DNA from: Betaproteobacteria bacterium
Lineage (GTDB): Bacteria; Pseudomonadota; Gammaproteobacteria; Burkholderiales; Rhodocyclaceae
DNA: 64,000 nucleotides
Reading direction: 5' to 3'
Assembly (NCBI GenBank): GCA_009779265.1
Contig: WREP01000003.1
Location: 1-64,000 of the forward strand
Shown: positions 1-64,000 of the stretch, in pieces
Layout: the number at the start of each line of letters is the position of its first letter
Position numbering within the stretch: position 1 is the stretch's first letter
Notes under the pieces: model-generated
What the model was told of the DNA's origin: nothing
What the model saw: only the letters and a program-made list of their open reading frames with translations
Database searches by the model: none
Translations under genes and position numbers: made by a program

Positions 1-3000
1 ACGAAATTGATCTCGCAGAACCTACGCCCTCTCTTTACGAAAATGTCATCTCACTGGAAACGATCGAGCATGTTCCCAACCCATACAGGTTCATGGAACT
101 CCTGATTGATAAAATGTCGCCTAACGGCCAGTTGATTGTATCGATACCCACAGAAACCCAGCACGGGTCACACCTCAACCCTCTCCATTTTTCAAATTGG
201 AACTACAAGCGGTTGATGAACTTCCTCGAACAGTATTTCGAGAACATCACTGTTTTCAAGCAGCAGCTTGCTTTTTTAAGCCCTACCTTATTTGAAATCT
301 CTGAAATATACGACCGCCCACCCAATGAGGATCGCGATGAAGATTTCATAGCCATTTTGCGCGCCCCAAGAAAACACAAACGCCCCAACATCGTTCTCAA
401 GCGGCAAATGGCGCTCGGTGATGTAATTTGGATAACACCTATTTTGCGCAGCTTACGGTGCCTCTATCCAAACCATAATTTATTGGTCATGACAGCAAGA
501 ACAGAGGTTTTTTCAAAAAACCCGGACGCTGATCTCGTATTTAATATGCAATATGAACCCTTGCCAGATGATGTGATAATCGACCTGGATTGGGCATATG
601 AAAAGCGCCGGAATTTGCACATCCTTCATGCTTATGCCGAAACCAGCGGCATCCCTCTATCATTCACTACCCCCTCCTTGTATCCTACGTCCGGCGAAGT
701 TCGCTTGGTTGCAAACACCCTACTTCGGAACTTCCAGCGCCAAGGCATCGAGCGGCTGATTGCCGTACACATGCAGGCAACTACACCTGATCGCATCTGG
801 CCCAAATCGCATTGGCAACGATTCATTGCGGATTTGTTGCGGCAGGACAAGAAACTCGGCGTCATCATCCTGGGGCATGGTCGGGATTATTCCGCCGTTG
901 ATACGGGTTTTTCCACAAACCATCATATTCTCTGCCTCGCGCGTCAACTATCGCTAATGCACACGGCAGCGGCGCTTTCACTATGCGATCTTCTGATTGC
1001 ACCGGATTCCGGGTTATTGCACGTTGCTGCCGCCGTCGGCACTCCATACCTTGGGCTTTTCAGCATGGCCGATCCGGCTACTCGTCTGCCATTTGCGACG
1101 GGAAGCCGCGCCTTGTGGTCGGACATCGAATGCCGGGGATGCCTGCGAGAGATTCCCGCAACGAATGCGGTACTCTGCCCGCTTGGACATGCCTCTTGTA
1201 TGGAGCGCATTCTCCCGGAAAAAGTTTTGACCATGACGGTTCAGATGCTAGAGGCGGCTATACCGGGGCGCTGGGAAACCCGCTGCCAGATGCTTTTTCT
1301 GGATGAAATCAACGTTGATGCAGGGCAACAATCTATTTCCGCTACACGAGTACCAAAATCTCCGTTTCAGCAAGGGATCCAAGCCTTTAATAGAAAAGAT
1401 CACAAAACCGCCATCGAGTATTTTTCGACAGCCATGTCACAAGAGCCGGACAACCCGCTGCCCTGCGCTTATCTGGCCTTTATCTGCGCGCGTCAAGGAC
1501 TTGTTCAGGAAGCCTGCCATTTTATTGCGCAAGCAGAGAAAATTGCTCCTGAACGCGCCGATCTCATCGCCATACTGGGTGAAACTTTTCTTGAAAATCA
1601 AAGACCTGCGGAAGCCGTCGAATTTTTACGCGCCGCCCTGCAAATACAGCCGGACATGGCCGAAGCTTATCCGGCGTTCGCGCAAGCACTGCATTTAACT
1701 GGGCAAAGTGAGGAGGCGATTTCCCATCTGAAAATCTCTGCCGCGCTTTCATCCGATGTAAAATCATCCATCCAGAGTACCTTGTTGCAAATACTGGCCG
1801 AGTGCGGCGATTTGGCGGAATTTACTAAATATGCACTACGCTTTTCCCGTGGGCTACCCGACGACCTGCTGGCGGCGCATTGTCTGGCCCGCTGCGATGA
1901 AGATGGCGAGAGGTTTCTCGAAACGCTCTACCGCATTCAAGATCGTTTGAAAGACATCATTGGCAACGCCCCGGAAAACACCCATGCCAGGAAAGGCGCT
2001 CCGGCACGGATTGCTTTCATGCTGGGCGACTTTACCTCACCGCACCAGCTTGAACAGCTTTTCGCGCTTCTCTGCCATTTGCCAACAGAAAACTTTTTCA
2101 CTGCCCTTGTTTCCTGTTACACCAATCCACCCAAGGACGACATCTTCCAAAAATGTTCCCTGCTGGCCGATGCTTTTTTGCCTATCCATCAGGATGAGGA
2201 TGACAGCGCGGTTGAAAAAATCCGCGCGCTGGCGCCAGACATTCTGATTAACATGGAAGTTCTCGCCCCGCCGGAACGCTTGACGGTTTTTCTGGCGACG
2301 CCCGCAGCCCACAAATTGCTTTGGGGGGAAGCGCCGATCCCGCCCATCGCGCCCGATGTGAGAACGCTGGCGGGCGCTCGCCTCGGTGTGGAAAACATGC
2401 TGCCCAGCATCTGTCTGCCGGAATTGGGCGAGGTGCTTGATCTTCCAGAATTGCCGCTGACCGGCGAGGCAGCGCGAAGCAAGCCGCCGGTTCTCGGTTG
2501 CCTCATACCTGCAGCGGAAATTGCCCGCAGCGGCTGGCAGCTTTTTGCCGAAACCTTGCGCGGCCTCCCCGACGCCACGCTCGTCATCAATCTGGATGAG
2601 TTGGGGCAGGCGGCGCAAAACTTCATCAGCGGGCAATTCTCCAGCCTGGGCATCGACCCGGCACAGCTCGTTTTCGCCAATGTCCGCACGGCGGAAGAAT
2701 ATTGCCTGGCTTGGCAAGCCATCGACCTGGGGCTGCTGCCGCCGGTCAACCCTGGCGGCCTCGCCCTGCCCACCTGTCTCTGGATGGGCAGGCCGTGCCT
2801 GGTTCCCGCCTCCAGCCTACCCTGGTCGCAACGCCCCGCCGCCTTCCTGGCGGCGCTTGGCAAGGAAAAATGGATCGCCGACGATGCGCCGCGCTATGCG
2901 GAACTCGCCCGGCAACTCGCTACGCCTGGCCGAAAACCCGACCCGGCGCTGCGCGAACGCATGAAGGCGCTCGGGCTGACCGAGGCCAAGGGTTTTGCGC

Positions 3001-3062
3001 TGGGTTTTGCAGAAGCCATGTCCAATTTGTCCTGCCCGATTTTGCCCGGTGAGCAAGCATGA
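1..3062 (+). CDS. Multidomain methyltransferase / GT9 heptosyltransferase-like / TPR / GT41-like (SPINDLY/OGT-like) protein, 5' truncated by window edge
   Basis: Frame is open from base 3 with no stop before ATG 93 (EIDLAEPTPSLYENVISLETIEHVPNPYRF..., SAM-methyltransferase-like); then KRQMALGDVIWITPILRSLR...LLIAPDSGLLHVAAAVGTP (GT9); TPR stretch; C-terminal LGLLPPVNPGGLALPTCLWMGRPCLVP (GT41-like). Confidence 0.7.
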   Translation, partial: EIDLAEPTPSLYENVISLETIEHVPNPYRFMELLIDKMSPNGQLIVSIPTETQHGSHLNPLHFSNWNYKRLMNFLEQYFENITVFKQQLAFLSPTLFEISEIYDRPPNEDRDEDFIAILRAPRKHKRPNIVLKRQMALGDVIWITPILRSLRCLYPNHNLLVMTARTEVFSKNPDADLVFNMQYEPLPDDVIIDLDWAYEKRRNLHILHAYAETSGIPLSFTTPSLYPTSGEVRLVANTLLRNFQRQGIERLIAVHMQATTPDRIWPKSHWQRFIADLLRQDKKLGVIILGHGRDYSAVDTGFSTNHHILCLARQLSLMHTAAALSLCDLLIAPDSGLLHVAAAVGTPYLGLFSMADPATRLPFATGSRALWSDIECRGCLREIPATNAVLCPLGHASCMERILPEKVLTMTVQMLEAAIPGRWETRCQMLFLDEINVDAGQQSISATRVPKSPFQQGIQAFNRKDHKTAIEYFSTAMSQEPDNPLPCAYLAFICARQGLVQEACHFIAQAEKIAPERADLIAILGETFLENQRPAEAVEFLRAALQIQPDMAEAYPAFAQALHLTGQSEEAISHLKISAALSSDVKSSIQSTLLQILAECGDLAEFTKYALRFSRGLPDDLLAAHCLARCDEDGERFLETLYRIQDRLKDIIGNAPENTHARKGAPARIAFMLGDFTSPHQLEQLFALLCHLPTENFFTALVSCYTNPPKDDIFQKCSLLADAFLPIHQDEDDSAVEKIRALAPDILINMEVLAPPERLTVFLATPAAHKLLWGEAPIPPIAPDVRTLAGARLGVENMLPSICLPELGEVLDLPELPLTGEAARSKPPVLGCLIPAAEIARSGWQLFAETLRGLPDATLVINLDELGQAAQNFISGQFSSLGIDPAQLVFANVRTAEEYCLAWQAIDLGLLPPVNPGGLALPTCLWMGRPCLVPASSLPWSQRPAAFLAALGKEKWIADDAPRYAELARQLATPGRKPDPALRERMKALGLTEAKGFALGFAEAMSNLSCPILPGEQA

Positions 3063-3889
3063 ACGCACCTTTCTTTTCCGTCGTCGTTTGCAGTATCGAT
3101 CAGTGGAAATTCACTCAGGTCAGCAAAAATTTTGAACATCTGCTGGCGGGATTTCCGCATGAAATTATCGGCATTCACGACGCGCGCTCGCTGTGTGAAG
3201 GCTACAACCGGGGATTGCGCCGCGCGCGCGGCGACATCGTGATTTTCTCGCACGACGATGTGATCTTTCTCGACGAACGCTTCGCCGAAAAAATCGGCGA
3301 GCGGATGCAATCCTGGGATTTACTCGGCTTTGCCGGGGCTTCGCGTCTGGTTTATCCCGCCTGGTTTGGCGCGAGCGAGCATCTGCATGGCGCGGTCTGC
3401 CATTGGTCCCGCCTTTACGCCGACCGTCTTCAGCTCATGATTTACGGCGCCAAGGATTGGCCCGTCACGGGCGGCATCGAGGTCATGGATGGCCTGTGCA
3501 TGATCGCCCGCCGCGAGGTGGCGGCGGCGGTCGGTTTCGATGACGATACTTTTGATGGCTGGCATCTCTACGATTGCGATTTCAGTTTCGCGGCGCATCT
3601 GGCCGGTTACAAAATTGGGGTTTGTTGCGACATTCCCTACATCCATGCTTCCGCCAGCGTCCAGAGCACCGACAGCTCCTTCACCGCCGCCGATTATCAA
3701 AAATATGCCAAACGCTTTATCCGAAAATACGAACAGCAGCGCCAAATATCACTCGATAACCTGCGATCGGCGCCGGGTACTTCATGTTTCGTCAACGATC
3801 ATATGAGTTTGGTCAAGCTCTGGACAGAGGACGTTTTTCGCCGCGCCACCGTAGCCATTGACCGCCGCCATGTGAAAGAGACGCCCTGA
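3059..3889 (+). CDS. Glycosyltransferase-like protein (GT2-fold family)
   Basis: ATGA overlap with upstream gene; FFSVVVCSID...CEGYNRGLRRARGDIVIFSHDDVIF typical of nucleotide-sugar-dependent GT-A enzymes. Confidence 0.65.
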   Translation: MNAPFFSVVVCSIDQWKFTQVSKNFEHLLAGFPHEIIGIHDARSLCEGYNRGLRRARGDIVIFSHDDVIFLDERFAEKIGERMQSWDLLGFAGASRLVYPAWFGASEHLHGAVCHWSRLYADRLQLMIYGAKDWPVTGGIEVMDGLCMIARREVAAAVGFDDDTFDGWHLYDCDFSFAAHLAGYKIGVCCDIPYIHASASVQSTDSSFTAADYQKYAKRFIRKYEQQRQISLDNLRSAPGTSCFVNDHMSLVKLWTEDVFRRATVAIDRRHVKETP

Positions 3890-4022
3890 ATTCGCCGGAG
3901 CGGGCAGCGGAGCACGTTGCGATGGGTTCCGCTACCCTTTACCCATCCTGCGCTCCGCGACCCTGACATTCAACCCACTTCACGGCTTCTGCAAGACGAC
4001 TTCAACGCCAACCGGAACGATC

Positions 4023-7000
4023 ATGCCCCTATCCCAGCCACGCGCCCCGGCCGGTTTTTTCGCCGCCGCCAGCCAGCCCTACTATATCCACGTCCCCAAT
4101 GATCCGCAGAATCCCGATCGTATCCACTGTCTGCTCACGCTCTGCCACATTCTCAACGAAGCCGGCTACGAAGCCTATATCGCAAACGATGCCGCCAATC
4201 CCCGTCTGCGCACGCCGACGCTGACGCGGGAAATCGCCGCCCGCCATTTCCGGGCCGGCCGCACCCCGATCGCGGTCTACCCTGAAACGATTGCCGGCAA
4301 CCCCTGGCGCGCTCCGGTCGTCGCCCGCTGGTTCCTCGGCCAGCTTGGCGACGATGAAAAACACCTCCCAAACGACCTGCTTTTTGCTGACGATCCGGGC
4401 CACCTGCCCGCTGGACTGGAAGCGCCACTGCTGCGCCTGCCCACGGACGAGAAGCTTCCCCTCTCCGAGCAGCAAGCAAGCGAATGCTGGCAGGATTTCG
4501 GCCATTTCGTCGAACGCACCCAGGCAGAGGCGGAGCGGATTCGCGCCGAGCAGCCGGCCATTGATGCCGCCAGCCTCACGCAATGCCCCGCCCTGGCCTG
4601 GGTATCGCCGCTGGAGAAGCGCCCGCAACTGATCAATGCCTTCACCCAATTGCTCGCCTCCTGCCTGCCGGCGACGCCGCCGGCACAGGCGGAAGCGTCG
4701 ATTCTGGATTTTTCCCTGTGCGAACATGCCTGGCGAGGCAAGCGCCGGCTGCTCGAAAGCGACGGCATCCTGTTGGCCGATTCGACCCTGACCTGGAAAA
4801 ACACCCCAAGCTTTCATCTCTTCGTGCGCTTGGATGAGGGCCAGTTTCCCCGCCTTGCCGATACCCTCGAATCGCTGAACAGCCAGTTTTACAAACGCTG
4901 GCACATCGATGTCGTCAGCACCCAGGCGCCCCCGCCCGGGCTGGAAGCGACGCCCAGCCTTGGTTGGCAGCAGATTGGCCAGTGGGACGAAGCCAAGACG
5001 GCCATCGACTTTCTTGCCGCCTCTGGCCGCCGCGACTGGTTGCTGGAAATCCCGGTCGGCGCCGTGCTCGACCCGATGTGCCTGTGGCGAATCGCCGCCG
5101 AAAGCCAGCGCCAACCCGCCGCCCCGGCCTTCTACGTAGATGACGACTGGCTCGACGAGTACGGCCTGCACCATAAGCTGCGCCTGAAGCCGCACGCCAA
5201 CGCCGAATGGCTGCGCTCGCTCGATCTCGCCGGCCCGCTGTGCGTCTCCCGTCAAGCCTGGCGACTCTCCGGCGGCGCCGCCATCTACAAGAACAGCCCG
5301 TGGTTCGACCAGTTGCTGCGCTTGCAGGAGCAGCCGGAACTGTACCCGCCGGCCCATATCGCCGATGCCCTGCTCAGCTTTCCCGGCGACTGGAGCAGTT
5401 CGGACAGCGATTGCCTGGCCGCGCTGCAAGCACAGCAGCAACGCCTCGGCCGACCCGAAGAAATCATTCCCATCGGCAAGGGGATGTGGCGCACCCTGCC
5501 CGTGCTGGACGACTACCCGCCGCTCAGCATCATCATTATTTCCGACGGGCAACTCGAATTCCTCACCGAATTGCTGGAAAGCCTGCTCGCCAAGACCACC
5601 TGGCCAGCGGTGGAAATGATTTTGCTGTATCCGCCCGGCGCCGACCCCGAACTCGACGCCTGGGCCGATGCGCTGGCGCGGGAAGTTAACGGTCAGTTAC
5701 GGCCCCTGCCCCGGCTGACCGGCGAAAGCTGGCTGCAATCCAGCCATCGCGGCATCGAAGCAGCCAGCCACGATCGGGTGCTACTGCTGCGCGAGGACTG
5801 CCACATCTTGCAGGAAAACTGGCTGCTTGATCTGATGCGTACCCTGAACAAACCTGGCGTGGCCGCCGTCGCTCCCCGCCTCGCACGGCCGGTCAGCGGC
5901 CAGATCGAGAGCGCCGGCCAGATTGCCGGCCTGGCCGAAGAATGCGCCAGCCCCTACCGGCATGTGTCGCAATTCGCGGAAGACGGCTATCTCGGCATGC
6001 TTCAGGTCGCCCGCGATGTCATCGGCGCCACCAGCGCCTGCCTCTTGCTCGACCGGCAAGCCTACCGGGCCTGTGGCGGCTTTCCGCTGACGGCGAAGCA
6101 TGTGGTCGAGGCCGAAATGGCCTTCGGCGCGGCGTTGCGCGACGCCGGCAAGCGCCTGCTCTACCAGCCACAGGTCACCCTGGCCCACTACAACGCCGAC
6201 CTGCACGCCGCCGAACTCTCGCCACCGCCCCCGGCTGTCCGCGTCGATGCGCGCATCGACCCCTGGTGGAACCCCAACCTGTCGCTGGCCAGCGCAACGC
6301 CGGTGCCGGAACGCGGCTATCATCCGGCCTGGCAATACCTGCCGGTCGATCTGCCGCGCATCATCGTCTGTCCGGTCACCAACGCCCAGGGCGATTACCG
6401 CGTCACCTCGCCACTCAAGGCGCTACGCCAAGCCGGCAAGGCGCTCGACTGCGTGTGGCCACAAATCGACAAGCGCGAGCTCAGCGCCGCCGAACTCGCC
6501 CGACTGCAAGCCGACAGTATCGTCGTCCAGAATTATCAGTTGGATTCCCGGCTGCGCGGATTGGCCGAATGGCGGGCGGCGAAGCTCGACATCTTCACCG
6601 TCTACGCCCTTGACGACCTGCTAACCGAAATGCCGCAGAAAAGCGCCTTCCGTCAGAATATCCCGGCCAACGCCCGTTCTCGCCTGCGCGCCGCGCTCAA
6701 ATACTGCGACCGCATGGTGGTCAGCACCCAATTCCTGGCCGAAACCTATAGCCCGTTGATTTCCGACATCCGCGTCATTCCCAACCGTCTCGAAAGCGAG
6801 CGCTGGCTCAATCTGCAACCGCAAAAGCGCGCCGGCAAAAAACCGCGCATCGGCTGGGCCGGCGGCGTCACGCACCAGGGCGACCTGGACTGGATCGCCG
6901 CCATCATCGAAGCCACGCGCGACGAGGCCGACTGGGTTTTCATGGGCATGGCCCCCGACAACATCCGGCCGCTGCTCGCCGAATTTCATCCCATCATCGG

Positions 7001-7337
7001 GTTTGACAAATACCCGCAGGCGCTGGCCGCCCTCAATTTCGACATCGCCGTCGCGCCGCTGGAACAGAACCGCTTCAACCAGGGGAAAAGCAATCTGCGC
7101 CTGCTCGAATACGGCATCCTCGGCCTGCCGGTGGTGTGCACCGACATCGACCCCTATCGCGGCAGCCCCGCCTGCACCCTGCCCAACGACCCGGCCCGCT
7201 GGATCGAAGCCCTGCGCGCGCGCATCCACGACGCCGATGCCCGCGAGGCCGAGGGCGAAGCCATGCGGCGCTGGGTGCGCCAGCATTTCATCCTCGAAGA
7301 ACACCTCGACGAATGGCTGGCGGCGCATCTGCCGTGA
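4023..7337 (+). CDS. Large glycosyltransferase with GT2-like domain and C-terminal GT1/GT4-like domain
   Basis: 1104 aa ORF; PPLSIIIISDGQLEFLTELLESLLAKT (GT2-like) and C-terminal KKPRIGWAGGVTHQGDLDWI...LLEYGILGLPVVCTDIDPYRGSP (GT-B-like). Confidence 0.75.
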   Translation: MPLSQPRAPAGFFAAASQPYYIHVPNDPQNPDRIHCLLTLCHILNEAGYEAYIANDAANPRLRTPTLTREIAARHFRAGRTPIAVYPETIAGNPWRAPVVARWFLGQLGDDEKHLPNDLLFADDPGHLPAGLEAPLLRLPTDEKLPLSEQQASECWQDFGHFVERTQAEAERIRAEQPAIDAASLTQCPALAWVSPLEKRPQLINAFTQLLASCLPATPPAQAEASILDFSLCEHAWRGKRRLLESDGILLADSTLTWKNTPSFHLFVRLDEGQFPRLADTLESLNSQFYKRWHIDVVSTQAPPPGLEATPSLGWQQIGQWDEAKTAIDFLAASGRRDWLLEIPVGAVLDPMCLWRIAAESQRQPAAPAFYVDDDWLDEYGLHHKLRLKPHANAEWLRSLDLAGPLCVSRQAWRLSGGAAIYKNSPWFDQLLRLQEQPELYPPAHIADALLSFPGDWSSSDSDCLAALQAQQQRLGRPEEIIPIGKGMWRTLPVLDDYPPLSIIIISDGQLEFLTELLESLLAKTTWPAVEMILLYPPGADPELDAWADALAREVNGQLRPLPRLTGESWLQSSHRGIEAASHDRVLLLREDCHILQENWLLDLMRTLNKPGVAAVAPRLARPVSGQIESAGQIAGLAEECASPYRHVSQFAEDGYLGMLQVARDVIGATSACLLLDRQAYRACGGFPLTAKHVVEAEMAFGAALRDAGKRLLYQPQVTLAHYNADLHAAELSPPPPAVRVDARIDPWWNPNLSLASATPVPERGYHPAWQYLPVDLPRIIVCPVTNAQGDYRVTSPLKALRQAGKALDCVWPQIDKRELSAAELARLQADSIVVQNYQLDSRLRGLAEWRAAKLDIFTVYALDDLLTEMPQKSAFRQNIPANARSRLRAALKYCDRMVVSTQFLAETYSPLISDIRVIPNRLESERWLNLQPQKRAGKKPRIGWAGGVTHQGDLDWIAAIIEATRDEADWVFMGMAPDNIRPLLAEFHPIIGFDKYPQALAALNFDIAVAPLEQNRFNQGKSNLRLLEYGILGLPVVCTDIDPYRGSPACTLPNDPARWIEALRARIHDADAREAEGEAMRRWVRQHFILEEHLDEWLAAHLP

Positions 7338-7369
7338 TGAAGCCCGATACTCCCCTCTCCCCTCGCGGG

Positions 7370-7885
7370 AGAGGTGTACAGACCGGACACATGGAGGACA
7401 CCTGTTCGGAGACATGGTGGACACATCAAGCTATGGCATTTGGCAAACGCGAAGGAGCAGCCCATGCCCTGGCAGGAGGTATCCACCGTGACATTGAGTG
7501 TCGGCGCGCGAATCTCCTCCCACAGGCGCTTCGCAGTGCGCCGGTCGCGCTTGGGACGGTGGGCATCCATCTCCAGCGCCTTCGTCAGTTGCGCCGCATA
7601 GGCCGCAATCTTCCTCTCACCGCTCTGGCGACGGTAGTGGGGTTCCGCGCCGCCCGGCGCGCGCAACCACTTCTTGATGGTATTGCGCGACAGACTCGTC
7701 CGTCGCGCAATCTCGGAAACGGGAAGCTTGTCCCGAAAATACATCCTGCGGATCTTGCCAAGCATGGCCATGGTGATCACCTCAATTTCCCCGCCCCAAA
7801 AACAGGCAGGATAGGTTGAACACCCTGGTCAATTTTGAACGCGCATCACCACGCTTAAATGGTCAGTTTTCGGCGCGCGTCAACA
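7370..7885 (-). mobile_element. Degenerate IS21-family remnant (IstA N-terminal fragment plus terminal sequence)
   Basis: MLGKIRRMYFRDKLPVSEIARRTSLSRNTIKKWLRAPGGAEPHYRR...KRDRRTAKRLWEEIRA is IstA-like, then homology is lost; TGTTGACGCGCGCCGAAAACTGACCA / GCGCGTTCAAAATTGACCA repeats at the 7885 end; GTGTCCACCATGTCTCCGAACAGGTGTCCTCCATGTGTCCGG at the other end. Confidence 0.65.
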
Positions 7886-7895
7886 GTCCACCGGC

Positions 7896-9611
7896 TCAAT
7901 CTGCAGGCCCAACAAACGTATTCAGCGCCGTTGCAATCCTCTTGCGTCGCTCAAGCAAGAAAGCCTTGTAGCCTTCCACTTCCAGCAGCGATGCCTCAAC
8001 CGGGATGCACTGTGCTGCGAACGCTGGCTCGCCAAGCTGGTCCACCAGCGGGGGCAGGTAAACCGCCGGGGCCTTGTCGCTGATCGCGCGATTCGTCTTG
8101 CCGCCGATGAAGGCCAGATTCGCGATGTCATCCGCCTCGCGGGCAGTGAAGCTGGTCTTCAGTACGGCTTTGGGAAAGATGTGATGGAACTGCAAGCGAT
8201 GCTGGACGCCCGAATGATCCAGAGCAATGGCCAGATGGCTGCGCCAATCTTTCGCACCGGCAGCGCGGAAAGCCAGGAACATGGTCTTGAACAGCGCGCT
8301 GCGCTGGTTGCGGCCTTCCAGCTCCTCCGCGGTAATGTCCAGGCGGCCGAACTGCAGGCGCAGTCGGTCGATCAGCTCGCTCACCGCTCCGCCCTGACGA
8401 ATACTTGCCAAATCCTGATCCAGAATGGTTTCGCTGGAGCCTCGGGAGAAGCGGCCTTTGGCATTGGCCATCAGCGCCCAATAGCGCAGTTGGCGGGCCT
8501 CATCGTTGCTCAGCGCATAGTTGCGGCTGTGTCCGAAATACGCCAGCACCACCAGCAGGAAGGGCGACGACAGCAGCGCCGGGCTATCGATGCCCAGATT
8601 GCTACGCAGGAAGTTGAGCGCGAATTCCATGCCCTCGCAGGCTTCTTTCCACGCCTTCTGCAGCTTCTCCACACTCAGGCTACCAACGATCTGGAAACGT
8701 GATTGACCGGTGGCAAACGCCATCAGGTTCTTCAGGTGCAAACCGAGATCGAGGTCAAAGCCCGTCTTGACACAGGCCTTCTGAAAATCCTGGAACGTCT
8801 GCAGCGAGTGCCGCCACTTGGCGGTGATCTGCGCCAGAGCCAGGTCGGAACTGCGCAGCTTGGCTCCCAGTGAATTGACACGGACGAAGATTTCCGTGAC
8901 CTCATCGTAGGAAAGCGTCCGTTCCAGTACATCCATCCGATAAACGTACTTGCGGATGCCACGTAGCCGGGCCAGGCGCTGGCTGTACTTCTCGTACCGC
9001 GGATCGTCAAAACCACTGATACCGGCACGTTTGAGGAAAGGCGCATCGTTGTCGGTCTTGAACACTTCCGACACTTTCACCCAATGCGGCAACTGCTCCA
9101 GCTTCCTCGTGGCCACCACGAAAGTCATCTTGTTGAAGCGCTTGAGCAGTTCGTCCTCGGTCGAGTCCGTCTCATCGCCAATCAGTTCGCTATCGTCGTC
9201 GGCATCGTCCTCATCGTCGCCGTTCTCTTCCACTTCGGTCACGACCGCCAACTGGTCGGGATGCTCCACGTTGAACAGCAAGTCGATAGGCCGACGACGG
9301 CCGCGCACCGATACTGGCTCGCCGCGAATAACGGCAGAGAGCGATGTCAGACGCTGCTGACCATCCAGCAGAAGCCGCGTGCTCTGGTAAGGATTCGTGC
9401 TCTGGCTGACCGCGAAATCCTGCAGCGGCACAGCTTCATCCGTTTCCCAAAGCAGGATTGCGCCCGATGGGTAGCCGCGATACAGCGAATCCAGCAGATC
9501 GCGCACTCGCGTGGAGCGCCACACATACTGGCGCTGCATCTCTGGCAAGCGCAGTTCGCCCCGCTCGATCATTGATACCAGCTCTTCAACGCTGGCTTCG
9601 GCCTTGGCCAT
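7896..9611 (-). CDS. DUF262 / GmrSD-like protein with C-terminal HNH (DUF1524-like) nuclease
   Basis: LPEMQRQYVWRSTRVRDLLDSLYRGYPSGAILLWE, LLLDGQQRLTSL (DUF262), C-terminal FHHIFPKAVL...NLAFIGGKTNRAISDKAP (HNH). Confidence 0.8.
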   Translation of the reverse strand: MAKAEASVEELVSMIERGELRLPEMQRQYVWRSTRVRDLLDSLYRGYPSGAILLWETDEAVPLQDFAVSQSTNPYQSTRLLLDGQQRLTSLSAVIRGEPVSVRGRRRPIDLLFNVEHPDQLAVVTEVEENGDDEDDADDDSELIGDETDSTEDELLKRFNKMTFVVATRKLEQLPHWVKVSEVFKTDNDAPFLKRAGISGFDDPRYEKYSQRLARLRGIRKYVYRMDVLERTLSYDEVTEIFVRVNSLGAKLRSSDLALAQITAKWRHSLQTFQDFQKACVKTGFDLDLGLHLKNLMAFATGQSRFQIVGSLSVEKLQKAWKEACEGMEFALNFLRSNLGIDSPALLSSPFLLVVLAYFGHSRNYALSNDEARQLRYWALMANAKGRFSRGSSETILDQDLASIRQGGAVSELIDRLRLQFGRLDITAEELEGRNQRSALFKTMFLAFRAAGAKDWRSHLAIALDHSGVQHRLQFHHIFPKAVLKTSFTAREADDIANLAFIGGKTNRAISDKAPAVYLPPLVDQLGEPAFAAQCIPVEASLLEVEGYKAFLLERRKRIATALNTFVGPAD

Positions 9612-9666
9612 GGTGATTCCTTATTGCGTCATTTGAGGTGAGCAAGTCGCCAGATACGGTAGTGCC

Positions 9667-12399
9667 TCAAGCCTTCACAAACCTCAAAAAGTCGGCCAGC
9701 CGCCGCGACTCATTGGCTTCATCGTGAGGTACGAGCAGATACCGCCACGGTTTGCCGCCGACGCTCACCGTGAAGTCCGACGCGTGCTGGCACCACTGCA
9801 AGGCAGCAGCAGCTTTGGCCTGCACCTCTTGCGTGTTGATATCGCCGCGTGCTTTGGTTTCCACCATCAAGATCGTCGAGTCCGTTTCGGCGACGAAGTC
9901 CGGGATGTACTCCGGCTGCTCGGTGCCAAGCTTGTAGTAGATCTGGAACTGCCCCTTCGCAGGCTTGAACCACTTCAGGGCATCGCGCTCCAGGATGATG
10001 GCGAAGCGCCGCTCAGTGTCCGAATCGAACTTCTGTAGCGGGTACAGACAACGCGCGAAGCCCCCGAAGAGCATCTGCTTAATGCGACTGGTCTCGGTCA
10101 CGGTCTCCCGGAAGTGGTGGGCCGTCTGGCCTGCGGTGGCGGTGTAGTTGCACGGCTTGAGTTCAGTAAAGCCGCGACTGACCTGCACCTCGTACTCGGT
10201 CGCCTCTTCCCAGAAGTGTGCCATCATTTGCGCGTGGATTTCCCGTGCGATCAAGCGGCGGTCACGATCGAGGACGCTGATGGCCTCGTCCTCGGACAGA
10301 TAACCGCGCAGGTGCTGCACCATCTGGCCCGCGAGGTCGTAGAGCAGATCGGCGTGGGTGAAGTAGTCGATGTCGTCGAAGTCCACCAGCGCGTGGACGA
10401 TGTAGTCCTCCGGGCGCTGCTCCTTGATCCCGACCTCGGCGGCCAGGGTGAACTGCTCGTTGGTGCGCAGCATCTGCCCGACGATCTCGCGCTGGCCAGG
10501 CTGAAGATGGAGCTGGCTCACGTCCAGCTTGAAGGCGTGGAAGCCCGTCGTGACCTCGCCAGTCGGCACCACCGCGATGCGCGGGATGTCGATGGTCTGC
10601 TGCACCACGATCTCCGTTGTTTTCGCGACCACGGCGGACAAATCAAGAACGGGGGCTGATGCATCCACGCCCGCCAGCAATTCGCCTTGCAGCGGCTTCA
10701 ACCGCTCCGCCACCTCCGCAAGGATTTCCTTCTGCACTTCGGGTTTCAGCAACGCGCTGCTGGTGGGCACCAGATCGCGCTTGACCTCGTACTTGCCGAT
10801 GACGTCCATGACCACGCGCGCGGCCTTCTTCTCCGCCTCCGTGGTGAACACCGGTTTGGGCACGGGGACTTCCGCTCCACTGTCAGTGGCTGAAGCCCCT
10901 GTGACCACGACCGGTGCTTCCGTCAAACCGAGACGCGCCGCTGCCCCGGACTCGACCTGCACGCTGACCTTCTTGTCGTCGGCGCTCGGCGCATCGAGGA
11001 TGACCTGCTTCAGGCGAATCGGCGAGTCGCCGCGGTTGGCCTCGTCGATGATCTCCTGGAACTTATCGTGCGCGACGATGTTCAAGCGATCCACCGCCGC
11101 GACGCCCGTGCGCTTGCCGTAGGGCAGTCGCAGGCCACGCCCGATGGACTGTTCGATCAGCGTGCGGGCATTGGCGGCGCGCAACGGCACGATGGTGTAA
11201 AGGTTGGTCACGTCCCAACCTTCCTTGAGCATGTTGACGTGAATCACGATCTCGGTCGGCTCGTCCACACTCTCCACGGCCAGCAGGCGCGTGATCATCT
11301 CTTCTTCTTCCGCGCCGGTACGGCTGGAATCGACCTGAATTACCTTGCCCTGATAGCGGCCCTCGTAGAAGGCTTCCGACTCCAGAAGCGCCAGGAGTTG
11401 CCCTGCGTGCGTGGTATCGCGAGCAATGACGAGCATGAAAGGCTTGACCAGCTTGACGCTGTTCTCGCGAGCGTAGGTAAGCAGCTCGACTTTGGTCGTC
11501 TCGTGCAGGCGCACACCGTCTTCCAGCTTGGTCTTCTCGATCTCCTCGGGCGTATGCGCCTTGGCGTCGAAGTTGCGCTGGGTGACCACGGCAGGCTCCT
11601 TGACGAAGCCATCCTCCATCGCCCGCGCCAGTGGGTAGTCCATCACCACGTTCTTGAACGGCACCGGCCCCTTGCTGGATTCCACGAATGGCGTCGCCGT
11701 CACCTCCAGGCCAAACAGCGGCCTCAGCTCATTGATGGCACGCACACCCGCGCTGGCGCGGTAGCGATGCGATTCGTCCATCAGCAGCACGAGGTCAGGC
11801 AGGTTCGCAAGATGGTTGAAGTAGCTGTCGCCCAGCACTTCCTTCATCCGCTTGATGCGCGGCTCCTTGCCGCCGCGCACCTCGGAGTTGATTTTGGAGA
11901 TGTTGAAGATGTTGATGCGCACGTCGTGGGAGAAACCCTGTGGCTGATCATCCACCGCCGCGCCGGTCTGGTCGTAGTTGTCACCGGTGATGATCAGCGG
12001 CGGTTGCTGCGCGAACTCGGCAATCCCCTTGAACACGTATTTCAGCGTGTTGCGCGTGAAGTCCGTGATGAGTTTGTTGTAGATCGTCAGGTTGGGCGCG
12101 AGCACGAAGAAGTTGTTGATACCGTGCGCCAAGTGCAGATAGGTGATGAACGCACCCATCAGCCGCGTCTTGCCCACACCCGTGGCCAGCGCGAAGCACA
12201 GCGAGGGGAACTCGCGCTCAAAGTCCTCTAGCGTGGGGAACTTGGCCTTCAGCGTGGAAAGAACGGTGGCGATATCCCGTTCATGGCCCAAGAGGTCAGG
12301 CGAGGCTTCGAGCGCGCGAACCAGCCGCTTAAGAGATTCCTCCTGTGGCGGACGAAGAGACAGACGACCGGTGACGGCGTGCAGGACGCGGCTGTTCAT
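9667..12399 (-). CDS. Type III restriction enzyme Res-like DEAD/DEAH helicase with C-terminal PD-(D/E)XK motif
   Basis: CFALATGVGKTRLMGAFI (Walker A), LVLLMDESHRYR, LKEGWDVTNLYTIVPLRAANARTLIEQSIGRGLRLP, C-terminal YIPDFVAETDSTILMVETKA. Confidence 0.85.
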   Translation of the reverse strand: MNSRVLHAVTGRLSLRPPQEESLKRLVRALEASPDLLGHERDIATVLSTLKAKFPTLEDFEREFPSLCFALATGVGKTRLMGAFITYLHLAHGINNFFVLAPNLTIYNKLITDFTRNTLKYVFKGIAEFAQQPPLIITGDNYDQTGAAVDDQPQGFSHDVRINIFNISKINSEVRGGKEPRIKRMKEVLGDSYFNHLANLPDLVLLMDESHRYRASAGVRAINELRPLFGLEVTATPFVESSKGPVPFKNVVMDYPLARAMEDGFVKEPAVVTQRNFDAKAHTPEEIEKTKLEDGVRLHETTKVELLTYARENSVKLVKPFMLVIARDTTHAGQLLALLESEAFYEGRYQGKVIQVDSSRTGAEEEEMITRLLAVESVDEPTEIVIHVNMLKEGWDVTNLYTIVPLRAANARTLIEQSIGRGLRLPYGKRTGVAAVDRLNIVAHDKFQEIIDEANRGDSPIRLKQVILDAPSADDKKVSVQVESGAAARLGLTEAPVVVTGASATDSGAEVPVPKPVFTTEAEKKAARVVMDVIGKYEVKRDLVPTSSALLKPEVQKEILAEVAERLKPLQGELLAGVDASAPVLDLSAVVAKTTEIVVQQTIDIPRIAVVPTGEVTTGFHAFKLDVSQLHLQPGQREIVGQMLRTNEQFTLAAEVGIKEQRPEDYIVHALVDFDDIDYFTHADLLYDLAGQMVQHLRGYLSEDEAISVLDRDRRLIAREIHAQMMAHFWEEATEYEVQVSRGFTELKPCNYTATAGQTAHHFRETVTETSRIKQMLFGGFARCLYPLQKFDSDTERRFAIILERDALKWFKPAKGQFQIYYKLGTEQPEYIPDFVAETDSTILMVETKARGDINTQEVQAKAAAALQWCQHASDFTVSVGGKPWRYLLVPHDEANESRRLADFLRFVKA

Positions 12400-14138
12400 T
12401 ATTCGTTCTCCCCAAACAGACCGCCCTGATTCAAATTCGCAACGGGCACTTTCCTGCTCCTGGTTTTCTTGTTCGCTTCGGCGGCTGCCGAAGTCTCAAC
12501 GGGATCGGGCTTTGCCATCGGCAGGTTCGCCACGTTGAGGCTGTAGTCGTCGTGGCCCCATTCGCAGCGAGCCAGCACCATCTTCGGAATCTTCTTCAGT
12601 GTCAGGTTCGGCCAGCGTTCCGCCGCCTTGGCGGCGGTCACGCCGTGGAAGGCCGCGCAGCAGACCAGCAGGCTCCGGTCGGAGCCCACTTCGTCGGACA
12701 GCGCCTGCAACTGGTCGGCGGACAGGTTCTGCGTGGTGACGTAGATGAAATCGCGCTCGCTGGAGTGACCGTGCTGCCACCACCGCACCTCGGAGGGAGC
12801 GCAATTGAAGCCTTCCAGCTTGGCGAGCGCCTCCGCCAGCTGCGCAGCGTTGTAGGCAGGGTTGATGACGGGGTTGCCCCAACGGTCGTTGATGATCAGG
12901 CTGGGCGCGAGGTGGTAATAGCGGAATCCGCCGCCACCTTCCCAGCCGGCGCTTTCCGTGACACCGCCGCCATCCTTACCATCAATGACTTTCTGAAGGC
13001 GTGGAATGATGTGAGTGTGGCAGTGCTCACCTAGCTCAACCATGATCCATCGGCGGCCCATCTTGTGCGCGACAGCACCCGTTGTTCCAGAGCCGGCAAA
13101 TGAGTCGAGCACAATGTCACCGGGGTCGCTTGCTAGCGAGAGGACTTGCGAAATCAACTTCTCCGGCTTAGGGGTTGGGAAGTCCCCGATATCCAAGGAG
13201 CGCAATTCTCGAATGCCGTCTTGGTTGTGACCAAATTCTGCACCATCAGCCCACAGCGTTGTGGGCATGACTCCTTCCGCTGCTTCGCTAAGATACATCT
13301 TCAGTCGTGGGGCGTTCTCTCCACTTGGCCCCCAGTAAATGCGGCCCTCAGCATCTAGCTTCTTGAAGCCACTTGGATTGCGACTCCAGCAACGGTTCGG
13401 AGGAGGAAGGAGCACTTTTCCGCTCGGCGACTTCACCTCAAAGATGTTTTCGGAAACCCCGGTCTTTGCGTACTGCCTCCCGCGCGCTCCACCAACGAGA
13501 CTAATTGTCATGGTGACCGACTGCCAAGGCCCTCTTGGATCGTTGTCGGGATTGCTGTATCGCTCTGTCTGCTTTGCCGATCGACCAAATTGATTCATCC
13601 GCAGGCACGCTCGGTCTTTGGCATACACCAGAATATGTTCGTGCGCTGACGAGAAGAACTGTGCGTTGCTCCGCACCGCGTAGGACTTGTTCCAGACCAC
13701 GTTGGCGATAAAGTTGTCTCGGCCAAAGATTTCATCTGCGAGCACTTTGCAGTACTGGGCCTCGTTGTCGTCGAGCTGAATCCAGCAACTACCATCTTCC
13801 GTTAGCAGATTGCGTAGAAGGGCCAAACGCTCACGAATCAGACCCAGCCACATCGAGTGCTCTAGTCCATCCTCGTATTGAGCAAAAGCGGACCCGGTGT
13901 TGTAGGGCGGGTCGATGTAGATGCACCTAATCCGTCCAGTGAATTCATGCTCCAGCGCCTTCAGTGCAAGCAGGTTATCCCCAAAGATCAGTCGGTTGTC
14001 GAAGATGTCGCTATCCGTCACGCGATGCTCGGCGTGGTAAGACTTGCTCGGGTCCTCGAGCAGGATGCGTGGCTCCAGCTTGGGACGCTTTTCCTTCCCG
14101 ATCCAAGTAAGTTCTAGTTTTTGCTTGCTCATAGCCAA
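12399..14138 (-). CDS. Site-specific DNA methyltransferase, beta-class (type III Mod-like)
   Basis: [16 protein letters not shown] precedes [20 protein letters not shown] (DPPY before FxGxG order); stop/start overlap with Res gene. Confidence 0.88.
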
Positions 14139-14143
14139 ACACC

Positions 14144-16144
14144 TTAATTCTTATGCAAACCAAGCTTGTCAAAAAGGATGCGATTTCTGCGTGCGGCATC
14201 CTTGATCAGCTTGTCGTAGGAGAGGATTTCGATATACCCATTGCCCATCGCCAAAGGGGAGAAGTACCCCTCGTTGTCGGCAGTCCGGTGATAGCGTCCG
14301 AATACTTGCCGATGCAATGAGGGCGTTAGATCGGCAATGAGATAGCCGGTGTAACGCAGGTTGGCAGGATTGATCTGACGCCCATCGACGTCCGTAACGC
14401 CGCCCTCGGAAATTTCCCGGAATCGCTGGATAACTTGGTCCGCAGGGTCTTTGTTGTAGTCGTCCCGCCCCGGCCGTTTGAATTCAATGATGACAACGCC
14501 ACCTCCCGGCAGATTGTCCGGCTCGGCGACTCCGATTGGCGTGTCATAGAAAAGCGTGAAGATGTCCGGCTCTTTGCCAGATGTGTCTTCAAGCCCAGAG
14601 ACGCTCTTGAGCTTTTTGTCTGACGTAAGCAGCGTGTGATAGCACAGCCGCTCGTCAATCACCCAAAGATTCTGCTGCTCGAAGAAGATGTCTTTCGAAG
14701 TCATTCCCATGGGGAAGATCATCTTGTGCAAGACCCTTTCAAGCGGGTACTTGTCGTCCGTGCGCTTTTTCTTGAGGCTGTTGTTCACCAGATCAAGAAT
14801 CGTTCGGCGGTGGGCGACATAGGCAGCGAGCTGCGCCTTGCCGATTTCGTTGGCTTTCTCGGCGATTTCCTTGAATCTTTCTTGGTATTGTTCAAAGGTT
14901 TCTGTCTCGAACAGCGCGGCGACGTGCTTGGCCTCCTTGCGAACATCGTCCTCGACGGCTCGCTTCATGTGCAAAAGAGCTTCATCCAGCTTGTCTTCAG
15001 ACAGGCCCGGCTGAATCTTTTGCTCGATCATTTCTTTGTAGCGAGGATGTGTGAGCGCTCTGTACTCGGGGGCTTGTTCCACGAACTTCTCGATCTGGGC
15101 ACGCTTTTCTTCGTTCGTTGACTCCAAGTCATCCATGAGCAACGGCCGTAACGCGCCTGCAACACCCTGGTTCAGGGCCCGTCGTGAGACAAGAGTCCTC
15201 TCAAGCTCGGGCTCCTCATCGCTTTGGAAAGCGATGCGCGTGCGTTCTTGGTTGGCATGGTCATCCAGGTACTCCCCGGTAACCAGCACGATCAGGGTGT
15301 ACGGCGCCTGCTCTTCGTCAATTAGCTTCTCAGGCAGTTCCGGAAGCAGATCTCGCAGCTTGCTCGTGGTGACTTCGCGGCCGTTCGCGCACAAGTTGAG
15401 CTCATGGCGCGAGCGTCCGTCACGGTGACGATACGCCTGCAAGGCAAATGTATGCCCCGAGACCTCAAAGAACTGCTCCTGGATGTGCGCCAACACTGTT
15501 GACCGAAACAGTGTGTGCAAATCAATCGGAGCATGCCCCGGAGACTCCAGAGTCATCGGCGGGCAGGAACGAGCCGCAAAACGAATCAGGAAGTGCGCGA
15601 TGATCCGTTCAGCGATGGTTTCGGGCAGGGTGGGCCATCCAGCCCGAAACTTGTCATCCATGCCTCGCAAAGAGGTGTGCGTGCCACATACCTCTTTGAC
15701 TTCAGACGTGGAGTCGGCACCTTTCAGTTCATCCTGGATGCTGAAGTCGAACTCGCGCAGCAAAGCCTTGCCGTCGCGCTTGAAGACACTGCGGATATGT
15801 ACGGATGAGAACACCTTCAGGAAAGTGAAGCGCCCGACACCTCGGCCGCCGACCTTGACCTTTGAAAGCGTGTGCGCTTCTTGAAACGAAGCCAGGTTCT
15901 TGTCATTGAAGCCAACGCCATCATCAATGACATCGAAGCCCTCCACGACCAGAGTCCCATCCCCAGCTTGATGGGCAAGATCATTGGAGGCCACCAGCCG
16001 AATGCGAATCGCATGGTTGCTGAAGCCGTCTTGATGCTCTTCGATTGCATCGACGGCATTTGAAATGGCCTCGTAAAGAGGCATCATTGCCTTGGCTTGA
16101 GAAAGCTCCAGCCGATCCACCAGACCTTTGATGTTCGCTTGCAT
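14144..16144 (-). CDS. GHKL-family ATPase with putative C-terminal PD-(D/E)XK nuclease-like region
   Basis: [16 protein letters not shown] (N box), [12 protein letters not shown] (G1), [16 protein letters not shown] (G2); C-terminal [53 protein letters not shown] (PD...ExK). Confidence 0.75.
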
Positions 16145-17925
16145 TATTGATTGCCTCCCTGGCCCTGCTGTGCCAATGCCGCCATCAAACGGCCCTTCAC
16201 GGTTCGACAGTCCGTTTTGTTCTCGAAAACGCTACGAGCCTGCTTGTTCCACTGCACACCCTGGGCAGAACTCACAAGACGCTCGCAAACAAGATCGACC
16301 TCGCGCGAAATCGCTGTCAGTTCATCCTGGGTCAACGCCAGCGTCGGCCCGTTCTGCAACTGAAGGCGGATGAAGATGACGTGTAGAACCAACCAGGCGC
16401 CGTGAGTGAGAATCTCCCGAGCGGGGAGTGTCCCCGCTGGCAAGCCTGCGGGATCACCCTCGGCGGTGGCACGGGCGCGGACTTTCTCTACGACCACTCG
16501 GCCGATTTGGGCTATCCGCCACATTTGCCTTGCCGTGAGCGAGTCGGCGAAGAGCCGTTCGTAGGATTGGCGTAGGGGGTCGGTGGCTGATACCAACCCC
16601 TCGCGCCCAAACAGCTTCCTTTTGTCGGCTTTGGCCGCGGTCACGTAGTCCTGCCAGTCGTTCGTGGTTACGGTGCAAGCCAGGAACGGCGCGAGTTCAC
16701 GTGCGCTGAAGCAGGTTGGCGATAGCGGCGGATCGTCCTCCCCCTGCTTGACCAGATAGGTGACGCCGGCCATCTGCAAGGTCTGCTGCCACATGGTCTG
16801 ACGCTCATCGAGCGCGGCGAAATCTTCCAGTTCAACGGCATTCTGGCGGTTGCGCGATTGGGTGACTCGATCGCCAAAACCATCAGGCGCGTTCTCAAGA
16901 CAAACGAAAGTCGCCATGACTACGATGGGATGAGCATCGTAGTGGGCCAGTGGCTCGCGGGCGATCGCCCCCACCGTCTGTGCGCCGTTGATGATGGACA
17001 ACCCGCGAATGCGAAACGTCCCAGTCTGACGATGCGGGTCGCGGGGGTGCTGTTCCGTTATGGAATCGCAGAGGAAGGTGACGCCGTTATTGAAGTAGAA
17101 GAAGTGCTGTGCTTCTTGTCGGAGCGTCTCGGTCAGCCCTGCATTGACGGTGGTCGTGCCCTTGAACCGGCGAATGTTCCGATCAACCAGATGTTCTTCG
17201 TGTGCCGCCCAAAGCTCGGCGAGCCGTTTGCCGTCCATGCGCCCGTAGAACGCCCGGTAGGGTTCCTGCGTGTGGCCGAAGTCCTTCAATTCGACTTCGG
17301 CTTCTATGGGCTGGGCCGAAACCCCGTCCAGATGTAGGTCGTGCAGGGTTGTGAGCCCATAAGCATGGCACCGAAGAAAGCCCGGATTCGCGCCATTGAA
17401 CGCGCGCTCCAAGTCGGCAAAGATGTCGCGCCGATCATCGGACACCGCCGTGCCGGAATAGGCCAGCACGACTTTGATCCTGCAGACACCGCTGTTCAAG
17501 GCATTGGTGATTGCCGCTTGGCGGTTTTGCAGGGCGTTATTGAAGCGATTCCAGCGTCCTTGCAGAAGGTCGGTTACGCCATCCCGAAATTTGGATACAT
17601 CACCGAGTTCGGGCTCGCCGGTGCCCGACTCCTTGTACTTGGACTGGACCAGCCAGATCGTTTGATCCGTTGAAACGAACACCGAATCGATACCATGATC
17701 CTGGCCACCATCGATGCTGGCGGCCACGGCCTCATCCAGATTGGCGCCAGCGTCTTCGTGCAGGACGAACGCCGCGATTGCCTTGGACAGGTAGTTGCTA
17801 CGCCGAGACTCTGGAGTGTTTCCCGTCCCGGTGATTCGGTGCGCGTAGTCCGCATCAAGTTTTTGGCACAGCAGATCGAGTTCAAGGGGGCGAGCGATAA
17901 CTGTTGCCATCAGACCAGCTCCCAC
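16144..17925 (-). CDS. AIPR-family (abortive infection/phage resistance) protein
   Basis: GGQDHGIDSVFVSTDQTIWLVQSKYK (nuclease-like N-terminus), NIRRFKGTTTVNAGLTETL, HFFYFNNGVTFLCDSI, LSIINGAQTVGAI. Confidence 0.82.
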   Translation of the reverse strand: MGAGLMATVIARPLELDLLCQKLDADYAHRITGTGNTPESRRSNYLSKAIAAFVLHEDAGANLDEAVAASIDGGQDHGIDSVFVSTDQTIWLVQSKYKESGTGEPELGDVSKFRDGVTDLLQGRWNRFNNALQNRQAAITNALNSGVCRIKVVLAYSGTAVSDDRRDIFADLERAFNGANPGFLRCHAYGLTTLHDLHLDGVSAQPIEAEVELKDFGHTQEPYRAFYGRMDGKRLAELWAAHEEHLVDRNIRRFKGTTTVNAGLTETLRQEAQHFFYFNNGVTFLCDSITEQHPRDPHRQTGTFRIRGLSIINGAQTVGAIAREPLAHYDAHPIVVMATFVCLENAPDGFGDRVTQSRNRQNAVELEDFAALDERQTMWQQTLQMAGVTYLVKQGEDDPPLSPTCFSARELAPFLACTVTTNDWQDYVTAAKADKRKLFGREGLVSATDPLRQSYERLFADSLTARQMWRIAQIGRVVVEKVRARATAEGDPAGLPAGTLPAREILTHGAWLVLHVIFIRLQLQNGPTLALTQDELTAISREVDLVCERLVSSAQGVQWNKQARSVFENKTDCRTVKGRLMAALAQQGQGGNQ

Positions 17926-20783
17926 TCGATAGTGAAAAGCGTGCGCTCCTCGACCTGCTGTTGAAGTTGCATTTCAAGCTGGCTGATCAAGTCATTACGC
18001 TGCGCTTCGACTTCGTCCTGTCGGGCAAACAGTTCGCGCCGCAACTTGCTGCGCTTGCTTTCCAGTTCACGCTGTTTCTTCTGCCATGACAGCTTTTCGT
18101 CCAGCGTCGGCGAGGTCGCGGCTGTGCGGCGCACTTCTTTGATCTCGCGGTCGATCTCCTTGATCTCCTGTTCCAGACCGAGCTTCAGATCGTCCGCCCA
18201 GGCGTCGAGCTTCTGGACTTCCTGCTCGAAGTAACCGAGGTTGCGCTCGTTGACGTCTCGCAGGAGTGCGGTCTTGCGGGCTTCCGCATCGGCCAGCAAG
18301 GTGGCATCGGGGGCATTGAACAGGCTTGCTGCGTGTGTGGTCGCGGGTAGGCGCAGCAGTTTTTCCGGGTCTTCTTCTGCCAGCACGACGCCGTCGGTAG
18401 TACCCGCGGCAACCAGCAGATGTTGCTCCTGGTTGCCGAGTGTCTCGACAGTGACCAGCTTTACTGTGAGCCATCCGGCCTTGCCGCGGTAGGCTTCAAG
18501 CGTGCTGATCTTTGAGCCGTAGGCGTTGTAATCGAAGGCGAGACGAGCCACGTCGAGTACACGAGCCTTGGCTTGCTCGATGCCCCACCGCGCCAGCGGA
18601 TGATTGATGCGGTACAGGTGCGCGTCGCCAGAGCGGCGGGGCAACTCGTAGCGCCCCAATTCGATGTCCGCGAGGTCGCTGCGCTCGATTCCAGTCGGCA
18701 TGTAGTGGAGATGGAAGCCATCGTGATCAAACACTGCGCAATGGAGCAGCTCGGCACGAGTCAAATCCATCAGCATGTGCTCGAATCGGTTACGCGCGTT
18801 GCGGCTGTCGTCGGCCCGCACGCGCAGCTTCTCCTGCACCTCCTCATCAAAGTTCTCAAGCAATGCCTGACGGGTCTTGACCATCGCCTCGTTGATCTCC
18901 CCTGAGAGATCGAGTCGGAGTTGCTCGAAACTGGACTTGATTTCTTCAGGCTCTCGGCAGTTCTGGTAGATCTCAGCGATACGCCGCTCGAAATCGACGC
19001 CTGAACCGATGGCACCCAGCACTTCGTCGCTGGCCCCAAAAACGCCCTCGAAAAGCTGGAACTTCTGCGCCAGCAATTCGTAGACGCGCTTGTCCGCCTC
19101 ATTGCTGAGATCGACGAAGTTCACTACCACTACGTCGTGCTTCTGTCCGTAGCGGTGACAGCGACCAATGCGTTGCTCGATACGCTGCGGATTCCAGGGC
19201 AGGTCGTAGTTGATCACGAGCGAGCAGAACTGAAGGTTGATGCCTTCGGCTCCGGCTTCGGTGGCAATCATGACCTTGCCGCGCTCCTTGAAGTGCTCGA
19301 CCAGTGCCGCACGGGTGTCGGCGGTCTTGGAGCCGGTGATGCGGTCAGTGCCTTCGTGGCGTTTGAGCCAGTCCTTGTAGATTGCCTGCGCACGCTGGTC
19401 GCTATTGGTGCCGTTGAAGAGCACGATGCCGTCGCCGTATGGCGTGTCAGCCAGCAAATTGAGGAGGTATTCCTGCGTACGCTTGGACTCGGTGAAGATG
19501 ATGGCCTTCCGGGCCGCGCCCAACCGGTCCAGTTCGGCGAAGGCACGATCCAGCGCGGTGAGCAGCGCCTTGCCCTTGGCGTTGTCGCGGATGCTGGTGG
19601 CCAGCGCCTTGAAGTGGCGAAGCTCTTCGATTTCCTGCGCGATGGCATTCCGCTCTGAGCGGTTCGGTGCCGCAGAAGCTGATTCTTGGTCGCTCCACTC
19701 ATCAGCGGTTTCGTCCAGCGATTCGTAATCCTCATCGAGTTCTTCAGCCAGATCGGGAACTTCGGTGGTTTCGTCGAGCACCCCCTGGAGGCGCTTGGCC
19801 ATCGTCTCCAACGCACCCGCGATCGCGTGCGTGCTGGACGCGAGCAGCTTCCATAGCACCAGTGAAATCAGCTGGCGCTGTCCCTCGGGCATGGCCTTCA
19901 GGTTGGGGCGACGCAAGTAATCAGCGACAAGTCTGGACAGTTCTTGCTCTTCGCTTGAGGGTGTGAACTCTTGGATGATGGCCTTGCGCGCCGTATACGA
20001 CACATAAGGCTGAACCTGTTTGCGCAGAGTGCGCTTGCAGATGGGAGCCAGTCGGTCACGCAGGCCGTTGAAGGCCTGTTCCCGGCCAGTAAATTGCGAG
20101 CGAAAGCTGTCTAGGTCTCCGAACACGCGGTCATCGATGAAGCTGACCAGCCCATAGAGTTCGAGCAATGAGTTCTGCAATGGCGTTGCGGTCAGAAGCA
20201 CCTTGGAGTGAACGTGCGACAACGCCTCCTTGAGAGTCCTGGCAATGACGTTGCTGGTCTTGTAGACGTTGCGCAGGCGATGTGCTTCGTCGAGGACGAC
20301 CAAGTCCCAGTCGATGCTCTTGACATCGTCAGCCTTGGACTTGGCGAACTGGTAGGAACAGATGACCGGGCCAGAGGTAAAGAGGAACGGGTTCTGTCGA
20401 TCCTGCTTGCGGATTGCGTTGTAGCTTTTGGCTTCGAGAATCAGCCCTTGCAGGCCGAACTTGTCCTGCAACTCCTGGTGCCACTGCTTGCGCAGGTTGG
20501 CCGGGACGATGATGAGAATCTTGCGCCGCCGCTCCGCCCAGCGTTGCGAAATCACCAAGCCCGCTTCAATGGTCTTGCCGAGGCCCACTTCGTCAGCAAG
20601 AAGCACACCGTGCGAAAGGGGATTGCGGCATGCGAAGAGGGCCGCATCGACCTGATGCGGATTAAGATCAACCTGCGAGTCGACCAGTGTTGAGGCCAGC
20701 GATTCCACGGAGTCGCCTGCCGCGCGGCGTGTCAGAAGCCATGCGTAATACTGGCTTTGATATTGCGTAAGGGGCTGTTGCAT
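17910..20783 (-). CDS. SNF2/RapA-like superfamily 2 helicase
   Basis: GVLLADEVGLGKTIEAGLVI, DLVVLDEAHRLRN, VMIATEAGAEGINLQFCSLVINYDLPWNPQRIEQRIGRCHRYGQ; start taken at MQQPLTQY (ORF track extends to 20912), overlapping the fic stop as TGATG. Confidence 0.88.
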   Translation of the reverse strand: MQQPLTQYQSQYYAWLLTRRAAGDSVESLASTLVDSQVDLNPHQVDAALFACRNPLSHGVLLADEVGLGKTIEAGLVISQRWAERRRKILIIVPANLRKQWHQELQDKFGLQGLILEAKSYNAIRKQDRQNPFLFTSGPVICSYQFAKSKADDVKSIDWDLVVLDEAHRLRNVYKTSNVIARTLKEALSHVHSKVLLTATPLQNSLLELYGLVSFIDDRVFGDLDSFRSQFTGREQAFNGLRDRLAPICKRTLRKQVQPYVSYTARKAIIQEFTPSSEEQELSRLVADYLRRPNLKAMPEGQRQLISLVLWKLLASSTHAIAGALETMAKRLQGVLDETTEVPDLAEELDEDYESLDETADEWSDQESASAAPNRSERNAIAQEIEELRHFKALATSIRDNAKGKALLTALDRAFAELDRLGAARKAIIFTESKRTQEYLLNLLADTPYGDGIVLFNGTNSDQRAQAIYKDWLKRHEGTDRITGSKTADTRAALVEHFKERGKVMIATEAGAEGINLQFCSLVINYDLPWNPQRIEQRIGRCHRYGQKHDVVVVNFVDLSNEADKRVYELLAQKFQLFEGVFGASDEVLGAIGSGVDFERRIAEIYQNCREPEEIKSSFEQLRLDLSGEINEAMVKTRQALLENFDEEVQEKLRVRADDSRNARNRFEHMLMDLTRAELLHCAVFDHDGFHLHYMPTGIERSDLADIELGRYELPRRSGDAHLYRINHPLARWGIEQAKARVLDVARLAFDYNAYGSKISTLEAYRGKAGWLTVKLVTVETLGNQEQHLLVAAGTTDGVVLAEEDPEKLLRLPATTHAASLFNAPDATLLADAEARKTALLRDVNERNLGYFEQEVQKLDAWADDLKLGLEQEIKEIDREIKEVRRTAATSPTLDEKLSWQKKQRELESKRSKLRRELFARQDEVEAQRNDLISQLEMQLQQQVEERTLFTIEWELV

Positions 20784-21844
20784 CAGCTTTCCCCCTCTAC
20801 CTTGACTTGTTTCCACTTCGCTCCTCGCCCCTTGCCCGTGGACTCGATCAATCCCTCTGACTTCATCGCCCGCAGCACCAACCGCACCATGTCTCGGCTC
20901 ACGCCCGGGCAAGCCTCCTCAATCTCGGAAATCGAAAACGGCTGACTGCGCCCCAGGACTTCTGCCCGCACCCGGTCACCTTTGCTACCACGTCCCCGCT
21001 CGATGGTGCCGACACGCTCCTCGAATTCACGGTAGGCCCGTAGCAAGGCTCCCCAGAAATAGTCGAGCCAGGGTTTGACGTCATGCTGACCCTGATGCCA
21101 CCCCTGCGAGCTGGCTTCCAGCGTCTCGTAATAGCCCTCCTTTGTTTCCTCGAAGATGCGTTCCAAACTGATGTAACGGCCCACGGCATAGTCGAAGTGG
21201 TAAAGCAGCAGCAGGGTCAACAAGCGGGACATACGGCCATTGCCGTCCGGGAAGGGATGGATGCACAGGAAGTCGAGCATGGCCAGTGGCACAAGCACCA
21301 GCGGGTCGGCCAGGTGCTGATCCAGCGCGGAGGCATAGCGCCCGGCCAGATCGGCCATAGCCATGTGCGTGAGGTGCGCAGCGACCGGCTGGAAGCGCAG
21401 ACGCGAGGTGCCGTCCGGGTGACGCTCGATGATGTCGTTATTGGTGGCCTTCCAGCGCCCGCCCGCCTGCGGCATGTAGCGGTACAGCAGGGTATGCAAT
21501 TGCAGCACTACGCCCTCGCTGAAAGGCATGTGCGTGGCGGACTCGTGGATCAGCGCCAGCGCATCACGATAGCCGGCGATCTCCTGTTCCGAGCGGCTCT
21601 TTGGCGTTGCATTGCGAATGACCAGGGACTTCAAGCGCGAGGGCGCAACGACAACGCCTTCCAGCCGGTTCGACGACTCGGTGGATTCGACTACCGCGAT
21701 CTGGCGTAGGCCTTTGAGGGCTTCAGGCGACTGCGCGGCATAGAGCTGTTGCTTGCCCTGGTACTCGCCCAGGGAGCGCAACGTGGCAGCCTGTGTACCA
21801 TCGAAGCGAAGCGCGGCAAGGTACTCGGGTGTGAGCGAGTGCAT
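20783..21844 (-). CDS. Fic family protein with C-terminal winged-helix region
   Basis: CIHPFPDGNGRMSRLLTLLLL (Fic HPFxDGNGR motif); C-terminal PFSISEIEEACPGVSRDMVRLVLRAMKSEGLIESTGKGRGAKWK (wHTH-like). Confidence 0.9.
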   Translation of the reverse strand: MHSLTPEYLAALRFDGTQAATLRSLGEYQGKQQLYAAQSPEALKGLRQIAVVESTESSNRLEGVVVAPSRLKSLVIRNATPKSRSEQEIAGYRDALALIHESATHMPFSEGVVLQLHTLLYRYMPQAGGRWKATNNDIIERHPDGTSRLRFQPVAAHLTHMAMADLAGRYASALDQHLADPLVLVPLAMLDFLCIHPFPDGNGRMSRLLTLLLLYHFDYAVGRYISLERIFEETKEGYYETLEASSQGWHQGQHDVKPWLDYFWGALLRAYREFEERVGTIERGRGSKGDRVRAEVLGRSQPFSISEIEEACPGVSRDMVRLVLRAMKSEGLIESTGKGRGAKWKQVKVEGES

Positions 21845-21867
21845 GGAAATGTAAGCCCAGGCTGTCT

Positions 21868-22049
21868 AAATGGGGGGAATCATAGCCGCTAAATGGGGTA
21901 TTGTCTCTAAAAATGCCTCATTGCCAGTGTTTGACTACCCCATTTCCTGAACGTTGGACCGGTCGCGAGGGGCTGGCATGGCTGACCGGGGATGAAATGG
22001 GCGACATGAATCCAAAAAATGGGGCAGTCAATGAACAATTGCCCCATTT
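21868..22049. promoter_or_regulatory. Cluster of AAATGGGG motifs incl. two 10-bp inverted repeats upstream of fic operon
   Basis: AAATGGGG at 21868-21875, 21891-21898, 22017-22024; CCCCATTT at 21938-21945 and 22042-22049; IRs AAATGGGGTA (21891-21900)/TACCCCATTT (21936-21945) and AAATGGGGCA (22017-22026)/TGCCCCATTT (22040-22049). Confidence 0.6.
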
Positions 22050-22194
22050 ATTTCATTGCTTACCCCATTGCCTGCGCCCAGCCTTCGGCAAAGGCAAATG
22101 GCAAGGGAACGGCACTCAAGGGACAACGGCCCTATCCAGAAAAGGAAAAGGCCACTCCTGTCCATTCGTTCTGCAACACCCGGCTAACTCTTCC

Positions 22195-23405
22195 CTATGC
22201 CGCGCCACTGTCTTCCACCGCACTCAGATAGTCCGCCCAGTCCTGCAACAGCGTCCTTCTCTGATCCAGCAACAACGCCTTGTTGTACGTCGCCCGAACC
22301 TTGTTGCTTTCCACGTGGGCAAGCTGCCGCTCAATCGCATCAGGCCGGTATCCATTCTCGTTGGCCCAGGTCGAAAAGGTCGTCCGCCAGCAATGTGGCG
22401 TCGTGCCCCGGCCCAGGTTCATGTCACGCATCGCGTAGGTCAGCCGGTTGGGTGTGGTGAATCCCTTGCCGCTCCGGTGTGGGAACAGATAGCGCCCGCC
22501 ACTCGTGATGCGCTGCAAGTCTTTCAGCACTGCTATGGCCTGCGTAGACAACGGGCTGACATGGTCGCGCCGTGCTTTCATCTTCGCCGCAGGCCGACGC
22601 CACAGCGCATCGTCAAAGTCGAACTCGTCCCACTCGGCATCCGCCGCTTCCCCTGGACGGCAGGCGGTCAGCGCAATCAGCCGCAGGCACAACGAGGTTT
22701 CGGGATAGCCCCGGTAGCCGCGCAACTCCTGATAAAACCTTTGGATTTGCTCTCGCGTCATCGCCGCCTTACTCTCGCTGAACGGCACGCGCAGCAGCCC
22801 GCGCAGGCTGGGAATTGGATTTGCCTCGACCAGACCCCGCACCACCGCGAACTCGAAGATGGCCGAAAGATCGCCTTTGACGTGAATGGCGGCCCACGCG
22901 CCATGCGCTTTGCATTCCTCCAGCAGCGGGCGAATCTGCTTCACGCCAATGTCGCTCATCGGCATCCCATCGAATTTGGGCGACAGGTACTTCCTGATGC
23001 GGGACTCTTTCGTGCGATAGGAACTGAGCGCAAAGACTGGCTTGATCTCGGCCAGGTACGCTTTCGCCACCTTGGCGAACGAGCTTTCACGAGCGCGCTT
23101 GCGTTCCTCCAGTGCTTCCAGGTTACGCTGCTTGACCTGCTGCCGCTCATGCGCAGGGTGGATACCTTGCTTGACCAAGGCACGCGCTTTCTCGCGGGCA
23201 GCACGCGCCTCTGCAAGGCTTACTTAGGGAAAGCCGCCGATGGAAAGAGGTTCTCCTTGCCTTGCAAGCGGTACTTCCACCGCCAGAGCTTGCCGCCGGT
23301 GGGTTTGACCAGCAGGAACAAGCCCCCACCGTCTGAAAGTTTCCAGTCTCGATCAGTTGATTTGGCCGACCTGATCTTGGCGTCGGTGAGTAGGTTCTAG
23401 GGCAT
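22195..23405 (-). pseudogene. P4-type tyrosine integrase (DUF4102 N-terminus), disrupted
   Basis: Catalytic part intact (LTACRPGEAADAEWDEFDF, TPHCWRTTFSTWANENGYRPDAIERQLAHVESNKVRATYNKA); N-terminus reads MP*NLLTDAKIRSAKSTDRDWKLSDGGGLFLLVKPTGGKLWRWKYRLQGKENLF then frame is lost and a further stop appears before VSLAEARAAREKAR. Confidence 0.8.
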
Positions 23406-23429
23406 CGTTGGACTCCACAGCGGGGAAAA

Positions 23430-23472
23430 GTACCCCCACGGTTGAACACGAGTACCCCCAACGCTACCCCCG
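23430..23472. repeat. Three direct TACCCCC (GGGGGTA on minus) repeats upstream of integrase; possible Int/Xis arm sites
   Basis: TACCCCC at 23431-23437, 23453-23459, 23465-23471. Confidence 0.4.
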
Positions 23473-23601
23473 AATTTTTCAGACCTCGATGAACAATAGG
23501 AACGCTCAGCAGACCGTATTGTTTATGCAACCCGTTGATTTACAACGGGCCAATCTGTCCACCAAGCGCTACTGAGCGCCACCGAGATCCAGCAAAAATC
23601 G

Positions 23602-24693
23602 TCAGACGTTGAACAAAAAGTTCAGCACATCCCCATCCTTGACCACATATTCCTTGCCTTCGGCGCGCATTTTGCCGGCTTCCTTGGCGCCGTGTTCGCC
23701 CTTGCAGGCGATGAAGTCGTCGTAAGCGATGGTCTGGGCGCGGATGAAGCCGCGTTCGAAGTCGGTGTGGATGACGCCGGCCGCCTGCGGCGCGGTGTCG
23801 CCGGCGTGGATGGTCCACGCCCGCACTTCCTTGACGCCAGCGGTGAAGTAGGTGCGCAGGCCGAGCAGATCGTAGCCGGCGCGGATCAGGCGGTCGAGGC
23901 CGGGTTCGTGCAGGCCCATGGATTCGAGGAATTCAAGCTTGTCGTCGGCGTCGAGATCGGCGATTTCGGCCTCGATGGCGGCGCACAGCGCCACCACCCC
24001 GGCGCCCTCGGCGGCGGCATGGGTGCGCACGGCGTCGAGGTGGGGATTGTTCTCGAAGCCGTCCTCGGCGACGTTGGCGGCGTAGAGCACCGGCTTGGCG
24101 GTGATCAGGCAGAAGGGCTTGAGGCTGGCCCATTCTTCCTTGGCCAGATCGAGGGCGCGCACCGGCTTGCCCTGATCGAGCTGGGCGAAGCATTTGTCGA
24201 GCACGGCGACGAGAATTTTGGCCTCCTTGTCGCCGGCACTGGCCGGGCGGCGATAGCGGTTGAGCGCTTTCTCGACGGTGGCCATGTCGGCCAGCGCCAA
24301 TTCGGTGTCGATGATTTCGATGTCGCGCAACGGATCGACGTTGCCCGAGACATGCACCACGTTGTCGTCAGAGAAGCAGCGCACGACATGGACGATGGCG
24401 TCGGTTTCGCGGATATTGGCGAGAAACTGGTTGCCCAGGCCCTCGCCCTTGGAAGCGCCGGCAACCAGGCCGGCGATATCGACGAATTCGACAATGGCCG
24501 GCTGCACCTTCTGCGGCTTGACGATTTCGGAGAGGGCCTTGAGGCGCGGGTCCGGCACCTCGACGATGCCGACATTCGGCTCGATGGTGCAGAAGGGGTA
24601 ATTGGCCGCTTCAATGCCGGCCTTGGTCAGGGCGTTGAAGAGTGTGGATTTGCCGACATTGGGCAAGCCGACGATGCCGCATTTGAGAGACAT
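23602..24693 (-). CDS. ychF: Redox-regulated ATPase/GTPase YchF
   Basis: [51 protein letters not shown]; start trimmed from ORF track to this Met. Confidence 0.95.
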
Positions 24694-24698
24694 GGTTG

Positions 24699-25274
24699 TT
24701 ATCCTTTTCCGTGCAACTGTTGTTGGGCGCTGGCGAAATCGCCGACGGCAAGCCGGGGCCAGGCGGCGAGGCTGCGTTCCAGCGCCTGTTCGATGGCCGG
24801 CAGTTCGTCCTTGCGCGGCGGATGCAGCACAAAATCGACGACTTCCTGGGCGAGGTTGAGGGCGCGCGGATGGCCGATGCCCAGACGCAGGCGCCAGAAA
24901 TCCGCGCTGCCGAGGCGGGCCTGGATATCCTTCAGGCCGTTGTGGCCGCCGTTGCCGCCGCCCTGCTTGACGCGGATGGCGCCGGGGGCCAGATCGAGGT
25001 CGTCGTGCACGACGAGCATTTCCTCGACGGAAATCCTGTAAAAATTGGCCAGCGCGGCGACCGCCTGACCGGAACGGTTCATGAAGGTGGTCGGCTGCAA
25101 CAGCCACAGCTCGCCGGCCCGCGCCGCCCGGCCAAAAAATCGGGCGTGCGGGGCAAGCTGCGTTTTCAGCAAGGCGGCGAGATGGTCGACAAACCAGAAG
25201 CCGGCGTTGTGCCGGGTGGCTTCATATTCGCGGCCGGGATTGCCGAGGCCGACGACGAGGCGAAGAGGCGGCAT
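24699..25274 (-). CDS. pth: Peptidyl-tRNA hydrolase
   Basis: [25 protein letters not shown]...[12 protein letters not shown]...[26 protein letters not shown]. Confidence 0.95.
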
Positions 25275-25287
25275 GATCTTTGATGTG

Positions 25288-25320
25288 AAAAAGCCGCCGG
25301 CGGCTCTGTGCCGGCGGCGG
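25288..25320 (-). terminator. Rho-independent terminator-like hairpin downstream of rplY
   Basis: On minus: GCCGCCGGC acaga gcc GCCGGCGGC followed by TTTTT. Confidence 0.5.
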
Positions 25321-25340
25321 CCTTGCGACGGGACGGCGGC

Positions 25341-25949
25341 TTACTCGGCCGCCGCTTCCTCGCTGCTTTCGGTTTCGACGCTGCCGCCCTTGCCGACGAT
25401 GCCGACGACCACCGCGTCAGCGGCGGCGTGATGGGCAAGCTTGACGCCCTTGGGCAGCTTCAGTTCGCCCAGGTGGAGGACTTCGCCGACATTCATGGCG
25501 CTCAGATCGACTTCGATGAATTCCGGCAGATCCTTGGCCAGACACTGCACGTCGGCTTCGGTCATGACATGGTTGACCAGGCCGCCGCCCAGCTTGACGC
25601 CCGGCGCGGTGTCGGCATTGACGAAGTGCAGCGGCACCTTGACGTGCAGTTCGTGGGTGGCGTCGACGCGCTGGAAATCGACGTGCAGGACGAGCGGCTT
25701 GTAGGCGTGCGTCTGGTAGTCGCGCAGCAGAACCTGCTCCTTCTTGCCGTCGATGACCAGGTCAATGATGGAAGAATGGAAGGCTTCCTTCTTCAGTTTC
25801 AGCAACAGGTCGTTGTGGTTGGTTTCGATGTTGGCCGGGGCGGCGCTGCCGCCGTAAACGATGCCCGGCACGGTGCCGGCGCGACGCAGGCGGCGGCTCG
25901 CACCCGTTCCCTGCACAGTCCGCGCCTTGGCGATGATTTCAAAGCTCAT
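25341..25949 (-). CDS. rplY: 50S ribosomal protein L25/general stress protein Ctc
   Basis: [32 protein letters not shown]...; location between pth and prs. Confidence 0.93.
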
Positions 25950-26011
25950 GGTAATGCTCCACAGATATTTCCCGCTCCGCGACCAGATCGGGAAGGGTTG
26001 AAAAAAGGGTT

Positions 26012-26962
26012 TTAATCGAGAAACAGCGACGACACGGAATCGTCGTTGCTAATGCGGCGAATGGTTTCGGCCATGATTTCGGCGACCGACAACTGGCGGA
26101 TGCGCGGCGAGGCAGTGGCGTCATCGCGCAAGGGGATGGTGTCGGTGACGACCAGGGCGTCGATATCCGAGGTATTGACGCGCTCGACGGCGGGGCCGGA
26201 AAGCACCGGATGGGTGCAGTAGGCGACGACCTGCCTGGCGCCGTGCTCCTTGAGCGCGGTGGCGGCCTTGCACAGGGTGCCGGCGGTATCGACCATGTCG
26301 TCCATGATGATGCAGGTACGGCCATCGACTTCACCGATGATGTTCATCACTTCCGAGACGTTGGCCTTGGGCCGGCGCTTGTCGATGATCGCCAGATCGC
26401 ATTCGAGGCGCTTGGCCAGCGAGCGTGCGCGGACGACGCCGCCGTGGTCGGGCGAAACGACCATGGGGTTCTCGTAATTCTGCTTCTCGATGTCGTCGAG
26501 CAGGATCGGCAGGGCGTAGATGTTATCGACCGGAATATCGAAGAAGCCCTGGATCTGCTCGGCGTGCAAGTCCATGGTCAGCACACGGTCGACGCCGGAG
26601 GCGGCGAGCATGTTGGCAACCAGCTTGGCGGCAATGGGCACGCGCGAGGAACGCGAGCGGCGATCCTGGCGGGCATAACCAAAATAGGGGATGGCGGCGG
26701 TGATGCGGCCGGCCGAAGCGCGCTTGAGCGAATCGACCATGACCAGCAACTCCATCAGGTTGTCGTTGCAGGGCGCGGAAGTGGATTGCAGAACAAAGAT
26801 GTCGCGGCCGCGCACATGCTCCTGCAATTCGACGCTGACCTCGCCGTCGGAAAAGCGGCCGACCTTGGCGCGGCCAAGATCGACGTTGAGTTGCTCGGCG
26901 ACATCGGCGGCCAGCTTGGGGTTGGCGTTGCCGGTAAACACCATCAGGCTGTTGTAAGCCAT
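26012..26962 (-). CDS. prs: Ribose-phosphate pyrophosphokinase
   Basis: [67 protein letters not shown]; 316 aa from MAYNSLMVF. Confidence 0.95.
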
Positions 26963-27046
26963 TTTCACTTCCTCCGGGCACTCCATACCGAATGCGCGAT
27001 TCGTCAGAAACAAATCGGGCAGGCGCGCGACCTGCCCGAAAGAAAC

Positions 27047-27123
27047 TGGCTGGGGAGGAAGGATTCGAACCTTCGCATGCCGGAATCAAAATCCGGTGCC
27101 TTAACCAACTTGGCGACTCCCCA
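27047..27123 (-). tRNA. tRNA-Gln (anticodon TTG), CCA encoded
   Basis: Reverse complement TGGGGAGTCGCCAAGTTGGTTAAGGCACCGGATTTTGATTCCGGCATGCGAAGGTTCGAATCCTTCCTCCCCAGCCA folds as cloverleaf with TTTTGAT anticodon loop. Confidence 0.93.
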
Positions 27124-27211
27124 GTGGATGCGTCCGACTGCTTGCGGTGCGGACGAGGGCAGCATGTTACACAAGGCGCCTGCCGGCGTCCACCGCTTTT
27201 TCACCATTTTC

Positions 27212-28057
27212 TCAAATATCGGCCAGGGGATGCGCCGCCAGGCCGTTGGCGACCCAGCCGACCCAGCCGACGGGTAGCAGCGCCAGCACGGCCTCGGCTG
27301 CGGCACGCTCGGCGAAGGCGGCGAAAACGCAAGCGCCCGAGCCGGTCATCAGCGCCCCCGGCGCAAAGCGCCGCAGCCAGGCGAGATGCTCGGCGATGGG
27401 CGGAAAGCGGCTAGAAGTCACCGCTTCCAGATCGTTGCCGCCAAGCCCCGGATGCCATTCGGCGGGCGCGAGCAGCGGCGCGTCGCGGTGCAGTTCCGGG
27501 GCAGCGAAAATAGCGGCGGTCGGCGCCTGCACCGGCGGTTGCAGCACGAGGTAGCTGGCCGGCGGCAGGTCGAGATCGGTAAAACGTTCGCCAACGCCTT
27601 CGGCAAAGGTGTTGCGGCCGTGGATGAAAACCGGCACATCGGCCCCCAGCGCCAGACCAAGCCGTTCCAACTCGGCGCGCGGCAGGCCAGTTTGCCACAG
27701 CCGGTTGAGGGCGAGCAGGGTCGTGGCGGCGTCGGAACTACCGCCGCCGAGGCCGCCGCCGAGCGGCAGGCGCTTGGCGATATGGATGTCGACACCGCGT
27801 CGGCAGCCGCTGGCCTGTTGCAGCAGGCGGGCGGCGCGCACGGTCAAATCGCTCTCCGCAGGCACGCCGGGCAGCGGCGTCGCCAGCACGATACGACCGT
27901 CGTCGCGCGGCGCGAAAGAGATGCTGTCGGCGCGGTCGATGAAGCGGAAAACGGTTTGCAGCAGGTGGTAGCCGTCGGCCCGGCGACCGATCACATGCAG
28001 GAAAAGATTGAGCTTGGCCGGCGCCGGCCAGCGGCTGTTCCAATCCCAAACGCTCAT
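27212..28057 (-). CDS. ispE: 4-diphosphocytidyl-2-C-methyl-D-erythritol kinase
   Basis: WPAPAKLNLFLHVIGRRADGYHLLQTVFRFID, LPLGGGLGGGSSDAATTLLALN; ATGA overlap with lolB. Confidence 0.93.
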   Translation of the reverse strand: MSVWDWNSRWPAPAKLNLFLHVIGRRADGYHLLQTVFRFIDRADSISFAPRDDGRIVLATPLPGVPAESDLTVRAARLLQQASGCRRGVDIHIAKRLPLGGGLGGGSSDAATTLLALNRLWQTGLPRAELERLGLALGADVPVFIHGRNTFAEGVGERFTDLDLPPASYLVLQPPVQAPTAAIFAAPELHRDAPLLAPAEWHPGLGGNDLEAVTSSRFPPIAEHLAWLRRFAPGALMTGSGACVFAAFAERAAAEAVLALLPVGWVGWVANGLAAHPLADI

Positions 28058-28650
28058 GGTATTCCCCGCCATTCTTCGACACGCAGGCGCAGTTCGACAG
28101 CTTCGGCGCGGCGCAACGTGATACGGGCCGGCAGGGCGTCGGGCGCATCGTCGTCGTAGGCGTAGTCGATCTGCCAGCCGGCTTCGGCGAGACGGGCCGG
28201 GCGGCCCTGCTCGTCGCGCTCGACGGCGCTGGCGGCGTCGCCGCGCCCGAGCAGCCAGGCCGGCAGCCGCGCCACCGGCAGGCGTTCGCCGGTGACGGCC
28301 GCCATCAATTCATCGGCGTCCGCCGCTTCACGCAGCGTGCCATCGGCGGCGCGCAGGCGGGAAAGGCTTGGCGTTGTCTCGATTTCGGCAATGCCGATGC
28401 CAAGCGGGTTGGCGATCAGGATGCGCTCGCCGTCGCCGCGATGTTCCCACGACAGACGGCCGCCAGCGCTCTGCGGCGCGGCCTCGGGCGGCCTGAGAGC
28501 CAGTGCGAAGCGGGCTTCGAGAATGAAATCGCCCAGCTCATCGCGCGCTGGCGGCGGCACGCTCGGCAGGGTCGTGCAGGCGGCGAGCATGAGGGCGGCA
28601 AGCAGGCCGATGGCCCGGCGCGCGCCCGGCAAGGCAGCGAACAGGCTCAA
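28054..28650 (-). CDS. lolB: Outer membrane lipoprotein LolB
   Basis: Lipobox LAACTTL; GGRLSWEHRGDGERILIANPLGIGIAEIE; between TPR gene and ispE; start inferred as TTG overlapping the TPR stop. Confidence 0.8.
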   Translation of the reverse strand: MSLFAALPGARRAIGLLAALMLAACTTLPSVPPPARDELGDFILEARFALALRPPEAAPQSAGGRLSWEHRGDGERILIANPLGIGIAEIETTPSLSRLRAADGTLREAADADELMAAVTGERLPVARLPAWLLGRGDAASAVERDEQGRPARLAEAGWQIDYAYDDDAPDALPARITLRRAEAVELRLRVEEWRGIP

Positions 28651-30326
28651 GGCTGCAATTTCTTGATGACGGCGGCCAGGATTTCGTTGCCCGGGAACTG
28701 GCGGGCGGCCTCGGCCAGGAATTTCTGCGCCTCGTCCCGACGGCCGAGTTGCCACAGCACTTCGCCGAGGTGGGCGGCGATTTCCGGGTCGGCCTTGATG
28801 CCGTAGGCGCGTTCCAGCGCCGCCCGCGCTTCTTCCAGCCGGCCAAGGCGGTATAGCACCCAGCCCAGGCTGTCGGCGATGTAGGGATCGTCCGGTTGCA
28901 GCGCCACGGCGCGCGCGATCATCTCGTGCGCTTCGGCCAGCCGCACATTGCGCTCGGCCCAGGAATAGCCGAGGGCGTTGAGGGCGTGGGCGTGCTCCGG
29001 GTAGAGGCCGAGCAGGTGCTGCAAATGGCTTTCGAGCAGTTGCGGACGGCCGGCGCGCTCGGCGGTCAGGGCCGCGTCGTAGAGCAGGTTCGGGTTGTCC
29101 GGCTGGCTACCGAGCGCCGCAACCAGCACCTCGTAGGCTTCGCCGTGACGGCCGGCTTCGCGCAGCAACTGCGCTTCGGCCAGAATCAGTTGCGTGCGTT
29201 CCCCGCTACTGCCGCCGTGCACGCCACGCAGCAGTTCCCGCGCTTCCGCCAGCTGGCCCTGCTCTTGCAGGATCAGCGCGGCGCGCACGCGGGCGGCGAC
29301 GTACTGGTTGCCGGAGGTGACCTGGCGGAAATGGGCAAGGGCGGCTTCCGGCTTGTTCTGCTCCTGGTCGAGCTGGCCGAGGAAAAAATGCACCGTGCTC
29401 TTGTCCGGGTAATCGGTCGCCAGCAGCCTGTCCAACTGCCGCCGGCCGGTTTCGGTATCGCCTTGCTGCAAGGCGAGCATGGCGATGGGATAGATGATTT
29501 CGGGACTGTCCGGGTTGTCCTTGAGCAGGCGCTCGAAATGCTGGCGGGCGTCGGCGTAGCGCTTGTCGGCGACCAGCAGTTGGGCCAGCGCCAGACGTGC
29601 CTCGCGGGCGCCGGGATTGCGCCCGACGAAATCCTCCAGCCCGGCACTGGCGCTGGCGCTCGACTGGCGGGCCTGCAACTGCGCCCGGGCCAGCGCCGCA
29701 CTTTCCCAGTCGGGGCGCAGTTGCAGAGCCTTATCCATCTCGGCGCTGGCGCGCGCTTCGTCGCCGGCATTGGCGGCGGCCTGGGCCATGGCGAAATGGG
29801 CTTCGGGATGGTTGGCGTAGGGCGCGGCCCACTGGTCGATGAGGCGCTGCACGGCCTTCTTGTCGCTGTGGCGGGCAAGGATGCGGTTGAGGTGCAGCAG
29901 ATTGCCGCCGATATTGCCGGGATCGCGTTCGAGCAGGGCGACCACTTGCGGCGCCAGTTCGTCGAAACGGTTAGTCTGCGCCAGCAGCAACGTCTGCGCC
30001 TGGCGGGCGCGCATCGAATCCGGCTCGACGCGCAGCCACAGGCGCGACACTTCCAGAGCGAGGTCATACTGGCGGGCAAGACTGGCGACTTCGACGGCGC
30101 GCGCCAGTACCTTCGGGTCGCGGGTAAGCTGGGCGAGGTCGGCCCAGGCTTCGACGCCGATGCGGGTTTCACCGCGCTGCAAGGCGATTTCACCGAGCAG
30201 GGTCTGGAACACGGCGCGTGGCAGCAGGTTTTCTTCCTCTTCCGGCGCCGCCGGCTCGGCGGCGCCGCAAGGCCAGGCCAGGCTCAGACCCAGGGCGAGG
30301 ACGGCGGCGGGGAATTTCACGGACAT
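28647..30326 (-). CDS. Tetratricopeptide repeat protein with signal peptide
   Basis: N-terminal hydrophobic leader and repeated TPR-like helices. Confidence 0.85.
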   Translation of the reverse strand: MSVKFPAAVLALGLSLAWPCGAAEPAAPEEEENLLPRAVFQTLLGEIALQRGETRIGVEAWADLAQLTRDPKVLARAVEVASLARQYDLALEVSRLWLRVEPDSMRARQAQTLLLAQTNRFDELAPQVVALLERDPGNIGGNLLHLNRILARHSDKKAVQRLIDQWAAPYANHPEAHFAMAQAAANAGDEARASAEMDKALQLRPDWESAALARAQLQARQSSASASAGLEDFVGRNPGAREARLALAQLLVADKRYADARQHFERLLKDNPDSPEIIYPIAMLALQQGDTETGRRQLDRLLATDYPDKSTVHFFLGQLDQEQNKPEAALAHFRQVTSGNQYVAARVRAALILQEQGQLAEARELLRGVHGGSSGERTQLILAEAQLLREAGRHGEAYEVLVAALGSQPDNPNLLYDAALTAERAGRPQLLESHLQHLLGLYPEHAHALNALGYSWAERNVRLAEAHEMIARAVALQPDDPYIADSLGWVLYRLGRLEEARAALERAYGIKADPEIAAHLGEVLWQLGRRDEAQKFLAEAARQFPGNEILAAVIKKLQP

Positions 30327-30415
30327 GGTGATTGGCTTTCGGTCGATGCTGGGCGTTAGGCGCGTAAGATCGCGTCACTCGCGATGTTATTTGGGATTAC
30401 CGGGAAGGACAAGGA

Positions 30416-31249
30416 ATGCCGGAATTGCCGGAGGTCGAGGTCTGCCGCCAAGGGCTGTTGCCGGAGCTGCTTGGGCGGCGCATCGCGGCGGTGCGGGTGC
30501 GCACCCCGAAGCTGCGCTATCCGATCCCGCCGGAATTGGCCGAATTGCTGCCCGGCTGCGTCGTGCGGGCGATTCGCCGACGCGGCAAATACCTGCTCTT
30601 CGATTGCGCCCGGCCCGGCGTCGAGGGCAGTCTGCTCGTCCATCTTGGTATGTCCGGCAATCTGCGTTTGGTATCGCCCGATTTGCCGCCGCAAAAACAC
30701 GATCATTTCGAACTGGTTTTGCCAAAGCAATGGCTGCGTTTCTCCGATCCGCGCCGTTTCGGCTTGGTGCTCTGGCAGCCGGGGCCGCCAGAGGCGAGCG
30801 ACGATCATCCGCTGCTGGCGGCGCTCGGCATCGAGCCGCTCGCCCCCGCCTTCGACGGCGCCTGGCTGCATGCCGCGCTGGCCCGGCGCGCCAGCCCGGT
30901 CAAGCCGGTGTTGATGGACAGTCATCTGCTGGTCGGTGTCGGCAACATCTACGCCTCGGAAAGCCTGTTCCGGGCCGGCATATCGCCCTTGCGGGCGGCC
31001 AACCGGATCAGTCGGGAACGTTGCGAGCGGCTTGCCGCGGCCATTCGGGCCACCTTGTCCGAAGCCATCGCCGCGGGCGGCAGCAGCATCCGCGATTACG
31101 TGCATAGCGACGGCAGCGCCGGCTGGTTCCAGATCCAGGCCGCGGTGTATGACCGCGCCGGAGCGCCCTGCCGCCGCTGCGCTGGCCACATCCGCCAATT
31201 TCGCCAAGGCGGGCGAAATACTTACTACTGTCCGCATTGTCAACATTAA
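30416..31249 (+). CDS. mutM: Formamidopyrimidine-DNA glycosylase
   Basis: MPELPEVEVCRQGLLPELLGRRI; C-terminal zinc finger CRRCAGHIRQFRQGGRNTYYCPHCQ. Confidence 0.96.
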   Translation: MPELPEVEVCRQGLLPELLGRRIAAVRVRTPKLRYPIPPELAELLPGCVVRAIRRRGKYLLFDCARPGVEGSLLVHLGMSGNLRLVSPDLPPQKHDHFELVLPKQWLRFSDPRRFGLVLWQPGPPEASDDHPLLAALGIEPLAPAFDGAWLHAALARRASPVKPVLMDSHLLVGVGNIYASESLFRAGISPLRAANRISRERCERLAAAIRATLSEAIAAGGSSIRDYVHSDGSAGWFQIQAAVYDRAGAPCRRCAGHIRQFRQGGRNTYYCPHCQH

Positions 31250-31315
31250 GGCTAGCAAAAATCTGTTTTTTTGTGATAATTTGAAAATTACATAATTGAT
31301 GATCTGGGGGATGGT

Positions 31316-33268
31316 ATGTCGCTCGTCAACCAATTCGCCGCTTATACCACTTGGCGTACAGGTCTTTCAGCCAGTATCAGCGAATTCCGTGAATGGCTCG
31401 CCGAGAATGAACTGTCCGACGCTCAGGCCGAACTGCACTTGGGGCAGTTGCTCGAACGCCTGCGCGAGGATCGCCTCAATGTCGCCTTCGTCGCCGAGTT
31501 CTCGCGCGGCAAGTCGGAACTGATCAACGCCATTTTCTTCGCCGAATACGGCACCCGCATGTTGCCCTCGTCGGCCGGCCGCACCACGATGTGCCCGACC
31601 GAATTGCTCTACGACGCCGACAAGCCGCCCTGCATCCAACTGCTGCCGATCGGGACGCGCGCCTCCAATTCAGGCATCTCCGAGTACAAGCGCTTTCCCG
31701 AGGAATGGAAGCTCATCGCCCTCGATGTCGAGTCCGCCGACGCGATGCAGAACGCGCTGCGCCAGGTCAGCCAGACGACCCGGATCGCGCCCGCCGAGGC
31801 AACTCGCCTCGGCTTCGCGGTCGGCGACGGCGATGCCGATTTCCACCACATCGGCGACGACGGTCTGGTCGAGGTGCCGCGCTGGCGTCACGCCATCATC
31901 AATTTCCCGCATCCCCTGCTCAAACAGGGCCTGATCATCCTCGACACGCCCGGCCTCAACGCCCTCGGCGCCGAGCCGGAACTGACCCTGTCGCTGCTGC
32001 CCAATGCCCACGCGGCGCTCTTCATCCTCGGCGCCGATACCGGCGTCACGCAGTCGGACATGGCCATCTGGCGCGAGTGCATCTGCGCCGGCGGCACCGC
32101 CCAGCGCGGCCGGCTGGTGGTGTTGAACAAGATCGACGGGCAATGGGACGAATTGAAGACGAGCGCGGAAATCGACGCTGAAATCCAGCGTCAGGTCGAT
32201 AACAGCGCCCGCCTGCTCGATCTGCCGTCGAGCCAGGTGTTCCCGGTATCGGCGCAGAAGGGGCTGGTCGCCAAGATCACCGGCGACGACGCACTGCTCG
32301 AACGCAGCCAGATCGAACGCCTGGAAACGGCGCTGTCGGCGGAATTGATTCCGGCCAAGCGCGATATCGTCCGCGACAATACCGCGAGCGAATTCAGCGA
32401 TATCAGCCGGCGCATCCACAGTCTGCTCGAAGCGCGCCTCTCCGGCCTGAGCGAACAGTTGACCGAACTGACCGAATTGCGCGGCAAGAACAAGGGCGTC
32501 GTCGAATACATGATGGGCAAGGTGCGCACCGAGAAAGAGGAATTCGAAGCCGGCCTGCAACGCTATTACGCCGTGCGCAGCGTGTTCTCGACGCTGACCA
32601 ACAAGCTCTTCGGCCACCTCGGCCTCGACGCGCTGCGCCGCCTGACGCAGGAAACCCGCGTCGTCATGCTCGACGCCAACTTCTCCAAGTCGCTGTCGGC
32701 CGCCATGAGCCGCTTCTTCACCCAGGCGCACGAATCGCTGACGCGCTCGAATCACGAAATCGGCGAAATCCTGGCGATGATGAACGCCATCTACAAGCGT
32801 TTCGCCGTCGAACACGGGCTCAAGCTCGGAACGCCGGTCACTTTCTCCCTGCTGCGCTACGAGAAGGAACTCAACCGCCTGCAAACATGGTGCGACGACC
32901 ACCTCAACACGGCGGTCAACCTGCTGACGCAGGACAAGAAAAACATCACCCAGAAGTTTTTCGAGGAAGTGGCGCTGCAAGTCCGCCGCGCCTTCGAATA
33001 CGCCAACCGCGATGCCGAGACCTGGCTGCGGGCGATCATGGCGCCGATGGAAACCCAGATCCGCGAACACCAGATCCAGTTGAAACGGCGCCTGGAAAGC
33101 ATCAGGCGCATCTACCGGGCAACCGACACACTGGCCGACCGGATCGCCGAACTGGATGGCATCGAGCAGGGACTGTTGCAGCAGGTCGAGGCGCTCGAAA
33201 TAATCAACGACCGCATCCAGGCGCTGCTGCTGCCGCCGACCGACGCGGCGACACGAGAGGCGGCCTGA
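31316..33268 (+). CDS. Bacterial dynamin-like GTPase
   Basis: VAFVAEFSRGKSELINAIFF (P-loop), LIILDTPGLNALG, LVVLNKIDGQWDE, long C-terminal helical region. Confidence 0.82.
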   Translation: MSLVNQFAAYTTWRTGLSASISEFREWLAENELSDAQAELHLGQLLERLREDRLNVAFVAEFSRGKSELINAIFFAEYGTRMLPSSAGRTTMCPTELLYDADKPPCIQLLPIGTRASNSGISEYKRFPEEWKLIALDVESADAMQNALRQVSQTTRIAPAEATRLGFAVGDGDADFHHIGDDGLVEVPRWRHAIINFPHPLLKQGLIILDTPGLNALGAEPELTLSLLPNAHAALFILGADTGVTQSDMAIWRECICAGGTAQRGRLVVLNKIDGQWDELKTSAEIDAEIQRQVDNSARLLDLPSSQVFPVSAQKGLVAKITGDDALLERSQIERLETALSAELIPAKRDIVRDNTASEFSDISRRIHSLLEARLSGLSEQLTELTELRGKNKGVVEYMMGKVRTEKEEFEAGLQRYYAVRSVFSTLTNKLFGHLGLDALRRLTQETRVVMLDANFSKSLSAAMSRFFTQAHESLTRSNHEIGEILAMMNAIYKRFAVEHGLKLGTPVTFSLLRYEKELNRLQTWCDDHLNTAVNLLTQDKKNITQKFFEEVALQVRRAFEYANRDAETWLRAIMAPMETQIREHQIQLKRRLESIRRIYRATDTLADRIAELDGIEQGLLQQVEALEIINDRIQALLLPPTDAATREAA

Positions 33269-33596
33269 GGCGACGGGATTCAAGCGCCTCGCCGCCGCCT
33301 CGCCAGCCTCCGCCGGCGAGGCGAGAAAAAGCGCCAGCAACGCATCCGGCATGCGCGCGCCTTGGGCTGGCCATAAAATCGGGTGACAGGCCCGTCGATC
33401 TCTGCTATGATTTGCGGTCCGCCCGATGGTCACTCGACGCCAAGTGATCTCCCCCAGGTTCCATGTCAATTTCCCCAAGGCATACCTACGACAGGCACAG
33501 TGACCAATCTTCTGCCGGGATAGCGGCATCTCCCCCTCAAGGGCAAGGCGTTTTCCGGGCAGAAAGCAGCTGCCGGCATTTCGAGAAAGGTTCCCC

Positions 33597-33848
33597 ATGC
33601 ACACCGAATCCATCCTCACACACCTGAAAAAGTGCGGCCAGGCGCTCGACGCGGAAATCGCCAAAGGCATCGGCATCGGCTTGCAGGAAGTGCGCGACTC
33701 GCTCCAGGTCTTATCCGCCCGCAAAGCCATCTCGACATGCAACATGACCACCTTCAAGGACGGCCAGCCGATCGAGGGCATTTTCTGCCGTATCGCCGGC
33801 TACATTCCGACGGCCTCGCCCGGCCGCAAACCCGGCGTCAAGAACTGA
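33597..33848 (+). CDS. Small hypothetical protein, possible winged-helix fold
   Basis: 83 aa, ILTHLKKCGQALDAEIAKGIGIGLQEVRDSLQVLSARKAIS resembles an HTH arrangement; AGAAAGG upstream. Confidence 0.45.
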   Translation: MHTESILTHLKKCGQALDAEIAKGIGIGLQEVRDSLQVLSARKAISTCNMTTFKDGQPIEGIFCRIAGYIPTASPGRKPGVKN

Positions 33849-34054
33849 CCACCCGCGGCGGGCAACCCGTCCGCAAGCCCGGCGGTCGATCCGCCGCTGA
33901 CCGGCTGACGCCCTTTCCCGATTCATCGAGTACGCGAAGGCGATGCGCAGACCGCGCCGTCGCGCGGTCAGCGCGGCCGGCAATCGCTTGCGCTGAAAGG
34001 AAATAGCGCGACCGGGCATGACACGACCGGCGGCGGCGTACTATCATTGCCGCC

Positions 34055-34255
34055 ATGTCCCGCTGGCAACCCATCCCCGGCGCTATCGCCACCTATCGCG
34101 GCCAAACCCGCGCCGGGCGACGCATGGTTCGCGTCATCGCCGAAGCCGTGGGCGACTGCATGATCGTCGAAGCCATCGGCCGCAAGGGCATTTGCGTGCG
34201 CTTCACGGTCAAACGCCACAGCCTGAGCCAACCGCAACCCGATTTATTCGACTGA
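34055..34255 (+). CDS. Small conserved hypothetical protein
   Basis: 66 aa ORF MSRWQPIPGAIATYRGQTRAGRRMVRVIAEAVGDCMIVEAIGRKGICVRFTVKRHSLSQPQPDLFD. Confidence 0.5.
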   Translation: MSRWQPIPGAIATYRGQTRAGRRMVRVIAEAVGDCMIVEAIGRKGICVRFTVKRHSLSQPQPDLFD

Positions 34256-34343
34256 ACCGGCTGCCCGCTGCCCTGCCGCCAAGGGCGAGCGGCTTGCGCG
34301 GCGCGGCCTTTCAGGCATTTCGCCGCACCGCGCCCGCCGTCCT

Positions 34344-34853
34344 TTATTTCTTGCTCGGCCGCCCGGTCTTGATGCGCTCGATACGCCCCAGCGCCGCCTC
34401 CAGCCCGGCGTCGTCGAGGGCGCACAAGGCAGCCAGGCCGGCGCGCAGCAATTCGCTTTTCTTGACGGCGCCGCCGAGACGCTTTTTCAATTCGCCAATG
34501 CGGGCGTATTCGGCTTCCGGCATGGCGAAGCTGTCGCGCACCAGTTTCAGCTTGCGCGTCTTGGCCGGTTTGTCGGCCTTGGCCGCCGCTTTCTGGCGCC
34601 GCGGCGGCGCATACTGGATCGCCTGCGCCTGCTCCAGCGCCTCGGCCAACACCTGGTGGTGCTTGCTGACCGCTTCGTCGACCGCTGACGGCCGCCGCAC
34701 CGGCTTGGCGCCGGGCTTGGCTATGCCCTTGCCGGTCGCCTCCCGGCTGGGTTGCGGCGGCTGAACGGCGGGCTTTCCGCTAGCCCGCTTGGCGGCCGCC
34801 GGTTTGGCCACCCCAGCGGCCTTGCCCTGAGTCTTGCTGGATGCTTCAGTCAT
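34344..34853 (-). CDS. Lys/Ala-rich hypothetical protein (possible DNA-binding, RHH-like C-terminus)
   Basis: Basic low-complexity N-terminus; C-terminal FAMPEAEYARIGELKKRLGGAVKKSELLRAGLAAL. Confidence 0.6.
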   Translation of the reverse strand: MTEASSKTQGKAAGVAKPAAAKRASGKPAVQPPQPSREATGKGIAKPGAKPVRRPSAVDEAVSKHHQVLAEALEQAQAIQYAPPRRQKAAAKADKPAKTRKLKLVRDSFAMPEAEYARIGELKKRLGGAVKKSELLRAGLAALCALDDAGLEAALGRIERIKTGRPSKK

Positions 34854-34973
34854 CCTCTCCTCCTGATTGCAAACGGTATGCGCAGTTTAGCCTTTCTCGG
34901 CTGGCGCGGAAGTTAAACTTTTTTGACAGGTTAAAATGCCGCCGCTTGGTGGATAACCGTTTTCAGGAAAAAC

Positions 34974-35642
34974 ATGACTCAGGATGAACTCAAACAGGCG
35001 GTCGCCCAGGCCGCCGCCGCTTATGTGGCCGAGTACGCGCCGGTGGGCAGCGTCATCGGCGTTGGCACCGGCTCGACGGCCAATTTTTTCATCGACGCGC
35101 TGGCATCGCTGAAGGATCGCTTCCGCGGCGCCGTCGCCAGTTCCGAGGCGACCCGCAAGCGCCTCGCCGGCCACGGCATCGCCGTGCTCGATCTCAACGA
35201 TGTCGAGCATATCCCGGTCTACGTCGATGGCGCGGACGAAATCGACGACGGACTGAACATGATCAAGGGCGGCGGCGGCGCGCTAACGCGCGAGAAGATC
35301 GTCGCCGCGGTGGCCGCCACCTTCGTCTGCATCGCCGACGCTTCGAAGCAGGTCGCCCTGCTGGGCAAGTTTCCGCTGCCGGTCGAAGTCATCCCCATGG
35401 CCCGCGCCCAGGTCGCCCGCGAACTGGCCAAACTCGGCGGCCAGCCGGTGCTGCGCGACGGCTTCGTCAGCGACAACGGCAATCTGATCCTCGATGTGCA
35501 TGGCCTCACAATCGGCGATCCGAAGTCTCTGGAAGCACAGATCAACCAGATCGTCGGCGTCGTCACCAACGGCCTGTTCGCGCGCCGCCCGGCCGACGTG
35601 CTGCTGCTCGGCGCCGCCGACGGCGTTCGCCGTATCGGCTGA
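34974..35642 (+). CDS. rpiA: Ribose-5-phosphate isomerase A
   Basis: [45 protein letters not shown]. Confidence 0.96.
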
Positions 35643-35660
35643 CGCGCTCCCCAAAAAGCA

Positions 35661-35689
35661 ACGGCCCCGCGTGATGGCGGGGCCGTTTT
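35661..35689 (+). terminator. Rho-independent terminator downstream of rpiA
   Basis: ACGGCCCCGC gtgatg GCGGGGCCGT TTTC. Confidence 0.8.
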
Positions 35690-35708
35690 CGTTGGGGCGC
35701 GGGCAAAA

Positions 35709-35981
35709 TCAGCCTTTCGGCGGAACGTAGCCCTGGATCTGATCGGCGCCGTCGCCAAAGAAATGTTTTTCGACCTGTTCCGCCAGGTATTTGCGATGCC
35801 GCGCATCGACCAGGTTGAGGCGGTTTTCGTTGATGATCATGGTCTGCATCCTGATCCACTGCTGCCACGCTTCTTTCGAGACGTTCTCGAAAATGCGCTG
35901 GCCCAGCGCGCCCGGGTAGGGCGGCAGGTCGAGGCCCTCGGCTTCGCGGCCGAGTTTGACGCAATTAACGGTACGTGCCAT
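35709..35981 (-). CDS. yggX: Oxidative damage protection / Fe(II)-trafficking protein
   Basis: [57 protein letters not shown]. Confidence 0.93.
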
Positions 35982-36014
35982 GTATTGCTCCGTATCTGAT
36001 GGGGACGAGGGGCA

Positions 36015-37334
36015 TTATACGGTCTTGAAAAGCACCTTCGAGCGCCGCTGGTAGTTGTACATGTCGCGCTTTTTGGCCGGCAGATCGTCGACGTTGCCGA
36101 GCCGGTAGCCGCGCTCGACGAACCAGTGCTCGGCGCGCGTGGTCAGCACGAACAGGCGCTTGATGCCGAGCTTGCGGGCGCGCCGCTCGATGCGCTTCAT
36201 CAATTGATCGCCATAGCCCCAGCGGCGGTGCTCATACGTGACGGCGAGGCAGGCCAGTTCCGCCTCGTCCTCGGAATGCGGGTAGAGCGCGGCGCAGCCG
36301 ACGATGATGTCATCGTGCAGCATGATCGAGAAATGGCCGATTTCGCGTTCGAGCAATTCGCGCGGCCGGTGCACCAGGATGCCCTCCTGCTCCATCGGCT
36401 CGATCAGGGCGATCAGCGCGGCGATGTCGTCGGGCTTGGCCTCGCGGATGTTTTCCAGCGATTCGCGGGTAATCACGGTGCCGACGCCGTCGTGGGTAAA
36501 CAATTCGCGCAGCAGCGCGCCGTCCTGTGCGTAGCCGATGAGGTGGGCGCGGCCGACGCCGGCCCGCGCCGCCTGGCCGCAGCCCGGCAGGTAGCGGCGG
36601 ATGTCGGGCGAGAGCCAGTCACCGCCGGCAAGCAGTTTCTCCGCCTCGTCGGCGGTCATCGCGTCGAGCAGTTCGCCGTCCTTGTCGGTAACGCCCTGGC
36701 TGTCGGTAAGGAATACCAGCTTGTCGGCCTTGAGGGCGACGGCGACGCTTTCGGCCACCTCCTCCATTTGCAGGTTGAAGATTTCGCCGGTCGGCGACGG
36801 CCCCTGGCAATTGAGCAGAACGATGTTGCCCAGGCCAAGCTGGGCATTGATGCCATCGACGTCGACCTTGCGCACCTTGCCGGCGTACTGCATGTCGATG
36901 CCGTTGAGCACGCCGATCGGCTGGCCGGTGATGAAATTGCCGCCGATGACGCGAATCCGGCTATTGGCCATTGGCGTGTTGGGCAGCCCTTGCGACAGAA
37001 TGGCCTCGATTTCGAGATAAACGCTGCCGACCGCGTCGAGCACGCATTCCAGCGCCGCCGCGTCGGTTACCCGGTAGCCGCAGTGATAGACCGATTCGAG
37101 CTTCTTTTCGCGCAGTTCTTCCTCGATCTGCGCCCGCGCGCCATGCACCAGAACCAGCCGGATGCCCAGGCTGACCAGCAGATTGACGTCGTAGGCCAGG
37201 GTTTTCAGGAATTCGCTGGCGATCACCTTGCCGCCGAAGGCAATGACGAAGGTCTTGCCGCGAAAGGCATTGATATAGGGCGTGACGGCCCGGAACCAGG
37301 CGACGAAATGCTCGTCGTAAGGGGTATCGCTCAT
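36015..37334 (-). CDS. argA: Amino-acid N-acetyltransferase (N-acetylglutamate synthase)
   Basis: WFRAVTPYINAFRGKTFVIAFGGKVI; kinase-like domain plus C-terminal GNAT (YEHRRWGYGDQLMKRIERRAR). Confidence 0.92.
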   Translation of the reverse strand: MSDTPYDEHFVAWFRAVTPYINAFRGKTFVIAFGGKVIASEFLKTLAYDVNLLVSLGIRLVLVHGARAQIEEELREKKLESVYHCGYRVTDAAALECVLDAVGSVYLEIEAILSQGLPNTPMANSRIRVIGGNFITGQPIGVLNGIDMQYAGKVRKVDVDGINAQLGLGNIVLLNCQGPSPTGEIFNLQMEEVAESVAVALKADKLVFLTDSQGVTDKDGELLDAMTADEAEKLLAGGDWLSPDIRRYLPGCGQAARAGVGRAHLIGYAQDGALLRELFTHDGVGTVITRESLENIREAKPDDIAALIALIEPMEQEGILVHRPRELLEREIGHFSIMLHDDIIVGCAALYPHSEDEAELACLAVTYEHRRWGYGDQLMKRIERRARKLGIKRLFVLTTRAEHWFVERGYRLGNVDDLPAKKRDMYNYQRRSKVLFKTV

Positions 37335-38842
37335 GTTTTCCTGTATTTTCCCTGTTCATCCCCGAGAGCCTCTTCCAGCCGTTTACAGACCGTCCGCAAG
37401 ACCTTGATCCGGGCGAAATTCTTGTCATTGGCCTCGACCGTCGTCCACGGAACGCGGCCGGTCGAGGTGCGATCCACCATATCGCAGGCGGCCGCCATGT
37501 ATTCATCCCATTTTTCGCGGTTACGCCAGTCTTCGTCGGTGATCTTGAAACGCTTGAAGGCCGTTTCCTGACGCTCCTGAAAACGGCGCAACTGCTCGTC
37601 GGCGGAAATGTGCAGCCAGAACTTGACGACCACGCTGCCGGCCTCGACCAGTTGCTGCTCGAAGTCGTTGATTTCGGCATAGGCGCGCAGCCAGTCGTTT
37701 TCCTGGCAAAAGCCCTCGACCCGCTCGACCAGCACCCGACCGTACCACGAGCGGTCGTAGATGACGACCCGGCCGGTGCGCGGCAAATGCCGCCAGAATC
37801 GCCACAAATAGGGCTGTTCCCGCTCTTCCTCGGTTGGCGCGGCGACCGGGATGATCTGGTAGAGGCGGGCGTCCATCGCCGCGACGACGCGGCGGATACA
37901 GCCGCCCTTGCCCGCCGCGTCGGGGCCTTCGAACACCAGCGCGAGCGAGCGCTTGCCGACGAAGCGCGGATCGCGCATCAATTCCGCCAGCCGGCCCTGA
38001 TATTTGGCCAGTTGGCTTTCGTAATCCTTCTTGCCCAGCCTTTGCGTCAAATCCAGGGCGCTCAGCACGCTCTTGTCGTCGATCGGCTGCTGCACGATCG
38101 CCGGCGCCACCGGCACCATCGCCCGCCCCTGCTGCTTGAGCCGGCGTTGCAGCGCATCGAGCACGATCCGGCCGACGGTCAGCGAGCGGTACGCATCGTC
38201 CGTGCCTTCGACGATGATCCACGGCGCCTTGGCGCTGTTGGTCACGCGCAGCACATGGCCGGCGACCGCCTGCAATTTGTCGTAGGTCTTGAGCCGGTCG
38301 TAGCTTTCCTGGGTCACCCGCCAGGCGGTCTTGGGATTTTTCTCCAGCGCCTTCAGGCGGCTCCTCTGCCCTTCGTGCGAGAGGTGGAACCAGAACTTCA
38401 GCACCAGCGCCCCCTCGTTGACCAGCATGGCCTCGAAGCTGTTGATGCCGACCAGGCGCGCGTCGAGATCCGAACGGCGCAAGTCGCCGTTGATGCGGTC
38501 GGTGATCGGCTGCGAGTACCACGAGCCGGCGAAAATGCCGATCTTGCCCTGCGCCGGCAGGGCGCGCCAGTAGCGCCACATGACCGGCCGCATCCGTTCC
38601 TCGTCGGTCGGCTCGGAAAAAGCCAGGGTCGAGATGTGGCGCGGGTCCATCCACGAATAAAGCTGGTTGATGGTCTCCCCCTTGCCGCTACCGTCGACGC
38701 CGCTGATCAGGATGAGAACCGGAAATTCTTTCTTATCCATCATCTCGTGCTGCGCCTCGAGCAAGGCTTCGCGCAGCTTCGGCTCTTCCTGATTGAAAGT
38801 TTCCTTGTCGATCTTGTGGCCCAGTTCCGCTGACTCAAACAT
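37331..38842 (-). CDS. pap: Polyphosphate:AMP phosphotransferase (PPK2 family, tandem domains)
   Basis: Two PPK2 halves: LILISGVDGSGKGETINQLYSWMDPRHI and LALVFEGPDAAGKGGCIRRVVAAMDARLYQIIPVAAPTEEER; start trimmed to MFESAELGHKID. Confidence 0.88.
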   Translation of the reverse strand: MFESAELGHKIDKETFNQEEPKLREALLEAQHEMMDKKEFPVLILISGVDGSGKGETINQLYSWMDPRHISTLAFSEPTDEERMRPVMWRYWRALPAQGKIGIFAGSWYSQPITDRINGDLRRSDLDARLVGINSFEAMLVNEGALVLKFWFHLSHEGQRSRLKALEKNPKTAWRVTQESYDRLKTYDKLQAVAGHVLRVTNSAKAPWIIVEGTDDAYRSLTVGRIVLDALQRRLKQQGRAMVPVAPAIVQQPIDDKSVLSALDLTQRLGKKDYESQLAKYQGRLAELMRDPRFVGKRSLALVFEGPDAAGKGGCIRRVVAAMDARLYQIIPVAAPTEEEREQPYLWRFWRHLPRTGRVVIYDRSWYGRVLVERVEGFCQENDWLRAYAEINDFEQQLVEAGSVVVKFWLHISADEQLRRFQERQETAFKRFKITDEDWRNREKWDEYMAAACDMVDRTSTGRVPWTTVEANDKNFARIKVLRTVCKRLEEALGDEQGKYRKT

Positions 38843-39584
38843 CGGTCGTTCCCTTCCCCAAATCGCCCCACAGTAATTGCAGCGCCGCCAGCGCCGCCAA
38901 ACCCGCCGTCTCGGTGCGCAACACCCGCGGCCCCAGACGCACGGCCTGGAAGCCGGCCAGCTCGGCGGCAACGACTTCCTGCGGCGCAAGGCCGCCCTCG
39001 CCGCCGATCAGCAACTGCACCTTGTTTGCCGGCGGCAGATCGGCCAGCGTCCGTTCCGCCTGCGGCGCCAGCATCAGCCGCAGCGCCCCGTCGGCCGGCC
39101 GCGCCAGCCAGTTTTCCAGTTTTTCCAGCGGCGCCACCAGCGGCACCTGGTTGCGCCCGCACTGCTCGCAGGCGGCGGCGGCAACGCCCTGCCAGTGAGC
39201 GACGCGCCGGCCGGCCCGGTCGCCGGACAGACGCATGACGCTGCGCCGGCTCATCACCGGCACGATGTCGCGCACCCCCAGCTCGACCGCCTTCTGGACG
39301 GTGAAATCCATTTTCTCCCCGGCCTGCAAGGCCTGCACCAGCGTCACGGCAAGCGGCGATTCGCGCTCCACCTCGCGCCAGTCGGCCAGCCCGGCCAGCA
39401 CCCGGTCGCGCTCGATGCGCTCGATATGGGCCAGGTACTCGCCGCCGCGACCGTCGAACAGGATCATCGGGGCGCCGGGCGGCAGGCGCAGCACGCGCGC
39501 GGCATGGCGCGCGACCGGCGCGGGAAGTTCGACGCGCGCCCCGGGAGCAAGGGCTTCTCGGCAGTAAAAACGGGGAAAATTCAT
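38835..39584 (-). CDS. rsmE: 16S rRNA (uracil1498-N3)-methyltransferase
   Basis: MNFPRFYCREALAPGARVELPAPVARHAARVLRLPPGAPMILFDGRGGEYLAHI; C-terminal LLIGGEGGLAPQEVVAAELAGFQAVRLGPRVLRTETAGLAALAAL. Confidence 0.93.
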   Translation of the reverse strand: MNFPRFYCREALAPGARVELPAPVARHAARVLRLPPGAPMILFDGRGGEYLAHIERIERDRVLAGLADWREVERESPLAVTLVQALQAGEKMDFTVQKAVELGVRDIVPVMSRRSVMRLSGDRAGRRVAHWQGVAAAACEQCGRNQVPLVAPLEKLENWLARPADGALRLMLAPQAERTLADLPPANKVQLLIGGEGGLAPQEVVAAELAGFQAVRLGPRVLRTETAGLAALAALQLLWGDLGKGTTDV

Positions 39585-39593
39585 CGGTGTATT

Positions 39594-39832
39594 ATCCTGA
39601 AAACCGCAGTTGACCGCTTGTATTCTTAATGGATGCCCGATGAATATTGCCTTTTCCGGCTTCGATGACCGTCGCCATTTGGGTGAGTGCGCTACGCACC
39701 CGATCAAGCCGTCACCAAGCGCGCTGGCGGCGTTGCTCCTCCTTGCAGGCATGAGCCTGCCGCGTCGTCGCGCCTTGCCAGCCCACCCGGTGACGGACCT
39801 GCTCGGGCACGTCCAACTGCGGTTTTCAGGAT
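39594..39832. repeat. MITE/REP-like element with ~21-22 bp terminal inverted repeats
   Basis: ATCCTGAAAACCGCAGTTG-AC (39594-39614) vs reverse complement of GTCCAACTGCGGTTTTCAGGAT (39811-39832); internal hairpins GGGTG...CACCC and GCAGGCatgaGCCTGC. Confidence 0.6.
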
Positions 39833-39842
39833 TATCAGCAAA

Positions 39843-40424
39843 ATGCCTATTGCATTGGAGACGGCGCGCATGGTTGCCCTGAATCCCCCCGTTTGCGACT
39901 TCGGCCAGCCCGCCATCGACTTCGCCCTGCCCGGCGTCGATGGCCGGCACTACACCCTGGCCGGCTGCCGTGGCGAGAACGGCCTCCTGGTCATGTTCAT
40001 CTGTAATCACTGCCCCTATGTCAAAGCCATCATCGACCGCCTCATCCGCGACTGCCGCGAACTGGCCGGCCACGGCATCGGCAGCGTGGCGATCATGAGC
40101 AATGACATCGCCGCCTATCCCGCCGATGCGCCGGAGGAAATGCGCCGCTGGGCGGACGAACTCGCTTTTCCCTTCCCCTATCTTTACGACGCCTCGCAAC
40201 AGGTCGCCCGCGCTTACGGCGCCGTATGCACGCCGGATTTCTTCGGCTACAACGCCGATCTGCGCCTGCAATATCGCGGCCGGCTCGACGCTTCCGGCCA
40301 TGCCCCGGCGGCGGCGGATGCCCGCCGCGAACTGTTCGAGGCGATGCGCGACATCGCATCCTGCGGCCAAGGCCCGAGCGTCCAACGGGCCTCGATCGGC
40401 TGCTCGATCAAGTGGCGGGAATAA
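39843..40424 (+). CDS. Thioredoxin/AhpC-like family protein
   Basis: PAIDFALPGVDGRHYTLAGCRGENGLLVMFICNHCPYVKAIIDRL, YGAVCTPDFFGYN. Confidence 0.82.
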   Translation: MPIALETARMVALNPPVCDFGQPAIDFALPGVDGRHYTLAGCRGENGLLVMFICNHCPYVKAIIDRLIRDCRELAGHGIGSVAIMSNDIAAYPADAPEEMRRWADELAFPFPYLYDASQQVARAYGAVCTPDFFGYNADLRLQYRGRLDASGHAPAAADARRELFEAMRDIASCGQGPSVQRASIGCSIKWRE

Positions 40425-40497
40425 CAGGCGAAACAAGCGTGACGCGGCCTGTTACGGTAAAATCTAATTCTTTCGACATTGCGTGGGGGGAATCACC

Positions 40498-41511
40498 ATG
40501 GCACGACGCACACTGGCTCGCTACCTGATCGAGGAACAACGCGACAAGGGCATCATCACCGGCGATCTCAAGCTCCTGTTGGAAGTCGTCGCCCGCGCCT
40601 GCAAGGCCATTTCCATCACCATCGGCAAGGGTGGTCTCGGCGGCGTACTCGGCGAGGCCGGCAGCGACAACATCCAGGGCGAGGCGCAAAAGAAGCTCGA
40701 TGTGCTGTCCAACGAAATCCTGCTCGAAGCCAACGAATGGGGCGGCCATCTGGCGGCCATGGCTTCCGAGGAAATGGATCTGCCGCACCTGGTGCCGCAC
40801 CGCTTCCCCAAGGGCGAATATCTGCTCATCTTCGATCCGCTCGATGGTTCCTCGAACATTGACGTCAATGTCTCGATCGGCACCATTTTCTCGGTGCTCA
40901 AGTGCCCCGAAGGCGCCGACCTGAGCACGCAGCAGGCGGCCGAAAAAGCCTTCCTGCAACCGGGCAGAGCCCAGGTCGCCGCCGGCTACGCGGTGTACGG
41001 CCCGACCACGCTCCTGGTGTTGAGCGTCGGCGACGGCGTCGCGGTATTCACCCTCGACCGCGAGCAGGGCCAGTTCGTGCTGACCCAGGAAAATATCCGC
41101 ATTCCCGAAGAAAGCAATGAATTCGCCATCAACATGGCCAACCAACGCTTCTGGGAAGCGCCGATGCAAGGCCACATCGCCAACCTGCTCGCCGGTAAGC
41201 AAGGCCCGCTGGGCAAGGATTACAACATGCGCTGGGTGGCCTCGATGGTGGCCGATGTGCATCGCATCATGACCCGCGGCGGTACCTTCATGTACCCGAT
41301 GGACGAAAAAATGCGCGCCAAGGGCGGCAAGCTGCGCCTGCTCTACGAGGCCAACCCGATGGCCTACCTGATCGAACAGGCCGGCGGCGGCGCCAGTACC
41401 GGCCGCCAGCGCATCCTCGACATCGTGCCCGATCGCCTGCATCAGCGGGTGCCGGTCATTCTCGGCTCGCGCCTTGAAGTCGAGCGCGCCGTCGCCTGTC
41501 ATTCCGCCTGA
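40498..41511 (+). CDS. fbp: Class 1 fructose-1,6-bisphosphatase
   Basis: [63 protein letters not shown]. Confidence 0.96.
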
Positions 41512-41614
41512 GTCATCGCCGCTACCCGCCGCCCGGAAAGCGGCGCCGCGCCAGACAACAACCGCTGTTTTCCTGATAACCTCCACACCCTTTTATCACC
41601 TGAATGACTGCCTC

Positions 41615-44649
<3,035 letters not shown>

Positions 44650-44658
44650 TTGGCGATC

Positions 44659-44707
44659 CCGCGGGGCGGACAGCCGTGTGACGGCCGCTCCGCCCCGCGG
44701 CTTTTAA
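44659..44707 (+). terminator. Strong hairpin downstream of gap (terminator/attenuator)
   Basis: CCGCGGGGCGGA ... TCCGCCCCGCGG followed by CTTTTAAA. Confidence 0.7.
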
Positions 44708-44725
44708 ATTCAGGAGAATTCCCCG

Positions 44726-45910
44726 ATGGCAAATTTCATTCGCATGACGGATCTCAATCTGACCGGCAAGCGCGTCCTGATTCGCGCCGATCTCAACGTG
44801 CCGGTCAGCGCTGGCAAGGTCACTTCGGACGCGCGCATCACCGCCTCGATGGCGACCATCGAGCACTGCCTCAAGGCTGGCGCCAAAGTGATGGTGACTT
44901 CCCACCTTGGCCGTCCCGAAGAAGGCAAGTGGAGCGAGGAAAATTCGCTCAAGCCGGTGGCCGACAACATCGCCGCCCGCCTGGGCAAGCCGGTGCGCCT
45001 CGTCAAGGATTGGGTTGACGGCGGCTTCGACGTGGCGCCGGGCGAACTGGCGGTGCTGGAAAACTGCCGCTTCAACAAGGGCGAAAAGAAAAATGTCGAG
45101 GAAACGGCCAAGAAATACGCTGCCCTGTGCGATGTATTCGTCATGGACGCCTTCGGCACCGCGCACCGCGCCGAAGCCACGACCTACGGCGTCGCCCAAT
45201 ACGCGCCGGTGGCCTGCGCCGGCATCCTGCTCACCGAGGAACTGGACGCGCTCGACAAGGCGCTGGCCAACCCGGCCCGGCCGATGGTCGCCATCGTCGG
45301 CGGCAGCAAGGTGTCGACCAAGCTGACCGTACTCGAATCGCTGGCGGAAAAATGCGAGCAACTGGTGGTCGGCGGCGGCATCGCCAACACCTTCCTCAAA
45401 GCGGCCGGCAAACAAATCGGCAAGTCGCTGTGCGAGGACGATCTGGTGCCGACGGCGCAGGCGTTGATGCAAAAAATGGCGGCGCGCGGCGCGACCATTC
45501 CCATTGCCACCGACGTGGTGGTCGGCAAGCAGTTCGACGCCAACGAACCGGCGGTGAACAAGAGCGCCGACGCCGTGACCGCCGACGACATGATCTTCGA
45601 CATCGGCCCTGACAGCGCCCAGCAACTCGCCGACATCATCATGAAGGCCGGCACCGTGGTCTGGAACGGCCCGGTCGGCGTGTTTGAATTCGACCAGTTC
45701 GGCGCCGGCACGAAGAAAATCGCCGACGCCATCGCCGCCACCCAAGCCTTCACCCTGGCGGGCGGCGGCGACACCATCGCGGCCATCCAGAAATACGACA
45801 TCTACGACAAGGTTTCGTACATTTCCACAGCGGGCGGCGCTTTCCTCGAATATCTCGAAGGCAAGACCCTGCCGGCGGTTGAAATGCTGGAACAACGCGC
45901 CAAGAAGTAA
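44726..45910 (+). CDS. pgk: Phosphoglycerate kinase
   Basis: [51 protein letters not shown]. Confidence 0.97.
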
Positions 45911-45983
45911 AGACGGCTCACGGCGGGCCGGCAAGACAAGCCGGCCCCGCCGCCAATCGCCGACAGTCAGTCAGAGGTTAGCC

Positions 45984-47423
45984 ATGTTACGCAGAACCAA
46001 AATCGTCGCCACTCTTGGCCCCGCTTCCAATACACCGGAAGCCCTGGAACGCATCGTCCGCGCTGGCGTGGACGTGGTGCGCCTGAATTTTTCGCACGGC
46101 ACCGCCGAGGATCACCAACGGCGGGCGGAAATGGTACGCGCGGCGGCGCGGATGGCGGGGCGCACGGTCGGCATCCTGGCCGACCTGCAAGGCCCGAAAA
46201 TTCGCGTGCGCAAATTCGAGAAGGGCGAGATCGAACTCGCTCCGGGCGATCATTTCATCCTCGACGCGGCCTGGGACAAGCCCGGCAATCAGGAGCGCGT
46301 CGGCCTGGATTACCAGGAACTGCCGAACGATGTCGCCGTCGGCGACGTGCTGTTGCTCAACGACGGCATGCTGGAATTCCATGTCACCGCGGTGCGCGGT
46401 TCCGAAGTGCATTGCACGGTGGTGCGCGGCGGCGCGCTGTCCAACAACAAGGGCATCAACCGCAAGGGCGGCGGCCTGACGGCGCCGGCTCTGACCGACA
46501 AGGACAAGGAAGACATCAAGACCGCCGCACAAATCGGGGCGGATTTTCTCGCCATCTCCTTCCCGCGCTGCGCTGGCGACATCGAGCTGGCGCGCGAACT
46601 GATGCAGGCGGCGGGCGGCAGGAGCCTCCTGGTGGCGAAAATCGAGCGCGCCGAGGCGATTCCGGTGCTGGACGAAATCATCGCGGCAGCGGACGCCATC
46701 ATGGTGGCGCGCGGCGATCTGGCGGTGGAAGTCGGCGAAGCCGCCGTGCCGGGCTTGCAGAAGCGCATGATCCGCCTCGCCCGCGCCCGCGCCAAGCTGG
46801 TCATCACGGCCACCCAGATGATGGAATCCATGATCAGCAACCCGATCCCGACGCGCGCCGAAGTCTCCGACGTAGCCAACGCCGTGCTGGACGGCACCGA
46901 TGCGGTCATGCTGTCGGCGGAAACGGCGGTCGGCGAATACCCCGTCGAAACGGTGACAGCCATGGCCCGCATCTGCCGCCAGGCGGAACGGGAACGGGTA
47001 GACAGCCTCGAAGATCGCCGCCTGGTGGACAACAAGTGCAGCCGCATCGACCAGTCCATTGCCATGTCGGCGCTGTACGCGGCCTCGCATTTCAATGTCA
47101 AGGCCATCGTCGCCCTCACCCAGTCCGGCTCCACGGCGCTGTGGATGTCGCGTGTTTCCGCTGGCGTGCCGATTTTCGCGCTGACGCCGGTGCAGGAAAC
47201 CTTGACCAAGGTGACGCTCTTTTCCGGCGTGCATCCCATCGCCTTCCATTCCGCCTCGCAGTATCCCTCCGTCGTCCTGCACGAGGCCGAGCAGGAACTG
47301 AAACGCCTCGGCATGGTGGAAGATGGCGACCTGATGGTGATGACCGTGGGCGAAGCCATCGGCGAAAGCGGCCACACCAACACGCTGAAAATCGTTCGCG
47401 TCGGCGAGCTGCAAATCAACTAG
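45984..47423 (+). CDS. pyk: Pyruvate kinase
   Basis: MLRRTKIVATLGPASNTPEALERIVRAGVDVVRLNFSHG, IMVARGDLAVEVG, TATQMMESMISNPIPTRAEVSDVANAVLDGTDAVMLSAETAVG. Confidence 0.97.
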   Translation: MLRRTKIVATLGPASNTPEALERIVRAGVDVVRLNFSHGTAEDHQRRAEMVRAAARMAGRTVGILADLQGPKIRVRKFEKGEIELAPGDHFILDAAWDKPGNQERVGLDYQELPNDVAVGDVLLLNDGMLEFHVTAVRGSEVHCTVVRGGALSNNKGINRKGGGLTAPALTDKDKEDIKTAAQIGADFLAISFPRCAGDIELARELMQAAGGRSLLVAKIERAEAIPVLDEIIAAADAIMVARGDLAVEVGEAAVPGLQKRMIRLARARAKLVITATQMMESMISNPIPTRAEVSDVANAVLDGTDAVMLSAETAVGEYPVETVTAMARICRQAERERVDSLEDRRLVDNKCSRIDQSIAMSALYAASHFNVKAIVALTQSGSTALWMSRVSAGVPIFALTPVQETLTKVTLFSGVHPIAFHSASQYPSVVLHEAEQELKRLGMVEDGDLMVMTVGEAIGESGHTNTLKIVRVGELQIN

Positions 47424-47464
47424 AATAAAAATTTACCCACAACATCATCAAAAGGGGAGTTCTC

Positions 47465-48529
47465 ATGCCACTCGTTTCCATGCGTCAACTGCTCGACCAC
47501 GCCGCCGAAAATGGCTACGGCCTGCCCGCCTTCAACGTCAATAACATGGAGCAGGTCTGGGCCATCTGCGAAGCCGCCCACCAGATCGACGCCCCGGTCA
47601 TCATGCAAGCCTCGGCCGGCGCCCGCAAATATGCCGGCGAACCCTTCCTCCGCCACCAGATCCTGGCCGCCCTGGAAGCCTACCCGCACCTGCCCATCGT
47701 CATGCATCAGGATCACGGCCAAAGCCCGGCCGTGTGCATGAGCGCCATCCGCTCCGGCTTCACCTCGGTGATGATGGATGGCTCGCTGGAAGCCGACGGC
47801 AAGACCACCTCTTCCTACGAATACAACGTCGCCGTCTCCCGCGAAGTCGTCAAATTCGCCCACGCCATCGGCGTCTCGGTCGAGGCCGAACTGGGCGTGC
47901 TCGGTTCGCTGGAAACCATGAAGGGCGACAAGGAAGACGGCCACGGCGCCGATGGCATCATGACCCGCGAACAACTGCTGACCGATCCCGCCCAGGCCGC
48001 CGACTTCGTCAAGCAAACCAATTGCGACGCCTTGGCCATCGCCATCGGCACCAGTCACGGCGCCTACAAATTCACCAAGAAGCCGACCGGCGACATCCTC
48101 GCCATCGACCGCATCAAGGAAATCCACGCCCGCATCCCCAACACCCACTTGGTCATGCACGGTTCTTCCAGCGTGCCGCAGGAACTCTTGGCGGAAATCC
48201 GCCAATTCGGCGGCGACATGAAGGAAACCTACGGCGTGCCGGTCGAGGAAATTGTCAACGGCATCAAGCACGGCGTGCGCAAGGTCAATATCGACACCGA
48301 CATCCGCCTGGCGATGACCGGCGCCATCCGCCGCTACTTCGCCGAAAACCCCGGCAAGTTCGACCCGCGCGACTACCTCAAGCCGGCCCGCGAAGCCGCC
48401 AAGAAAATCTGCCTCGCCCGCTACGAAGCCTTCGGCTGCGCCGGCCGCGCCAGCCAGATCAAGGTAGTCCCGATGGAAAAAATGGCCGACCGTTACGCCA
48501 AGGGCGAGTTGAACCAGATCGCCAAGTAA
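47465..48529 (+). CDS. fba: Fructose-bisphosphate aldolase class II
   Basis: [51 protein letters not shown]. Confidence 0.96.
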
Positions 48530-48566
48530 GCATGCCGCGCCGGGCAGCCCCGGCTAGCGCCCCACA

Positions 48567-48595
48567 AGAACCCGGAGCAATCCGGGTTCTTTTTT
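48567..48595 (+). terminator. Rho-independent terminator downstream of fba
   Basis: AGAACCCGGA gcaa TCCGGGTTCT TTTTT. Confidence 0.85.
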
Positions 48596-48697
48596 GCCGG
48601 CGCGCCAGCACGCGCCGACGCTTATGATATTGGCGATACCGCGTGGCATATTCGGCCTACAATCCGGCTTACGCCTGTCCGCCGGGGAGATGCCGCC

Positions 48698-49672
48698 ATG
48701 CTGTTCATCACCAGCCGTATGCCGACGATCAACACCGAACCCGAGTTCAACCGGAATTTCGTGTTCGACCTGAAAAACAATTCCTCCAGCCGCAGCTTCT
48801 TCTGCTGTCAGCGCCACAAAAAGGGCCAGTACGAGGAAATCGGCAGCGCGGCCTTGCTGCAAGCCCTGAAAAACTCGAAATACCGGCAGGTGCTGGTATA
48901 CATCCACGGCTTCTCCAAGCTGCCCGAAGATGTCTTTGCCAGCGCCAGTGAACTCCAGAAACTGTGCGACAAACAAAAAACCGGCGAAGTGCTGGTCGTG
49001 CCGCTGATCTGGCCGTGCGACGCCGACTTCGGCATCATCAAGGACTACTGGGACGACCAGAAAGCGGCCGACCAGAGCGCCTTCACCTTCGCCCGCTTGA
49101 TGCAGCGCTTCATGAAATGGCGCAACGACAACCCCGACGACGATCCCTGCCTCAAGCGCATCAATGTACTCGCCCACTCCATGGGCAACCGCGTGCTGCG
49201 CCAGACCCTCGCCAACTGGCGTCGCTACGACCAGCCGCAAGGTCTGCCCCTGCTGTTCCGCAACAGCTTTCTGGTCGCCGCCGACATCGTCAACGAATCG
49301 CTGCACAAGGGCGAAGAAGGCGAACTCATCAGCCACGCCTCGCGCAATGTGGTGGTCTATTACGCCTCCGACGATCTGGCGCTGCGCGCCAGCAAGGTCT
49401 CCAACCTGAAAAATGGCGAAGCCTCGCGCCGCCTCGGCCACAGCGGGCCGGAAAACATGGACAGGACGCCGAAGAACGTCTATGCCATCGACTGCGACGA
49501 CATCAACACCCAATACGACCCGCCAATTGGCCACGTCTATTTCAGCTCCAGCACGAAAAAGGGCGAACCCGGCCTGGTTTTTCTCCACATCTTCCAGACC
49601 ATGCTGACTGGCCGCGTCTTCCCCAATGACGAATTCCGCAAGTCGAGCATCATTGGGATGAGCAAGACCTAG
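48698..49672 (+). CDS. Alpha/beta-hydrolase (DUF900-like)
   Basis: VLVYIHGFSKLPEDVFASASELQKL, INVLAHSMGNRVLRQTL. Confidence 0.75.
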   Translation: MLFITSRMPTINTEPEFNRNFVFDLKNNSSSRSFFCCQRHKKGQYEEIGSAALLQALKNSKYRQVLVYIHGFSKLPEDVFASASELQKLCDKQKTGEVLVVPLIWPCDADFGIIKDYWDDQKAADQSAFTFARLMQRFMKWRNDNPDDDPCLKRINVLAHSMGNRVLRQTLANWRRYDQPQGLPLLFRNSFLVAADIVNESLHKGEEGELISHASRNVVVYYASDDLALRASKVSNLKNGEASRRLGHSGPENMDRTPKNVYAIDCDDINTQYDPPIGHVYFSSSTKKGEPGLVFLHIFQTMLTGRVFPNDEFRKSSIIGMSKT

Positions 49673-49734
49673 GGTGACGAAGCGGGTGTTACAATATGCT
49701 GCACTGCAACATTTTTTCTCTCCTGTCCGCCGCC

Positions 49735-51045
49735 ATGCACCCACGCCTGATCCTTACTGAATTGCAAGAACACCCGCTGCGCCAGCGCCTCGATAACGAG
49801 TTCCACGCCCGGCCGCCAGTGCCGCTGGCCGGGCCGACGCTGGTTTCGCATCTGGTTTTCAAGCACGACCCGACCAGCGCCCAGGAAGAACGCGACAACA
49901 TTGCCAAGCTGTGCCAGAGCCATGTCTGCACCTCGATCGACAGCTCGGATTCGCACCTGATGCTGGAAACCGCCGCCTTCCGCGTGCGCTGGGAACTGCA
50001 TACCGAATTTTCCAGTTACACCTTTTTCAAGGAACTGAACAGCGGCGAAACCCTGCACCCGGACGCCACCGCCTTCGACGCCGTGCATCCCGAGTGGTTC
50101 GCCGGCATTCCCGGCAAGCTGATGGTCGCCGCCCAGGTCGAATTACGCGATACCGCCGAGATCAACCCGGAGTCAGTGCTCGCCAACTTGATGCCAAGCG
50201 GGCGGACGGTGGTGGCCTCGAGAATTTCCGACGAGTCGGCGTGGATATTCACCGATTTCAAAATCGACAACGGTTTTTCGCGCTTTCTCCTGCTCAACGA
50301 CGGCATGACCCAGCGTCAGGCCGGACGCGCCGTGCAGCGCCTGGTCGAGATCGAAACCTACCGCATGATGGCCCTGCTCGCCCTGCCGGTCGCCAAGGAA
50401 GTCGGCCGCTGGCTGCACGAGAGCGAAAAGCAGTTGGCCGAACTGATGGATCGCATCGGCCAGACCCGTACGCCGGACGACGGGCGCGCCGTGCTCTCGG
50501 CGCTGTCGACCCTGGCAGCCCAGGTCGAGCATTCGGTGGCCCGTACCACTTTCCGCTTCGGCGGCGCTGCCGCCTATCACGGCCTGGTCATGCAGCGCAT
50601 CGAGGAATTGCGCGAAACGCGCATTCCCGGCCTGCCGATCTTCGCCGAATTCATGCAGCGCCGCCTCTTGCCGGCGATGAAAACCTGCGAGGCCATCAGC
50701 CACCGGCAGGAAGAACTCTCGGCCCGCGTCGCCCGCAACAGCCAGTTGCTGCGCACCCGCGTGGATATCGAACTGGAACACCAGAACCAGCAACTGCTGG
50801 CGCAAATGAACCGCCGCGCCAAACTGCAACTGCGCTTGCAGGAAACGGTCGAGGGGCTGTCGGTGGTCGTGCTCAGCTACTACGGCTCGCAACTGGTGAA
50901 CTACATCGCCAAGGCCAGCAAGTCCCTGCACCATACCGACACCGATCTGATTACCGCCCTGTCGATTCCCCTCATCGCCGCCCTCGTCGCCTGGGGCACC
51001 CGGCGCATGCGCAAAAAGCTGGCGGCGGAGGAAGGGGGCGGTTAG
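49735..51045 (+). CDS. DUF3422 family protein with C-terminal membrane segment
   Basis: HPRLILTELQEHPLRQRLDNEFHARPPVPLAGPTLVSHLVF; C-terminal LVNYIAKASKSLHHTDTDLITALSIPLIAALVAW. Confidence 0.8.
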   Translation: MHPRLILTELQEHPLRQRLDNEFHARPPVPLAGPTLVSHLVFKHDPTSAQEERDNIAKLCQSHVCTSIDSSDSHLMLETAAFRVRWELHTEFSSYTFFKELNSGETLHPDATAFDAVHPEWFAGIPGKLMVAAQVELRDTAEINPESVLANLMPSGRTVVASRISDESAWIFTDFKIDNGFSRFLLLNDGMTQRQAGRAVQRLVEIETYRMMALLALPVAKEVGRWLHESEKQLAELMDRIGQTRTPDDGRAVLSALSTLAAQVEHSVARTTFRFGGAAAYHGLVMQRIEELRETRIPGLPIFAEFMQRRLLPAMKTCEAISHRQEELSARVARNSQLLRTRVDIELEHQNQQLLAQMNRRAKLQLRLQETVEGLSVVVLSYYGSQLVNYIAKASKSLHHTDTDLITALSIPLIAALVAWGTRRMRKKLAAEEGGG

Positions 51046-51113
51046 AGTGGCTTTGGTTCAATTTCTGGATAGCTTTGTCGCTGTGCTCCTCGCCATGACC
51101 GAGCGGGAATAGC

Positions 51114-51143
51114 CGTCATTGCGAGCGCAGCGAAGCAATCCAG
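51114..51143 (+). repeat. REP-like element copy 1 (CGTCATTGCGAGCGCAGCGAAGCAATCCAG)
   Basis: Same core as copies at 53.7-53.8 kb. Confidence 0.75.
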
Positions 51144-51196
51144 TTTTCTTGCCAACGATGTCGCGTGCGGCCATGCGATCATCCGATGTATGACAA

Positions 51197-51685
51197 TTAG
51201 CAACCGGGGTCAATGGCGGTTTCAAGCAGGGTGCGCGGAACACGGTTTGAGCAGCCAATGACGCATGAATACATGCCATCCCCAGCTTTGTTTTCGCCCT
51301 TGTATTGGTAAACAACGCCAGAAAGTGCGTTCTTGGGCTGAGCGGCACAGGAAATGAACCTTGTATCCTTTGCGAACAGCATGATGCACTGTGAATTGTT
51401 GAAGATTTCGGGTGCCCTGGCAGTTGGGGCCGCGTTTGCCAGCATTCCAATTACATCATTCGGGGAGTCAGGCGCGACAGAGATGTTTGGTGGCAGAGGA
51501 AAGTCAGCAAGTCGGGATGGATCTGGGGATGCTCCTCCAACTTGAAACGAAAAACTTCGGCCCGCTTTCGACTTGCCAACAATTTCCGATTCGGCAGCTA
51601 CGGCTGACGAAGCGGCGAGGGAGATGAGCGTAGCGACAGCAATCAAGAACACAAACAAGCGATGAGCAGGAGTTCTGAAAGGCAT
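51197..51685 (-). CDS. Hypothetical secreted protein
   Basis: MPFRTPAHRLFVFLIAVATLISLAASSAVAAES signal peptide. Confidence 0.55.
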   Translation of the reverse strand: MPFRTPAHRLFVFLIAVATLISLAASSAVAAESEIVGKSKAGRSFSFQVGGASPDPSRLADFPLPPNISVAPDSPNDVIGMLANAAPTARAPEIFNNSQCIMLFAKDTRFISCAAQPKNALSGVVYQYKGENKAGDGMYSCVIGCSNRVPRTLLETAIDPGC

Positions 51686-51888
51686 GAGATGGATTGCGTG
51701 AAGTATGCGTAGCTCGGATTGTAGCAAGGCGGACCAGGCCGAAGGCGCTGTCCGGCGGGTGTGATTTCTGGCGCAATGCAAGGGTACGACCCGTCCCGGT
51801 GGTAGCAATCCGGGCCGCGCTTGCTGACCGCCGAGAAAGCCGCCGGCCACTGATTTACAATTCACTTTTTGCCTTTCGGACAACCGCC

Positions 51889-52821
51889 GTGACCGCACCG
51901 CTTTTTGCATCCTCCATCGCCAGCCTGCCGCTGCTTTCCAAGGGCAAGGTCCGCGACATCTACGCCATCGACGCCGACAAGCTGTTGATCGTCACCACCG
52001 ACCGCCTGTCGGCCTTCGATGTCATCCTGCCCGATCCGATTCCGAGGAAGGGCGAGGTCTTGCAGGCCGTCGCCAATTTCTGGTTTGAGAAACTCGGCCA
52101 CATCGTGCCCAACCAGTTGACCGGCATTGATCCCGAATCCGTGGTCGCAGCCAGCGAGCGCGAACAGGTGCGCGGCCGCGCCGTCGTGGTGAAGCGCCTC
52201 AAGCCGCTGCCCATCGAGGCCGTGGTGCGCGGCTATGTTATCGGTTCCGGCTGGAAGGATTACCAGCAGAGCGGCGGCATTTGCGGCATCGCCCTGCCGG
52301 CCGGCCTGAAAATGGCGGAGAAGCTGCCGCAGCCGATCTTCACCCCGGCAACCAAGGCCGAGGTCGGCGACCATGACGAGAATGTCTCCTTTGAACAAGC
52401 CGCCGCCAATTGCGACGCGGCGCTCAACGACCTGCTCCAGGGTACCGGCAAAACGGGCGCGCAACTTTGCGCCGAGGCCCGCGACGCCGCCATCCGTCTG
52501 TACCAGGAAGCCGCCGATTACGCCGCGACGCGCGGCATCATCATCGCCGACACCAAGTTCGAATTCGGCATCGACGCCGTCGGCGCCCTGCACCTGATCG
52601 ACGAGGCGCTGACCCCGGATTCCTCACGCTTCTGACCGGCCGACCAGTACGCCGCCGGCAGCAATCCGCCCTCCTACGACAAGCAATACGTGCGCGACTA
52701 TCTGGAAACCCTGGACTGGGGCAAAAAAGCCCCCGGTCCCAAGCTGCCAGCCGAAGTCATCGCCCGTACCAGCGCCAAGTACCTGGAAGCCTGCGAAAAA
52801 CTGACCGGCAAGACGCCATGA
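51889..52821 (+). pseudogene. purC: Phosphoribosylaminoimidazole-succinocarboxamide synthase interrupted by in-frame TGA at 52633-52635
   Basis: [43 protein letters not shown] ... [80 protein letters not shown] sits where Trp (SRFWPAD) is expected. Confidence 0.85.
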
Positions 52822-52840
52822 TTCCATTTTTCGCATTGGC

Positions 52841-53566
52841 ATGAACCTCACCCAAAAGATTGTCGATTTGAAAGCCTGCCTGACTTGGGTTTTGGCTTGC
52901 TGCACGCTCTGCGCTGGAAGCTTGGCGCATGCGGCGCGGCCGATGATTACCGATGATGCCCGCATCACCGACAGCAAAGCCTGTCAATTGGAAAGCTGGC
53001 GCCAAAGGAATCGGGACAGCACCGAATACTGGCTTCTGCCCGCTTGCAACTTCACCGGCAATCTGGAGCTGACCCTGGGGGGCGCATCGACGCATGACGA
53101 CAGCGGCACGCATACGAGCGACATCGTGATTCAAGGCAAGACATTGCTCCGGCCATTGGAAGCCAACGGCTGGGGCATGGCCTTGAGTTTCGGCGCGAAT
53201 CGGCATCCGAACATGGAGAAATCGGGGCGGGATTGGTACGCCAATGCGCTGAACAGTTTTTCCTTGCGCGACGACCGCTTCATCATCCACACCAACATCG
53301 GCTGGCTGCACGCGCAGGAAAGCCGGGCTAACCGGCTGACCTGGGGGCTCGGTTCGGAAACGCAGCTTGCGGCAAAAACCTGGCTGATTGCCGAAACCTT
53401 TGGTCAGGACCGTGGCAGCGCCTTCTATCAACTCGGCCTGCGCCACTGGCTGCTGGTCGATCGAGTGCAAATCGATGTCACCTACGGCAATCGAATGGGA
53501 GGCCATTCGGACGGGCGCTGGATTTCAGTTGGCTTGCGCTTACTCTCCCCACCCTTTTTGCCATAA
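52841..53566 (+). CDS. Hypothetical secreted/outer-membrane beta-barrel-like protein
   Basis: Signal peptide LTWVLACCTLCAGSLAHAARPMITDDARIT; alternating polar/aromatic strands. Confidence 0.55.
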   Translation: MNLTQKIVDLKACLTWVLACCTLCAGSLAHAARPMITDDARITDSKACQLESWRQRNRDSTEYWLLPACNFTGNLELTLGGASTHDDSGTHTSDIVIQGKTLLRPLEANGWGMALSFGANRHPNMEKSGRDWYANALNSFSLRDDRFIIHTNIGWLHAQESRANRLTWGLGSETQLAAKTWLIAETFGQDRGSAFYQLGLRHWLLVDRVQIDVTYGNRMGGHSDGRWISVGLRLLSPPFLP

Positions 53567-53587
53567 CGCCCGCTGCCAATAGCGGCG

Positions 53588-53660
53588 TCCCGAAGTCATC
53601 GTCCGCACCAACGCCAAGTAGCTGGAAGCCTGCGAGAAGCTGACCGGCAAGGCGCTGTAA
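53588..53660 (+). pseudogene. Second, diverged copy of the purC 3' end
   Basis: [22 protein letters not shown] parallels [24 protein letters not shown] at 52750-52821. Confidence 0.8.
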
Positions 53661-53735
53661 AAAGCTGCCCTAAAAATCCGCTTGCGCCCTTCCCGCTTGA
53701 TAGGGACGAGTAATCATCCGCCCCTGTCTCGTCCG

Positions 53736-53814
53736 CTGGATTGCTTCGCTACGCTCGCAATGACGGCTGCCCCCGCGCTGTCATTGCGAGGAGCAAAGCG
53801 ACGAAGCAATCCAG
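53736..53814. repeat. Inverted pair of REP-like elements
   Basis: CTGGATTGCTTCGCTACGCTCGCAATGACG (53736-53765) and GTCATTGCGAGGAGCAAAGCGACGAAGCAATCCAG (53780-53814). Confidence 0.8.
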
Positions 53815-53961
53815 ACCCGGCATTGACGATGTTCTTTGTCATCACCATGGTGTACGGCTCGCACACACCAAGATAACGAAATGAGATTTTCATCAAAGTT
53901 TCTATTGACAAAGAACAGATGATGCGGCATTATGGAATCAAAGATAAGCGGAGGCGCTGAA

Positions 53962-54432
53962 ATGAACTATGACCGAGTGATCGTGGAACTTCTTGGCCGG
54001 GTAGCCACCCTGGAGGACGAAGTTGCCAAACTCAAAGAGGACAGGGTGACGGAGTTGCCTGTTTTTCAGGCAGAGAGCGCAACCCGGAGAGACACAACCC
54101 GCTATTTGTTCAAGGGCCACCTTTACGGAAAAGGTCGACTTGTTCTTGCCGTGGTTCAGGAATACGCCAAGGAACACCCAGGCATTTCCGCAGATGAGCT
54201 GGTTTTGACATTTGACAGGAGGCTTCAGGGCTCTCTGGGTGTTGTCAGAAAACTTGAAGAAGTGAAAAGCTCATACCCGGATTACCAAAGGCGCTTTTTT
54301 ACGTCGCCGGGCGAAGTTGTTCACACAACGTCAGGTGATTGCGTTGTGTGTAGTCAATGGGGGGCTGGCAATATAAACAACTTTGTCCACCGGGCGACCA
54401 ACCTTGGTTTTGCAATAGACGCCAGCGCGTAG
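53962..54432 (+). CDS. Hypothetical protein (AT-rich cassette)
   Basis: N-terminal coiled coil, then RYLFKGHLYGKGRLVLAVVQEYAKEHPGISADELVLTFD...GDCVVCSQWGAGNINNFVHRATNLGFAI. Confidence 0.6.
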   Translation: MNYDRVIVELLGRVATLEDEVAKLKEDRVTELPVFQAESATRRDTTRYLFKGHLYGKGRLVLAVVQEYAKEHPGISADELVLTFDRRLQGSLGVVRKLEEVKSSYPDYQRRFFTSPGEVVHTTSGDCVVCSQWGAGNINNFVHRATNLGFAIDASA

Positions 54433-54530
54433 TGGCAAACAAGGGAACTGATATTACTGGCGAAGAGTTCAATGAGTGGCGCCAGAAATGGCTCAGATTA
54501 ATAGCTCTTGCAAATTAATTGGAGATAGCC

Positions 54531-54686
54531 ATGAACCATGAAGATACAGAATACTATTTACGGGTTCGCGATGTAATGAATTTCATCGCTGGAGTAGCTT
54601 GGCTTGCAGTCAAAATGGCTTTCGCTTTTATTGCAATTCTCGTCACTTTCGCCATTATTATTTTTAAAGCCCCTTGGAGGACATGA
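54531..54686 (+). CDS. Small (51 aa) predicted single-pass membrane protein
   Basis: MNHEDTEYYLRVRDVMNFIAGVAWLAVKMAFAFIAILVTFAIIIFKAPWRT*; GGAGATAGCC upstream of ATG. Confidence 0.5.
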   Translation: MNHEDTEYYLRVRDVMNFIAGVAWLAVKMAFAFIAILVTFAIIIFKAPWRT

Positions 54687-54844
54687 TGGAACTAATTGCC
54701 ATTGGATTTTTCTTGTGGGCACTTTGGTCTGGCGATTGGACATGGATGATTTTTACAGGAATTGCTCTTGAAATCGGCTCTGGCTCAAAGAATTTGACCT
54801 CATTGTTGTTCATTGACTTAGTTCATCGCAATAAAAAGCGATAA
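54683..54844 (+). CDS. Small (53 aa) predicted membrane protein, ATGA-coupled to previous
   Basis: MMELIAIGFFLWALWSGDWTWMIFTGIALEIGSGSKNLTSLLFIDLVHRNKKR*. Confidence 0.45.
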   Translation: MMELIAIGFFLWALWSGDWTWMIFTGIALEIGSGSKNLTSLLFIDLVHRNKKR

Positions 54845-54922
54845 TGTTTGAAATGATTGGAGCATCTGATTTATACGCGATGCTGTCAGGAATCCTCTTT
54901 TCATTGAACACTGGAGAAAGAA

Positions 54923-55582
54923 ATGAGCCACACACCGCATCCGAGCCGCAAATTAAACGATCTCTTTTCCGCTCGGCCGTTTCAAGGCGTCGATCCGAAC
55001 AAGGCCACATTTCTTTTTGTTGGCCTTGACGCCAACTACGATGCGGAGATCGAGAGCCACCCGATATTCGAGCGCGTTCTTGAGTATCACAAAGATGGTG
55101 CCGCTTTTTGGCGGCGATGGGGATACCATCACCCATTTCTATTACCAGAGTTTAAGTATGGCCATAAAAAAGGCTATAATTTTCATCGCAATTTTGCGAA
55201 AATTGGATTTTCTCCAGAGCACGCTGACATGGTGTCATTCATTGAGTTACTTCATGTGCCAACCACTGAAAGCAAATTGGATATTCAAGACCTGGATCGC
55301 TCGCATCTACAGCGCATCAATTCAGCCATTTTCCGTGGAAATGCCAAGTATATATTTGTCTCGTCAGGAGTCGTGGACCTCATGCGCAAGACCGACGAAT
55401 TCGACGATTGGCTCCTCAAGGTGCGCCGATCACCTGACGAGAACCTTCCTGTTCTTTACAGTAGTGGAAATCGCACGGTGTATTTGCATCTTCATTTCTC
55501 GGCGCAGTATCAAGATCAGCGAAAAAAGGAGGAAGCAAAAGCCATTAAAGCGTTAATTTACCCTGAGAGAAATCCTGCATGA
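54923..55582 (+). CDS. Hypothetical protein, possibly uracil-DNA-glycosylase-fold
   Basis: KATFLFVGLDANYDAEIESHPIFERVLEYHKDG...FRGNAKYIFVSSGVVDLMR; overlaps prlC start as ATGA. Confidence 0.55.
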   Translation: MSHTPHPSRKLNDLFSARPFQGVDPNKATFLFVGLDANYDAEIESHPIFERVLEYHKDGAAFWRRWGYHHPFLLPEFKYGHKKGYNFHRNFAKIGFSPEHADMVSFIELLHVPTTESKLDIQDLDRSHLQRINSAIFRGNAKYIFVSSGVVDLMRKTDEFDDWLLKVRRSPDENLPVLYSSGNRTVYLHLHFSAQYQDQRKKEEAKAIKALIYPERNPA

Positions 55583-57657
55583 ATCAGCCCCCGACAACCA
55601 TGACCCAATCCCCCAACCCCCTCCTCGATTTCACCGATTTACCCCGTTTCGACCTGATTCAGCCGGAGCACGTCAAACCGGCCATCAGCCAATTGCTTAC
55701 CGATGGCCGCGCCTTGATCGCGCGCCTTACCGGCGATGCCGCGCCAGCCAGTTGGGATAACTTCGCCGGCCCCCTGGCGCTCGGCCTCGAACCGCTGGGC
55801 CGCGCCTGGGGCGTGGTTGGGCATCTGCATTCGGTCAATGACGTGCCGGCCTGGCGGGCGGCTTATAACGAGATGCTGCCGGAGATTTCGCGCTTTTACA
55901 GCGAACTTGGGCAGAACCTCGGATTGTTCGACAAGTATCGGGCGCTCAAGGCTGGCCCGGAGCACGCGGCGCTGTCGGGCGAACGGAAGAAAATCGTCGC
56001 CAACGAAATCCGCGACTTCCGCCTCGCCGGGGCCGAATTGCCGGAAGAACAGAAGCCGCGCTTCCAGGAAATCATGGAGGAGGTATCGCAACTAGCGGCC
56101 AAGTTCGCGGAAAACCTGCTCGATGCGACCAATGCCTTCGCCGAGATCGTTACCGATCCGGCCCGGCTCGCCGGGCTGCCCGATTACGCCATTGCAGCCG
56201 CCCGCGAGGCCGGCGCAAAGGCCGGAGTGGAAGGCTGGAAACTCACCTTGCACGCGCCCTCTTACGGCCCGGTGATGCAGTATGCCGACGACCGCGATCT
56301 GCGCGCCCGCCTGTACCGCGCCCACGCCACCCGCGCCGCCGAGTTCAACGACAGCGCGAGCAAGGCGGAATGGGACAACGGCCCGGTCATCCAGCGCCTG
56401 CTCGAATTGCGCGGCGAGGAAGCGGCCATGCTTGGCTTCGCCAATTTCGCCGAGCTGTCGCTGCAAGCCAAGATGGCCGACACACCGGGGCAGGTGCTGG
56501 CCTTCCTGCGCGACATGGCTGCCAAGGCGCGGCCCTTTGCCGAAAAGGACATCGCCGAGCTGAAAGCCTTTGCCCGCGACGAGTTGTGCATCGCCGACTT
56601 CCAGCCCTGGGATGCCGCCTACGCTTCGGAAAAGCTCTTGCAGGCGCGTTATGCCTTCTCTGAACAGGAAGTGAAGCAGTATTTCACCGAGCCGAAGGTG
56701 CTTGCCGGCCTGTTCGCCGTCATCGAGCGCCTGTTTTCGGTGCGAATCGCGGCGGATACGGCCCCGGCCTGGCATGAGGATGTGCGCTTCTATCGCATCG
56801 AGACGCCGGCTGGCGAATTGCTCGGCCAGTTTTACCTCGATCTCTACGCCCGCGAAACCAAGCGTGGCGGCGCCTGGATGGACGAGGCGCGCGCGCGCCG
56901 CCGGGCCGGTAGCGGCATCCAGAAACCCGTCGCTTACCTCGTCTGCAATTTCGCCCGTCCTGTCGGCGGCAAGCCGGCGACCTTCACCCACGACGAAGTC
57001 ATCACCCTGTTCCATGAATGCGGCCACGGCCTGCACCATCTGTTGACGCGCGGCGAGGAACTAGGCGTTTCCGGCATCCACGGCGTCGAGTGGGACGCCG
57101 TCGAACTGCCCTCGCAATTCATGGAAAACTACTGCTGGGAATGGTCGGTATTGCAGGAAATGACCGCCCACGTCGACAGCGGCGGCGCGCTGCCGCGCGC
57201 GCTGTACGACAAGATGCGGGCGGCGAAAAACTTCCAGAGCGGCATGATGACCCTGCGCCAGATCGAATTCTCGCTCTTCGACATGCTGCTGCATGGCGAC
57301 TTCGACCCGCGCGGCGAACGCGGCGTGCTGGATCTGCTGGCCGACGTGCGCGCCGAGGTGGCGGTACTTGTGCCGCCCGCCTGGCATCGTTTCCCGCACA
57401 GCTTCTCGCACATTTTCGGCGGCGGCTACGCCGCTGGTTACTACAGCTACAAGTGGGCGGAAGTGCTGTCGGCGGATGCCTACGCCGCCTTCGAGGAAGC
57501 CGGCGATCCCTTCGATGCCACCACTGGTCGGCGTTTTCTCGATGAAATTCTGGCCGTCGGCGGCGCCCGCCCGGCGCTTGCGTCCTTTCGCGCCTTTCGT
57601 GGCCGCGAACCAAGTGTCGACGCCTTGCTGCGCCATAGCGGTATGATTGCCATATAG
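55579..57657 (+). CDS. prlC: Oligopeptidase A (M3 family)
   Basis: ITLFHECGHGLHHLLTRGEELGVSGIHGVEWDAVELPSQFMENYCWE (HExxH variant HECGH), FSHIFGGGYAAGYYSYKWAEVLSADAY; start may be 55600. Confidence 0.93.
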   Translation: MNQPPTTMTQSPNPLLDFTDLPRFDLIQPEHVKPAISQLLTDGRALIARLTGDAAPASWDNFAGPLALGLEPLGRAWGVVGHLHSVNDVPAWRAAYNEMLPEISRFYSELGQNLGLFDKYRALKAGPEHAALSGERKKIVANEIRDFRLAGAELPEEQKPRFQEIMEEVSQLAAKFAENLLDATNAFAEIVTDPARLAGLPDYAIAAAREAGAKAGVEGWKLTLHAPSYGPVMQYADDRDLRARLYRAHATRAAEFNDSASKAEWDNGPVIQRLLELRGEEAAMLGFANFAELSLQAKMADTPGQVLAFLRDMAAKARPFAEKDIAELKAFARDELCIADFQPWDAAYASEKLLQARYAFSEQEVKQYFTEPKVLAGLFAVIERLFSVRIAADTAPAWHEDVRFYRIETPAGELLGQFYLDLYARETKRGGAWMDEARARRRAGSGIQKPVAYLVCNFARPVGGKPATFTHDEVITLFHECGHGLHHLLTRGEELGVSGIHGVEWDAVELPSQFMENYCWEWSVLQEMTAHVDSGGALPRALYDKMRAAKNFQSGMMTLRQIEFSLFDMLLHGDFDPRGERGVLDLLADVRAEVAVLVPPAWHRFPHSFSHIFGGGYAAGYYSYKWAEVLSADAYAAFEEAGDPFDATTGRRFLDEILAVGGARPALASFRAFRGREPSVDALLRHSGMIAI

Positions 57658-57677
57658 AAAGAGAGGGAGGGAATCCG

Positions 57678-58220
57678 ATGCGTCACCTGCTCGCTTTGTG
57701 CCTGGCGCTGTCCTGCGTCAGCGCGGCCGCCGAAACCTACCGCTGGGTGGATTCCACGGGCCGCATCATCATTTCCGACACGTCGCCGCCGGGCAAACCC
57801 CGCGATGTCAGCCGTAGCGGCAGCCAGCCGACGAGCGGCGACGACCTGCCCTTCGCCGTGCGCAAGGCACGGGAAAACTTCCCGGTGACCCTGTACACGG
57901 CGGCCGACTGCATCGACGAATGCCGGCAGGCGCGCGATCTGCTCAATGGCCGCGGCGTGCCGTTTACCGAGAAAATGCTGCAAAAGGCCGAGGATGCCAG
58001 CGAACTCAAAGCGCTGGTCGGCGACACCTTCGTTCCGTCGCTGAAAGTCGGCAGCCAGAGTTTTCGCGGTTTCGAGGCCACCGCCTACAACAACCTGCTC
58101 GACCTGGCCGGCTATCCGAAAACCGCCGCCTACGGCAGCAAACCCTCCGGCGGTTTGACGCCGGCCAGCGGTGATAGCGCCAAGACCGAGCCACCGGCCA
58201 GTACCCCGCCAGCCAACTGA
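57678..58220 (+). CDS. DUF4124 and glutaredoxin-like domain protein
   Basis: Signal peptide; ETYRWVDSTGRIIISDTSPP (DUF4124); VTLYTAADCIDECRQARDLLNGRGVPFTEKML. Confidence 0.8.
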   Translation: MRHLLALCLALSCVSAAAETYRWVDSTGRIIISDTSPPGKPRDVSRSGSQPTSGDDLPFAVRKARENFPVTLYTAADCIDECRQARDLLNGRGVPFTEKMLQKAEDASELKALVGDTFVPSLKVGSQSFRGFEATAYNNLLDLAGYPKTAAYGSKPSGGLTPASGDSAKTEPPASTPPAN

Positions 58221-58237
58221 AATCGCCCAAGCCGCGC

Positions 58238-59575
<1,338 letters not shown>

Positions 59576-59595
59576 GGCGCGCCCCGTTGCAAAAA

Positions 59596-61515
59596 TCAGC
59601 CGCCGGCAGCCGGAGCCAGCGGCAGGCAAATGCGGAAGCAGGCGCCGCTTCCTGGCGCGCTGTCGACCTCGATGCTGCCCTGGTAGCGGGCAACGGTGGA
59701 GCGCACGATCGACAGCCCCAGCCCCGTCCCCGGCATGCCATCGGCGCGCTGGCTGTAAAAGGGCTGGAAAATGCGTTGCAGGTTTTCCGGCGCGATGCCG
59801 ATGCCGGTATCGGCAATTTCGATCAACACCCTCTCCTCCTCGACGCGGCTACGCAAATAAACCCGCCCCCCCTCGGGCATGGCGTGATGCGCATTTTGCA
59901 CCATGTTGAAAATCATCATCCGTAATTCGCCGGGGTCGGCATATACCAGGGGCGACTCTTCGGCATAGTCCTCGATCTGCTCGACGCCGCCGGCCAGGGC
60001 ATCGTAGTTGAGCAGCATGGCGGCGTCGTGCATGGCGTGGTTGACATCGACGTATTGCAGGTTTTCGTCGGGATGACGACACAGCAGCAGGAGGCGGCGG
60101 GTGACTTCGATACAGCGGTCGATTTCGCCATCGACGATACCCAGGCCGTCCTGCCATTCGCCGACGGCCAGTTCGCGCCCGCTGGCGGCGCGGCTCAGGC
60201 TCTGCACCGCCAGGCGCACCGAGGCCAGCGGATTGTGGATTTCGTGCGCGATGCCGGCGGCGAGCATGCCGATTTCCGACAGGCGCTGTTCCTGCGAATA
60301 GCGAACCAGCGTCGACAAATCACGCAGCGACTCGACGACGCAAGCCTGCTCGCCCTCCGGCCCGGCAAGCAGGATGCGCGAGGCGACGCTTTCGACGACC
60401 AGCTCGCTGCCATCGGCGCGGCGCAGTCGCTGTTCGTACTTGAGCACCGGCTGGGCGTCATTGAGGGCGTGCAGCGGACACAGCGCCAGCGTCGGCGGAC
60501 AAGGTTCGTCGACAGCGTGCTTGCTGCGGTAGCACTTTTGCGCCAAGGCGGCCTCCCGGTCGAGGCCGAGCAAGCGGCAATAGGCGAGGTTGACGGCGAG
60601 GACGCGGTACTCCGGGCTGATCACCCGCACCGCGTCAGGCAAGCTGTCGAGCAGGCTGCGCAGGTACTGCTGCTGGCCGCGCAGTTCGCCGTAGGTGGCG
60701 GCCAGATTGGCCGCCATGCGGTTGAAGGCATGGCCGAGCCGTGCCAGTTCGTCGGCGTCGCGCACCGCCACGCGCGCGTCGAGGTCGCCGTCGCTGAGGC
60801 GCTCGGCAGCGGCTGCCAGCACATCGACCGGGGCGATCACGTAGCGGCGCAAGGCGCGATAGCCAACGACGCAGGACAAGAGCATCACCAGCGCCGCGCC
60901 AATAGTCAGCCCGAGGGCGCTGGCGCGCGCCTGGGCGCGCAGGGTGCGGGCGTCGTAATCGACGACCAGTACGCCGTTCAGCGGGTGGCTGTCGAGTTGG
61001 CCGTGGCAGCCGGTACAGGGCGTCTGGTTGAATACCGGATTGATGGCGCGCAGCACTTCCCGGCCATCGTCATCGGCGGTGAAGTGGGCCTGGCCGGCTG
61101 CCGGCAGTCCTTCCGGCAGCCCCATGAAGTTGTCGACGAAGCGCGGTTCGGAAGCGAAGCGGATGACGCCCGCCGGATTGAGGATGCGCACGCCGAGAAT
61201 GCCTGGCAGTTGCCCGAGACGGACGACGATCTGTTGCAGGCCGGGAACGTCGCGCTTGAGCATGGCATTTTCCAGCGCCGCTTCGAGCAGGAGGTTGACC
61301 TGCATCGAGGCGGTCATCCGCTCCTGCGCCAATTGGCCGCGATACATGGCGAAAAAGACAAGCAGCAGCAGCAGCGAAGCCAGCGCCGCCGCCGCCAGCA
61401 TGGCGAGCATGATCTTGCGCCGCAGCCCGGCCACCCACCAGGCGCGCAGGCGTTGCGGCCAGCGCCCGGCGAGAGGCCTGGACGGGGCGGGGCGGCAATC
61501 GGAAATCACGGACAT
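59596..61515 (-). CDS. Membrane sensor histidine kinase with periplasmic CXXCH motif, HAMP and Cys-rich PAS
   Basis: Two TM segments; FNQTPCTGCHGQLDSHPLNGVLVVDYD; HAMP; CYRSKHAVDEPCPPTLALCPL; H-box GIAHEIHNPLASVRL; N/G boxes DTGIGIAPENLQRIFQPFYSQRADGMPGTGLGLSIV. Confidence 0.9.
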   Translation of the reverse strand: MSVISDCRPAPSRPLAGRWPQRLRAWWVAGLRRKIMLAMLAAAALASLLLLLVFFAMYRGQLAQERMTASMQVNLLLEAALENAMLKRDVPGLQQIVVRLGQLPGILGVRILNPAGVIRFASEPRFVDNFMGLPEGLPAAGQAHFTADDDGREVLRAINPVFNQTPCTGCHGQLDSHPLNGVLVVDYDARTLRAQARASALGLTIGAALVMLLSCVVGYRALRRYVIAPVDVLAAAAERLSDGDLDARVAVRDADELARLGHAFNRMAANLAATYGELRGQQQYLRSLLDSLPDAVRVISPEYRVLAVNLAYCRLLGLDREAALAQKCYRSKHAVDEPCPPTLALCPLHALNDAQPVLKYEQRLRRADGSELVVESVASRILLAGPEGEQACVVESLRDLSTLVRYSQEQRLSEIGMLAAGIAHEIHNPLASVRLAVQSLSRAASGRELAVGEWQDGLGIVDGEIDRCIEVTRRLLLLCRHPDENLQYVDVNHAMHDAAMLLNYDALAGGVEQIEDYAEESPLVYADPGELRMMIFNMVQNAHHAMPEGGRVYLRSRVEEERVLIEIADTGIGIAPENLQRIFQPFYSQRADGMPGTGLGLSIVRSTVARYQGSIEVDSAPGSGACFRICLPLAPAAGG

Positions 61516-61595
61516 GGGGCGACGAAATAGATGGAACACATTAGTCCGCTTGGCGTCGCCGGGCAATGAAAATCGGCGCCAATAGCCCGTCTACT

Positions 61596-62360
61596 CTACC
61601 AAGTTGGACCGGCGCCCGGCACAAAAGCGGCGCAATCGCCGCCAGCGGCAGCCGACGGCGCCGCCTCCCCGGGCCGGATTTCCTCGTCAGCCGGCGGCGG
61701 CGGAACATCGGCGAGGAGGACCAGGGCGGCGCGCAGGGCGTGCAGGTAATCGGCGGTCAACATGCCGAGCGCCGCGTAGAACGGCGTCGCCGCGCGCCCG
61801 GCGACGCGCTCGGCGAAATGATCGAGCCAGCGCAGCAGGTGCGCATCGAGAAATTCGGCCACGGCCCGCCAGCCGGCATCGTCGCTAGCGATGCGGCAGA
61901 GATGGGCGACGAATTGCAGTTGCAGGCTGAGGTTGTCATCCTGACGCCGCCGCCAGTCGCCAGCGGCGAGATCGAATTTCCTGTACCACTCGCGCACGGC
62001 GAACATCGGCGCCTGGCGCTCCAGGCCATCCGCGTCGAGCCAGGCCGATTCGTTTGGCGAGGCATGGTAGCGGCCAGTCAGGTAGATCGCCGCGTAGTCG
62101 GCAGCCAGATCGTCGAGCGGCATGGCGAAAGCCGGATCGTCGCCCGTCCGCGCCAGCAACAGGCGCGCCTCCTCGCCCGCGCGGGTGGCCGGCGGCAATA
62201 CCAGGCAGGTGGGAAATTCCGCCGCTTTCAGCGCCGCCAGCGTCTCGGCATCGAGTTCAAGGCCGTGCAAACGGGCCAGCAGCGACAAATCCTCGGCCAC
62301 CAGCACATGCCACGAGGTGATTGCCAATTCGGCGGCGGTAAGGAAGGGTTCAGCGCGCAT
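61596..62360 (-). CDS. TorD/DmsD-family molybdoenzyme chaperone
   Basis: Position beside molybdoenzyme subunits; DLAADYAAIYLTGRYHASPNESAWL. Confidence 0.78.
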   Translation of the reverse strand: MRAEPFLTAAELAITSWHVLVAEDLSLLARLHGLELDAETLAALKAAEFPTCLVLPPATRAGEEARLLLARTGDDPAFAMPLDDLAADYAAIYLTGRYHASPNESAWLDADGLERQAPMFAVREWYRKFDLAAGDWRRRQDDNLSLQLQFVAHLCRIASDDAGWRAVAEFLDAHLLRWLDHFAERVAGRAATPFYAALGMLTADYLHALRAALVLLADVPPPPADEEIRPGEAAPSAAAGGDCAAFVPGAGPTW

Positions 62361-63033
62361 CGTCGACCCGGCCTTGGCTGTGCGGCACGAACACGATCGA
62401 GGGATTGGTCAGCTCCGGATTGGTGAAATTTTTCACCGCCCGCACCACCTGCTCATGCGGGCCGACCGCCTTGGTCGGATGCTGCCCGGCGCGCAGGCGC
62501 TCGATCGGGCCGATGTCGAGCACGCGCATCATGCAGGCCTGGACGCAGTACGGCGTGCGCCCGGACTCGATTTCATCGACGCACAGATTGCATTTCTTGA
62601 TGACATTCTCGCTCGGGTCGTACTGCGGCGCGCCGTAGGGGCAGGCGGCCTCGCAGCGGCGGCAGCCGATGCACAGGGTACTGTCGATATCGACGATGCC
62701 GTCCGTGGGGCGCTTCCACAGGGCGCCGGTTGGACAGGTGGGAATGCAGGCCGGCTCGGCGCAGTGGTTGCACGAGACATTGACCTTGTAGGCGAATACC
62801 TCGGGATAATGGCCGCCCTCGATGTACATCACGCGCCGCAGGCGCGGGCCGGCGGCCAGGCCGTTCTTGTCCTTGCAGGCGATTTCGCAGGCGCGGCAGC
62901 CGATGCAGTCGACGTTGTGGTGCACGAAGCCAAGCTGCTTCTCCGGCTTGACCGGCACATAGGTTTCCTTCTTGCGCTGCTTGATGGCTTCCTTGATGCG
63001 GTCGAGGTCTTGGGGTGGGGTCGGGGTGCTCAT
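62350..63033 (-). CDS. 4Fe-4S dicluster subunit (DmsB/NrfC-like)
   Basis: VDCIGCRACEIACKDKNGL, CNHCAEPACIPTCPTGALWKR, TLCIGCRRCEAACPYGAPQ, KCNLCVDEIESGRTPYCVQACMM. Confidence 0.9.
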   Translation of the reverse strand: MSTPTPPQDLDRIKEAIKQRKKETYVPVKPEKQLGFVHHNVDCIGCRACEIACKDKNGLAAGPRLRRVMYIEGGHYPEVFAYKVNVSCNHCAEPACIPTCPTGALWKRPTDGIVDIDSTLCIGCRRCEAACPYGAPQYDPSENVIKKCNLCVDEIESGRTPYCVQACMMRVLDIGPIERLRAGQHPTKAVGPHEQVVRAVKNFTNPELTNPSIVFVPHSQGRVDDAR

Positions 63034-63056
63034 GGCGGCTTGTCCGGTCGTCGCAA

Positions 63057-64000
63057 TCAGTGATCGCCGCGGCGGAAGATGTGGCTGCGGGCGGTGGCAA
63101 GTTGATCCCAGCCGGGACGATGGGCCAGATCCGTTTTCCTGATGTTGCACAGCACGGTGTTGTAGGCAAACGCGCCGGCCGGGCTGGGATCGTCCTTGGT
63201 CAGGAAGTCCGGGTTGCCGCTGCGGTCGACCGACTTGTCGTCGAGATCCATCCAGGCGCCCTCGTGCAGCACCAGCACGCCCGGCATGCAACGTTCGGTG
63301 ACATACACCGGCACGACGACGCGGCCACGGTCGTTCCACAACTCGACAGTGTCGCCCATGACGATGCCGAGTCGGGCGGCGTCGCCGGCATTGATGGTGA
63401 CTTCCTGCGCGTAGGTTTCGCGCAGCCACGGGATGTTGTTGAAAATGCTGTGCGTGCGCCAGCGCGGATGCGGGCTGATGAGGTGGAAGGGGTATTCCTT
63501 CGTCTTCGGGTGGTTGAGCGATTCCCACGGCTCGATCCACTTGGGAATGTAGGGAATCTCGTAACCGTACTGGGTCTTGCTCCAGTCTTCGATCCCGGCC
63601 AGCCAGCCCGACAGGATTTCGATCTTGCCCGAATCGGTGGGAAACGGTTCGCCCTGTTCGATCTGAGCGCGGAAGGCGACCTGCGGCTCGGCCAGCTCGA
63701 ATTTGTAGACGCCGCGCTGCTTGAACTCCTCCCAGCCCATGTTCACGCCCTGGTGGCCCATGACGCGGTTCTCCCACCAGGCGCGCAGATACTGCTCGTC
63801 GACCGCGTCGTCGTTCTCGAAATAATCGCGCGTCGCCTTCGGGTTGTATTGCTCGCCGAAGCCAAGGCGATACGCCAGCTCGGTGAATACCTGAAAATCG
63901 GTCTTGGATTCGCCGAGCGGCTGAATCACCTTCGGCCGGTGAATGTAGTAATGCCCCTTGTACCAGGGCAGCGCGACATCGTGGCGCTCGAAGTGGGTGG
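63057..64000 (-). CDS. DMSO-reductase family molybdopterin oxidoreductase, truncated at window end (C-terminal part)
   Basis: HFERHDVALPWYKGHYYIHRPKVIQPLGESKTDFQVFTELAYRLGFG...FHLISPHPRWRTHSIFNNIPWLRETYAQEVTINAGDAARLGIVMGDTVELWNDRGRV. Confidence 0.85.
   Translation of the reverse strand, partial: THFERHDVALPWYKGHYYIHRPKVIQPLGESKTDFQVFTELAYRLGFGEQYNPKATRDYFENDDAVDEQYLRAWWENRVMGHQGVNMGWEEFKQRGVYKFELAEPQVAFRAQIEQGEPFPTDSGKIEILSGWLAGIEDWSKTQYGYEIPYIPKWIEPWESLNHPKTKEYPFHLISPHPRWRTHSIFNNIPWLRETYAQEVTINAGDAARLGIVMGDTVELWNDRGRVVVPVYVTERCMPGVLVLHEGAWMDLDDKSVDRSGNPDFLTKDDPSPAGAFAYNTVLCNIRKTDLAHRPGWDQLATARSHIFRRGDH

Follow-up and report, generated by a model that had tools for sequence, protein, structure and literature searches.

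Fic proteins are known mainly as AMPylating toxins or effectors. One of them, CccR from Yersinia pseudotuberculosis, is a Fic-HTH protein that represses its own promoter, as demonstrated by a lacZ fusion, EMSA, footprinting and ITC (PMC9755527). Its operator is a single pair of inverted 10-bp boxes near the -35 and -10 elements, AGATAATCAT-N26-ATGATAATCT, and the protein is a T6SS effector that is not described as heading a defense operon (PMC9755527). CbFic2 from Coxiella burnetii combines a Fic domain with a C-terminal winged helix-turn-helix (wHTH) that binds DNA, and this binding stimulates (de)AMPylation; no specific operator was identified for it, and its reported target is histone H3 (PMC10628234). 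The anti-phage protein SoFic is described as an AMPylator whose toxicity is countered by a small antitoxin encoded downstream (PMC12249575). Little is understood so far about the mechanisms that silence defense islands and activate them. The WYL-wHTH regulators BrxR and CapW accompany many unrelated defense systems (PMC9122601, PMC9122588), and BrxR acts as a repressor at its own promoter region, where it binds 11-bp inverted repeats separated by a 5-bp spacer (PMC9122601). Another example is RptR, the repressor of a restriction-modification (RM) island with several direct repeats in the promoter, whose site is conserved together with the regulator (PMC12255303). In a limited literature search, no Fic protein was described as regulating a defense operon, and earlier work may exist.

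The locus described here lies in a 64-kb stretch of DNA, referred to as the window, and carries a fic gene (20783-21844, minus strand) encoding a class II Fic protein with a C-terminal winged helix, the proposed binder of a repeat array located upstream of the gene. The protein contains the catalytic motif HPFPDGNGR (fitting HPFx[D/E]GN[G/K]R) and the N-terminal inhibitory motif SNRLEG (fitting [S/T]xxxE[G/N]). Fic is the only Pfam domain found (6.6e-13), with no WYL domain, and residues 22-342 match the SoFic profile of PADLOC (7.6e-36). The preliminary description had proposed a wHTH-like C-terminus, which agrees with the predicted structure: residues ~287-345 (20810-20986) form three helices and two strands with a local pLDDT of 72-88 in the AF2 model, whose mean pLDDT over the whole protein is 54 and whose Fic part is of low confidence. 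A solved chain, 8UQU, is near-identical to this Fic and spans the winged-helix region. Within the Fic clade, the sequence of the recognition helix (SRDMVR) hardly varies.

This locus resembles CccR in its class II Fic domain with a C-terminal HTH and in the inverted boxes near its own -35 and -10 elements. By arithmetic, the 70 A separating the recognition helices of the CccR dimer is close to the 21-22 bp steps of the present array. However, neither the box nor the geometry is matched, as AAATGGGGTAAT recurs here in 21-22 bp steps, compared with AGATAATCAT-N26 in CccR, and this locus has four half-sites, a distal cluster and exchangeable defense genes behind fic. CbFic2 shares the Fic domain and the C-terminal wHTH, with DNA binding shown there and predicted here. 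With SoFic, the protein shares the Fic AMPylator family and the profile match, but its clade lies far from SoFic in sequence and often heads multi-gene RM cargo. With BrxR and CapW, the likeness is a functional analogy only: a wHTH regulator gene stands in front of diverse defense systems, but its partner domain is WYL in those proteins and Fic here. The parallel with RptR is a repressor of an RM island, predicted in the present case, and promoter repeats conserved with the regulator, although RptR is a small unrelated protein with the site TAGCTA, and no Fic appears in that work (PMC12255303). BrxR and RptR would represent the same strategy as the Fic array in other protein families.

The repeat array and the predicted fic promoter

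The sequence AAATGGGG occurs upstream of fic in the five exact copies first noticed there, at 21868-21875 (+), 21891-21898 (+), 21938-21945 (-), 22017-22024 (+) and 22042-22049 (-). All of them fall within 182 bp (21868-22049), and no further copy exists anywhere in the 64-kb window. The number itself is ordinary for 64 kb (5 against a shuffle mean of 2.06, with at least 5 in 7 of 100 shuffles); the packing is exceptional, with about 0.006 copies expected in such a stretch, corresponding by arithmetic to P ~1e-13 for that stretch. The 2.5-Mb genome holds 41 copies, and the array upstream of fic is the only tight cluster among the copies listed. A genome-wide motif search likewise found no second comparable paired array. 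Two 10-bp inverted repeats, previously reported as perfect, are both exact: 21891-21900/21936-21945 (N35) and 22017-22026/22040-22049 (N13).

The repeat is real and not random, but alignment of orthologous upstream regions showed that its conserved unit is longer than first noted, namely the 12-bp half-site AAATGGGGTAAT. An imperfect copy, CAATGAGGCATT (21912-21923), that the earlier listing had missed completes a proximal cluster of four half-sites. On the fic strand, these are A forward, B forward, C reverse and D reverse, which begin about -100, -78, -57 and -35 from the fic ATG in steps of ~21-22 bp. Half-site A (AAATGGGGTAGT; 21934-21945, minus strand) marks the upstream edge of the cluster, and B (that same imperfect copy, minus strand; consensus TAATGAGGTATT) lies just upstream of the -35 element. 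C (AAATGGGGTATT; 21891-21902, plus strand) is reversed relative to fic and falls within the -35/-10 spacer, while D (AAATGGGGGGAA; 21868-21879, plus strand), also reversed, overlaps the transcription start predicted near 21872. The N35 pair, exact as it is, probably represents no unit of its own and corresponds to sites A and C of this cluster. The near copies reported earlier are present as well, at 21994-22003 and 22061-22070, but they are assigned to a second, distal cluster (21995-22006 and 22059-22070).

The predicted fic promoter is a sigma-70-like element, GAGACA-17-TATGAT (21907 to 21879, minus strand), with a 9/12 match and a 17-bp spacer. It is the sole promoter-like element in the scanned region, where one was found and 0.6 were expected. 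Its -35 element GAGACA (21902-21907) and -10 element TATGAT (21879-21884), both on the minus strand, are kept in the group-1 orthologs. The gene has repeated boxes over the -35 and -10 elements of its own predicted promoter. D is the most invariant half-site among the orthologs, and in the window it has one extra base next to the -10 element compared with most of them. The proximal sites are not taken to form an RNA attenuator, since three of them, A-C, precede the predicted start. A check for small genes in the gap upstream of fic found just short ORFs (up to 70 aa) or ORFs overlapping int or fic.

The position of these sites bears on the direction of regulation. Fic could bind the array as an activator or a bistable switch instead of a simple repressor, an arrangement that would suit the weak -35 element (GAGACA) and the location of A, B and the distal cluster upstream of it, where activator sites often lie. 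This is quite unlikely, as C is placed between -35 and -10 and the best-conserved site, D, covers the start, a layout that suits occlusion, and CccR acts as a repressor (PMC9755527). Repression is thus the sign that we infer for the array.

Conservation of the array and its association with fic

The ortholog set comprised 80 loci from one scan, with Fic 79-97% identical, or 81 loci with the window. At least three half-sites are present in the 130 bp upstream of fic in 78 of the 81 loci, with a mean of 3.53 compared with 0.27 in dinucleotide shuffles; for 449 other ORFs of these loci, the corresponding upstream mean is 0.018. The more divergent group 2 has an average conservation of 0.89 in half-site columns and 0.60 in spacers (P 2e-12). 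Group 1, where conservation in part reflects recent common descent, has values of 0.92 and 0.80 (P 3e-7). Conservation of the motif upstream of orthologous fic genes, proposed earlier as a check, is seen at fixed positions in nearly all 80 orthologous loci.

Because the loci were chosen by Fic similarity, co-occurrence of the array with fic arises partly by construction, and scans blind to fic were run to reduce this bias. The DNA pattern ACCCCNWTN{6,13}ATTACCCCATT was searched in 399 genomes of the order and matched in five, in each case within 100 bp upstream of a fic homolog at least 77% identical. The pattern is strict, recovering five of the 14 genomes among the 399 with a close fic (at least 75% identity), and it misses the array of the window because of the extra base between the -10 element and D. 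In a class-wide scan, none of 369 genomes had the array without fic. Plasmid DNA and E. coli gave no match, two pattern matches in viral contigs without fic were judged to be chance, and no Fic relatives were confirmed in viral contigs.

Related arrays also accompany distant members of the family. Fic-wHTH homologs of ~30% identity have arrays of a related half-site, AAATGGGTGTA, with 10-bp steps just upstream of the start. One of them is a second Fic-wHTH gene in the genome of the window (L129, G000:C3:85500-90000; 33% identical), whose AAATGGGTGTA array closely precedes the start, with two reverse sites followed by two forward ones; this paired pattern occurs once genome-wide. Homologs of 45-51% identity lack the array, and at least two of these (L097 and L099) appear, from their upstream sequence, to sit inside operons behind hsdS-like ends. 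Separately, inspection by eye showed some Firmicute Fic-wHTH homologs (L087-L091) with repeats of their own ahead of fic, inverted or direct and unrelated in sequence, such as GTATCTTGATCATTT/AAATGATCAAGATAC in L091.

These observations help to identify the putative binder. An unlinked host transcription factor might recognize AAATGGGGTAAT and control the island in place of Fic, since mobile islands do carry operators for host factors. Such a factor is very unlikely, however, given that the array layout is constant in Beta-, Gamma- and Alphaproteobacterial hosts and that all five arrays recovered in the blind scan were upstream of fic. Fic is strongly favored as the predicted binder over an unlinked regulator because fic is the only constant neighbor among diverse hosts, and because the genome has no other comparable paired array and distant Fic-wHTH genes have related ones.

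Exchangeable neighbors and the distal cluster

The genes on either side of fic vary between loci. In the window, the cargo behind fic (9667-20912, minus strand) includes a SNF2/DrmD-like helicase, an AIPR/AbiU-like protein, a HATPase protein and type III Mod and Res. Across loci, the first gene behind fic belongs to 40 different families, and the cargo ranges over type I RM, type IIG with SNF2/PLD, type III RM, and DruE-like and DrmD-like proteins; the commonest first gene encodes a ~1755-aa DruE-like SNF2 protein (L005:2856-8123 and 15 other loci). In 56 of 78 loci, the gene after fic runs in the same direction and lies at most 200 bp away. About a quarter of the loci have a first gene that is distant or oppositely oriented, so co-regulation of the cargo with fic is not universal.

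This exchange bears on the cargo itself as a source of the repeats. Promoter-site methylation can control RM genes, and the repeats could accordingly serve the type III methyltransferase, or a different enzyme of the cargo, as recognition or memory sites. This reading has next to no chance of being correct and was rejected because the cargo is exchanged, unrelated enzymes replacing one another while the array remains unchanged.

A tyrosine integrase gene, int, adjoins fic upstream in ~30 loci; it is ~95% identical in many loci and absent in others. The repeats might be arm-type or recombination sites of this integrase, its frequent position next to fic and the mostly int-linked distal cluster being in favor. 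Nevertheless, the proximal array is kept where no int lies between ychF and fic (e.g., L008, L033, L041, L048, L053 and L080), as well as in group 2, which lacks this int, and its position is fixed to the start of fic and not to int. In L053, ychF ends 101 bp before fic, and the array fits the remaining gap. Integrase arm sites are thus extremely unlikely and were rejected because the array stays with fic where int is absent. Since the genes behind fic change wholesale and the integrase can be missing, fic is the one constant partner of the array, and Fic with its predicted operator is the constant front end of an exchangeable cargo.

The integrase gene of the window (22195-23405, minus strand) looks broken: compared with the L004 ortholog, it has a stop at codon 3, and the frame changes near residues 54-64; the L004 copy is open and encodes 403 aa. 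In the window, the island lies downstream of ychF (23602-24693, minus strand), which is upstream of fic in 31 of the 80 fetched loci, and the site after ychF looks like an integration hotspot.

The distal cluster, ~125 bp upstream of the proximal one, repeats its layout and steps with sites E, F and G and a weak H, and was found in 31 distinct sequences, mostly from int-linked loci. E (CAATGGGGTAAG; 22059-22070, minus strand) forms its outer edge, and F (AAATGGGGCAAT; 22038-22049, minus strand) and G (AAATGGGGCAGT; 22017-22028, plus strand) are the two arms of a terminator-like hairpin. The possible half-site H (AAATGGGCGACA; 21995-22006, plus strand) is the weakest member, with a similar CGCCCATTTC stretch in other loci.

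A T6 run follows the F/G pair (22017/22042) in the int/fic direction, and the hairpin stem is 90% paired across 24 loci. These features would fit a palindrome (22017-22049) that is only the intrinsic terminator of int, with an incidental likeness to the proximal half-sites. Such a restricted role is rather unlikely: a third site, E, is conserved alongside at the same 21-bp step and with the same half-site consensus, the F/G covariation count does not clearly exceed shuffles (33/500), and the proximal sites, mostly upstream of the start and not transcribed from the fic promoter, would be left unexplained. In the operator reading, the F/G hairpin, whose covariation is weak and neither clearly favors an RNA role nor argues it away, may serve as the terminator of the upstream integrase gene in a second role, and the distal cluster may raise the local concentration of Fic.

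A proposed Fic autorepressor of defense cargo

An autorepressing Fic that also controls the exchangeable defense cargo very probably uses the array as its operator, a reading supported by the precedent of CccR as a Fic-HTH autorepressor. In the proposed mechanism, a dimer or higher oligomer of Fic would bind the AAATGGGGTAAT half-sites through its C-terminal winged helix, the centers of the four half-sites being 21-22 bp, or about two helical turns, apart. Bound at A-D, Fic would extend from just ahead of the -35 element across the -35/-10 spacer to the transcription start, and its occupancy would block RNA polymerase. Repression would reach the defense genes, presumably co-transcribed with fic, because they lie behind it on the same strand, often overlapping or tens of bases away. 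Expression would be low at steady state but high while Fic is scarce, for instance as the island enters a new host.

A broader scenario is more speculative and probably goes beyond the actual function of the locus. Fic and its 100-bp operator could form a portable switch, with unrelated defense systems inserted behind it at a hotspot that often directly follows ychF and with DNA-bound Fic kept in a repressor role. The AMPylation or oligomeric state of Fic might then change upon infection or nucleotide stress, releasing the operon and freeing a toxic AMPylator, which would couple RM expression to an abortive-infection response.

The array offers a DNA signature for locating such islands. If the proposed regulation is true, one switch would serve many interchangeable defense systems, and an AMPylation enzyme would be tied to the control of restriction-modification. 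Fic would then be a further general front-end repressor of exchangeable defense operons, alongside the WYL and RptR-type regulators.
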